DNA of 43,081 nucleotides from NCBI GenBank assembly GCA_016213925.1, contig JACQZH010000017.1, positions 1 through 43,081 on the forward strand, given 5' to 3'. The notes under the pieces are model-generated. The model made no database searches, was not told the origin of the DNA, and worked only from the letters and a program-made list of their open reading frames with translations. Below, piece by piece: positions 1 through 43,081 of the stretch. Positions within the stretch are counted from its first letter, which is position 1; each line of letters starts with the position of its first letter. The stretch comes from Candidatus Omnitrophota bacterium (lineage in GTDB: Bacteria; Omnitrophota; Gorgyraeia; B26-G9). Both the position numbers and the translations under genes were made by a program.

Positions 1-120
1 TCATAGCTTGAAGCTTTAGACCCGTAGCTTTGCCATGAACCGTACAATTCTTTTAGGTTCATGGTCACGACCCTTTGCAGTCGTAACGCACCCTGGTTTC
101 CCAGGGGTTGCCCTTTGCCT
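1..120 (-). promoter_or_regulatory. Candidate cyclic-di-GMP class I (GEMM) riboswitch, cut by the window edge
   Basis: Read on the minus strand, this stretch has the main parts of a GEMM aptamer. AGGGCAACC at 106-114 is followed by a hairpin (91-106) with stem CCCUGG/CCAGGG capped by a GAAA tetraloop. Then come GCAAAGC (27-33), UACGGG (21-26) and a helix with UCUAAAG opposite CUAUGA (1-20), which resembles the 11-nt tetraloop receptor of that family. The closing 3' strand would lie beyond base 1. Unusually, two extra hairpins (64-71 with 80-87, and 33-41 with 56-64) separate the tetraloop helix from GCAAAGC. The regulated gene would be left of the window. The 121-313 stretch upstream holds no gene; it is AT-rich leader. 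Identification rests on remembered consensus and is moderately uncertain. Confidence 0.45.
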
Positions 121-313
121 GATAACTTCAGACAAGTCCCAATTAAAGGATTTTCGGATATTTCTACAATTAAAAACAAATAAAAAACTTTTTTAATTAA
201 CGTATTAAGTATGCTTTTATTAAAATCTCAAATTGCTGCTTTTTTAGATATGTATTTTTTGGCTAGGTTTTTAGGATTGTTTTGGAATGATCTTATTACT
301 TTATGAGTGCGTT

Positions 314-1528
314 TTAAATTTTTTCTTTTTTTATAAAACAATCCATCAACTCGTAACCGTTTTCAAATCTAAATTGAGACTTTTTTGCCTCTAATTCAGT
401 ATACCACATAAATTCATCTTTTGCAACTCCATGCCCATAAATCGCAAAACAAACCGGATCAGAAGTATGCGTCCTTAGCTTTAAAGGAGTCGGATGATCA
501 GGTAACACTAAAATACGTACATTTTCCTTATCTTTAAATTCCTCTAGGAATCTTCCCACAATCAGCCGGTCAAAATTTTCAATCGCAGTAATTTTTGCAC
601 GCATATCACCATTATGGCCAGCTTCATCAGGCGCTTCAACATGAACAAAAACAAAACTATTCTCTTTAAGGCTATTAATCGCGTACTCTGCCTTTGCTGC
701 ATAATCTGTGTCGTAGTATCCTGTTGCACCAGGGACAGTTATAGGAATAAGGCCAGCAGCCCGTCCTATCCCTTTAATCAAATCAACAGCAGAAATCACA
801 GAACCAGCGATCCCGTATTTTTCAGCAAAAGAAGGCATCTCTACCTTTTTGCCCTGGCCCCAAAGCCATACCATATTAGCCGGGTTCTCACCAAGATCAA
901 CACGCACCTGGTTAATATCTTGCTCCTTTAATATATCGCACGACCGTTTCATGATGTCATTAATCTTTTTACTAGCTTTACCTTTTGGCAGGTATTGCGA
1001 TATTTTTCTGCCAATAATATCATGCGGCGGAAAACAATCGATTTTTAAATAATCATCCAATTGCCCTTTAATCACCATTATATGCCGATAACTAACCCCA
1101 GGATAAAAACGAACTGAATCATCCTTAATATACCGGTTTAATACTTTAATTAGCACATGTGCCTCTTTTGTTGTTATATGCCCGGCGCTATAATCAAGCA
1201 ATACACCATTTTCTTGCGTAATAAAATTACACCGAAAGGCAATTTCATCCCTGCCAAGCTTAACTCCAAGATTAGTTGCTTCCAGCGGCCCTCGCCCGGA
1301 AAAGTATTCTTTAGGATTATAACCAAAAATAGCTAGATTTGCGACATCGCTGCCCGGAGTCATCCCCGGGGGCACAAAAGAAGCTAATCCTATTTTCCCA
1401 TTTTTCACTAAAAAATCCATGTTAGGACTGCGGGCAACATCCAAAGGAGTACGATTACCCAATTCTTCTAACGGATAATCTGCCATCCCGTCCCCTACTA
1501 AAACCACATACTTAATATCTTTTATCAT
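314..1528 (-). CDS. apgM: Cofactor-independent phosphoglycerate mutase, archaeal (ApgM) type
   Basis: This cytoplasmic enzyme interconverts 3-phosphoglycerate and 2-phosphoglycerate in glycolysis and gluconeogenesis. It belongs to the alkaline-phosphatase superfamily, in the ApgM branch rather than the longer bacterial GpmI. At 404 aa it matches the usual length. Visible motifs are the metal-binding GDGMAD at 12-17, the serine nucleophile in TPGSDVANL (Ser60), VEAPDEAGHNGD in the second half, LPDHPTP, and HTSDPV near the C-terminus. The start is an ATG that overlaps the threonine synthase stop by 4 nt, so the gene is translationally coupled at the end of a hom-thrC-apgM run. In several archaeal and bacterial genomes a homologous protein has been annotated as homoserine kinase-like. 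The neighbours make that worth remembering, because no separate homoserine kinase is visible here. Confidence 0.9.
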   Translation of the reverse strand: MIKDIKYVVLVGDGMADYPLEELGNRTPLDVARSPNMDFLVKNGKIGLASFVPPGMTPGSDVANLAIFGYNPKEYFSGRGPLEATNLGVKLGRDEIAFRCNFITQENGVLLDYSAGHITTKEAHVLIKVLNRYIKDDSVRFYPGVSYRHIMVIKGQLDDYLKIDCFPPHDIIGRKISQYLPKGKASKKINDIMKRSCDILKEQDINQVRVDLGENPANMVWLWGQGKKVEMPSFAEKYGIAGSVISAVDLIKGIGRAAGLIPITVPGATGYYDTDYAAKAEYAINSLKENSFVFVHVEAPDEAGHNGDMRAKITAIENFDRLIVGRFLEEFKDKENVRILVLPDHPTPLKLRTHTSDPVCFAIYGHGVAKDEFMWYTELEAKKSQFRFENGYELMDCFIKKEKI

Positions 1529-2595
1529 TTTTCTAACTTCGCTTTTTTCAAAACCGCATTTACCGTCGGCGCTATAGTAATAGGCTGATCAACTGACTCT
1601 ATCGCTCTATCAGGATCCTTAAGCCCATGCCCGGTTAAAACACAAACAATCTTAATTTTACCGAATTTCTTAAAGTAGCCTGTTTTAGCCAGCTTTAGCA
1701 CACCTGCAACAGAAGCAGCAGAAGCCGGCTCAACAAAAACACCTTCGCAGCTTGCAAGCAATTTATAAGCATTGATTATTTCCTCATCGCTAACTGCGTC
1801 AATATTACCTCCTGACTCATCCCGTGCCGCTTCAGCACTCAACCAGCTTGCCGGATTACCGATTTTTATAGCAGTTGCAATAGTATGAGGATCTTTGACA
1901 ACCTTTTTATTCACTATTGGAGCAGCCCCCATAGCCTGGAAACCCATCATTTTCGGCAGGTTTTTAATTTTATTTGCAGCCTTATATTCTTTAAAACCCT
2001 TCCAATAAGCTGTAATATTTCCGGCATTGCCCACAGGGATAGCAAGAAATTCAGGGGACTCACCTAAAAAATCACAGATTTCAAATGCAGCTGTCTTTTG
2101 GCCTTCGATACGATATGGATTTATTGAATTTACCAATGTAACCTTATAATTGCTGGTTATTTCACAAACTAACTCCAACGCCTGATCAAAATTACCATCT
2201 ATGGCTAAAACCTGCGCTCCGTGTATTAACGCTTGCGCAAGCTTTCCAAGAGCTATCGCTCCCTTTGGGATTAAGACAATGCATTTAAGCCCTGCTTTTG
2301 CGCAATAAGCAGCAGCAGAAGCAGAAGTATTCCCGGTAGAAGCACACATAACAGCCGACGCATCATCCTCCTTAGCCTTAGAGATAGCCATTGTCATCCC
2401 GCGGTCTTTAAACGATCCCGTTGGATTCATTCCGTCATATTTTAGAAATATCTGTAAACTTTCATCAATTAAAGCACTAAGATATTTCGCATATATTAAG
2501 GGAGTATTGCCTTCATGCAAACTAATAATCGGAGTATTCTTGCTTACAGGCAAATAATCTTTATATTGATCTATCAATCCTCTCCATTTACTCAT
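1525..2595 (-). CDS. thrC: Threonine synthase
   Basis: A PLP-dependent fold-type II enzyme that converts O-phosphohomoserine to threonine. The Schiff-base lysine lies in NPTGSFKDRGM (Lys63 from the chosen start). The phosphate-binding loop is seen in PVGNAGN, and the substrate-side loop in ASTGNTSAS. With 356 aa it is the short bacterial or archaeal form, without the long N-terminal domain of the E. coli enzyme. I chose the ATG at 2595, not the TTG two codons upstream, because AGGAAG lies 7 nt before it. It follows homoserine dehydrogenase by 11 nt and overlaps apgM by 4 nt, giving a threonine operon. Homoserine kinase, the step between Hom and ThrC, is not recognisable in the window. Confidence 0.95.
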   Translation of the reverse strand: MSKWRGLIDQYKDYLPVSKNTPIISLHEGNTPLIYAKYLSALIDESLQIFLKYDGMNPTGSFKDRGMTMAISKAKEDDASAVMCASTGNTSASAAAYCAKAGLKCIVLIPKGAIALGKLAQALIHGAQVLAIDGNFDQALELVCEITSNYKVTLVNSINPYRIEGQKTAAFEICDFLGESPEFLAIPVGNAGNITAYWKGFKEYKAANKIKNLPKMMGFQAMGAAPIVNKKVVKDPHTIATAIKIGNPASWLSAEAARDESGGNIDAVSDEEIINAYKLLASCEGVFVEPASAASVAGVLKLAKTGYFKKFGKIKIVCVLTGHGLKDPDRAIESVDQPITIAPTVNAVLKKAKLEK

Positions 2596-2606
2596 AATCA
2601 AACTTC

Positions 2607-3905
2607 CTACACTCTTTCCACTCGGATAGCAACACTTTTATTTTTGATAACAGTCAACATATCAATTTCCGACAAGGCTTTTCGCATGTTTTTTTCCTTT
2701 GCCTCGTGAGTCATAATCACAACAGGCACTATATGCGCTTGCCTTCTCCCTTTTTGAATAACACTAAATATGCTAATTCCATATTTACCAAGAATCGCCG
2801 ACACTTTAGCCAATACCGCAGGCTTATCCAAAGCTGAAAATCGGATATAATATCTTGATTCGATATCATCAATCGTACAAATCGGCTTTTCTTTTATTTT
2901 TATTTTTGTTTTTTTAGCATTATCTGCAACAAGGGGCCGCTGAATTTTTTCAGCTAAAAAAATAATGTCGCTGACAACCGCACTTGCTGTCGGCATCTGG
3001 CCGGCCCCTTGCCCGAAAAAAAGAGCTTGCCCGATAAGAGCTGCATTCACAAAAAGTGCATTAAAAACACCTTGCACATTAGAAAGCAAATGATCTTTCG
3101 GCAGTAAGGTGGGGTGCACTCTGATTTGAAGATTCGAGCTCGTTCGTTTTGCTATCGCCAACAACTTGATCGAATACCCCAACTCATCGGCATATCGGAT
3201 ATCACTTAAACTTATATTTCTAATCCCTTCAATAAAAATTTTTTCCAAAGGTATTTTTTGTTTAAAACACAACCGGGAAAGTATCGCGATTTTATGCGCA
3301 GAATCAATACCGTTTATATCCAAGCCGGGATTTTTTTCGGCATAGCCCCTATCCTGGGCATCCTTCAAAGCAACCCGGAAAGCGCATCCTTTATCAGACA
3401 TCTGTGTAAGTATATAATTGCACGTGCCATTGATAATACCATAAATCTTTTCTATCTTATTAGCAACAAACCCCTCTCTTAAAGCCTCGATAATCGGGAT
3501 ACCTCCGCCAACACTAGCCTCAAAATAAACATCCACTCCTTGCTGCTCGGCATATTTAAAAATTTCTTCGCCGCATTCAGCTAAAAGCGCTTTATTAGCA
3601 GTAACAACATGTTTTTTATTTTTTAAAGCTCGAAGAATAAACTCTTTAGCAGGATGCAGGCCTCCAACTAGCTCGATAACAATATCAATTTGAGGGTCAT
3701 CAACAACCCTTGAAACATCTTGAGTAAGAATATCCTTATCAATTTCTACTTTACGTCTAGTTAGTATGTCCTTATCACATATTGCTGTTAAGCTAAGTTT
3801 TATTCCTAATTCTCTTTCAAAAAAAGGAATTCTTTCTTTTAAAACCTTTACCATTCCCGTACCGATAGTACCAAATCCGATCAACCCTAGATTAATTACT
3901 CTCAT
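2607..3905 (-). CDS. hom: Homoserine dehydrogenase with ACT domain
   Basis: It reduces aspartate semialdehyde to homoserine with NAD(P)H, the branch point to threonine and methionine. The Rossmann motif GLIGFGTIGTG is at the very N-terminus. The catalytic domain includes ANKALLAE and GIINGTCNYILT. A C-terminal ACT domain (about residues 350-432, starting near RYYIRFSALDKPAVL) is the usual site of allosteric feedback by threonine. The frame stays open upstream to 4001, but those 32 residues are hydrophobic read-through of the pilZ region. The ATG at 3905 begins MRVINLGLIGFG, as in the family, and gives 432 aa. The start overlaps the end of the upstream PilZ gene by 14 nt, so the two are probably co-transcribed. 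Confidence 0.95.
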   Translation of the reverse strand: MRVINLGLIGFGTIGTGMVKVLKERIPFFERELGIKLSLTAICDKDILTRRKVEIDKDILTQDVSRVVDDPQIDIVIELVGGLHPAKEFILRALKNKKHVVTANKALLAECGEEIFKYAEQQGVDVYFEASVGGGIPIIEALREGFVANKIEKIYGIINGTCNYILTQMSDKGCAFRVALKDAQDRGYAEKNPGLDINGIDSAHKIAILSRLCFKQKIPLEKIFIEGIRNISLSDIRYADELGYSIKLLAIAKRTSSNLQIRVHPTLLPKDHLLSNVQGVFNALFVNAALIGQALFFGQGAGQMPTASAVVSDIIFLAEKIQRPLVADNAKKTKIKIKEKPICTIDDIESRYYIRFSALDKPAVLAKVSAILGKYGISIFSVIQKGRRQAHIVPVVIMTHEAKEKNMRKALSEIDMLTVIKNKSVAIRVERV

Positions 3906-4332
3906 TTGATTTTTTTTCTTTTCTTTCAATAGAAATATGTATTTTACTACCAGCAGAAGCACAGCTTCTAATGATACGCTCAAGTAAATATAGGTCTTCA
4001 TCCTTCACTTGAATGAATTTAACTCCAATGTCAAATAAAAATTTTTTGTTTTTTTCCTGCTTTATATATACCACTTCCCCAAGAACTTCAATCGTTTCAG
4101 TTATTTTAGGCAAGCGTAAAGTAACATGTAAAACCGTTCCAGGAGGAAAGTGTTTATCAGCCGTAAAGCAAATACCTCCAACACTTACATTGCGGGTCAA
4201 AGACATATCTGTTCTGTTAATATGGCCTGGATAGACATAATAACTAACAACAAAATTAGCACCGATACGCACAAATCTGCGTCTTTCGGATAAATTTGCA
4301 TTAGAAACATAATAAAAAATTTCTTCTGGCAT
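3892..4332 (-). CDS. PilZ-domain protein (cyclic-di-GMP receptor)
   Basis: A single-domain cytoplasmic protein of 146 aa. It carries both PilZ signature elements: the arginine-rich ERRRFVR near residue 17 and NVSVGG near residue 50. Together these bind a cyclic-di-GMP dimer in characterised PilZ proteins. The C-terminal part (LLERIIRSCASAGSK) is helical, with no output domain. It lies between tRNA-Pro and hom and overlaps hom by 14 nt. Its link to threonine synthesis is unexplained and may only be operon sharing. The ligand is inferred from conserved residues; its protein partner cannot be predicted. Confidence 0.85.
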   Translation of the reverse strand: MPEEIFYYVSNANLSERRRFVRIGANFVVSYYVYPGHINRTDMSLTRNVSVGGICFTADKHFPPGTVLHVTLRLPKITETIEVLGEVVYIKQEKNKKFLFDIGVKFIQVKDEDLYLLERIIRSCASAGSKIHISIERKEKKSNESN

Positions 4333-4370
4333 TATTTTAACTTGGTTTTAACACTGTTACAAATAAATTT

Positions 4371-4448
4371 TGGTCGGGGCGGACAGACTTGAACTGTCGA
4401 CCTCTTGAACCCCATTCAAGCGCGCTAGCCAAACTGCGCCACGCCCCG
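4371..4448 (-). tRNA. tRNA-Pro (anticodon GGG)
   Basis: Read on the minus strand, the sequence folds as a complete cloverleaf. The acceptor stem pairs CGGGGCG with CGCCCCG. The anticodon stem CTTGA/TCAAG encloses loop ATGGGGT, giving anticodon GGG for the CCC/CCU proline codons. The T-arm is GACAG/CTGTC around TTCAAGT. The C1-G72 pair typical of bacterial tRNA-Pro is present, and the 3' CCA is encoded. It sits 38 nt upstream of the PilZ gene on the same strand. Confidence 0.95.
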
Positions 4449-4643
4449 TTTAAAATTAAATAAACTTCCCTGAATTTTTTATTTTGAATACAAAAATAGC
4501 AATATTGAAATAAGTTTTAAACATTATTAATTTGATTTAGTTTATTATAAACAAATTCAAAAATCAAGCAGAATATTTGAAGTTGCCGGCAGTTTTTATA
4601 GAAAAATATAAGGAGTGCTGTTCATAAATACGCAATTTGCAGC

Positions 4644-4694
4644 TTAAAAATAGAATCGCAAAAAAAAAAGGAAAGTACTATTTAAACTAGCCAT
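4644..4694 (-). CDS. 16-codon ORF behind a perfect Shine-Dalgarno; T10 tract inside
   Basis: AAGGAGGT at 4699-4706 lies 4 nt before an ATG at 4694, the best ribosome-binding site in this part of the window. The frame MASLNSTFLFFLRFYF ends at 4644. Codons 9-12 lie in a run of ten T. A one-base slip in that run would open a different frame of about 43 codons, with a hydrophobic N-terminus ending in FLSCK, which could be a lipoprotein-like signal. It could be a leader peptide, a phase-variable microprotein, or a sequencing slip in a homopolymer. No family is recognised. Confidence 0.35.
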   Translation of the reverse strand: MASLNSTFLFFLRFYF

Positions 4695-4743
4695 AACGAC
4701 CTCCTTATCAAAAATATATATCCGTAATCTCTTGAATTTATCA

Positions 4744-5011
4744 CTAGACAGCAATTGACTCCACTAATTTTTGATGTAAATTCACATCAATAGCAGCACC
4801 AAGCTTATGCACAAAAATGCTGGCATCCGCCGCAATTTCGCGCTTTTCCAGAAAGCTAACAATGGCTCTTCGGTTATTAACAGCTACAATCTTTGAATTA
4901 ACAGCAACTACATAAATTCCGGAATCTTCCTCGTGCGGGTAAGCCAAGATTCCTATTTATCCCCCTAAAGTTCGACTGATCCTTCAATAGTTGCATATAA
5001 GTATCTGTCAT
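4744..5011 (-). pseudogene. Small gene of about 88 codons, apparently frameshifted
   Basis: The 5' part starts at ATG 5011 directly behind GGGAGAGGGGGA and reads MTDTYMQLLKDQSNFRGINR before continuing to a stop after 37 codons. The 3' part, in the +1 frame, is a 67-codon stretch (4744-4947). Its only local start is a TTG, at 4947. It encodes a balanced soluble sequence including GIYVVAVNSKIVAVNNRRA and ending VESIAV. Reading one base forward near 4947 joins the halves into about 88 aa. A strong ribosome site on the first half and normal protein-like composition of the second suggest one gene broken by an indel. Alternatives are two overlapping microgenes or recoding. I do not recognise the family. 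Confidence 0.4.
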
Positions 5012-5131
5012 TCCCCCTCTCCCTTCTTTTTAATTTAGGCACTCTCCTTTTTTTTTGCTTAAAGTATTCATAAGCATTTATCGTACCAACTTGCCGCAAT
5101 CATTAAAAAAAACTATAAGATTTTTTTACGC

Positions 5132-5154
5132 CTATTTTTAAGCTGTTCATAAAT
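5132..5154. repeat. Short repeat shared with 4617-4653
   Basis: This 23-nt unit contains GCTGTTCATAAAT (5142-5154), repeated directly at 4617-4629. It also contains CTATTTTTAAGCT (5132-5144), whose reverse complement lies at 4641-4653. The two copies bracket the small-gene island. They may be remnants of a small mobile or duplicated element, or regulatory sites; the AT-rich background lowers their significance. Confidence 0.4.
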
Positions 5155-5251
5155 TCAATTCTAAAATTTTTATAAAGTTTATTATTGTATATTTTTTTTT
5201 ACAATATGTTCATCTAATATATTTATTTTGATGCAGATTTATAGATATCCG

Positions 5252-5260
5252 ATTATAACA
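5252..5260 (-). promoter_or_regulatory. Extended -10 promoter of the small-gene island
   Basis: On the minus strand TGTTATAAT gives a TATAAT -10 box preceded by TG in the extended -10 position. No good -35 box is found at 16-18 nt. It lies just downstream of gpsA and would start a leader of about 235 nt before the ATG at 5011. Confidence 0.4.
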
Positions 5261-5279
5261 GATATATCGACGGGCTAAA

Positions 5280-6272
5280 TCAAATTTCTCTCTTCCCTTG
5301 CCTATTCATCAAACTTCTCAATGCGTCTCGCGGACTTTTCACATTATACAAAACATTATAAACTTCTAAAGAAATTGGCATAATAATCCCATATTTTTTA
5401 GATAACTTAAGTGCGACTTTAGCTGTTCCCACTCCTTCTATTACCATTGGGTTCGAACGTAAAATATTATTAAGTTTTTTACCTTTGCCTAATTGTTCTC
5501 CTAAAGTACGGTTCCTGCTTTTTTCATTCATGCAGGTCGTAACCAGGTCACCAATACCGGACAATCCGCTAAAAGTACTCTTTTGCGCCCCCATGGCTAT
5601 CCCTAAACGCATAATTTCAGACAAACCTCTAGTTAACAACGCTGCTTTTGTATTAGTTCCAAAACCTAACCCATCACTAATCCCGCATGCTATGGCAATA
5701 ATATTTTTTAATGCCCCTGCCAACTCAACTCCAATTACATCATTGCTCGCATATATTCTAAATGTAGGCGTCATGAAAACATTTTGAATATTTAAAACAC
5801 TTTGATTATTTTTCGAAGCGCAAACTGCTGCAGAGGGAATCCCGCAAGCAACTTCATAAGCAATATTCGGTCCGGATAAAACTGAAACCCTCGCTGTCTT
5901 GCCAAGTTCTTCTAAAATAACTTCTGACATTCTTTTTGACGATCCAGGCTCAAGCCCCTTAGCAACACTTACTATCTCAGCCCTTTTATTAAATTTCACC
6001 TTAATTTTTCTAGTTACTTTCCGCATATATTGCGCAGGTATCGCCAGCACTATAAGTTCTGCACTTTCAAGCGCATGCGCTAAATCATCCAGAATATCTA
6101 CATTTTCCGGAATAATTATTCCAGGAAGAAATTTTTCATTAATTCTCTTTCTTTTCAAAACTTTCAAATAGGCGGGAAACGCCCCCCAAAGAGTTACTCG
6201 GCTAAATTTATTAGCCAAAAGCACCGCTAATGCCGTACCCCATCCGCCATCACCAATAATAGAAATTTTCAT
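5280..6272 (-). CDS. gpsA: Glycerol-3-phosphate dehydrogenase, NAD(P)+
   Basis: It reduces dihydroxyacetone phosphate to sn-glycerol 3-phosphate for phospholipid synthesis. The N-terminal Rossmann motif is GDGGWGTALA, a variant of GxGxxG whose first residues are GDG. VSVAKGLEP and LSGPNIAYEVACG follow. The catalytic-domain lysine lies in ELAGALKNIIAIACG, with the GLGFGTNTKAAL loop behind it. The length of 330 aa is normal. It overlaps plsY by 4 nt, so this operon places the enzyme that makes glycerol 3-phosphate next to the one that acylates it. It is the last gene of the run that begins with the M16 peptidase. Confidence 0.96.
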   Translation of the reverse strand: MKISIIGDGGWGTALAVLLANKFSRVTLWGAFPAYLKVLKRKRINEKFLPGIIIPENVDILDDLAHALESAELIVLAIPAQYMRKVTRKIKVKFNKRAEIVSVAKGLEPGSSKRMSEVILEELGKTARVSVLSGPNIAYEVACGIPSAAVCASKNNQSVLNIQNVFMTPTFRIYASNDVIGVELAGALKNIIAIACGISDGLGFGTNTKAALLTRGLSEIMRLGIAMGAQKSTFSGLSGIGDLVTTCMNEKSRNRTLGEQLGKGKKLNNILRSNPMVIEGVGTAKVALKLSKKYGIIMPISLEVYNVLYNVKSPRDALRSLMNRQGKREI

Positions 6273-6886
6273 TTTTTTTCAAAAATTCTTTTTTCCCTAC
6301 CGCTTAACAACCGCTTAATATTTTCTCTATGTTTAGAAACAATTAGAACACAAAAAACCGCACTCATTAAAACATAACTATAGTGAGCCCTGCTGATTAA
6401 TAAATAAAACGGGGCCAAGATACTAGCAAAAATAGACCCTAATGAAACATATTTCGTCAAAAATAATATTAAAAGAAAAACAGCCACGCCTATCAAAATC
6501 GCACCAGGGACAATCCCCAGCAAAACTCCAGCGCTGGTAGCCACTCCTTTACCGCCTTTAAATCCTAAAAAAACATTATAAATATGTCCGCAAACTACTG
6601 CCAACCCATAACAAGATTTTATAAACTCAGAAGCTACGCCGTCTAAACGGTTGAATATTATGGCAAAAACAGTAACAGCAATAACTCCTTTAGCAATATC
6701 AAAACACAATACCACTATTCCCGGCCCTTTTCCCAAAACCCGTAATGCATTTGTTGCGCCGACATTACCACTGCCCTCTTGCCGGATATCTATACCTTTT
6801 AATAATTTGCCGACAAGAAAAGCAGCCGGGACAGCACCCAAAAGATAACTAATCATTGCCCCAAAAATTGTAATTATAATATCCAT
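6269..6886 (-). CDS. plsY: Acyl-phosphate:glycerol-3-phosphate acyltransferase
   Basis: An inner-membrane enzyme that transfers an acyl group from acyl phosphate to glycerol 3-phosphate, making lysophosphatidate. The 205-aa protein has about five membrane helices. The family motifs are present: GSGNVGATNALRVLG (phosphate loop), GHIYNVFLGFKGGKGVAT (Gly/Lys-rich loop with conserved His and Asn), and a third cytoplasmic motif near HRENIKRLL. It sits one base after der and overlaps gpsA by 4 nt. Its usual partner PlsX is not in the window. Confidence 0.95.
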   Translation of the reverse strand: MDIIITIFGAMISYLLGAVPAAFLVGKLLKGIDIRQEGSGNVGATNALRVLGKGPGIVVLCFDIAKGVIAVTVFAIIFNRLDGVASEFIKSCYGLAVVCGHIYNVFLGFKGGKGVATSAGVLLGIVPGAILIGVAVFLLILFLTKYVSLGSIFASILAPFYLLISRAHYSYVLMSAVFCVLIVSKHRENIKRLLSGREKRIFEKK

Positions 6887-6887
6887 T

Positions 6888-8210
6888 TTACTTTACCTGT
6901 TTTTTTTGAATTTGAATCTTTATCGGAGCTCCTTTAAAATTGTACTGTTCCCTGATTTTATTTTCAACATAACGCAAAACCGAATCTTTTACAAGCTCCG
7001 GCCTGTTAACTATTAAAACAAATGCAGGAGGAGCTTTTTTGATCTGCGTCAAATAATTAATTTTAAAAGCACCAAGCCCGGGGAAAGTTCTCATATGCTC
7101 ATTTATTTTTCCCAAGGTCTGTCCCAATTTATTCTGTTTTATTTTTCTCTGATAATTTCCCCAAGCATGCTTAACCAGATTAAGTGCAAATTCAACATTT
7201 TTCCCTTTTTTAGCAGAGCATAACACGATAAAAGCATAATTCATAAAAGGCGCTTTACGAGTAAACGTATTAATGCAATCATTCAAACTAACATTGAATA
7301 AATCAATTTTATTAACAGCGATAATGCAGCATTTTTCTTCTTCTTTCACCAAATCGAATATATGCAAATCATCTCTACAGATACCTTTCTGCGCTTCAAT
7401 AATAACAATACATACATCTGCGCGCTTAATTGCCTCAATGGTTCTTGAACGTGAGTAAATATCCAAGCTTCCGTGAGGCTTTTTTATCTGACGAATCCCG
7501 GCAGTATCAATAATCATAAACTTTTGACCACCAGCCATAAGTAGAGTATCAACCGAGTCCCTGGTCGTTCCTGGAGCATGGTCGACAATAACTCTTTCTT
7601 CTTTCAAAAGACGATTAAAAAACGAAGACTTTCCGACATTTGGCCGGCCAACTATCGCAATCTTCAAAATATCTTCTTCATCTGTAGTAGAACAGCCATA
7701 ACTAGACGCATCATCAATTTCTTCTTCAATCCCATCTAAAAGCGAATCAATGTTCAAGCCATGCAACGATGAAACAAATTTTGTATTTTTAAATCCTAGT
7801 TTATAGAATTCACTATAATTATCGATAAGCGCCATATTATCTACTTTATTAACCACAAGCATTATCTTCTTATTAAACTTGCGCAGATAATCCGCTACTT
7901 CATAATCTATTCCAATAAGACCGTCTTTAGCATCAACTATTAAAAGAAGCAGAGATGTTTCTTCTATAGCTTTTTTAGCTTGTTCAACAACAGCCTTATG
8001 CAAAGAAGACTCCGGCCTGACTATAAACCCTCCGGTATCAATAAGCAGAAATCTTGTTTTGCCCCAGCTAACCTCAGCATAAACACGGTCCCTAGTAACA
8101 CCGATTGTTGACTCTACTATTGCCTGCCGCCTTCCAACTAATCGGTTAAAAAGAGCAGATTTACCAACATTAGGCCTGCCGACCATTGCTACCGTAAATA
8201 ATTTTTTCAT
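6888..8210 (-). CDS. der: Ribosome-assembly GTPase Der (EngA)
   Basis: A tandem-GTPase protein needed for assembly of the 50S subunit. It has two G domains, each with its own GRPNVGKS P-loop (residues 11-18 and again near 187), DTGG/DTAG switch II motifs and NKVD/NKID specificity motifs. A C-terminal KH-like domain (about 350-440) follows. At 440 aa it is full length. The first in-frame ATG gives the canonical MKKLFTVAMVGRPN start. It overlaps pgsA by 4 nt and precedes plsY by one base. This operon also holds EF-4, so two translational GTPases are co-expressed. Confidence 0.97.
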   Translation of the reverse strand: MKKLFTVAMVGRPNVGKSALFNRLVGRRQAIVESTIGVTRDRVYAEVSWGKTRFLLIDTGGFIVRPESSLHKAVVEQAKKAIEETSLLLLIVDAKDGLIGIDYEVADYLRKFNKKIMLVVNKVDNMALIDNYSEFYKLGFKNTKFVSSLHGLNIDSLLDGIEEEIDDASSYGCSTTDEEDILKIAIVGRPNVGKSSFFNRLLKEERVIVDHAPGTTRDSVDTLLMAGGQKFMIIDTAGIRQIKKPHGSLDIYSRSRTIEAIKRADVCIVIIEAQKGICRDDLHIFDLVKEEEKCCIIAVNKIDLFNVSLNDCINTFTRKAPFMNYAFIVLCSAKKGKNVEFALNLVKHAWGNYQRKIKQNKLGQTLGKINEHMRTFPGLGAFKINYLTQIKKAPPAFVLIVNRPELVKDSVLRYVENKIREQYNFKGAPIKIQIQKKQVK

Positions 8211-8785
8211 AATAAAATATTATTAGCGCAATTTATATTAGCCGCATTAAGCATTTTTGTCCCTTTTAAGATATAATCGATTCCGGAAACAATCGTAAAA
8301 AACACTGCGATATCCCAAATTACAAAAACAAATCTAAACTGCAAAAGAATTCCTATAATAGTAACCATTTGAAAAAAAGTGGTGAACTTGCCTAAAAAAC
8401 TGGGACTAATTTTGAGGTTGCCGGTAATTACATGAATAAGTAAAGACCCTAGAGATAATATAATATCCCGTGAAATTACTAAAATAGAAATCCACATCGG
8501 CAATTTAATTTGTAAAGGTATATTGTTTGCTAAAGCCAGAGTAATAAAGCTAGAACTCAAAAGTAGCTTATCAGCCATAGGATCAAGAAAAGAACCAAGC
8601 TTTGTTTTTACTTTTCTTGTCCGGGCTATATAGCCATCCAATCCATCGCTGACAACCGCTATAAAAAAAATAGCCAGCGCTATAAACCTTAAAAAATCTT
8701 TTTCCGGAGTATAATAGACTATACTACCAATAAAAAACGGGATCAGGATTATCCTAAAAATAGATATCCAATTGGGTATATTCAT
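8207..8785 (-). CDS. pgsA: CDP-diacylglycerol-glycerol-3-phosphate 3-phosphatidyltransferase
   Basis: A membrane enzyme that makes phosphatidylglycerol phosphate from CDP-diacylglycerol and glycerol 3-phosphate. The CDP-alcohol phosphotransferase signature DG..AR........G...D...D is intact, with Asp50, Arg55, Gly64, Asp68 and Asp72, plus Asp47. The 192-aa length and membrane helices around the motif fit the family. Substrate choice within CDP-alcohol transferases is inferred from the N-terminal NIPNWISIFRIILIP pattern and the gpsA/plsY context. It overlaps der by 4 nt. Confidence 0.9.
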   Translation of the reverse strand: MNIPNWISIFRIILIPFFIGSIVYYTPEKDFLRFIALAIFFIAVVSDGLDGYIARTRKVKTKLGSFLDPMADKLLLSSSFITLALANNIPLQIKLPMWISILVISRDIILSLGSLLIHVITGNLKISPSFLGKFTTFFQMVTIIGILLQFRFVFVIWDIAVFFTIVSGIDYILKGTKMLNAANINCANNILL

Positions 8786-8808
8786 TTTTTATTTTCCGTT
8801 AACTTAAA

Positions 8809-9348
8809 TTATTCTATTATTCGCATCCTGTGCAAAGGCCAATATATAACTAAGGCTTTTCCAATTAAATTATTCTCAGGCACAAATCCCCAAAATCTGG
8901 AATCACGGCTATTTGCGCTATTATCACCAAGCACATAATAAAAATTTTCCGGTACTTTTACAATCTGCCCAACATCGCCATATGGCCCGCGGTTATAATA
9001 GAAATTACCGCTCAATCTCATATCGGTTTTTTCTTCCGCGTTAATGTAAATACGCCCATTTTTTATCTCAACATTTTCTAAAGGCTTAGCAATAAGTCTT
9101 TTTATATAAGCAGTTTTTGGATTCTCCGGATATTTAAAAACAACGACTTCCGCGCTTTCTGGTTTGCGAAATTTATAAATGAATTTACTTACCAAAATCC
9201 TATCGCCTTCCTTAAGAGTGGGATTCATCGAACCTGTCGGAATTTTAAAAGCTTGTATAACAAACGTTCTTATAATCAACGCCAAAACTAAAGCAATGAC
9301 AAAAGACTCCACATATTCACGAATAATGAATTTAGTTTTCTGATTCAT
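8809..9348 (-). CDS. lepB: Signal peptidase I
   Basis: A membrane-bound serine protease (S26A) that removes Sec signal peptides. One N-terminal membrane helix (about residues 14-32) precedes the nucleophile in PTGSMNPTL (Ser40) and the general-base lysine in YIKRLIAKP (Lys83). The structural motif GDNSANSRDSRFWGFVP closes the catalytic core. At 179 aa it is a compact form with one anchor, as in many Gram-positive and candidate-phylum enzymes. It follows lepA by 18 nt, the ancestral lepA-lepB pairing. Likely clients in the window are the C25 protease, the secretin and the porin-like protein. Confidence 0.95.
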   Translation of the reverse strand: MNQKTKFIIREYVESFVIALVLALIIRTFVIQAFKIPTGSMNPTLKEGDRILVSKFIYKFRKPESAEVVVFKYPENPKTAYIKRLIAKPLENVEIKNGRIYINAEEKTDMRLSGNFYYNRGPYGDVGQIVKVPENFYYVLGDNSANSRDSRFWGFVPENNLIGKALVIYWPLHRMRIIE

Positions 9349-9366
9349 AGACCTATCCTTTTCATC

Positions 9367-11157
9367 CTATAATTTTAAAACAGCCATGAAAGCTTCTTGA
9401 GGGATCTGAACTTTACCAAACTGTTTCATCCGTTTACGCCCTGCCTTTTGCTTTTCAAGAAGTTTCCTTTTTCTTGTTATATCACCGCCGTAGCATTTTG
9501 CGGTAACATTCTTTCCCATCGCTTTAACCGTTTCACGCGCAATCACCCTGGCACCAATCGCCGCCTGGATAGCAACCTCATAAAGCTGACGGGGGATTAC
9601 CTGCCGCAGTTTTTTTACTATTTCCCGGGAGATATATTGCGCCTTATCTTTATGAACCAGTAAAGATAACGCATCGCAAGGATCGCCATTTATAAGAATA
9701 TCCAGTTTTACCAGTTTCGTAACGCGATATCCAATTAATTCATAATCAAGAGAGCCGTATCCTTTTGTTAATGATTTTAGCTTGTCGTAGAAATCGACTA
9801 TTATCTCATTCAAAGGAAATTCATAAGTCAGCATCATTCTTTGCTCATCCAAAAATTCTTTAGTAATGTATATCCCGCGCTTTGATTGTGCTAAATTCAT
9901 AACCTCTCCAAGACTATCATGAGGCACAATCATAAATGCCTTAATATACGGCTCCTCAATATGTTCTATCTTCTGCGGCTCAGGAAACTTCGAAGGATTA
10001 TCAATTTCAATCACTTCATTATCTGTTTTTTTCACTCGGTAAACCACGCTCGGTGTAGTCGCAACAATATCAAGAGAAAATTCTCTTTCCAGCCGCTCCT
10101 GTATAATATCCATATGCAAAAGGCCTAAAAACCCGCATCGAAAACCAAAACCGAAAGAAGGGCTGCTTTCCGCTTCATAAACAAACCCTGCATCCGTTAA
10201 ACGCAGTTTCTGTAAAGCATCACGCAGATGGTCAAAGTCCTTACTGTTTACGGGATATAAACCGCAAAATACAAGCGGCTGAACTTTTTTAAACCCCGGA
10301 AGAGGTTTTTTTACCGGCCTCTTTAATTCAGTAATCGTATCGCCAATTAAAACCTCAGACGGCTCTTTGATATTACAGCAAATGTATCCAACCTCTCCCG
10401 CAAAAAGCTGTTCAACTTTTTTAAGATCAGGGGTAAATACTCCTGTCTCTAAAACTTCATAACGATTACCGGTCTGCATAAAATTTATATGCATTTTAGG
10501 AGAAATACATCCATCCACAACTCTTACATAGACAATTACACCTTTAAAATTATTAAACTCCGAATCAAAGATAAGCGCAGCCAGCGGGCTATTATCATCT
10601 GCTTTTGGCGCAGGCAGCCGCTCAATAACAGCTTCAAGAATTTCCTCCACTCCGGTTCCAGCCTTAGCACTTGCTAATAAAGGCTCTTCGTCAAGGCACA
10701 AAATATCTTCAATTTGATGCCTAATCGCTTCCGGATGCGCATGGGCAAGGTCTATTTTATTAATAACCGGAATTACTTTTAAACTATGATTACTTGCCAA
10801 ATAAAAGTTAGCTACTGTTTGCGCTTCAATGCCCTGGGTAGCATCTACCAGGAGCAATGCGCCTTCACAGGCGGAAAGAGACTTTGCTACTTCATAACTA
10901 AAATCCACATGACCTGGAGTATCAATCAGATTCAGCTGATACACCTTACCATTTTTCGACTTGTAGGACATGCGTACAGCTGACGCTTTAATAGTAATGC
11001 CGCGCTCTCGTTCAAGCTCCATATCATCAAGCATTTGCGCATGAAATTCCCTTTTATCAATAGTACTGGTGATTTCCAAAAAACGGTCAGCCAATGTTGA
11101 TTTTCCATGATCAATATGGGCTATAATACAAAAATTTCTAATCAACTGTTTTTTCAT
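9367..11157 (-). CDS. lepA: Elongation factor 4 (back-translocating GTPase)
   Basis: A ribosome-dependent GTPase acting on stalled or back-translocated ribosomes. The G1 motif AHIDHGKST is at residues 13-21, followed by [16 protein letters not shown] and NKIDL. EF-G-like domains lead to the LepA-specific C-terminal domain with [19 protein letters not shown]. The frame extends 4 codons upstream of the ATG at 11157. I prefer that ATG because it gives the family start MKKQLIRNF and an ATGA overlap with the phosphohexomutase stop. The protein is then 596 aa, the usual size. Confidence 0.97.
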
Positions 11158-12530
11158 AATAAAGCACACCCATATTCTATGAGATGCCGAGTGGTTTTAA
11201 TATTATTTGATTCCGCATAAATACGCACTATAGGTTCTGTCCCAGACGCCCTGATCAGCAGCCAGCTTTCGTCTTCAAGAATAAACTTTGTCCCATCATA
11301 TGTTTTCACATCAATGACTTTTCTATTATTAATCCTAACCGGATTACTAATTTTTTTCGGCGCTTTAGCTTTAACATCCTTTCGCAAATAAACATACCGT
11401 CCGAAGTTAGATTCTAATTCATAAATAATTTCTCTAATTGCCTTACGCCGGTAAGCCATAAGTTCAAGCAGTAAAAGCCCGGACAAAATACCGTCACGTT
11501 CAGGCATATACCCCTTAAATCCAATCCCCCCTGATTCCTCCCCGCCGAGGAGGACATCTTCTTTAAGCATCTTTGAAGCTATGTTTTTAAATCCGACACT
11601 GACTTCCTCAAAAGGCAGTTTGTAATACTCTACTATTTTGTTAACCATTGTAGTCGTATTAATACTTTTAATAACTTTCCCCCGCATTTTTTTATTCTCA
11701 ATTAAATGATACAGCAAAAGACAAATTGCCATATGCGAATTTATAAATCCACCATCCGGACACATCGCCCCGATCCGGTCTGCATCGCCATCAAGCGCCA
11801 AAGCAAGGTCGCATTTAACTTCTTTGACTTTCTTTGTTAATGCAGCCAGATTTTCCTTTATCGGCTCTGGGTTGACCTGACCAAAAAGGACATCTCGTTC
11901 AGACCTAATTCCTAACACTTGAATAGTTGTATCTTTAAGGATTTCTTCCAATATACCACTTCCGGTTCCATGCATTGAATCAACTATAACTTTAAACTTT
12001 TGTTTAGCTAGAATTTTAAAGTTCAAATATCCTTTGATGAATTTAATATACGGCGTAATTATCTTTACCGTCTCTATTTTTCCCATCTTCCTGCTAGTCG
12101 TAGACACTTTTTTTAAGGTATAAATTGCCTTTTCTAAAACCTGGGTAGTTTCTTTACCAGCTGAAGCGCCAAACTCATTTTTAATTTTTATCCCGTTAAA
12201 TATCGCCGGGTTATGGCTGGCAGTCACAATAATTCCTAACGGCAGTTTGTTCTGGCGGATATAGCAGCTTACCGCCGGAGTCGGCACCGCAGTATTGGTA
12301 AACAACATATAAAGCCCCCGGCCAGCTAAAATTTTAACAACTTCACCTGCAAACTTTTCGGACAAAAAACGGTTATCATAACCAACAATTATTTTTTTTG
12401 TTTTTAATTTTTTTTTATTTTTACTGACAAAATATTCCGCGATAGCATAAGCAATACGTCTTATATTATCAAATGTAAAATCATCCGCTATTACGCCACG
12501 AAATCCGTCTGTCCCAAACTTTATCTGCAT
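11154..12530 (-). CDS. Phosphohexomutase (phosphoglucomutase/phosphomannomutase family)
   Basis: An alpha-D-phosphohexomutase that moves phosphate between C1 and C6 of a hexose. Visible motifs are the phosphoserine loop [11 protein letters not shown] (Ser105), the metal loop [10 protein letters not shown] (around residue 245), the sugar-specificity loop GGEESGG, and the phosphate-binding [12 protein letters not shown] at the C-terminus. The GEESGG form is common in enzymes acting on glucose and mannose phosphates; GlmM proteins instead have GEQSGH, so GlmM is unlikely. Its length of 458 aa is normal. It overlaps rpe by 10 nt and lepA by 4 nt. Whether glucose or mannose phosphate is preferred cannot be told. 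Confidence 0.9.
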
Positions 12531-13174
12531 TGTCTTAGTTTTTCTACCATCTTAATTCTGTTTCTGTCACCAAAAATATACGATCCAGCAACAAGCACAT
12601 TAGCCCCTGCTCTAATGGCTAACTTAGCAGTAACGTCATTTATGCCGCCATCAATTTCTATATCTTTATGATATATTTTTCTAAGTTTTATAATTTTCGG
12701 CAAAACTTCTTCTTTAAAAGGCTGTCCGGCAAACCCCGGATTAACACTCATAACCAGAATCATATTAGTCAAATTAAGAAATTCCCTTAACTTTTCTAAA
12801 GGAGTTGCCGGATTAATGCTGATTCCAAATTTTATCTTATTCAAATCAAGTTTTTCCTTGATTTTCCTAATTTCATTTTTCGCGCAGGTTTCAAGATGCA
12901 CTGTTATAATATCACTTCCAGCTTTAATAAAATCATCTAAATAGGCTAAAGGATTATTGATCATCAAATGAACATCGAACGGAAGCCTTGTATGCTTTCT
13001 AATATCTTTAATTACTACCGGGCCAATTGTAATATTGGGAACAAAATGCCCGTCCATAACATCAATGTGGATAAGATCTGCTTTGGCTCTTTCCATAGCC
13101 TTAATTTCCTTGCCAAGTTGGCTAAAATCCGCCGATAAAATCGATGGCGCAATCAAAATCTTCCTGCTTTTCAT
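12521..13174 (-). CDS. rpe: Ribulose-phosphate 3-epimerase
   Basis: A TIM-barrel enzyme that interconverts ribulose 5-phosphate and xylulose 5-phosphate in the pentose phosphate pathway. The 217-aa sequence shows APSILSADFSQLG, the metal ligands and catalytic Asp in HIDVMDGHFVPN and DVHLM, VNPGFAGQ, and the phosphate-binding DGGIN with a following VAGSYIF. The ATG at 13174 has GGGAG 7 nt upstream. The ATG overlaps (ATGA) the stop of a possible 40-codon reading frame upstream. It forms a carbohydrate pair with the phosphohexomutase. Confidence 0.96.
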   Translation of the reverse strand: MKSRKILIAPSILSADFSQLGKEIKAMERAKADLIHIDVMDGHFVPNITIGPVVIKDIRKHTRLPFDVHLMINNPLAYLDDFIKAGSDIITVHLETCAKNEIRKIKEKLDLNKIKFGISINPATPLEKLREFLNLTNMILVMSVNPGFAGQPFKEEVLPKIIKLRKIYHKDIEIDGGINDVTAKLAIRAGANVLVAGSYIFGDRNRIKMVEKLRQCR

Positions 13175-13293
13175 ATTTTCTCCCAGTAAAACTCCCTCGG
13201 CCCGCTCTGCAATCCCAATAATTGCGTATACTTAGTCCTGAAAGTTCCAAAGGAATTTATCAGGAAAAAGCCACGCAAGCCCTCGTGCTTCAA
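13171..13293 (-). CDS. Possible 40-codon gene between M16 peptidase and rpe
   Basis: A frame starting at TTG 13293 (ACAGGG 6 nt upstream) reads MKHEGLRGFFLINSFGTFR and on to SGPREFYWEKI. It stops in an ATGA overlap with rpe. The frame is open further upstream to a TAA inside the peptidase gene, so it may instead be a remnant of a longer gene. The other frame, in phase with the peptidase, is also open for about 38 codons after the TGA. The region contains palindromes, so both frames may be accidental in non-coding repeat DNA. No family is recognised. Confidence 0.25.
   Translation of the reverse strand: MKHEGLRGFFLINSFGTFRTKYTQLLGLQSGPREFYWEKI
13237..13264. repeat. Near-perfect intergenic palindrome (REP-like)
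   Basis: CCTGAAAGTTCC and GGAATTTATCAGG form a hairpin of about 12 bp around a 3-nt loop. About 50 nt away, near 13309-13326, CCGCAAGCTAAAGCCTGG resembles the CCTCAGGCTAAAGCCTGCGG palindrome at 30041-30060. The 171-nt gap is more GC-rich than other intergenic DNA here. This could be a repeated extragenic palindrome family or an mRNA processing structure. Confidence 0.35.
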
Positions 13294-13345
13294 ACGAATC
13301 CCTGTCCATCCGCAAGCTAAAGCCTGGAGATTTCCAGCGAAGAGT

Positions 13346-14629
13346 TCAAAATGAATTTAAAATCCTAGCGGCTTCTTTTTCTCGCGCATTATCAAGTGGC
13401 CCAACAATTGCGCAGTTCAACCCTTCTTTTTTAAAAATAATTTCAGCCGCTTTAACGATATCTTTAGGCTGGACTTGTTTTACTTTCTTTACAACATCAG
13501 CAACAGTTTCCAGTTTTGATTTTACCATTATGCCCTCTCCTATCCAAAACATATGATCCATCATATCTTCGAGCCCCATCAGCAAATGACCGATGTAATA
13601 ATCTTTTGCCCTTTTAAGCTCATCCTCAGCTGGTTTCTTTCTTGAAATTCTATTTAATTCTTTTTGTATAATAGTCATGGCTACTTCAAGCTTTTCATTA
13701 ACAATCCCGCTGCTTATAACAAAACATCCCGTATCATCAAAAAGTTTTATCCCCGTGCTAATTTCGTAGGCAAGGCTTCTCTTCTCCCTTACCTCATTAA
13801 ATAAGCGGCTTGACATATTAGCGCCAAGAATTACATGCAAAAGAATTAATGCATATTTAAGCGGATGCTCCCGTTCAAACGCATGAAACCCCAGAGAGAT
13901 ATGCATTTGCTCGGTGTTTTTACTTATAAACTTAAATTGCGGTTTTTTTTGAGATACCGATACCTTTTCGAAATTAATTTTTTTTTCACTTTTAAAACTA
14001 CTCCAATCTTTTTTTAGCACTGATTTTATATTTAAAACCAGTTCATCGTGTTCTATATTGCCAGCGCAGCAAATAAGCATGTTATTAAAAATATAATGTT
14101 TATTTTTATATTCAATTAAATCATTTCGCTTAATGGAATTTAATGTTTTGAAATTTCCTGCTAGATTTCTGCCTAACGGATTGTTTGGCCATAATAGTTT
14201 AATCATTTCATCATAAACCAAATGATGCGGCAAATCATAATACATTCTAATTTCTTCAAAAATTACTAACTTTTCCTTATCTATATCGTTTTTTTTCAGC
14301 AGAGGATTAAGGCTAATATCAAACAACACATCCAACGCCTGTCTTTTATTAGAATCAAGCACTTTCGCCAGATAGCATGTGAGCTCTTCAGAAGTGAAAG
14401 CATTTAAAACCCCGCCAGTTCCTTCAATTTCTTCCTTTATTTGGCGAAAATTACGGTTTTTAGTACCTTTGAATACTAAATGCTCAATAAAATGAGATAC
14501 CCCGCTCAAGTGCTCAGATTCATGTCTTCCGCCTGCCCCAATCCAAACCCCCATTGCCACAGAACGAATTTTATGTTTTGTAAAAGAAGCAACTTTCAGG
14601 CCATTTTCTAATGTAGTAACATTATACAT
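13346..14629 (-). CDS. M16 family zinc peptidase (pitrilysin-like, short form)
   Basis: A zinc metallopeptidase of the processing-protease type. The inverted zinc motif HFIEH (His46, Glu49, His50) is in SGVSHFIEHLVFKGT, with the third ligand about 76 residues downstream in the VIFEEIRMYYD segment. The second domain carries the usual substrate-grip region (MSSRLFNEVREKRSLAYEIS). Its length of 427 aa is the single-chain M16B size. No signal peptide is seen, so it is probably cytoplasmic. It is the first gene of a long operon and has a consensus promoter 55 nt upstream. Substrates in the M16B class are generally unknown. Confidence 0.92.
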   Translation of the reverse strand: MYNVTTLENGLKVASFTKHKIRSVAMGVWIGAGGRHESEHLSGVSHFIEHLVFKGTKNRNFRQIKEEIEGTGGVLNAFTSEELTCYLAKVLDSNKRQALDVLFDISLNPLLKKNDIDKEKLVIFEEIRMYYDLPHHLVYDEMIKLLWPNNPLGRNLAGNFKTLNSIKRNDLIEYKNKHYIFNNMLICCAGNIEHDELVLNIKSVLKKDWSSFKSEKKINFEKVSVSQKKPQFKFISKNTEQMHISLGFHAFEREHPLKYALILLHVILGANMSSRLFNEVREKRSLAYEISTGIKLFDDTGCFVISSGIVNEKLEVAMTIIQKELNRISRKKPAEDELKRAKDYYIGHLLMGLEDMMDHMFWIGEGIMVKSKLETVADVVKKVKQVQPKDIVKAAEIIFKKEGLNCAIVGPLDNAREKEAARILNSF

Positions 14630-14683
14630 TTTTTTGAAATCTTTTCATGTAGTTAAGAAAACTGGTAAACTGTTAACCTTTAG

Positions 14684-14712
14684 ATTTTACTTATTTTATG
14701 CCATTATGTCAA
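14684..14712 (-). promoter_or_regulatory. Sigma-70 promoter of the M16-to-gpsA operon
   Basis: On the minus strand TTGACA (14707-14712), a 17-nt spacer and TAAAAT (14684-14689) match the housekeeping consensus closely. It lies about 55 nt before the M16 peptidase start and immediately downstream of the terminator of the 65-aa gene. It probably drives all genes down to gpsA. Confidence 0.8.
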
Positions 14713-14745
14713 TTAAAAAAAGCACTTAATTCTATTCCTGAACAT

Positions 14746-14783
14746 AAAAAAAAACGCATCCGTTTTTTGAAACACGGATGCGT
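14746..14783 (-). terminator. Rho-independent terminator of the 65-aa gene
   Basis: On the minus strand a perfect 10-bp stem ACGCATCCGT/ACGGATGCGT with a 10-nt loop is followed by nine T. It begins 21 nt after the stop of the 65-aa gene and separates it cleanly from the next operon. Confidence 0.92.
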
Positions 14784-14804
14784 ACTAAATTTTAATTATT
14801 TAAC

Positions 14805-15002
14805 TCAATGTTTTATCGTCTGCTTTAATTCAGCCAAATTCTTAGTCATTCTAATACAGAGGGCGTATTTTGATACATATAACTCATTTTGCACGAAAAA
14901 GTAGTATGCTATATACAAAGCACCGATCAAATGTACTTCATTACTGCCCGGCTCTTGCTGTACCTGGAATCTCCTTTGAATAAATAAGTTATTGCTATTC
15001 AT
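14805..15002 (-). CDS. Orphan 65-aa protein with complete expression signals
   Basis: A stand-alone small gene, well supported by its signals. A consensus promoter lies 82-110 nt upstream, AAAGGAGG is 5-6 nt before the ATG, and a perfect terminator follows. The product has a polar N-terminus (MNSNNLFIQRRFQVQQEPGS), a hydrophobic or aromatic middle (IGALYIAYYFFV) and a basic C-terminus (RMTKNLAELKQTIKH). The hydrophobic part is short for a membrane helix. I recognise no family. Strong promoter plus monocistronic design suggests a highly expressed regulator or structural microprotein. Confidence 0.75.
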   Translation of the reverse strand: MNSNNLFIQRRFQVQQEPGSNEVHLIGALYIAYYFFVQNELYVSKYALCIRMTKNLAELKQTIKH

Positions 15003-15083
15003 TGCGCCCTCCTTTCGTAAAATTTTAAATACTTTTAAAATGTTCTTAAATTATTGATAAAAAAAATACTTATCTATGTTATT

Positions 15084-15112
15084 AGTATAGCATTTTAAAG
15101 CGAATTTGTCAA
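15084..15112 (-). promoter_or_regulatory. Consensus sigma-70 promoter of the 65-aa gene
   Basis: TTGACA (15107-15112), 17-nt spacer, TATACT (15084-15089) on the minus strand. This is the closest match to consensus in the window. It leaves a leader of about 75 nt before the ATG at 15002. It starts only 19 nt past the stop of the outer-membrane protein remnant. Confidence 0.88.
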
Positions 15113-15131
15113 GAAAAGTGTAATTTTTATA

Positions 15132-15859
15132 TTAAAATTTAACAGTAGCACCGATTTGATGAGTATAATCCTGCATTCCAGCAGGCGCATCCTGCCAGGC
15201 AATAAACGTATAATCAACGTAATACGTTACTTCTTCTATATTTAGATGATCTGTCCTTTGGCAGCCCAATCCAAGGCTATATTTATATTTTCAAGCAGGA
15301 AACCAAAAGTAACATCCTGATTGATATACCATAAATACCCCAGATTTATACTAATAACCGCATCAGTATTACTAACACCAATAACTTCAGCGTCGAAGTA
15401 ATAATAATTAAGCCCTACACCTACGGACATTTCCGGGGCAAAAGAAAAATTTCTCCCATAGGAAATTCCTGCCTGCCATAATGAAGTATTTACATTTTTC
15501 TCCTGATCATCAAATCCGCTATTATGAAAATACATGCCAATTCCACCCAAACTGCCGTATTCCTCATGATATGCTTTTTTAAGCGGCTGGGCAAACGCAG
15601 CATAATCATCGCTAACAAAATCCGCACTTACATAATCATCGCGGTTATTAATTATTCCAGAATAAGTAAATTCTTTTTCCTGCTGCCAGGCCAACCCCGC
15701 AGGATTCCAGCTCGCAGCATGAACATCATCAGATAAAGCTATATAAGCGCCTCCAAGCGAAATCGGCCTGCCACCGCCCTCGGCAGCTAAACACGCACCC
15801 CAAATATTCATTAGGCAAAAAATTATCAAAAATTGGTAAATAATCTTTAAATATTTCAT
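15132..15859 (-). pseudogene. PorV/PorQ-like outer-membrane beta-barrel protein, frameshifted
   Basis: The start at ATG 15859 has AAGGAG 7 nt upstream, and the ATG overlaps the C25 protease stop (ATGA). A signal peptide (to about CLAAEG) is followed by GRPISLGGAYIALSDD and SWNPAGLAW, the hallmark N-terminus of PorV/UPF0164-type barrels. The frame ends at 15242 after DWAAKGQII. In the +1 frame the sequence continues as barrel-like strands (EEVTYYVDYTFIAWQDAPAG) and ends IGATVKF at 15132. A terminal aromatic residue is what the BAM machinery recognises. The product would be about 240 aa, shorter than the usual 280-320, so an internal loss plus frameshift is likely, or an assembly error. Confidence 0.75.
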
Positions 15860-18393
15860 CGATAAACTCCTTGAGTTAAACAATCACCCATTGAAACTAC
15901 TGTTCGTAATAAATATCTAACTACGCATTTAAGTTGGTTATCATTTTTAATAATATTCGCAAAATATGGGCCGATTAAGTAATATACTGCAACAAACTGC
16001 CTGCCAAATGGCCGCTTTATTAAATATCTATCCCTAAATTTTCGTAAAATTTTTACGCAAAGATCATCCCTGGAACCAAAGCATACTGTAGCAACAAAGC
16101 AGTCGCTCCTGCCTGTATTTTCACTGCCTGCGATTCCTCCTATAGCAACAGTTGCCCGGTTATTCACCGCAGAACTACCTTCATAATTCGAACCATCATA
16201 TCCAAAAGCAACATAATGATATGTAGTATTAGCCTCTATATTCGTATGATTAAAAGTATCCACAGCGCCAACCGATGCCGGTCTCGTACATAAAAGAGCA
16301 CCATCAGTTTCACTAGCAGGATAAACTCCATCTGTACGGTAACGTACCATAGTACTCTGCACTGTTGCACGGCTTGAGTTTTTCCATCTAGTCACCACCC
16401 AGCTTGCGTTTGAAAAAGCAATAGGGCTTGCCGAAAAATCAGTCGGAGATAATAAAGACGCATTGATCTGCGTTTGCGGATCACCAAGTAAATTCAGCGT
16501 ATAGTAACACCAGCGGTTAGCCGTATCATTAATAACTCCAACATGGTCTTCTTTGGCATCCTGCAATGCTTTTCCTAGATTAAGCTTTCCTTCAGAAACA
16601 ACCCCATCCCAGAATTCACGGTGAAACCTTTGAGAAGGCCCGTCAGTACTTCCAGAAGCATACCAACCATAACGAGAATTACCAATACAAGCAAAAGCCC
16701 CTGCGCTTGCAACAACTAAATGTTCAAGCACGCTGTCTAAAGTCTCGTATGTAGAGGTCGCTGTAGTGCGATTATCAAAAGCACCAGAATAACATCCTTG
16801 CGTAAAACAAAGAAAATATTTTGTATTTGTCAGCGCGTCCGCGTCTGTGGTAGAAAATGTCTTGGAAAAAACAGTATTATTAGCATGCCCTAAATGATTT
16901 AGAATATGAATATTACTGTTCATTTTGTTTATCAGATTATTAGTTGTCCAAGCCCAATCCTGCTCATACAAAGAACTGAAATTAAAAAAACCAGAGCCAT
17001 TCATCCCTACCGTAGTATATCCATTTGCACTAGAGCCATTTTGGATTTCCAGCATATACGGCTTCCCATAAGTAAGTGAATCAAGCTGTTCGCTGACCAT
17101 ACAGACATTTGTCCGATAACTGTCTGTGGAATTTTCGTACGCAATTGTTTTTTTAACAAAGTTAGAAACTTCTGTGGAAGAATCGACAGGAGCCCTGCCG
17201 ACAAAAACATCGGCAACAAGATCAATATCAGTACCTCCTGTACCATCAGTAGCCTCTGCGTATATTCCATCCTCATCACTGTCAAATGTGCCGTCTAAAC
17301 AAGCGTAATAGAGATCTGCAGGAATATTATTATCACCGCTTGTCCCATCAACATCTGCGTAAAATCCGCGGGCAGGAACAACCGGAGTTGCTTGAGTTTC
17401 CCCGCTGGCAAGACCGCTAGCATCTCCGTCACCGCCTAAAAGCACATATTCGGCTGAATGGTTAGAATAATAATCGCTTATAAAATTTCTCACTCTAGTC
17501 GCATTATCTGAAGCACCATCCGGACGGATTCCTGAATAATTAGCATAAATCCATTCAGTTGTAATAATTTCAGCGGTTAATCCCTGCGCCTGTTTTTGAG
17601 CAATCAGATCCTGAAAGGTATACGTTCCGGTAGCATTTTTCAATGCATCACTGGTAATTATTACATATTGCACTGAATGTAAAGGCTTAATAGCAGGCTG
17701 TACACCAGAATAAGTTTTCCCCTCTTCGGAATTATCAACAAATTTTTCAACTTTTGCCATATCAGACGGCAAGCCGCGAAATAACTCATGCGGTTTGGCA
17801 CCGGCAACATCTTCCAATTCAATGGATAAATTCATGTTTTCATAATACGATATCTCTCCGGTTGCCGGCACATAACTAACCGGATATAAATTGATAATAG
17901 CAACCTGATATCCTCTTATAAATTGCGTAGATACCTGGCTATATAATTTTCCGGGATAATCATCGTATGAACTGTAAATTTTTGGATCCGGCATTGTAGG
18001 AGTAATGCTTCCTTGATAACTAAGCGGAATAGGCATTGGCACAGGTTCAACACGATAACTACCTTCAAGAACCTTTTTATCTGTCCAATTCACATTAATT
18101 CCCGTTACTTTTTTGCCATATGGAACCAGAAATTTTACGGTCTTTACCGGGAGCGAAGGTTCTGCAGGATCTCCGGAATTAATCAGGCCTTCAATACTGA
18201 CCCGGTCAAAATTATTGACTCTATTTATTAAAACTTCTTTAACTTCAGCAGTGAGGTTATTCGATTGTATCTTTAAATGAAAAGCCGGCTCGCTATTTGC
18301 CTGCGAATAAACAGAAGGCACACTAAAAAACATTAGGAGAAAACTATAAAAAAACCAAAAAAATATTTTTTCTGTTGAACTATTTAACTTCAT
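15856..18393 (-). CDS. Secreted C25 (gingipain-family) cysteine protease with CFI-box C-terminal domain
   Basis: An exported 845-aa protein. A signal peptide ends near VYSQA (about residue 31). Residues 35-230 resemble the C25 propeptide, with repeated beta strands. The catalytic domain (about 240-645) contains the family His in HLGHANN (His503) and the nucleophile in FTQGCYSGAFD (Cys534). A fibronectin-like or Ig-like domain (652-750) follows. Residues 765-836, beginning CFVATVCFGS with a later FRDRYL and GRQFVAVYY, match the CFI-box-CTERM domain, a C-terminal module of unknown function found on exported proteins. It overlaps the secretin by 14 nt and the porin-like gene by 4 nt. The linkage recalls the PorU/PorV pair of type IX secretion. 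Substrate or sortase role is unproven. Confidence 0.88.
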   Translation of the reverse strand: MKLNSSTEKIFFWFFYSFLLMFFSVPSVYSQANSEPAFHLKIQSNNLTAEVKEVLINRVNNFDRVSIEGLINSGDPAEPSLPVKTVKFLVPYGKKVTGINVNWTDKKVLEGSYRVEPVPMPIPLSYQGSITPTMPDPKIYSSYDDYPGKLYSQVSTQFIRGYQVAIINLYPVSYVPATGEISYYENMNLSIELEDVAGAKPHELFRGLPSDMAKVEKFVDNSEEGKTYSGVQPAIKPLHSVQYVIITSDALKNATGTYTFQDLIAQKQAQGLTAEIITTEWIYANYSGIRPDGASDNATRVRNFISDYYSNHSAEYVLLGGDGDASGLASGETQATPVVPARGFYADVDGTSGDNNIPADLYYACLDGTFDSDEDGIYAEATDGTGGTDIDLVADVFVGRAPVDSSTEVSNFVKKTIAYENSTDSYRTNVCMVSEQLDSLTYGKPYMLEIQNGSSANGYTTVGMNGSGFFNFSSLYEQDWAWTTNNLINKMNSNIHILNHLGHANNTVFSKTFSTTDADALTNTKYFLCFTQGCYSGAFDNRTTATSTYETLDSVLEHLVVASAGAFACIGNSRYGWYASGSTDGPSQRFHREFWDGVVSEGKLNLGKALQDAKEDHVGVINDTANRWCYYTLNLLGDPQTQINASLLSPTDFSASPIAFSNASWVVTRWKNSSRATVQSTMVRYRTDGVYPASETDGALLCTRPASVGAVDTFNHTNIEANTTYHYVAFGYDGSNYEGSSAVNNRATVAIGGIAGSENTGRSDCFVATVCFGSRDDLCVKILRKFRDRYLIKRPFGRQFVAVYYLIGPYFANIIKNDNQLKCVVRYLLRTVVSMGDCLTQGVYR

Positions 18394-19903
18394 CTTTATC
18401 CTTGTCCCATTCTATCCATTTCCGCTGTGCCTCCTGCACTGCATCTTCTATTGCCTGCTCACGAACAATCCGTTCTTCCTCTTTACGGCCGTAATCCTGT
18501 TGTATAATATGCGGAGTTATAAAAACAACGATTTCTTTTTTTGTTTTTGTCTTCGCACTGCTTCTAAATATCAGCCCGAGTAAAGGAATATCGCCGAGAA
18601 ACGGCACTTTTGTCTGAATTTTCGATTCGCTATCTTTGATCAATCCCCCCAAAACAATGGTCTTACCATTTTTAACAACCACCGTAGTATCAGCCTGTGT
18701 AGTATCTACAGCAAGCGAATTATTCACCTCGGCAACCCGGCGCGCTGAACTAACTTCCGGATGTATTTTAAGCGTAATATAATCATCTTTGCTGATCTTA
18801 GGAGTAACATTCAATTTTACACCGACATCAATAAACTTGGTTTCTTCCGTTTGAGTATTAGTTTCTTTATCAATATAAGTTACCAGATACGGCTCCGAAC
18901 TTCCAACTAATATGTTTGCCTCTTTATTATCCACGACAACTATCCTCGGATTTGACAAAATATTGGTGTCAGTCATATTTTCCAAAGCCTGTATCGTAGC
19001 TTCATATTGATCCTCATCTAACGTTCCCACTTTCAGAGTCCCTCCACTGCTTATACTTGCCGGCAAATTTGCGCCAATTCTGACTGCATTTTCTCCCGCA
19101 GTACTAAGATATTCCCAATTAATACCTAACCCTTTGGTCTTATCCAAAGAAACCTCAATGATTCTTGCTTCGATCAATACCTGCTGAGAACGCTTATCCC
19201 AGTTACTGATTAACATGTCAGTTTTTTCGATAACTTCAGGGATCGCCCTTACCACTAAACTGTTAGTGCGTTCATCAATAAAAATCTCCCCTTCCTGCTT
19301 AGGTATTATCTCAAGAAGTTTAGTTTGAAGCTCCTTTGATTCCGCATAATTGAGATTATACACCTTAGTAACTAGCTTGCGATCTAAAACAACAATCGAC
19401 TCCTCAATTTCATTTAATACATCAACTGTATCCGTTACTATTATCTGATTCGACATCGAATTTATCTCGATTCTGCCCCGCGGTGATTTTATTGAATTAA
19501 GCACTTGCCTTAAATCTCCGGCTTTAATATTTTTTAAAAAGAAAATCCGGCTGATCAGTTTTTCCGTTTGTTCCTGCTGCAAAATATCCTGCTGCGTAAA
19601 AACCTTTATTATGCCGCGTTCATGCTTATACATGAAATTGTTTGTCTCCAGGATCGCATTCAAAGCCTGTTCGACACTAACATCATCTAATTTTGCCGTT
19701 ACTCTGCCTTGCACATTGCGGCTAGCGACTATATTTACCTGGCCCTGTTCAGACAGTAACCTTAAAACATCAAGGATACTCATATTTTTCACATCAAGAT
19801 TCATGCGAAGCACTTGCAAATCATCCTGCGCATACATAATGTTTGCACTAAGAAGAGCCCCTAAAATAATTATAAAAATTAGCTCGAATTTATTTTTCAT
19901 CAT
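18380..19903 (-). CDS. Secretin (GspD/PilQ family) outer-membrane channel
   Basis: A 507-aa outer-membrane secretin. After a signal peptide (to about MYAQ) an N0/STN domain (about 30-95, LDVKNMSILDVLRLLSEQG) is followed by two NolW-like N domains (about 115-230). The secretin core then carries the family signature VPFLGDIPLLGLIFRS near the C-terminus, and GKTIVLGGLI. It is shorter than typical GspD (600-700 aa) because of fewer N domains. It starts ATGATG, and its first ATG overlaps the upstream 55-aa gene. No ATPase or pseudopilin is in the window, so type II secretion versus type IV pilus cannot be decided. It may export the C25 protease next door. Confidence 0.9.
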   Translation of the reverse strand: MMKNKFELIFIIILGALLSANIMYAQDDLQVLRMNLDVKNMSILDVLRLLSEQGQVNIVASRNVQGRVTAKLDDVSVEQALNAILETNNFMYKHERGIIKVFTQQDILQQEQTEKLISRIFFLKNIKAGDLRQVLNSIKSPRGRIEINSMSNQIIVTDTVDVLNEIEESIVVLDRKLVTKVYNLNYAESKELQTKLLEIIPKQEGEIFIDERTNSLVVRAIPEVIEKTDMLISNWDKRSQQVLIEARIIEVSLDKTKGLGINWEYLSTAGENAVRIGANLPASISSGGTLKVGTLDEDQYEATIQALENMTDTNILSNPRIVVVDNKEANILVGSSEPYLVTYIDKETNTQTEETKFIDVGVKLNVTPKISKDDYITLKIHPEVSSARRVAEVNNSLAVDTTQADTTVVVKNGKTIVLGGLIKDSESKIQTKVPFLGDIPLLGLIFRSSAKTKTKKEIVVFITPHIIQQDYGRKEEERIVREQAIEDAVQEAQRKWIEWDKDKDEVK

Positions 19904-20067
19904 AGCCTTAACTCAAAATTTTTCCCATCTTTTTCCAAAACAACTTCCGCAAAAAAAATATTTAAACAAATTACTGTCAGGATAAAAGCAAGACAGCTTA
20001 AACAAATATTCAAGCTGTTTATAATTTTCAAACGCTGGTTTAATACAATAAAATTGTTTTCAATCAT
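19900..20067 (-). CDS. 55-aa single-span membrane protein in the secretin operon
   Basis: ATG 20067 overlaps the PilO-like stop by 8 nt, and the TGA at 19900 overlaps the secretin start (ATGA). The frame fills the 156-nt gap exactly. The product begins MIENNFIVLNQRLKIINSLN, has one membrane helix (about residues 21-41, ICLSCLAFILTVICLNIFF) and ends with a short polar tail. Its place between a PilO/GspM-like gene and the secretin is where PilP or GspC-type linkers often sit, but it is far too short for those domains. Tight coupling on both sides makes it very probably real. Function is unknown. Confidence 0.8.
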   Translation of the reverse strand: MIENNFIVLNQRLKIINSLNICLSCLAFILTVICLNIFFAEVVLEKDGKNFELRL

Positions 20068-20602
20068 TTTTTTCCTGTTCCTTTGCCAACGCCGCGCTAA
20101 GCAGAAGCTGAACTTTTAAAGGCTCTCCTTGAGATTGCGCAGATATCTGGATGAATTTCACCGTAAACAAATAGGGTGAATCATCAAGATTATATAAAAA
20201 TAACCCGCAATTCTTTAAATCTCCCTCTGTTTCCAATTTAAAGTCAAATTCTCCATAAAGGCTTTCTTCTTTTAACGCCAAAGGCTTAATATTGATCAAA
20301 CTTAATCCAGCATTTCCTACCTTGGCTTTAATATCCTGCAATACTTCTGTGGATACTGTTTGTTTTATCTCTTTATTAGAAGAAAACTTACTGTCAAAAT
20401 AACTGTATTTTTTTTCCAAAATATTTTTAGCTTGCAAAATATCATTTACTTTAACCAATGCATTTTCAATGCTAATTATTTTCTCATTAACCTCACGATA
20501 TCTTGGCAGCGCAAAACTAAAAAAGAAAAAATAAACAACCCCGCCGACCACTATAAAAAAGTATGTATTCAGCAGCAATGATTCCCTTCGGCTTAAGTTC
20601 AT
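20060..20602 (-). CDS. PilO/GspM-like inner-membrane assembly protein
   Basis: A bitopic protein of 180 aa. It has a short cytoplasmic N-terminus (NLSRRESLLLNTY), one membrane helix (about 13-32), a coiled-coil stretch (about 36-75) and a small alpha/beta domain resembling the ferredoxin-like fold of PilO/GspM. Sequence identity in this family is always low, so the assignment rests on architecture plus the secretin two genes on. It overlaps the MBL hydrolase gene by 4 nt. PilM, PilN or GspL partners are not seen here. Confidence 0.65.
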   Translation of the reverse strand: MNLSRRESLLLNTYFFIVVGGVVYFFFFSFALPRYREVNEKIISIENALVKVNDILQAKNILEKKYSYFDSKFSSNKEIKQTVSTEVLQDIKAKVGNAGLSLINIKPLALKEESLYGEFDFKLETEGDLKNCGLFLYNLDDSPYLFTVKFIQISAQSQGEPLKVQLLLSAALAKEQEKND

Positions 20603-21216
20603 ACAGTTCCATTCTCATGTTTTTCCCTGCCTATAGTCGAACTAGGGCCATGGCCAGGATAAATTATTGTTCTCTCATCAAATATCATTATCTTGTTTTT
20701 TAAAGACTCAACTAATTGTGAATATGATCCTCCCGGCAAATCGGTCCTTCCCACACCCTGCTTAAATAATGTATCGCCGGTAAATAATATTCCATCTACT
20801 TTTAAGCAAATCCCCCCGGGAGTGTGCCCAGGAGTATGGATAACATCTAAAATCAAATCTCCGACACTAATTTGGTCATTATTTCCAAGAACTTTGATTT
20901 CACAATCAGGACTTATACTATAACCAAAATCATATTGAAGATTATCCTGGCTGTTTTTTAGTAATTTAATCTCGTCACCATAAATATATACAGGCAGATC
21001 AAAATCAGAAACAGCTCCGATATGATCAAAATGCCCATGAGTAAGCACAATCGCCACAGGAATAAGCTTTTTAGTTGAAATCACCGACGCTATTAACTCA
21101 GATTGAGCACCAGGATCGATAATAACAGCCTTACGGGAAAAAGAATCTGCCAATAAATAACAATTCGTCCGAAGCTGGCCAACAACTACTGTTTCAACAA
21201 TCAATCTTTTATCCAT
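20599..21216 (-). CDS. MBL-fold metallo-hydrolase (glyoxalase II-like)
   Basis: A 205-aa metallo-beta-lactamase-fold hydrolase. The metal motif THGHFDHIG supplies two His, an Asp and a further His. HTPGHTPGG and the late YPGHGP complete the binuclear site. GQLRTNCYLLAD and FTGDTLFKQGVGRTDLPGG are typical of the small YcbL/GloB-like subgroup that hydrolyses thioesters or related compounds. It overlaps the exported coiled-coil gene by 16 nt. Why it is in a secretion operon is unclear. Confidence 0.88.
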   Translation of the reverse strand: MDKRLIVETVVVGQLRTNCYLLADSFSRKAVIIDPGAQSELIASVISTKKLIPVAIVLTHGHFDHIGAVSDFDLPVYIYGDEIKLLKNSQDNLQYDFGYSISPDCEIKVLGNNDQISVGDLILDVIHTPGHTPGGICLKVDGILFTGDTLFKQGVGRTDLPGGSYSQLVESLKNKIMIFDERTIIYPGHGPSSTIGREKHENGTV

Positions 21217-21686
21217 AAAGCAGTTCTCTCATATCCAAATTCAAGCTTGATTTTTTTTTCAATTATTTCTAGCTCTTTCACAATATTGTCTTTTTCAGAC
21301 GAGCTAAGATTAGTTTTTTTTAGGCTTATACGTAATGCTAAGAGCTTACTATTCAATTCTTCAAAATTTTTTTTGAATTCACTTTTAACCAGCAGTTGCA
21401 GCAACTTAAAATAATTTCCGGAATTATGCGCCATTCGATGTGCCAATTGCTGATTTTCCCCCAGCGATAAACGCGCCTCTTCAAGCGAGCTTACAACTAG
21501 AAGATAGTATTGTTCATATTGTTCTCTGAAGGATTTTTGAGGATACACCGTTTCTTCGTATTCTAAAACAGGCTCAGCTGCCTGCTGCGGATGGTTACGC
21601 CTATCCCGGCCGGAAACTCCGCTTGTAAAACCGCAGAGCTGACCGCTTAAAAATATCAGAATTAATATTTTCCCAGTATTTTTCAT
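21201..21686 (-). CDS. Exported coiled-coil protein of unknown function
   Basis: A 161-aa protein with an N-terminal signal peptide (LILIFLSGQLCGFTSG) and possibly a lipobox at Cys18. A short linker is followed by a largely helical, charged region (about residues 50-155) with heptad-like spacing (FEELNSKLLALRISLKKTN). The product is therefore probably periplasmic. It overlaps the metallophosphoesterase remnant by 4 nt and the MBL gene by 16 nt. No known family is recognised. The operon suggests a role around the secretin or its substrate. Confidence 0.7.
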   Translation of the reverse strand: MKNTGKILILIFLSGQLCGFTSGVSGRDRRNHPQQAAEPVLEYEETVYPQKSFREQYEQYYLLVVSSLEEARLSLGENQQLAHRMAHNSGNYFKLLQLLVKSEFKKNFEELNSKLLALRISLKKTNLSSSEKDNIVKELEIIEKKIKLEFGYERTALWIKD

Positions 21687-21988
21687 CGTCCTTGATTTAA
21701 TCTTAATGCCAGAAATTCCGGCAGTTTTGCCCTTCTGATTTTATCCTGGGCTACAGCAATATTATACACAATTCTTTTTATTTCAACAAGTTTTTTTTTC
21801 GTATCGTAACTACAGCAACTAGCCGCAGTTATACCATCGCGAGGCTGCCCCGACACTGCCAACATTAATGATGGACTTTGAACCTGAGTCAATTTTATTT
21901 TTTTTCTTTGCAAAACAATAAATTTTATTATCACGCATTTGATATGCGCTAGCAATATGCGTATGCCCGAAAAAATTCCATAACGCAT
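21683..21988 (-). pseudogene. Metallophosphoesterase (YfcE/MJ0936 type) remnant: internal deletion plus frameshift
   Basis: The frame begins MRYGIFSG, like the MRYAIFSDIHGN start of calcineurin-like phosphodiesterases. Right after it, in another frame, comes GHTHIASAYQMRD and on to SIINVGSV, the C-terminal metal motif and family sequence. At a G4 run near 21844 the frame returns to GQPRDG, continuing ASCCSYDTKKKLVEIKR to LPEFLALRLNQGR, the normal end. Roughly 130 residues, with the DxH, GD and NHD ligands, are absent. It cannot be an active phosphoesterase. Read straight through it gives a meaningless 101-aa protein. The join may be a true deletion or an assembly fault. Confidence 0.75.
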
Positions 21989-21991
21989 TTA

Positions 21992-22267
21992 TTAATACCT
22001 TATCGAAAATTCTTCAAATTCATTAGTGGCTGCTAGCCAGGAAATTTGTTTATTTTGAATATATCCTTCAAAAACCTCATCTAAGTTTCTGATGAATTCT
22101 TCTACTGCTTTTTCCTGCCCTTCAACGATAATTTCCACGCGTCCATCTGAAAGATTTTTCACCCATCCCAAAAGTTTACAAACTTGTGCTAATTGGGATG
22201 CTCTGTATCGAAACCCCACTCCTTGTACAGCCCCAATATAGAAAATATGTGCCTGCTTCATCTGCAT
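21992..22267 (-). CDS. acyP: Acylphosphatase
   Basis: A small cytoplasmic enzyme that hydrolyses the carboxyl-phosphate bond of acyl phosphates. The 91-aa sequence has the phosphate cradle GAVQGVGFRYR with the catalytic Arg, and the second signature GWVKNLSDGRVEIIVEG with the catalytic Asn. The C-terminus FEEFSIRY is standard. GAGGTG lies 8 nt upstream of the ATG. It is the first gene of the secretion operon and has a divergent promoter shared with the GGDEF gene region. Confidence 0.95.
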   Translation of the reverse strand: MQMKQAHIFYIGAVQGVGFRYRASQLAQVCKLLGWVKNLSDGRVEIIVEGQEKAVEEFIRNLDEVFEGYIQNKQISWLAATNEFEEFSIRY

Positions 22268-22300
22268 TTACATAACACCTCAATTTAAAACAACATGTTT

Positions 22301-22330
22301 ATTTTAACAAATAAAAACCATAATCGTCAA
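22301..22330 (-). promoter_or_regulatory. Sigma-70 promoter of the acyP-secretin operon
   Basis: TTGACG (22325-22330), 18-nt spacer, TAAAAT (22301-22306) on the minus strand, about 35 nt before acyP. The preceding TTTTC is also found before the promoter at 15107. It is divergent from the GGDEF promoter only 26 nt away, so a shared regulator is possible. Confidence 0.7.
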
Positions 22331-22355
22331 GAAAAGTAATGGGCTAAAAAACCTT

Positions 22356-22384
22356 TTGCAAATCCATGGGAAATAGTATAAAAT
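22356..22384 (+). promoter_or_regulatory. Sigma-70 promoter of the GGDEF gene
   Basis: TTGCAA (22356-22361), a 17-nt spacer and TAAAAT (22379-22384), 37 nt before the ATG. It is divergent from the acyP promoter. Confidence 0.72.
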
Positions 22385-22421
22385 ATTAACAAATTTTACT
22401 GCTAAACAGGTTTAGAGTTTT

Positions 22422-23366
22422 ATGCAAAAAAAATTCATAATCACTGGCGGAATCGGAACAGAAATAGTTTCGCAAATTAAAAATTATTTTTCCGACCGTT
22501 TTAGCGTTATTTCTTCTGATACTGCTGAAGAGGTGACTGAAAAAATAAAAACAATAAAACCCAGTTTAATATTTTTAAGCAATGTTTTTCCTGACTGCTC
22601 CGACATACAAGAGCTAGCCATAGCCTTGCAATCTCATCCGAATACAGAAACCGTGCCTATTATAATCATTGCCAGCGATGTCTGCGAAAACAATGAGAAA
22701 ATAAAACTGTTCCAAGCAGGCATTATTGACGGTTACTTCATCTTGCCATTTGATATCAATGAATTGACTGCATACTCAAATGTTTTTTTGCAAAGAAAAT
22801 TTTTACAGGAAGAATTGGAAGAAAAAAATGAGTTATTACTTAAAATGGCTATCACAGATGACCTTTTAGACATTTACAACAGGCGCTATCTAATCCAACG
22901 CCTCGAAGAAGAAATCCAAAGAATTAAGCGCTACAATTACCATCTTTCGGTATTAATGATTGATTTAGATGATTTTAAGAAAGTAAACGATACCTTCGGG
23001 CATTCATTTGGAGATACTGTTTTAAAAGAAATCGCAGTTTTAATAAAAAAACATGCCAGGGCAACTAATATTATCTGCCGTTACGGCGGCGAAGAAATCG
23101 TTATTTTACTTCCGTTTACAAATTACACTGCAGCCCAGGTTATTGCTGAACGGCTCAGGAGTACTGTTGAAGCGCATGTTTTTTCTTGCGGCAGCAATAC
23201 GTTCTCACTCACTATTAGTATTGGGCTAGTCGCATTTGATTCTCAAGATAATATTTCAATTGACAAGGTAATTATTTCTCTGGATAAACAGCTTTATATG
23301 GCCAAAAATAACGGGAAAAACAGAATTTCAGCAATTGAATTCAAACAAATCGATAACAGATTATAA
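22422..23366 (+). CDS. Diguanylate cyclase with degenerate receiver domain
   Basis: A 314-aa cytoplasmic protein. Residues 1-125 have a receiver (REC) fold. The expected phosphoacceptor Asp is replaced by Ser53 in SLIFLSNVF, so phosphorylation at that site is unlikely. A short coiled linker leads to a GGDEF domain (about 140-305). Its active loop is GGEEI (222-226), compatible with catalysis, and IDLDDFK (180-186) carries the metal Asp. The inhibitory I-site RxxD reads RATN (213-216), so product inhibition through that site is probably lost. It is one of few plus-strand genes and ends tail-to-tail, overlapping ybaB by 6 nt. It may supply the c-di-GMP sensed by the two PilZ proteins and the riboswitch candidate. 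Confidence 0.92.
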   Translation: MQKKFIITGGIGTEIVSQIKNYFSDRFSVISSDTAEEVTEKIKTIKPSLIFLSNVFPDCSDIQELAIALQSHPNTETVPIIIIASDVCENNEKIKLFQAGIIDGYFILPFDINELTAYSNVFLQRKFLQEELEEKNELLLKMAITDDLLDIYNRRYLIQRLEEEIQRIKRYNYHLSVLMIDLDDFKKVNDTFGHSFGDTVLKEIAVLIKKHARATNIICRYGGEEIVILLPFTNYTAAQVIAERLRSTVEAHVFSCGSNTFSLTISIGLVAFDSQDNISIDKVIISLDKQLYMAKNNGKNRISAIEFKQIDNRL

Positions 23367-23660
23367 TCCGGGTATTTTAAAGTTGCCCATAGAAGCCTGC
23401 AGTTTTTGCGCTGCCATTTTTTGTACTTTTTCTGACGCTGCGTTTATGGCTAAAACTAATTCTTTTTCCAAACGTTCAGCTTTAGCTGCTTGAAGCATTT
23501 CATCGTCAATTTTGATAGACACTACCCTTTGAGTTCCACTCATCGTAATTTTTATTTTTCCCGCAGCAGATTCATGGTCAACACTTATCTCCTCAAGGCC
23601 TTTTTTAATTTCAGTCATCTTTTTTTGCGCTTCATAAATATTTTTTAGCTTATCCAGCAT
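23361..23660 (-). CDS. ybaB: Nucleoid-associated protein YbaB/EbfC
   Basis: A small dimeric DNA-binding protein that coats the chromosome. The ATG at 23660, with AGGAGG just upstream, gives the usual MLDKLKNIYEAQKKM start and 99 aa. Ten extra codons upstream are open but lack a ribosome site. The order helix, beta sheet (GKIKITMSGTQRVVSIKID), C-terminal helix fits the family. It usually follows dnaX and precedes recR, but neither is here. It is convergent with the GGDEF gene and shares 6 nt with it. Confidence 0.92.
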   Translation of the reverse strand: MLDKLKNIYEAQKKMTEIKKGLEEISVDHESAAGKIKITMSGTQRVVSIKIDDEMLQAAKAERLEKELVLAINAASEKVQKMAAQKLQASMGNFKIPGL

Positions 23661-23750
23661 TTTCCCTCCTTTTTTTTTATTGCCCGTCAAATTTTATAAT
23701 TAAAAACAATCTATTGCAAGATAAAAATGTTTCTTGCAATTTAATTACTA

Positions 23751-23779
23751 TTGTCACATTTTTTTTCTTGTGATAATAT
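23751..23779 (+). promoter_or_regulatory. Promoter of ispH
   Basis: TTGTCA (23751-23756), 17-nt spacer, TAATAT (23774-23779), about 40 nt before the ispH ATG. No strong Shine-Dalgarno precedes that ATG. Confidence 0.6.
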
Positions 23780-23819
23780 ATCTTCACATGTCAAACAATT
23801 AAAACAAAAGCGCTAAATT

Positions 23820-24659
23820 ATGAAAACCGTTACAATCGCAAAAAACGCCGGATTTTGCTTCGGAGTTAAAAGAGCTATTAATCTCGCGCTCAATCTTACC
23901 TCTAAAAATACACCGGTATATATGCTCGGAGATATAGTGCATAACAGCCATGTAGTCAATGCAATCAAAAAAGCCGGGATTAAAAAAATCAGCAAACTTA
24001 ACAAAAAAAATCCTGGCATCTTGTTAATCCGCGCCCATGGAGAAACCAGGCAAACCTATGAAACGGCAAAAAAGATCGGTTATTCAATAATTAATGCTAC
24101 ATGTCCGATGGTAAAAGAGATCCATTCTCTTGCGCAAAAATATGAATCAAAGAACTATAAAATTATAATCATCGGCGACAAAAACCATGACGAAGTAATC
24201 GCAATCAAAGGCAACCTTTACACAACTCCGATCATCATCAGCTCAAAAAAAGATATTAATAATAAAAAATTGCGCAATATCAGCAAAGCGGCAATTGTTG
24301 TACAATCAACTCAAAACCCCGAGGATGTCGAAAAACTGCTCACAAAGATTAAGTCTTTTATTGAAAATGTTGTTTTTTGCGATACTATATGCTATCCTAC
24401 GCGCCAGAAACAAAAAGAGATATCCACGCTTCCATCTGCTCAGGATGCCATGATTATTATTGGTTCAAAAAATAGCGCTAACACAAAACGGCTTTTTGAA
24501 ATCTCAAAATCTTTAAATACTAACACCTTCTGGATAAATTCAAAAAGTGAAATAAAAAAATCATGGCTTAAAAACAAGCAAAAAATCGGAATTGCTGCAG
24601 GCGCTTCTACCCCCGGGCACATAATTGAAGACATCTGTTCATTTATTAAATCACTATAA
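23820..24659 (+). CDS. ispH: 4-hydroxy-3-methylbut-2-enyl diphosphate reductase
   Basis: The last enzyme of the MEP isoprenoid pathway; it makes IPP and DMAPP with a [4Fe-4S] cluster. The three cluster cysteines are visible: Cys13 (NAGFCFGVKRA), Cys95 (NATCPMVKE) and Cys191 (DTICYPTRQKQ). The proton-relay region is NHDEVIAIKG. The C-terminal phosphate-binding AAGASTPGHIIEDI is intact. Its length of 279 aa is normal. It is a single gene on the plus strand with its own promoter, convergent with the large GH94-like gene. The bacterium therefore uses the MEP route. Confidence 0.97.
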   Translation: MKTVTIAKNAGFCFGVKRAINLALNLTSKNTPVYMLGDIVHNSHVVNAIKKAGIKKISKLNKKNPGILLIRAHGETRQTYETAKKIGYSIINATCPMVKEIHSLAQKYESKNYKIIIIGDKNHDEVIAIKGNLYTTPIIISSKKDINNKKLRNISKAAIVVQSTQNPEDVEKLLTKIKSFIENVVFCDTICYPTRQKQKEISTLPSAQDAMIIIGSKNSANTKRLFEISKSLNTNTFWINSKSEIKKSWLKNKQKIGIAAGASTPGHIIEDICSFIKSL

Positions 24660-24684
24660 AAAACAGCATCGGTTCCACTGCGGA

Positions 24685-27600
24685 TTATTTCAAAACTATA
24701 TCAATCCGGCTGATTAAGCCTTCTCTTATTTGCTGCGCAAACGGTGCCGGAATAACCTGTGCATTAATAACGCTTTGCTTATTCTTAAAATCAGTAAGTT
24801 TAAACTCAACCGGTTTGACAGCGTTCTTTCCGAAGGTATCTTTCATCTTCTCGTTATGATAAACCACCAATGTTTTCCCCAGAAACTTAAAAGCATAGCA
24901 ATTCTTCGGCAACTCTATCTCGATTTTGCCCCCTTCAGCCAAATAATATCCTGCTTTAGATTTTTGACTTGTAAACATCCATGACGCAAGCACCGGCTCA
25001 AATCTTAACACAAGATTTCCCTGCTGATCAATAAAAAAAGGCTTTTGGCCTAAATTCATCCATAACCACATATTAATAAATTCAGCTGTTGATCCGCTTA
25101 AACGCGCCACGAATCCGTTCCCATGTAAACTTTTATCCGGGAAAGCGCTGCTTACAAGAAAAGAAGAATTCTCCAATATGCTGCGGCCATAGCGCTCCGG
25201 CGGCTGAAACGGAATAAGAACATTCTTAAATTCATCAAAAAATTCTTTATGTAAACCGCAACGCAGTAATTCTAAAATAAATTTATACTCCATATGAAGC
25301 CATATTGATTCATTTTCAAGCCAACCGGGCGTAAATACGCGAGCCCTGCCGATTTCCTCGCTCAATTCTTTTAAAGGAGCATTTACCTTATACATTTTAA
25401 GTTTATCATCATACAACTCACTTTTTCTGGTATTTATATAAATTTCTTTTACTTTATCCGCATTTCCTTGGATTCGCAAAGCATGCACCTGCGCTTCAAG
25501 AAAAAGCGGCAGCGGTATCTGTTTAAAAATCTTTGGTTTTATGCATACCAATCCGTCTTTACTTAGCTTTAAACCTTTATTCTTCTCATCTTTAATTTTT
25601 TCGAAACGGATAACTTCGTTAATATAATAAGTATGATAAAGGCCGGTCTTTTTATCTTTTGCCTTATAAATTGCGTCATCAAGCTTAATTACCATTCTCT
25701 CTAATATTTTAAGCAAATCAGGAATTGCCATCTGCTCTTCGTTGCCTGATATCCCATCTTTTATCTTCCTGCGGTAATCTTCCTTTAACGAATATACTTC
25801 ATTCCAGTAAATAAGATTACGCCCTTTATTTTTTGTTTTGAGAAACTTAACTATATTACAGTCAATTTCTCTCAAAAACCTACTTAACTCCTCAGGTAAG
25901 AAAATTTCTCCGAATACTTTCAAATCATTCAGAGCTTTCATTAAAAAATCGATAAGCCGTTTTAGTTCTATCGTCTCACAAACAGATGAACCGAATAACC
26001 CCGGCAGGCCGTTTAATGCATCATACCATCCAGGCTTGTTAGCCTCCATTTCGATACCACTGCCGAAAGGATCCAAAGAAGCAATTTTATTCGCGATTAA
26101 ACAGATTATTTTTACTAGCAGAGTCGTTTTATAAACATGGCCTTTCCCATTTTCCGTTCTAACCGCCCAATCACTACTGCTAATTTTACGGCTTAAGTGA
26201 GAATCCTCTTCGATCTCCTCCATTGACACTGCGTGATACTGCCTCACCCTGCCTTCAAAAAGAACATATTTTTCATCCCGGTTCTTAACTTTTACAAAAT
26301 TGTTAAAAAAAACAAATTCCTTTTTTTCTAACAAAACTTCTTTTAGTCTCTCCGGATAAATACCCAAATATGCCTCAATAGCATCCAGATTATATGTCCA
26401 ATGGTCAACCCAAAATCCATCTCCGTGCTCGGCATTCTCCTGTTTTTTACAACATGAAAGCACTTCTTTTAAAAATTTCTCTTTATCGGTTTTAAGCACT
26501 ATCTGCGCATTTTCCAGGAACATAAAAAGATTTCCCAAAGAAAATTGGGTCCGCATAAATTTCAAAACCTTCTCAAAATCAGAACGATTTTTAAACAAGC
26601 CGTGTAGTTTTTTAAAATCATGCTCCTTCTCTAGACGAAAAAAATCGCCAAAAACAACCAGAGGATTAAACCCATCCAGTTGAATAAGATTAAAAAATGT
26701 GCTTATATTGCCGTCTTTTACATCGGCGTTAAACCAAACATCATTACGGCGGTTTTGATTTATATCACGGTAATTTCCGTTACCCTGTGAAAAATAAGTT
26801 GGTTCGGTCAAAAAATTATTATAATCCCGTTCAAGATCTCCGTGCTTCCTTGAATAAACATGCACAGTATGATTTTTATCTTTTCCATTTATACTCAGCG
26901 CAAGCCCGCCGCGAAGAACATTATCCAGGTAAGTCTGCTGGCAATAAAGATCATATACGGGCAAACCACTACACGTAAAAATATTGTTCTGAATTTTACT
27001 TATTTCTTCCTGATATTGGATGCATTTTTTATTAAGAAATTCATTATCATGCGCCTTATCAATTAATTGCTGCAAGTGTTTTTCATCCTGCGCATAACCA
27101 ATCAAGCTTATAAGCTCAAGCTCTTCCTGCGGTTTAAGATTTTCAGCGCAAAACCCAAAGGCAGACGGCGTTTTACTGCGGGTAATCTGCTCTACGGGAA
27201 ACTTAAAATCTTTTTCATAAAATTTCTGCGGATAATCAAAATTACTTATTGCGGAAAAAACGGTTTTCGAATCAACTATGAGCCCGCTTTTCTTATAGCA
27301 ATTATGCTTTCCATAGAAATTATAATAAAAATTTCCTCCTTTGATATAAAGAACCTGCGGCCTATCAGTCGGATCAACTACAAGTTTATAGTAAGCAGCT
27401 TTATGTTTTGTGACAAAACTAACCTGCATCCACGCTTCGATTGTCCTACCCAGTTCTTTTAAGAATCGGTCGCTGACGCCATAAGGCACAATCTGCGGCA
27501 ACCCATCAAGCACTTCAATTTTTTTAACTTTTTTTGAATTATTTCTTATAGTTACCTTGCGCATTAAAGCTGCCAAAGGCTCATTTGCCAATGCAAAATA

Positions 27601-28020
27601 ATCCACCTCTATTGTAAACCCTAAACTATGATTAGTTTCTCGAATCTGAAATTTTTGAGAAGAAATATGCATTTCCCGTTCAAGGTCAAGGCTTTCACTG
27701 ACTATATCGTTCTGAAAAGGCTCATATACCTCAACATTCTTCCCATTGCTGATTTTTAAAAAAGTACGGAAACCCCGCATATTCACAAACTGCCAGGCAT
27801 GGTTTGCCGGAAAAAACTCCAGAATCGAGCATTTCTTATTCTCAGTCCCAAAACTCACAACACCTTGGCAACGGTTTACATAGAAAACCCACATAGGAAT
27901 CCCAAACAACCCGGCAATCCCAGGGAAAAAACTCGCAAACGGCTTAGCCAGGTCATAGTTTTTGATAACAAATTGCCCGTCATCCTTCAAATAATATTCA
28001 ACTCTTCTCTCTTTTTTCAC
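24685..28020 (-). CDS. Giant GH94/GH36-type (GT36) glycoside phosphorylase-like protein
   Basis: A 1111-aa protein of the cellobiose-phosphorylase-like superfamily, formerly GT36. The N-terminal beta-sandwich (about 1-300) includes PFASFFPGIAGLFGIPMWV and RCQGVVSFGTENK. The (alpha/alpha)6 catalytic barrel follows, including DGFWVDHWTYNLDAIEAYLG (about 525-545), ENESIWLHMEYKFI and GSTAEFINMWLWMN near 1010. No signal peptide is present, so it is cytoplasmic. It begins with GTG behind AGGAG and has its own promoter. The usual reaction is phosphorolysis of a beta-glucoside. The substrate here, and whether the catalytic acid Asp is kept, cannot be fixed by eye. Confidence 0.8.
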   Translation of the reverse strand: MKKERRVEYYLKDDGQFVIKNYDLAKPFASFFPGIAGLFGIPMWVFYVNRCQGVVSFGTENKKCSILEFFPANHAWQFVNMRGFRTFLKISNGKNVEVYEPFQNDIVSESLDLEREMHISSQKFQIRETNHSLGFTIEVDYFALANEPLAALMRKVTIRNNSKKVKKIEVLDGLPQIVPYGVSDRFLKELGRTIEAWMQVSFVTKHKAAYYKLVVDPTDRPQVLYIKGGNFYYNFYGKHNCYKKSGLIVDSKTVFSAISNFDYPQKFYEKDFKFPVEQITRSKTPSAFGFCAENLKPQEELELISLIGYAQDEKHLQQLIDKAHDNEFLNKKCIQYQEEISKIQNNIFTCSGLPVYDLYCQQTYLDNVLRGGLALSINGKDKNHTVHVYSRKHGDLERDYNNFLTEPTYFSQGNGNYRDINQNRRNDVWFNADVKDGNISTFFNLIQLDGFNPLVVFGDFFRLEKEHDFKKLHGLFKNRSDFEKVLKFMRTQFSLGNLFMFLENAQIVLKTDKEKFLKEVLSCCKKQENAEHGDGFWVDHWTYNLDAIEAYLGIYPERLKEVLLEKKEFVFFNNFVKVKNRDEKYVLFEGRVRQYHAVSMEEIEEDSHLSRKISSSDWAVRTENGKGHVYKTTLLVKIICLIANKIASLDPFGSGIEMEANKPGWYDALNGLPGLFGSSVCETIELKRLIDFLMKALNDLKVFGEIFLPEELSRFLREIDCNIVKFLKTKNKGRNLIYWNEVYSLKEDYRRKIKDGISGNEEQMAIPDLLKILERMVIKLDDAIYKAKDKKTGLYHTYYINEVIRFEKIKDEKNKGLKLSKDGLVCIKPKIFKQIPLPLFLEAQVHALRIQGNADKVKEIYINTRKSELYDDKLKMYKVNAPLKELSEEIGRARVFTPGWLENESIWLHMEYKFILELLRCGLHKEFFDEFKNVLIPFQPPERYGRSILENSSFLVSSAFPDKSLHGNGFVARLSGSTAEFINMWLWMNLGQKPFFIDQQGNLVLRFEPVLASWMFTSQKSKAGYYLAEGGKIEIELPKNCYAFKFLGKTLVVYHNEKMKDTFGKNAVKPVEFKLTDFKNKQSVINAQVIPAPFAQQIREGLISRIDIVLK

Positions 28021-28074
28021 CTTGCAGGCTCCTTTTGTTAAGAAAAAATATTACTTCTATTCAAACAGAGAAAT

Positions 28075-28102
28075 ATTTTACCATCAAAACCGTATTTGTA
28101 AA
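28075..28102 (-). promoter_or_regulatory. Promoter of the GH94/GH36-like gene
   Basis: TTTACA (28097-28102), 16-nt spacer, TAAAAT (28075-28080) on the minus strand, about 55 nt before the GTG start. Confidence 0.65.
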
Positions 28103-28173
28103 GAAAAAACGACCTGCCCCTTATTGGTGCTAGTTTTAGCGCTAAATATCCGAAATTAATAGCCCAATATTTA

Positions 28174-29136
28174 TCAGGCATAACTGGAAAGCTTTTTTAT
28201 ACGCTTTAGCATATTCGGATGAGTTGTAAAAAATTCAAAAAATTTATCAGACACACTCAATTTAAGCGTTATTTCATTCAAAATTTTCAACTCTTGAGCA
28301 TCTATTGTGCCGCTGTTATCCAAATCTATCTGTCTTAATTCCTTTATTTCATTAAAAGCCCGGTTAGGGTCATTGGCAAAAAATGCTTTTACTGACTGTA
28401 CTTCTCTAAGTTTCTCCCTGGGAATGTGCGCGCTGGCATACACTAATTTATATAAAGCTGAAGCAAGGTTTTTAGGATGGTTCCCTAATGCTACTGAACC
28501 GCGGTCAGCAAAATACTCACGTATGCGTGAACCGTAAAGCACAAGCAAATTCGTAATAAAATACATCACTAACGTAGCTGCCCCCAGCAATAAAATATGA
28601 TTTCCATCACGCCTGCTCCTGCCACCTTGTCCCCAAAATAAAATATGCGACGCAATCCGATAAAGCACAAGAGGAACTACGCTTAACAATGTAATCGTAA
28701 GCACATCACGGTTTTTTATATGGGCTATTTCATGCCCTAAAACAGCACGTAATTCATCCGGGTTAAGTAACTGAAGCAATTTTTCAGTCACGCACACACG
28801 GCCATCGCTCAACCATCTGCCATAAGCAAACGCATTAGGAATAGCCACCGGAGAAATTCCTATACGCGGCATTGGAATATTAGCGGTTTTAGCCAAATCC
28901 CTGACCATTAAAAAAAGCTCCGGATACTGATTCTCACGGACATACTGAACACGCATTGACCACTCAACCATTTTCGGCCCAATAAAATATTGTATAATAA
29001 CAAAAATGGTAGTCATCATGAAATAAGCTGTAATATTCACCATGCCCATGGCATAAGAAAGCATAGAAATAACCGCGTACAAAAAAGCAAACATTAATGT
29101 TACTAACGCATACATTCTAATATTTAATAAAAACAT
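28174..29136 (-). CDS. htpX: HtpX-type membrane zinc protease (M48) with EF-hand
   Basis: A membrane metalloprotease for quality control of misfolded membrane proteins. Two N-terminal helices (about 8-60) precede the zinc site HEIAH (135-139). The third ligand is in REYFADRGS (Glu207). Two further hydrophobic segments (146-165 and 180-201) lie between. Near the C-terminus, DLDNSGTIDAQE (271-282) is a complete 12-residue EF-hand calcium loop, which E. coli HtpX lacks. I start at ATG 29136 (GAGG 5 nt upstream) rather than the GTG two codons earlier. It follows the thioesterase gene by 19 nt. Confidence 0.92.
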   Translation of the reverse strand: MFLLNIRMYALVTLMFAFLYAVISMLSYAMGMVNITAYFMMTTIFVIIQYFIGPKMVEWSMRVQYVRENQYPELFLMVRDLAKTANIPMPRIGISPVAIPNAFAYGRWLSDGRVCVTEKLLQLLNPDELRAVLGHEIAHIKNRDVLTITLLSVVPLVLYRIASHILFWGQGGRSRRDGNHILLLGAATLVMYFITNLLVLYGSRIREYFADRGSVALGNHPKNLASALYKLVYASAHIPREKLREVQSVKAFFANDPNRAFNEIKELRQIDLDNSGTIDAQELKILNEITLKLSVSDKFFEFFTTHPNMLKRIKKLSSYA

Positions 29137-29155
29137 AATCACCTCGACTTTTCAA

Positions 29156-29557
29156 TTAGACTCTCATGCATTTTGCCGATGCACTTGCAACAAGCTCTTG
29201 TTTTTCATTTTTACAATCTGCCAATGTATATACAATCTTTTTCTCTTCTCTTGCTATCCAAGCCTCAATAAAAAGCCTTTCGCCAACATATACCGGTTTT
29301 TTAAGACGCAAATTAAGTTCCGCACTTACCGCTTGTTTATCAAGTTTCCACAGCAAACTAACCATTGCCTCATCAAGAACCATCCCGATAATGCCTCCAT
29401 GAATAATTCCGGAAAAACCCTGATAATATTTTTGTGTAGGGAATTCACAGCAGATTCTTGCCCCTTGGACAAGATCAAATTTCAACTTTAACCCCTTATC
29501 ATTTTTTTTCCCACAAACAAAACAAAAACCATCATCACGCAATTCAATCGCCTTCAT
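29156..29557 (-). CDS. PaaI-family hotdog thioesterase
   Basis: A 133-aa single-hotdog protein. The signature HGGIIGMVLDEAMVSL holds the catalytic loop of acyl-CoA thioesterases in the PaaI/YbgC group. The N-terminus contains a CFVCGKKN motif, common in a bacterial subgroup of these enzymes. The substrate is unknown. It is 19 nt upstream of htpX, probably the same transcript, and downstream of the second PilZ gene. Confidence 0.88.
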   Translation of the reverse strand: MKAIELRDDGFCFVCGKKNDKGLKLKFDLVQGARICCEFPTQKYYQGFSGIIHGGIIGMVLDEAMVSLLWKLDKQAVSAELNLRLKKPVYVGERLFIEAWIAREEKKIVYTLADCKNEKQELVASASAKCMRV

Positions 29558-29592
29558 AATTATTAAGATTATAAGTTAACCGGTAGGCTTTT

Positions 29593-29652
29593 CTATTTTC
29601 CAAGGATTAAATTTAATAAAAAACACCTATGGAAAATAGCAATTGCTATTTT
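29593..29652. terminator. Overlapping inverted repeats after the second PilZ gene
   Basis: AAAATAGCAATTGCTATTTT (29633-29652) is a perfect 20-nt palindrome that includes the PilZ stop codon. A further CTATTTTCC at 29593-29601 can pair with GGAAAATAG at 29631-29639. Two mutually exclusive hairpins are possible. The T-run is short, so termination is likely to be weak, or this may be an mRNA stabiliser. Confidence 0.4.
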
Positions 29653-30005
29653 GTTAACTTTTCGGCGTTTTTAAGATAATCCAGAAAGTATTTTTTGTCC
29701 TGAGGTTCGATATAAGTTATCTCAACCCCAACAGGAAAAACACTTTTCCCTTCGTCGTTCTTTAAAAGCGTACCAATCCAACGCACATTGCCTTCGACCA
29801 TAGTAAGATCAGGGTTATTAGGGACGTCAACACTCATACTTAATTCATCATTTATTCTGGGCCGCACATCCGAAAAAATACAAAAACCATTTTCGCTGGC
29901 ATCCTGACTAAAAGTACCTATATATTTCTTTTCATCAGAGCCCTCTACATTAAAACGAACAAATAACGAGGTTAATATCCTTTTTCCTTGTCTTCGTTCT
30001 TCCAT
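29646..30005 (-). CDS. Second PilZ-domain protein
   Basis: A 119-aa cytoplasmic single-domain protein. ERRQGKR at residues 3-9 and DASENG near residue 35 are the two PilZ c-di-GMP motifs. The rest is the expected beta barrel, with the VEGNVRWIG strand and a C-terminal helix. GAGG precedes the ATG, and a consensus promoter lies about 100 nt upstream, so it can be expressed independently. The paralogue at 3892 is longer and has a different N-terminus. The partner is unknown. Confidence 0.85.
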   Translation of the reverse strand: MEERRQGKRILTSLFVRFNVEGSDEKKYIGTFSQDASENGFCIFSDVRPRINDELSMSVDVPNNPDLTMVEGNVRWIGTLLKNDEGKSVFPVGVEITYIEPQDKKYFLDYLKNAEKLTK

Positions 30006-30106
30006 GAGAACCTCCCTGTTTAGAGGTTATTAAATATTCCTCAGGCTAAAGCCTGCGGCTTCCTTACAGCTAATTCTTTATTCAAATATTATATCGTCTT
30101 TTTAAA

Positions 30107-30135
30107 ATTTTACCATTTAATATGCTTTTTTGCAA
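30107..30135 (-). promoter_or_regulatory. Promoter of the second PilZ gene, with leader hairpin
   Basis: TTGCAA (30130-30135), 17-nt spacer, TAAAAT (30107-30112) on the minus strand. The leader contains the palindrome CAGGCTAAAGCCTG (about 30044-30057), similar to one at 13309-13326. Confidence 0.7.
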
Positions 30136-30137
30136 CA

Positions 30138-30605
30138 TCATTTATTATCTTCTTCTTCAAGAACTACTCCAGACCTTGAAATAGGCGCTATATCAATAAT
30201 AACCAGCATTCCCTTATCTATAGTAAGCAAACAACTTTCTTTATTATTTTCAAAATTTAAAATAACCCTACCGAATTCGACAGAATTTATTAATTTCCAA
30301 CCGTTTACTACCATATTTTTCTTATAGAATTCTATTAGTATCCCAATATCCGCCTTGCCGGAATAATTCAGGGTACCCATTCTTGTATTATTATTTTCAA
30401 AAATAAAAGAACTTTTTCGATTCAATATAAAACCAGAAGGTACAGGTAGATCTTCAAAACGTAGTTGTGTGGAAATTTCAAGCTGCTGGTCTGTTCTATA
30501 ATATGTATCGGAATCGTTTCTCATAGAACCACCGGCACAGCCATTACAAACAAATAGAATTAATACCCAGAATAAAATACTATCAAAACATTTTATTTTT
30601 TTCAC
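30138..30605 (-). CDS. Putative lipoprotein
   Basis: A 155-aa exported protein. It starts at GTG 30605, with AGGAGG 5 nt upstream. The N-terminal hydrophobic stretch FWVLILFVCNGC ends in a cysteine (Cys23) that fits a weak lipobox. The mature part has LPVPSGFILNRKSSF and IEFYKKNMVVNGWKL, a pattern found in small lipoproteins of candidate phyla that I cannot tie to a function. It precedes the promoter of the second PilZ gene. Confidence 0.75.
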   Translation of the reverse strand: MKKIKCFDSILFWVLILFVCNGCAGGSMRNDSDTYYRTDQQLEISTQLRFEDLPVPSGFILNRKSSFIFENNNTRMGTLNYSGKADIGILIEFYKKNMVVNGWKLINSVEFGRVILNFENNKESCLLTIDKGMLVIIDIAPISRSGVVLEEEDNK

Positions 30606-30646
30606 ACCAGCCTCCTAGATTAGTCAATCTCCTTCCCTATCTTAAT

Positions 30647-30684
30647 AAATCTCCGTTTATCTGCGGAATAAAACTCGGAGATTT
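30647..30684 (-). terminator. Possible terminator or hairpin after the PHP gene
   Basis: AAATCTCCG (30647-30655) and CGGAGATTT (30676-30684) form a 9-bp inverted repeat with a 20-nt loop. On the minus strand it is followed only by a few T. It lies between the PHP-domain gene and the lipoprotein gene. Confidence 0.4.
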
Positions 30685-30705
30685 TCAGCGGGAGATTAAT
30701 ATTAT

Positions 30706-31368
30706 TCATTTTAAACGTTCTAATAACCGTGCTACCATTTTTTCACTTTTTCTAAAGATATTCTCTTTAATATAGTCTTCTTCCAATCCAGCTGCTCTGC
30801 CAATTAGAAGCGCTTGCTCCTTAGTAATCAGATTTTCCGGCATATGCGTATCAGTATTAATAACCAAGGTGGCATTTACTTCTAATGCAGTTTTTGCCAC
30901 ATGCCCATTAGTCAAACAATGACCGTTCCTTGCGCTAATTTCAAGGCAAACCCCTTTTTGCGCGGCAAGTTTAGCATCTTCTATTTCAATAAGCCCAGGA
31001 TGTGCAAGGATATCCACTCCGGCTTCTATCGCCAATCGGTTTGTCTTTGGCCTAACTGGTTCTGCTAATGTTTGCCCATGCCCGACGACTAAACAAGCAC
31101 CGTTATTGCGCGCATATTTAACCAATTCAAGAAATTCTTCTGGCAATATATGAGTAAGCTCCACGCCGGGAATAATCTTTATATCCAATTTTCCGGAAAG
31201 TTTTTTACAAATTTTCAAGATTCTCGGCAGAACAAAATCAATATTTGAACTATCCGCATGGTCAGTAATACCGATTGCCTTATATCCAATACTCTCAGCA
31301 CGCCTTATCAGCTCAGCAGGCAACAAAACTCCATCACTCAATAAAGAATGTGTGTGAAGATCAATCAT
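30706..31368 (-). CDS. PHP-domain metal-dependent phosphoesterase
   Basis: A 220-aa PHP hydrolase. The four PHP motifs are visible: DLHTHSLLSDG at the N-terminus, ITDHAD, PGVELTH and the later AHPGLIE with NTDTHMPENL. The family includes histidinol-phosphatase HisK and nucleotide or oligoribonucleotide phosphatases. No other histidine gene is nearby, so the specific substrate is open. Transcription could come from the region with the 19-nt palindrome at 31488-31506. Confidence 0.85.
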   Translation of the reverse strand: MIDLHTHSLLSDGVLLPAELIRRAESIGYKAIGITDHADSSNIDFVLPRILKICKKLSGKLDIKIIPGVELTHILPEEFLELVKYARNNGACLVVGHGQTLAEPVRPKTNRLAIEAGVDILAHPGLIEIEDAKLAAQKGVCLEISARNGHCLTNGHVAKTALEVNATLVINTDTHMPENLITKEQALLIGRAAGLEEDYIKENIFRKSEKMVARLLERLK

Positions 31369-31487
31369 CTTATAATTCCAGCCTTATCCTGTAATGCCAA
31401 AAGGAGTCTTTTATTCAAGTTACACTTCGGTACCCGAAGATATCATCAATGAATAAACTTCATTCGGGGCAATTAACATTTTTACCG

Positions 31488-31506
31488 GTTAGTAACAGTT
31501 ACTAAC
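31488..31506. promoter_or_regulatory. 19-nt perfect palindrome (operator-like)
   Basis: GTTAGTAACAGTTACTAAC is a perfect odd palindrome centred on 31497. It lies between tRNA-Arg and the PHP gene with no T-run on either side, so it is more like a binding site for a dimeric regulator than a terminator. Just before it, CAAAAGCTAAAA-type short repeats occupy about 31540-31560. Confidence 0.4.
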
Positions 31507-31567
31507 AACTATGCGCTTATTCCTATCTAATTGCTTTTAGCTTTTGGTTTTTAGCTTTTAATTTATT

Positions 31568-31644
31568 TGGTGCCCCTGAGACGATTCGAACGTCCGGCAC
31601 ACGGTTTAGGAAACCGTTGCTCTATCCTTCTGAGCTACAGGGGC
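31568..31644 (-). tRNA. tRNA-Arg (anticodon CCU)
   Basis: The minus strand folds as a full cloverleaf. The acceptor stem pairs GCCCCTG with CAGGGGC. The anticodon stem ACGGT/ACCGT holds loop TTCCTAA, giving CCT (CCU) for AGG codons. The T-arm is GGACG/CGTCT around TTCGAAT, with one G-U pair. The 3' CCA is encoded. Minor-codon tRNA-Arg genes are frequent integration sites, but I see no integrase or duplicated 3' end here. Confidence 0.95.
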
Positions 31645-31973
31645 AACTCCTGATTTCACTTGCTATAGCTGCTTGTCTTACTCAAGGCACAAAGCAGCAA
31701 GTACAATTTTAAAAAAATTATCCTGTTCAAATATTTGACTTTACTAATATAAAACCGTTAATAAATTTTGTAACTTGTTTTATTATAACATAATACATCT
31801 AAAAATCAAAGCAGATTCAAGCAAAAAAACTCATTTTTTTTAAATTTCATATTACTAAACACAGAGAAATCTACTGGATAAAAGTCATTAAGCTAGAAAA
31901 CTCAAATGCCAGAAAGCCATTAATACTCGGCCTTCTGTAAATCAAGCAAATATAAGAATCCTTATTATCTGCC
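31645..31973. other. 329-nt AT-rich intergenic region
   Basis: Between tRNA-Arg and the TPR gene. It holds a possible minus-strand promoter, TTGATT (31804-31809) with TATAAT (31782-31787) at 16-nt spacing, that could serve the tRNA through a leader of about 130 nt. No ORF, repeat or convincing hairpin is otherwise seen. Confidence 0.5.
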
Positions 31974-32915
31974 TTACTGTTTAATATCCGGCCCTGGTTC
32001 GTTTAGAACTTTCTTAATTATTCCCAAATTCTTTAATATTGTCTGCTGTTCATATTCAGGATCAATCTGCGCCGCTTTTTCAAAATACATCTTTGATTCA
32101 ATTAAAAGATGTTTATATGTATCTTTCCATTCGGACAGTAACAAATTATAGAATTCAAACGTATTGAATCCAAGCAAAAAAGCAATTCTAACATTATTGG
32201 GATATTTGCTGTCTAATTGTTTAAGCCCTTCCAAGGATTCTATGTAAGAACACAATCCTTCACCTGCCAAATTTGAATAAACACTGATTTCAACTTCCTG
32301 CTGCTCCAACGCGTTTTCCGACATTTGCGCAAAAACATCCTTCCGGTGGCAAATTCGAAGGTATTGTTTATAATAATCGCTCATTCCATCAAAATCTGAT
32401 TTTTCACAGCATAAAGCCGACATCTCAAGAAACAGTCTTTTATAAGTATAGTAATCCTTATTACTTTTTAAACTTTCAAAAGTTCTTTTTCGTTTTGGGA
32501 CAGTGTCTAAGATTGAGCAATAATACTCTTCTGCTTTGATCAAATCTCCGCTGAAAAAGTAAAGAAAAGCTAACCTTCTTTTTATGTCAATTCTTTCCGG
32601 AACTATTTTTAATAAAGATTCACCGCTATAGAAAGCTTTGGCGAAATCTGGTTCAGCAATGCCTGTTAAAAACTTAGCTGTAAAAATCTTTTCCGAATCA
32701 TGCACTTCTGCGGTAATAAACTTTTCCCTTGCCTGAGGAGCTACTTTTACGGCTTTGATAGTGCCTTCGAGCAATTCGCTGACAAATTCTTTAATCTTTT
32801 TTGTAATATTTTCATTAAAAGCCTTACATTTCGGATAGAAAATAATAAAAGCGGCAATAATTGCAATGCCTATAACTATATATTTCAAAGTTAAAAAAAT
32901 TTCGTCTTTATCCAA
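31974..32915 (-). CDS. Membrane-anchored TPR-like protein
   Basis: A 313-aa protein with one N-terminal membrane helix (about residues 10-28, VIGIAIIAAFIIFYP). A long helical domain follows. Pairs of helices such as RRLAFLYFFSGDLIKAEEYY and SKMYFEKAAQIDPEYEQQ have the spacing of tetratricopeptide repeats. Three to five repeats seem present, some degenerate. It stands alone between tRNA-Arg and the apt terminator. TPR domains mediate protein contacts; no partner can be inferred. Confidence 0.75.
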   Translation of the reverse strand: MDKDEIFLTLKYIVIGIAIIAAFIIFYPKCKAFNENITKKIKEFVSELLEGTIKAVKVAPQAREKFITAEVHDSEKIFTAKFLTGIAEPDFAKAFYSGESLLKIVPERIDIKRRLAFLYFFSGDLIKAEEYYCSILDTVPKRKRTFESLKSNKDYYTYKRLFLEMSALCCEKSDFDGMSDYYKQYLRICHRKDVFAQMSENALEQQEVEISVYSNLAGEGLCSYIESLEGLKQLDSKYPNNVRIAFLLGFNTFEFYNLLLSEWKDTYKHLLIESKMYFEKAAQIDPEYEQQTILKNLGIIKKVLNEPGPDIKQ

Positions 32916-33127
32916 AACAATTTTCCTTTCTCATCCGATATCCCATTTAGAGAATTACCCTTATTTTAAATGTTATATCCAAAATGAGCAAGCAAAAATT
33001 ATCGCTCAAGTATAGACTCTCGACATCATTTGCCTTTCCAAAAGCTGAAAGGCTTTACTCCCCTTAGAAAATATAAACAATTTCACGAACGATATCCCGG
33101 AGAGGGGATAAAACTAATCTTCTTTGC

Positions 33128-33166
33128 AATAAAAAAGAGAGAGATGCGCCAGTCATCTCTCTCTTT
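33128..33166 (-). terminator. Strong terminator of the phoH-apt operon
   Basis: On the minus strand a perfect 13-bp stem AAAGAGAGAGATG/CATCTCTCTCTTT with a 7-nt loop runs into TTTATT. It lies 18 nt past the apt stop and ends the long operon starting beyond the right edge. Confidence 0.88.
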
Positions 33167-33183
33167 CGCTATGCATTAAATTA

Positions 33184-33708
33184 TCAATACTTAATTACCG
33201 CACTTACCGGATAACCCTTAAGTTTTTCCCTTCCATCAAGAAAAGTCAATTCAATAAGAAAAGCAATGCCGCTAATTTTCGCATTAAGCTTTTTAAGTAA
33301 ACGGCTTACTGCAGCAATTGTACCTCCTGTAGCCAATACATCATCAACTATTAATACACGTGCATTCTTTTGTAAAGCATCTTGGTGTATCTCCAAAGTA
33401 TCTTTACCATATTCTAGCGCATAAGTGATACTATGCGTTTTATATGGGAGTTTGCCTTTTTTTCTTATCAGCACAAGCCCGGCATTTAATTTATATGCAA
33501 GCACCGCACCAAAAATAAACCCGCGCGCTTCTACGCAAACCACATTATCGATTCTTTTACCCTTATATTGATTGTAAATTGAATCAATAGCTCTTTTATA
33601 TGTTTTAGCGTTCTGCAATAAAGTCGTAATATCTTTAAAAACTATCCCTTTTTTAGGAAAGTCCGGAATATCGCGAATTGACTTGGCCAAAACATTTGAA
33701 TTTTTCAT
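33184..33708 (-). CDS. apt: Adenine phosphoribosyltransferase
   Basis: It salvages adenine to AMP with PRPP. The PRPP loop is VLIVDDVLATGGT, in the second half. GFIFGAVLAYKLNAGLVLIRKKGKLP is the family flexible-loop region. The length is 174 aa. It starts immediately after the sigma-factor stop with no gap and is the last gene of the operon, before the strong terminator. Confidence 0.96.
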   Translation of the reverse strand: MKNSNVLAKSIRDIPDFPKKGIVFKDITTLLQNAKTYKRAIDSIYNQYKGKRIDNVVCVEARGFIFGAVLAYKLNAGLVLIRKKGKLPYKTHSITYALEYGKDTLEIHQDALQKNARVLIVDDVLATGGTIAAVSRLLKKLNAKISGIAFLIELTFLDGREKLKGYPVSAVIKY

Positions 33709-34521
33709 TTATTCATCTGCCTCCTTCATATATACTCTTAGTTTCTTCAAGGCATTGTTTTCGATCTGTCTAACACGCTCCCGGCTAATTTTAAAACTCT
33801 TAGCGGTCTCCTCCAAAGTCCGGAATGTACCATCTTCCAATCCGTAACGTAAAACCAGAATATGTTTTTCCCTTTCAGACATTTTTTCAAGCAATTCTGC
33901 GATTTTTTCCTGACGTAGCAAGCGGCTAAGCTCTTCAAACGGAGAAACCGCAGTTTCATCTTCTACCAGGTCCATGAATTCGCCGGTAGAATCATCGCCT
34001 ATCGGCCTATGCAAAGACGTTGTCCGAGTTACAATCTCGCTCAAACGCTCTGCCTTCTTAACAGAAATACGCATTTTTTTCGCTAATTCATTCAGTGTCG
34101 GAGAACGGCCGATCTGATGAGTCAAGCGTTCCGTAATACGTTTCCTTTTTGTTATCGTCTCGGTAAGATATACAGGTACTCGTATGGTCTTACTCTGGTT
34201 GGCGATAGCCCTGGTTATATACTGGCGTATCCACCACGCTGCATAAGTACTAAACCTATATCCTCTTTTCGGCTCGAATTTTTGGACCGAACGCATTAAT
34301 CCCAAATTGCCTTCTTCTATTAAATCCGTAATTGGAACACCGAGAAAACTATATTTTTTAGCAATGTTAACCACCAAACGTAAATTCGAACGAATCATTA
34401 ATTTACGCGCCGCGACATCACCGCGCTTAGCTTTCTTAGCAACCTTCATTTCCTCTTCAGCAGTTAATAAAGGGATATTCTTTATATCTTTAAGATATAG
34501 CCGTATCGGATCCATCGCCAT
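33709..34521 (-). CDS. Sigma-70 family RNA polymerase sigma factor (short, region 1.1 absent)
   Basis: A 270-aa sigma factor. Region 1.2 (DPIRLYLKDIKNIPLL) is directly at the N-terminus; there is no acidic region 1.1. Regions 2.1-2.4 (RSNLRLVVNIAKKYSFLG to YRFSTYAAWWIRQYITRAI) are close to housekeeping RpoD. Region 3 and region 4, with the helix-turn-helix ETAKSFKISRERVRQIE, follow. It is probably the primary sigma factor or a RpoS-like group 2 factor. The phoH-to-sigA synteny favours the primary one. The consensus TTGACA/TAAAAT promoters in the window agree with its region 2.4 and 4.2. Confidence 0.93.
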   Translation of the reverse strand: MAMDPIRLYLKDIKNIPLLTAEEEMKVAKKAKRGDVAARKLMIRSNLRLVVNIAKKYSFLGVPITDLIEEGNLGLMRSVQKFEPKRGYRFSTYAAWWIRQYITRAIANQSKTIRVPVYLTETITKRKRITERLTHQIGRSPTLNELAKKMRISVKKAERLSEIVTRTTSLHRPIGDDSTGEFMDLVEDETAVSPFEELSRLLRQEKIAELLEKMSEREKHILVLRYGLEDGTFRTLEETAKSFKISRERVRQIENNALKKLRVYMKEADE

Positions 34522-34523
34522 AT

Positions 34524-37286
34524 TTATTTCTTCTTTCTTTTATTTGTTTTCTGCTTATTTGATTCCAACGCTGCCTGCGCTGCTGCCAGCCTCGCAATTG
34601 GAACTCTAAAAGGAGAACAAGATACATAGTTCATTCCTACACGATGGCAAAACTTCACTGAATCCGGATCACCGCCGTGTTCACCGCAGATACCAACTTT
34701 TAATTCCGGACGAGCTGAACGCCCACGCTGAATACCCAGCGTAATTAATTCTCCAATACCTTCCTGATCAATCGTCTGAAAAGGATCATCCGGCAAAATC
34801 TTATTAGTTAGGTATTCCACCAAAAATGAGCCGATATCATCACGAGAAAAACCAAATCCCATTTGAGTCAAGTCATTGGTTCCAAAGGAAAAAAATTCAG
34901 CACATTGAGCCATTTTGTCAGCAGTCAGCGCCGCACGCGGGATTTCAATCATCGTTCCATACAAAAAAGGAATCTTCTTTACATTAAGTTTTGCTAAAAC
35001 TTGCGTATATATCTCATCCACAAGCTTTTTTTGGTTTTCAAGTTCATTTAACGTGCATGTTACAGGAATCATAATCTCAGGAAAAGCCTTTTTACCGGCT
35101 TTGTTTAATTCTCCGGCAGCTTCAAGAATAGCACGCACCTGCATCATTGTCACCTCAGGATAAGTCACACCTAATCGCACTCCACGGTGGCCCAGCATAG
35201 GATTATTTTCACGTAAACTCTCTGCTCGCTTGCGCAGTTCATCCATATCCACTCCAAGCTCTCTTCCCAATGCTTCCAGCTTATCTGGGGTATGCGGCAC
35301 AAACTCATGAAGCGGCGGATCAATAAGCCGTATAGTAACCGGCATGCCTTTCATTATTTCAAGCGTTGCCTTTATATCATTCTTAACAAACACGAACAAC
35401 TCATCTAACGCTTTTTGCCGTTCATCCTTTGTTTTGCTCATAATCATTTTCCGCAGTAAAAACAGCGGCTTATCAGAACCTTCACCGTAAAACATATGCT
35501 CAATACGGAACAATCCAATCCCTTCCGCGCCAAACTGGATTGCTTTTGCCGCATCTTTGGGAGTATCAGCATTGGTCCTTACCTTAAGTACTCGTACTTT
35601 ATCTACCAGTTTCTGGATATCTCTATAAGACTGGTTGTGTTCCACATCAACATCAACTAAACCCAGGTTACCCTGATAAACTAAACCTTTAGTTCCATTC
35701 AAAGTAAGCCAGTCGCCTTCATTAACAACCGCACCGCTTTTCGTCTTAAACGATTTATGATCACTTGCAATTTCTATATCAGCACAACCGACAATACAGC
35801 ACTTTCCCCAGCCGCGGGCAACTAATGCGGCATGCGATGTCATACCACCTTTGGACGTCAAAATAGCCTGCGATTTATGCATACCATCCACATCTTCCGG
35901 AGACGTTTCTTCTCGCACCAAAATAGTCTTTTCTCCTCGCCCAGCCCAAATTACCGCTTCCTCAGACGTAAAAACTACACGGCCTTTAGCGCCCCCGGGG
36001 CCAGCAGGTAAACCTTTAGCAATCGGTTTATTTGCCAGCTCTGCTTTCGGGTCAATCATCGGCAGCAAAAGCTCAACTAATTGATTCGGTGCAACACGCA
36101 TTATTGCCGTATTAGCATCAATAAGTTTCTCTTTATACATTTCCGTAGCCATGCGCACTGCAGCAACACCGTTACGTTTTCCAACCCTGCACTGCAACAT
36201 AAACAGCCTGCCTTTTTCTATGGTGAATTCAATATCCTGCATGTCCTTATAATGTTTTTCCAGCCGGTCCTGGATTACGTCTAGTTCTTTATAAAGCTTC
36301 GGCATAATTTTTTCTAAAGTAGGGAAATGTGCGCTTTGCGCATTTTTTGAATATTCATTAATCGGTGACGGAGTTCGTATGCCGGCAACTACATCTTCAC
36401 CCTGCGCATTAACAAGATATTCTCCATAAAAATTATTCTCACCATTCCCGGGATTACGCGTGAATGCAACTCCCGTAGCGCAATCATCACCCATATTGCC
36501 GAATACCATGCTCTGTACATTCACAGCCGTACCCCATTCATCAGGAATACGCTCAATACGGCGATACTCAATAGCGCGTTTCCCATTCCAGCTCATAAAA
36601 ACAGCGCCAATCCCTCCCCAAAGCTGTTTCATCGGATCCTCGGGAAAAGGCTTACCCAGAATCTGCAATACGAGTTTCTTGAACTCAGTTACAAGAGCTT
36701 TAAGATCTTCAGCTGTTAGTTCAGTATCCAGGCTGTAACATTTACTTTTTTTAACTTCTTCGAGTTTTTCATCAAGAATTTTGCGAACTCCCTTGCCTCC
36801 TTTAGGCTGCAATCCTTCAGCTTTTTCCATAACCACATCAGCATACATCATAATCAAACGGCGATAGGCGTCATAAGCAAAACGAGCATTGCCTGTTTTT
36901 TCGATTAGGCCCAGTACAGTAACATCATTAAGCCCGACATTAAGAACAGTATCCATCATACCCGGCATTGAACGGCGCGCTCCGGAACGTACAGATACCA
37001 GCAACGGGTTTTTAGCGTCGCCGAATTTTTTCCCCATCAGCGTTTCTACGCGGGCAAGTGATTTGGCCACCTGCGATTTCAACTCACTAGGATAGGAACG
37101 TTTATTCGCATAATAATAAGTGCAAACCTCGGTTGTTATTGTAAATCCCGGTGGGACTGGTAATCGTAATTTAGGATGCCCTGCCATCTCTGCCAAGTTA
37201 GCACCTTTACCGCCAAGTAGATTTTTCATGCTCTCATTTCCATCGGCTTTTCCGCCTCCGAATGAATATACATATTTCTTTGCCAT
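34524..37286 (-). CDS. ppdK: Pyruvate, phosphate dikinase
   Basis: It interconverts pyruvate, ATP and phosphate with PEP, AMP and pyrophosphate. Domain order is ATP-grasp (about 1-350), swivelling phosphohistidine domain with GGMTSHAALVARGWGK (His near residue 480), and the C-terminal PEP/pyruvate TIM barrel with GLFRIEHMF, FFSFGTNDLTQMGFGFSRDD and GICGEHGGDP. The full 920 aa are intact. With the phosphoglycerate mutase it fits a PPi-linked glycolysis. The gene is 2 nt upstream of the sigma gene. The regulator yqfL/PDRP often found beside ppdK is not seen. Confidence 0.97.
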   Translation of the reverse strand: MAKKYVYSFGGGKADGNESMKNLLGGKGANLAEMAGHPKLRLPVPPGFTITTEVCTYYYANKRSYPSELKSQVAKSLARVETLMGKKFGDAKNPLLVSVRSGARRSMPGMMDTVLNVGLNDVTVLGLIEKTGNARFAYDAYRRLIMMYADVVMEKAEGLQPKGGKGVRKILDEKLEEVKKSKCYSLDTELTAEDLKALVTEFKKLVLQILGKPFPEDPMKQLWGGIGAVFMSWNGKRAIEYRRIERIPDEWGTAVNVQSMVFGNMGDDCATGVAFTRNPGNGENNFYGEYLVNAQGEDVVAGIRTPSPINEYSKNAQSAHFPTLEKIMPKLYKELDVIQDRLEKHYKDMQDIEFTIEKGRLFMLQCRVGKRNGVAAVRMATEMYKEKLIDANTAIMRVAPNQLVELLLPMIDPKAELANKPIAKGLPAGPGGAKGRVVFTSEEAVIWAGRGEKTILVREETSPEDVDGMHKSQAILTSKGGMTSHAALVARGWGKCCIVGCADIEIASDHKSFKTKSGAVVNEGDWLTLNGTKGLVYQGNLGLVDVDVEHNQSYRDIQKLVDKVRVLKVRTNADTPKDAAKAIQFGAEGIGLFRIEHMFYGEGSDKPLFLLRKMIMSKTKDERQKALDELFVFVKNDIKATLEIMKGMPVTIRLIDPPLHEFVPHTPDKLEALGRELGVDMDELRKRAESLRENNPMLGHRGVRLGVTYPEVTMMQVRAILEAAGELNKAGKKAFPEIMIPVTCTLNELENQKKLVDEIYTQVLAKLNVKKIPFLYGTMIEIPRAALTADKMAQCAEFFSFGTNDLTQMGFGFSRDDIGSFLVEYLTNKILPDDPFQTIDQEGIGELITLGIQRGRSARPELKVGICGEHGGDPDSVKFCHRVGMNYVSCSPFRVPIARLAAAQAALESNKQKTNKRKKK

Positions 37287-37329
37287 TGCCTTAAAGTCCC
37301 CCTTCCATTACTCTATCTTACATATAATA

Positions 37330-38655
37330 TTAAGCCAATTTGTCGGTTAAATATTTTTCCAATATACTAGTTTCTATCCTTTCCTGCTGCATTGAATCAC
37401 GTTCTCTCACTGTAACCCTATTATCTTCTAATGACTGCACATCGACAGTTACACAATATAACGTGCCGATCTCGTCCTGCCGGCGATATAGCTTCCCGAT
37501 AGCAGCAGTGTCATCGTATTTTACCACAGTCTTATTTTTTAAGCTATCACAAATTTTTTTTGCCATTTCCACTATATCAGCGCGATTTTTAAGCAAGGGC
37601 AATACAGCAACCTTATACGGAATAAGTTTTTTATCAAGCCCAAGCACAATCCTGATTGTTCCATTCACCTCCTCTTCTCTATAAGCATCAACCAAAAAAG
37701 CTAGCGCTGCCCGGTCAACTCCGCCGGAAGGCTCAATAACATAAGGCAAAAACCTCTTATTTTTCGCTTGGTCAAAATAAGTAAGGTCTTTTGCGCTTAA
37801 ATCCGCATGCTGTTTTAAGTCAAAATCTCCTCTATTCGCAATTCCTTCCAATTCCGACCAGCCAAAAGGAAATAAATACTCAATATCAGTACAAGCCTTA
37901 GCGTAGTGAGCTAGCTCATTTTGCGCATGAACGCGCAAACGCAACTTTTCTTTTTTAATACCTAAATTCAGATACCATTCAAATCTTTCCTGCACCCACT
38001 TTTCATACCATTGCTGAGAATCTTCCGGGCTGACAAAGTACTCTATTTCCATTTGTTCGAACTCTCTGGTCCGGAAAGTAAAATTCCCTGGAGTAATTTC
38101 ATTTCGAAAACTTTTGCCGATCTGGGCTATACCAAACGGCAGCTTGCGATGACGCGAATTTATAACATTCAAAAAATTAACAAATATGCCTTGCGCGGTC
38201 TCCGGGCGCAAGTATGAAACAGCGCCTTCATCTTCTACCGGCCCCAGAAAAGTTTTAAGCATAAGATTAAAAAGTCGAGGAGGCGTCTCTTTTAAATTTA
38301 TATCCGCTTTACACTCCGGACATTTTTTAAAATCGCCTTCTCCGGGGAGATGGTCTATGCGGAAACGTTTTTTACAATTTTTACAATCAACAAGCGCATC
38401 AGTAAAACCATCAACATGGCCAGAAGCTTTCCACGTTTTAGGATGCATTAATATTGCCGCGTCAAGGCCCTCTATATCATCGCGCTTATGTACTACAGCC
38501 TTCCACCAAGAATCTTTTAAATTACGTTTAAATTCCGCCCCCAGAGGCCCATAGTCCCATGTACTTGCCAATCCGCCGTAAATCTCTGAACTTGGAAAAA
38601 TAAACCCTCTGCGTTTACATAAAGAAACAATTTTATCCATATCTTTTTCAGACAT
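37330..38655 (-). CDS. glyS: Glycyl-tRNA synthetase, dimeric (GlyQS) type
   Basis: A class II synthetase of the alpha2 form, not the alpha2beta2 GlyQ/GlyS pair. Motif 1 region GGLASTWDYGPLGAEFKRN, motif 2 FRNEITPGNFTFRTREFEQME and motif 3 EPSGGVDRAALAFL are visible. A zinc insert has CKNCKK and CPEC (about residues 90-117). A C-terminal anticodon-binding domain begins near KVAVLPLLKN. The 441-aa length is normal for the short bacterial version. It overlaps recO by 8 nt and precedes ppdK by 43 nt. Confidence 0.95.
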   Translation of the reverse strand: MSEKDMDKIVSLCKRRGFIFPSSEIYGGLASTWDYGPLGAEFKRNLKDSWWKAVVHKRDDIEGLDAAILMHPKTWKASGHVDGFTDALVDCKNCKKRFRIDHLPGEGDFKKCPECKADINLKETPPRLFNLMLKTFLGPVEDEGAVSYLRPETAQGIFVNFLNVINSRHRKLPFGIAQIGKSFRNEITPGNFTFRTREFEQMEIEYFVSPEDSQQWYEKWVQERFEWYLNLGIKKEKLRLRVHAQNELAHYAKACTDIEYLFPFGWSELEGIANRGDFDLKQHADLSAKDLTYFDQAKNKRFLPYVIEPSGGVDRAALAFLVDAYREEEVNGTIRIVLGLDKKLIPYKVAVLPLLKNRADIVEMAKKICDSLKNKTVVKYDDTAAIGKLYRRQDEIGTLYCVTVDVQSLEDNRVTVRERDSMQQERIETSILEKYLTDKLA

Positions 38656-39406
38656 ATGCCGTTTTCATCTTTCCCATGAATTTAATTGAATTGAACTGTT
38701 CGCCCACATGAAAATCTATAAACCTTCTGAGCATATACTGCAGTTCTTTCCTCACGCTTTCAATAATTCTTAAATTCGCAATTTTTTCCAGTTCATTATT
38801 TTCGATATAATTAACTGTCGCAATAGTCCCCTGAAGTACTTTGTGTGCACTATGATCGCGGGCAAAGCATTGCATACAAAGAAGTCCGCCTAAAACAAAA
38901 CTGAACTTGCTCTCTTTTAATACTTGGCTTCCACAACTGACACAATTATCGAGACGCGGCTTAAAACCGGAAAGATTTAAAAATTTAATCTCAAAAATTT
39001 GCGCAATGTTTAATATTTTATACTGTTTATTCAAAAAATTCAAGAATTTCTTAACCAGCTCAAAAACCTGCGGATTTTTTTCGCCTTGAGGCATTGCCGC
39101 GCTCACAAGTTCAAGAAAATAAGTTGCATAAGTAAAGCGCTCAATATCCGTATCTATTGCATTAAAATGATCAATTAAATCTGCCTGGCTGATTATATGG
39201 AAGCCGCTTTTATCATTTTCATAAAATACAATTTTATTATAGCTTATTGGAGAAAAATTCGTGCCGAATTTACCGGCTTTACGTTTTGCCCCTTTAGCCT
39301 GGGCGTAAATTTTTCCAAAATCACGCGTAAGTAAACTAATCAGATAGCTCGTCTCACGATAGTCTTTACGGTCTAATACTATCGCTTCAGTTTTATGAAT
39401 ACTCAT
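38648..39406 (-). CDS. recO: DNA repair protein RecO
   Basis: A recombination mediator in the RecFOR pathway that loads RecA on SSB-coated DNA. The N-terminal OB domain begins IHKTEAIVLDRKDYRETS. A helical region follows, then a zinc finger with CVSCG and CMQC. It is 252 aa. It overlaps glyS by 8 nt and the dgkA fusion by 4 nt, in the classical recO-glyS order. Confidence 0.93.
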   Translation of the reverse strand: MSIHKTEAIVLDRKDYRETSYLISLLTRDFGKIYAQAKGAKRKAGKFGTNFSPISYNKIVFYENDKSGFHIISQADLIDHFNAIDTDIERFTYATYFLELVSAAMPQGEKNPQVFELVKKFLNFLNKQYKILNIAQIFEIKFLNLSGFKPRLDNCVSCGSQVLKESKFSFVLGGLLCMQCFARDHSAHKVLQGTIATVNYIENNELEKIANLRIIESVRKELQYMLRRFIDFHVGEQFNSIKFMGKMKTAYV

Positions 39407-40113
39407 ATCATTACCTGCAAAATATAAAATATCAGGCTGGTTAACCCTACTCCGACCAATGCTCCGGCAATAACCTCCTTAAAAGAATGGAACCCCGGCC
39501 TGATTCTACTTTGTGCGACAAGAATCGCAAGAATCAATACCAGGACAATTAGTAATTTGCTGTGCGAAACAAAAAGTACTGTTGTCCAGATGGAAAAAGA
39601 AACTGCTGAATGTCCGGAAGGCATTCCTCCTCGTAACGGCTGGCCGTAACCGTGTTTGGCTTTAGTAAAAATAACTGTTACTAAAACAATCAGCAACGAT
39701 ATAAAAGTAATATGCAGCGGTTTTTCTCTTATATAATCGATTGTCGTTTGAAAGGTATCACGGGGGACATTTGCCAAAAACAGTAAATATCCAACAAACA
39801 CAGCGTTGACCGCTGCGACCAAAACAGCTCCGGCGCAAATATCTTTTATTATCCTTGCTAAAGGGTGAAATTCATTGGTTATTAAATCTATAACCAGCTC
39901 CACTGCGGTATTAAACATCTCTGCTAAAAATACAAAACAAATAGTCAAAAGCAGTAAAATTAGTTCTGATTTCGAAAAATTGAAATAAACTCCCATCAGC
40001 AAAGCAATAATGCTGCATAAAAAATGTAGCCGCATATTTCGCTGGGTCTTTAAAACATACAGAAAACCTTCAATTGCATAATTAAAGCTTTCAAAGAGCC
40101 TCCTTTTATGCAT
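39403..40113 (-). CDS. DgkA (undecaprenol/diacylglycerol kinase)-PAP2 phosphatase fusion
   Basis: A 236-aa integral membrane protein with two lipid domains. Residues 1-110 are a DgkA-type kinase, with AEMFNTAVELVID and the metal/ATP site ARIIKDICAGAVLV. Residues 115-236 are a PAP2 phosphatase: PLRGGMPSGHSAVSF carries the PSGH motif. SRIRPGFHSFKE is motif 3, with Glu where most have Asp. The first motif (K..GYGQPLR) is loose. Stand-alone DgkA and PAP2 proteins handle opposite steps, phosphorylating and dephosphorylating undecaprenol or diacylglycerol. The fusion overlaps ybeY by 8 nt. Confidence 0.9.
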   Translation of the reverse strand: MHKRRLFESFNYAIEGFLYVLKTQRNMRLHFLCSIIALLMGVYFNFSKSELILLLLTICFVFLAEMFNTAVELVIDLITNEFHPLARIIKDICAGAVLVAAVNAVFVGYLLFLANVPRDTFQTTIDYIREKPLHITFISLLIVLVTVIFTKAKHGYGQPLRGGMPSGHSAVSFSIWTTVLFVSHSKLLIVLVLILAILVAQSRIRPGFHSFKEVIAGALVGVGLTSLIFYILQVMI

Positions 40114-40540
40114 ATTCCCTTAAAATCCTTTCCTGATTTTTTTTCATTTCCGAAAATCCTTTTTTTGTCGTATCCGTATACCCCAGCAGATGCAGGATCC
40201 CATGCGCTAAATATAAATAAACCTCATGAATAAATACCTTATTAAGTTTACGCGCCTGAAACATTGCGGTTTCAACAGATATTACTACATCACCTAAAAG
40301 CTCCGGATGAATACTGCTAAAATCGCCGTCATGCATCCTAAATGCAAGCACATCGGTCGGCGAATTTTTATTTAAATATTTATTGTTTAATTCTGAAATT
40401 AATTTATCGTCTACCAAAAGTACACTTATTTCCGAATTCTCTATTCCCCTGGAAATTAAAATCTTATCTGCCAGATTCTTTAGAAGGCGCCTATTTATTT
40501 TAATTTTTTTCTGAAGATTCTTTATTTTTACTCTGTTCAT
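40106..40540 (-). CDS. ybeY: Endoribonuclease YbeY (16S rRNA maturation)
   Basis: A metal-dependent RNase for rRNA 3'-end processing and ribosome quality control. The zinc motif usually reads HGxLHLxGYDH. Here it is HGILHLLGYTD, so the third His is replaced by Asp, a variation that can still bind metal. NSPTDVLAFRM and DVVISVETA are normal. Its length of 144 aa is usual. The start overlaps the pgpH end by 41 nt and the end overlaps the dgkA fusion by 8 nt. Confidence 0.93.
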   Translation of the reverse strand: MNRVKIKNLQKKIKINRRLLKNLADKILISRGIENSEISVLLVDDKLISELNNKYLNKNSPTDVLAFRMHDGDFSSIHPELLGDVVISVETAMFQARKLNKVFIHEVYLYLAHGILHLLGYTDTTKKGFSEMKKNQERILREYA

Positions 40541-41867
40541 TATTTGACTGTTTTAAATCCGGATATTCAACTCTGGTATGATAAATTCCATTTAAAATAT
40601 GCAGAAAAACCTCACTAATGACATGCAGGTCTTTAAGCGTTAAATCGCATTCGTCAAGCTGGCCATCAATAAATTTGTTATTGATTATCCGCTTAACTAA
40701 TTCCTGAATCTTCCCAGGGCTAGGCTGCGCCATCGCACGAGAAGCAGCTTCTACTGAATCCGCTAACATTACAATCGCCGCCTCCTTTGACTGCGGTTTT
40801 GGCCCGGGATAGCGGAAATCCTCAGCTTGGACTTTACCCCTTTCCTCTTCATGCTGCGCAAGCGCGCGGTGATAAAAATAATGGACAACATCTATACCAT
40901 GATGCTGAATAATTATATCATTAATCGCTCTTCCAAGCTTATACTTTTTCGCCAGGTCAGCACCTTCTTTAATATGGCTTATAATAATCAAGCTGCTAAT
41001 TGTCGGAGTAAGATTTTCATGTTTATTATCGTCTTTCGGTTGATTTTCGCTGAAATATTGCGCCATTCTTATCTTTCCTATATCATGAAAATACGCGCCA
41101 ACACGGGCAAGAAGGCTATTTGCCCCTACTGACTCGGCAGCAGACTCTGCCAGATTTCCCACTACTAAACTATGATGATAAGTTCCCGGAGCTTTTAAAA
41201 TAAGTTCCTTTAATAACGGCTGATTTAAATCTGATAATTCCAGCAAACTAATATTAGTCGTAATTCCAAATAATGTCTCTAAAACCGGCAACGCCACGGT
41301 AACTATACCCGCGCTTATAATACCATTTGCAATACCCATCCATCCGCTTCTAATTATCAGATTGTTCAATTCCATAAAATTAAGCAGCCCAAAAGTAAAA
41401 ATTGAAATCATATTAACTACGCCAACCAAAAAACCGGCTTTAGTCAGGTTGCGCCTATGCCGCAGATTAATCACAGAATAGACACCCACAAAACCGCCAA
41501 TAAGCATTATCGCCATCAGATCAAAACGCATACCGGTAATAACACCGATAAAAACACTGATAATAACGGTAAAAAACAATGCTATTCTTAAATCAATTAA
41601 AATTGCTATAAGCATTGATACGCTGGCAACTGGGATTAGATAAACAGGCCAGGACGCCAGGACAACTGTTTTCGTGCCTAATAAAATAAGCAGCATTAAT
41701 AAACAAAGCAGTATTACGTTCTTTAGATCGTAAAAAATCTTTTTATTACTAATACTAAGAAATGCAATAGTAGCCGCAGACAACAGAACAACAAGCAGAA
41801 AAATGCCTAGAAAAAAATACATGCTCTCCGGCTGTCTCTGAACAGCATGAAGCTCCTTTATCGCCAT
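40500..41867 (-). CDS. PgpH/YqfF-type membrane HD phosphodiesterase (c-di-AMP), N-terminus disrupted
   Basis: A 7TM-HD protein whose relatives hydrolyse c-di-AMP. Several membrane helices (about 15-215) lead to the cytoplasmic HD domain with GTYHHSLVVGNLAE, YFHDIGKIRM, IISHI and QHHGIDVVHYF. The ATG at 41867 has AGGAG with no spacing and is probably not the true start. The same frame stays open upstream to 42053, encoding EGQISQRDIYASCNFSFTDE and NELIIQRGEKV, the two ends of the family's extracellular domain. An ATG at 42057, overlapping the phoH stop, is in the other frame. So the gene seems to have lost much of the extracellular domain and to carry a frameshift. Confidence 0.85.
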   Translation of the reverse strand: MAIKELHAVQRQPESMYFFLGIFLLVVLLSAATIAFLSISNKKIFYDLKNVILLCLLMLLILLGTKTVVLASWPVYLIPVASVSMLIAILIDLRIALFFTVIISVFIGVITGMRFDLMAIMLIGGFVGVYSVINLRHRRNLTKAGFLVGVVNMISIFTFGLLNFMELNNLIIRSGWMGIANGIISAGIVTVALPVLETLFGITTNISLLELSDLNQPLLKELILKAPGTYHHSLVVGNLAESAAESVGANSLLARVGAYFHDIGKIRMAQYFSENQPKDDNKHENLTPTISSLIIISHIKEGADLAKKYKLGRAINDIIIQHHGIDVVHYFYHRALAQHEEERGKVQAEDFRYPGPKPQSKEAAIVMLADSVEAASRAMAQPSPGKIQELVKRIINNKFIDGQLDECDLTLKDLHVISEVFLHILNGIYHTRVEYPDLKQSNNEQSKNKESSEKN

Positions 41868-42056
41868 CTCCTGAATTTTGCTTACTTTTTCTCCTCTTTG
41901 GATAATTAATTCATTCCTTTTAACTTCGATTCTTTGACTATTTTCATCAGTAAAAGAAAAGTTACAGGAGGCATAAATATCCCGCTGACTTATCTGCCCT
42001 TCCTGTAAAATGTTTAGATTCGTTCCTGTTTTTATCTTTTGGATTTGATTCTTTCA

Positions 42057-43049
42057 TTATTTTGTTCCCCTATTTTTACTCTGGAATTCAGCATAGGCCA
42101 TTATAATATCCTGAACCAATTCATGCCTGACAACATCTGATTCGTTGAGGTAGCAAAAGCTTATCCCTTCAATCCCTTTTAGAACTGACTGCACCTGGAC
42201 CAGCCCGGAATGCCTATGTGCCGGTAAATCCACCTGGGTTATATCACCGGTGATCACTACTTTTGAATCGAATCCCAGACGCGTTAGAAACATTTTCATT
42301 TGTTCCGGCGTACTGTTTTGCGCTTCGTCAAGAATAATAAATGAATCATTAAGAGTTCTCCCGCGCATATACGCTAAAGGAGCAACTTCGATGATCCCCT
42401 TGCTTAACAAAACAGTAACCCTTTCCGGTTCTACCATCTCATACAAAGCATCATATAAAGGCCTCAAATACGGCGTTATTTTTTCATTCAAATCACCAGG
42501 TAAAAACCCCAGGCTTTCTCCTGCCTCAACCGCAGGCCGCGTAAGAATTATACGGCTAACTTCCTGTTTTTTAAAAGCGGAAATTGCCAACGCCATAGCT
42601 AAATAAGTTTTGCCTGTTCCTGCCGGCCCTATCCCGAATGTAATATCATTTTCCCGAATGGCATCGGCATAATCTTTTTGCCCTTTAGTTTTTGGGCTCA
42701 CATATTGGCGTTTTGACAATACTTCTATGCGGTCCAGATAAATGCGTTGCAGGTTCAGCTCCTGGTCCTGATTAATTATCTTTAATGCGTACGTCAAATC
42801 CTGCCGACGCAAATATACGCCTAAACGGATAACATCAATAAGTTCATTGATTAACTTTTCCGCAACAGTTATTTCTTTTTTATTGCCTTGCAGGGTAAGA
42901 TTTTCTCCGCGGGCAACTATTTGAATGGCGAGCTCTTTCTCAATAAACTTTATATTTTCATCGTGGCGGCCAAAAAGTCTATTCACTTCTTCATTATTAT
43001 GAAGTTTAATTACTTTTTCCATAGCCTTAAGGTTTGACCCCTCAGACAT
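42057..43049 (-). CDS. phoH: PhoH-like ATPase
   Basis: A 330-aa cytoplasmic nucleotide-binding protein. A short KH-like N-terminal region (about 1-100) precedes the P-loop GPAGTGKTYLAMA and TRPAVEAGESLGFLPGD, the Walker B-like FIILDEAQN, and GDITQVDLP, the helicase-like PhoH core. Length is as in YbeZ/PhoH. The start ATG 43049 is 1 nt after the stop of a LysM gene; a second ATG 9 codons on (MEKVIKLHN) is possible. Relatives work with YbeY in RNA and ribosome quality control, and both are in this operon. Confidence 0.93.
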   Translation of the reverse strand: MSEGSNLKAMEKVIKLHNNEEVNRLFGRHDENIKFIEKELAIQIVARGENLTLQGNKKEITVAEKLINELIDVIRLGVYLRRQDLTYALKIINQDQELNLQRIYLDRIEVLSKRQYVSPKTKGQKDYADAIRENDITFGIGPAGTGKTYLAMALAISAFKKQEVSRIILTRPAVEAGESLGFLPGDLNEKITPYLRPLYDALYEMVEPERVTVLLSKGIIEVAPLAYMRGRTLNDSFIILDEAQNSTPEQMKMFLTRLGFDSKVVITGDITQVDLPAHRHSGLVQVQSVLKGIEGISFCYLNESDVVRHELVQDIIMAYAEFQSKNRGTK

Positions 43050-43050
43050 T

Positions 43051-43081
43051 TTACTGTTGAGGTATCTTAATTTTCTGGCCA
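43051..43081 (-). CDS. C-terminal end of a LysM-domain protein (partial)
   Basis: Only nine residues, GQKIKIPQQ, and a stop are in the window. They match the usual end of a LysM domain, where VGQKIKIP closes the peptidoglycan-binding fold. The stop is 1 nt before the phoH ATG, so it belongs to the same operon. The short length limits certainty. Confidence 0.5.
   Translation of the reverse strand, partial: GQKIKIPQQ

Follow-up and report, generated by a model that had tools for sequence, protein, structure and literature searches.

A 65-residue orphan protein gene with conserved expression signals in one family-level group of uncultured Omnitrophota

The window, i.e. the whole stretch of 43,081 nucleotides analysed here (contig JACQZH010000017.1 of the Candidatus Omnitrophota bacterium assembly GCA_016213925.1), encodes on its minus strand an orphan protein of 65 amino acid residues, for which the name sp65 was coined. 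sp65 is a genuine protein-coding gene with a reading frame under purifying selection, and among the genomes searched it has so far turned up only in a single family-level group of uncultured Omnitrophota. By searches of genomes of its class and phylum and of family, PDB, phage, plasmid and viral collections, it constitutes a lineage-restricted orphan family. Small families restricted to one lineage of an uncultured taxon are well known as a kind. As read from the sequence, the gene appears to form a monocistronic unit of the sigma-70 type, with its own promoter and its own terminator kept in all ten orthologues.

The sp65 transcription unit

The unit occupies positions 14746-15112 on the minus strand and matches, base for base, the unit described in an earlier note on this DNA. 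The features of the locus are:

15084..15112, minus strand: promoter TTGACA-17-TATACT with a TG extension (extended -10), from a site scan and the alignment of ten orthologues
15003..15077, minus strand: 5' leader of about 75 nt, AU-rich, its start placed about 7 nt past the -10
15030..15048, minus strand: leader element TAAGAACATTTTAAAAGTA, from a multiple alignment with the conserved TAAGTACTTTTAWAATGTA of the relatives
15008..15015, minus strand: Shine-Dalgarno sequence AAAGGAGG, from sequence reading and orthologue comparison
14805..15002, minus strand: sp65, gene of the 65-aa orphan protein, predicted beta-beta-beta-alpha
14746..14783, minus strand: intrinsic terminator with a perfect 10-bp stem, a 10-nt loop and a T-run, from the sequence and a shuffle scan
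14684..14712, minus strand: promoter TTGACA-17-TAAAAT of the next unit, ahead of the M16 peptidase gene, from a site scan and alignment
13346..14629, minus strand: M16 peptidase gene (Peptidase_M16 and M16_C), the downstream neighbour, from Pfam and synteny

A spacer of 17 bp separates the -35 hexamer TTGACA (15112-15107) from the -10 hexamer TATACT (15089-15084). The frame opens with an ATG at 15002-15000 and comprises 65 codons, with a stop that ends at 14805, and the terminator hairpin ACGCATCCGT/ACGGATGCGT (14783-14754) is followed by a T-run that reaches 14746. Promoter, AAAGGAGG, 65 codons and perfect 10-bp terminator were all found exactly where the earlier note had placed them.

That note had also called the unit the best-defined one in the window, which is a fair description by shuffle comparison, with the caution that promoter-like sites overall are not above chance. 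Three promoter-like sites in the window agree with the consensus in at least 11 of 12 bases (mean of 60 shuffles 1.75), and the only one of them that carries the TG extension is the sp65 promoter (shuffle mean 0.13). Between 10 and 20 kb of the window, 27 promoter-like sites were found where 33.0 are expected in such AT-rich DNA. As the class does not exceed chance, the case rests on the quality and the conservation of the sp65 site. The window has two terminator-like sites whose stem is perfect over 8 bp or more (mean of 20 shuffles 0.3); the other one, near 33166 on the minus strand, has an A-rich stem of 13 bp. A terminator scan with loops of up to 8 nt omits the sp65 hairpin because its loop measures 10 nt.

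The signals recur among the relatives. The 17-bp spacer and the TGnTATACT motif are present in 10/10 orthologues, and TTGACA is exact in eight of them, two g3 genomes having TTGCAC or TTGCGC instead. A hairpin with a T-run lies 3' of sp65 in every orthologue, nine detected by script and one (G006) by eye; in the latter the stem extends further, its A-run pairing with the T-run, so that the script missed the hairpin. Several orthologues share the stem AAAGCTCCTC...GAGGAGCTTTTTT; the letters of the window's stem differ, with the hairpin kept. Most copies have a strong Shine-Dalgarno sequence, and with transcription taken to start 7 nt past the -10 the leaders measure 58-79 nt. Conserved in all ten copies, promoter and terminator agree with the monocistronic-looking unit that the earlier note had read from the window alone.

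The leader was dismissed as an RNA gene or riboswitch, as RNAalifold returned no consensus pairs for it and the only Rfam match of the window is a tRNA gene (31571-31644, minus strand). The whole sp65 transcript folds better than its shuffles (z -2.77), a figure that includes the terminator and from which no conclusion is drawn.

Distribution and genomic context

The first search covered 98 genomes, namely that of the window, 11 others from its family-level group and 86 from its class. Orthologues were found in nine of the 11 other family genomes (E 1.4e-16 or better). At E up to 1, 21 genomes had a match; 11 of these, all among the 86 class genomes, had weak matches only (E 0.0265 or worse) and were not counted as orthologues, nor were four weak rows in sp65-bearing genomes. 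When 384 genomes of the class were searched with a profile, 10 of the 12 family genomes matched with E 5.3e-33 or better. The 372 other class genomes yielded four weak fragments (E 0.001-0.0084) of 24-37 positions, two of them with internal stops, which fall within the E limit set and were left out of the orthologue count. In a draw of 384 genomes from the phylum, nine matched at E 1e-3, all from the family of sp65. Nine named relatives are metagenome-assembled genomes labelled 'Candidatus Omnitrophota bacterium', in line with the Omnitrophota-like genomes of which the earlier note had spoken.

The sp65 frame is free of stops in all ten copies. Across nine of the ten genomes, pairwise identity is 44-88%, and 15 of the 65 positions are invariant in the ten copies: M1, L6, F7, I8, R10, R11, Y30, A32, Y33, Y34, L41, V43, Y46, A47 and K54. 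The sole same-genus pair with two copies (G002 and G010) has a dN of 0.05 at a dS of 0.60. For the other pairs dN lies between 0.14 and 0.46 and synonymous sites are mostly saturated, with the exception of G003 and G006 (dS 0.82, dN 0.24).

Searches of Pfam, NCBIfam, PHROGs, PADLOC and PDB sequences gave nothing convincing for sp65. The best weak matches had E values of 0.15 (Pfam DUF7415), 0.038 (NCBIfam) and 1.2 (PDB), and a Pfam scan of nine members at E up to 10 returned DUF7415 alone, in one member. The earlier note had described the protein as a lineage-specific orphan that matches nothing known, and had named two outcomes that would speak against it, a lack of both homologue and transcript in related genomes and a hit to a known family. 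Neither was observed: the profile search it had proposed recovered the gene in same-family genomes, and the five collections produced no convincing family. In searches of the literature on Omnitrophota small proteins, on Omnitrophota transcriptomes and on sp65 peptides, sp65 was absent among the matches listed.

sp65 lies directly upstream of the M16 peptidase gene in all nine loci assembled on that side, the window included. As far as assembled, the downstream order is M16, rpe, a phosphoglucomutase/phosphomannomutase-family gene, labelled glmM here, and lepA. The M16 promoter follows soon after the sp65 terminator and is kept in most relatives. The upstream side varies. Five loci, the window among them, have C25 peptidase and secretin genes there, and G003 has a metallo-beta-lactamase-fold gene; the remaining loci, whose assembled upstream stretches are short, showed none of the genes looked for. 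In the window, the region 15242-19903 encodes a secretin, a 213-aa protein lacking a Pfam match and a C25 peptidase of the gingipain type that has a propeptide, and resembles a system for secretion or for surface proteolysis.

In 12 genomes of other families, sp65 was absent before M16 in 12/12 loci (up to 700 nt upstream). The frames found upstream there were four assigned by Pfam (two RuvX, two TrpA) and eight assigned by eye (seven RuvX-like, one TrpA-like). Since M16 occurs in other families without sp65, the small gene is probably a later arrival in an old gene order, and its function need not be linked to that of its neighbours. Pairwise identities of sp65 and M16 in nine of the ten genomes (G004, whose contig lacks M16, was left out) gave no significant sign of co-evolution (Spearman 0.44, permutation p 0.06).

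Two family genomes were without a match. G009 is 69% complete and no orthologous M16 locus was found in it, so that it is uninformative on sp65. In G001, which belongs to the same genus as G011 and is 92% complete, no copy of sp65 was found anywhere in the assembly, and M16 is directly preceded by a dispersed repeat. What had looked like the upstream flank of a clean empty site proved to be this repeat; the absence may be due to a deletion, to a gap in the assembly, or to an insertion of the repeat between sp65 and M16 at which the contig then broke off. The gene may therefore be dispensable, which would count against the important role suggested in the earlier note, or may just be missing from that assembly. 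The repeat core has 32 matches in G001 and 28 in G011 (reversed control 0-1) and none in the window's genome (G000) or in G009 of the same genus. The repeat itself, AATTCCCCCTATCTGTTTAA...GTGTTTTCTATCTAGGAGTTGGGG (L035 209-259, L026 33-83, also L065-L070), is MITE-like by eye.

Predicted structure of sp65

AlphaFold models of the window's sp65 and of the orthologue from G005 agree in a beta-beta-beta-alpha arrangement, with mean pLDDT values of 89.5 and 91.9 and pTM values of 0.58 and 0.60, respectively. In the window's protein the strands span residues 5-16, 22-37 and 40-55 and the helix residues 56-64. sp65 is hence predicted to fold into an antiparallel sheet of three strands with a single helix as its cap. 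Inspection by eye revealed neither a signal peptide nor a membrane span. The predicted pI lies between 7.8 and 10.0 (above 8.5 in nine of ten copies) and aromatic residues make up 14-21%; the window's protein has 7 K/R versus 4 D/E, a small net positive charge.

By strand alternation, I8, R10, F12, Y30, A32, Y34, L41, V43, K45 and A47 share one face of the sheet. Mean column identity is 0.88 for that face, 0.81 for the other face, 0.66 for the helix and 0.53 for the loops. The two faces differ modestly, and the invariant residues F7, R11, Y33 and Y46 sit on the other one. Both faces are largely hydrophobic and the helix can cover one of them, hence the other probably packs against another chain; face assignment and packing were derived from the sequence and the strand limits.

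Comparison with PDB structures gave no match at E up to 1e-3 and none at Z of at least 5. The most frequent structural rows were coat proteins of ssRNA phages, all structural rows having Z below 5, and actin-capping proteins, COMM domains and pore-formers rank beside nucleic-acid-binding sheets. The arrangement also occurs in predicted viral proteins about as long as sp65, the best Foldseek match (E 8.7e-4) being a 67-aa protein of an uncultured virus. The beta-beta-beta-alpha arrangement is a common one, and kinship to these structural neighbours is not implied by the models. The structure prediction that the earlier note had suggested as a check yielded, in sum, a confident beta-beta-beta-alpha model without a clear structural match.

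Possible roles and comparison with known systems

Our main proposal is that sp65 would have a transcript of its own, started at an extended -10 promoter of the housekeeping (sigma-70) type, and that an unstructured AU-rich leader and a strong ribosome site would serve its translation; from the combination of these three signals the protein is probably abundant and constitutive. It would be a small soluble protein of the cytoplasm, forming a homo-oligomer via the conserved hydrophobic, basic/aromatic sheet face, and the arginine, lysine and tyrosine side chains of that face could contact a partner of negative charge, for which RNA or ssDNA is the most plausible candidate. We infer abundance, location, oligomeric state and ligand on top of a predicted fold, and regard the whole chain, from an abundant cytoplasmic oligomer to the binding of a polyanion, as possible and as a tentative reading. 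Nucleic-acid-binding sheets (Whirly, ssRNA phage coat proteins) are among the structural neighbours with Z below 5. As no structural match reaches Z 5, these neighbours may reflect the common arrangement alone, and the nucleic-acid step is a weak one. The low pTM values, the modest contrast between the two faces, the four invariant residues on the other face and the small net charge also speak against the proposal.

A serious candidate, though short of an even chance, is that the leader acts as a translational enhancer, i.e. an unstructured AU-rich standby or S1-type site, and that sp65 is an abundant protein of housekeeping or stress whose target is another protein and not nucleic acid. An AU-rich leader without consensus structure and the strong Shine-Dalgarno sequence of most copies agree with such a role, the two hydrophobic sheet faces would suit a protein-protein scaffold, and sheet matches to capping protein and COMM score about like those to RNA-binding sheets. 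This reading leaves the invariant R10, R11 and K54 and the mostly basic nature of the protein unexplained. A protein-binding scaffold with a translation-enhancing leader has, in our estimate, a likelihood near that of the nucleic-acid proposal.

Some RNA-binding sheet proteins repress their own translation via the leader. An autogenous regulator of this kind, in which sp65 would bind its own leader element and repress its own translation, appears unlikely. The leaders of the orthologues carry TAAGTACTTTTAWAATGTA or a variant of it. A motif search gave 14.5 bits, whereas 60 shuffles averaged 9.3 and peaked at 10.3; the shuffles ignore shared ancestry and had 12 restarts versus 30 for the real run. 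At up to two mismatches, TAAGTACTTTTAWAATGTA has one copy each in G002, G006, G010 and G011, always at sp65, and none in G000, the fifth of the five genomes searched; the searched pattern was drawn partly from genomes it was searched in. An element that is private to sp65 in four of five genomes and does not reliably recur in the M16 leader (p < 0.05 in one of nine testable genomes, G011, p 0.003) behaves as a cis element, and a regulon was rejected on the same distribution. On the other side, the leader is without RNA structure, an AU-rich element could simply help translation, and the element is degenerate in G000, G004 and G005. The window's own version is one base longer than TAAGTACTTTTAWAATGTA and weaker than in most relatives, and the motif search picked a different site in this genome than the multiple alignment did (15030-15048). 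Still a little less likely is the broadest version, namely that sp65 founds a new miniature sheet-and-helix family of RNA-binding proteins and serves, in this one Omnitrophota family, as an abundant RNA chaperone or translational regulator that controls itself via TAAGTACTTTTAWAATGTA.

A functional tie of sp65 to the adjacent M16 peptidase, as its inhibitor, adaptor or substrate, would fit the fixed position directly upstream of M16-rpe in the nine assembled loci; the separate terminator and promoter, the 12 loci of other families in which M16 lacks sp65 and the tendency of housekeeping neighbours to remain together regardless render it quite improbable.

A mobile origin was also considered. 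With one orthologue as query, phage and plasmid sequences gave no match, and in viral contigs, where the search depends on short shared patterns, 149 stretches matched a short pattern and none was confirmed; the idea was set aside on these results. The profile phrog_15376 matched three of nine members (best E 0.0026). This kinship was judged to be noise, as the profile also matches 5 of 14 control genomes; in the 13 genomes searched with it, its three best matches are stretches of 20-24 positions of sp65. A phage or mobile-element gene captured and kept in one family is the least probable reading, for which the fold shared with small predicted viral proteins and the weak PHROG matches, some of them in register, may be quoted, and against which stand these searches, the control genomes, the fixed synteny, the purifying selection and the commonness of the fold.

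It is a recognised blind spot that uncultured phyla contain small orphan proteins kept across several genera. Owing to its unusually clean conserved signals and its confident predicted fold, sp65 lends itself to expression, crystallisation and functional tests even though its host is uncultured. For now it adds one family, of moderate interest, to those restricted to a single lineage; an RNA-binding autoregulator, if shown, would be of wider interest.

Three known systems resemble the predicted protein in their arrangement of sheet and helix. The coat proteins of the ssRNA phages PP7, MS2 and Qbeta likewise consist of an antiparallel sheet followed by a helix. Their rows reach Z 3.7-4.6 over 45-63 residues, which is part of a coat chain of about 130 residues. 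In contrast to this likeness in arrangement, sp65 has no sequence similarity to them, about half their length and Z values below the level at which kinship is suggested. The COMM domain of COMMD proteins, which are obligate dimers, also has three strands followed by a helix (Z 3.7-4.2), whereas COMM_domain was not among the Pfam matches of nine sp65 members (E up to 10). The ssDNA-binding Whirly proteins, similar in their sheet-plus-helix architecture, rank first in the comparison with the window's model (Z 4.5, rmsd 3.2, 54 aligned); they are absent among the best 50 rows for the second model (G005) and have no sequence match to sp65.

At the level of families, sp65 can be set beside the FESNov families, from a paper of which we take Rodriguez del Rio to be the first author. 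By that paper's description, FESNov synapomorphies are defined at the level of phylum, class or order with 90% coverage of the clade (PMC10849945). sp65, compared by the same description, differs in its rank, being found at family level; its coverage is 10 of 12 genomes (83%), or 10 of 11 with the incomplete G009 set aside. In the features that the paper describes, sp65 is like the FESNov-type families: small, unassigned, confined to one uncultivated lineage, under purifying selection and kept in a conserved genomic context (PMC10849945).
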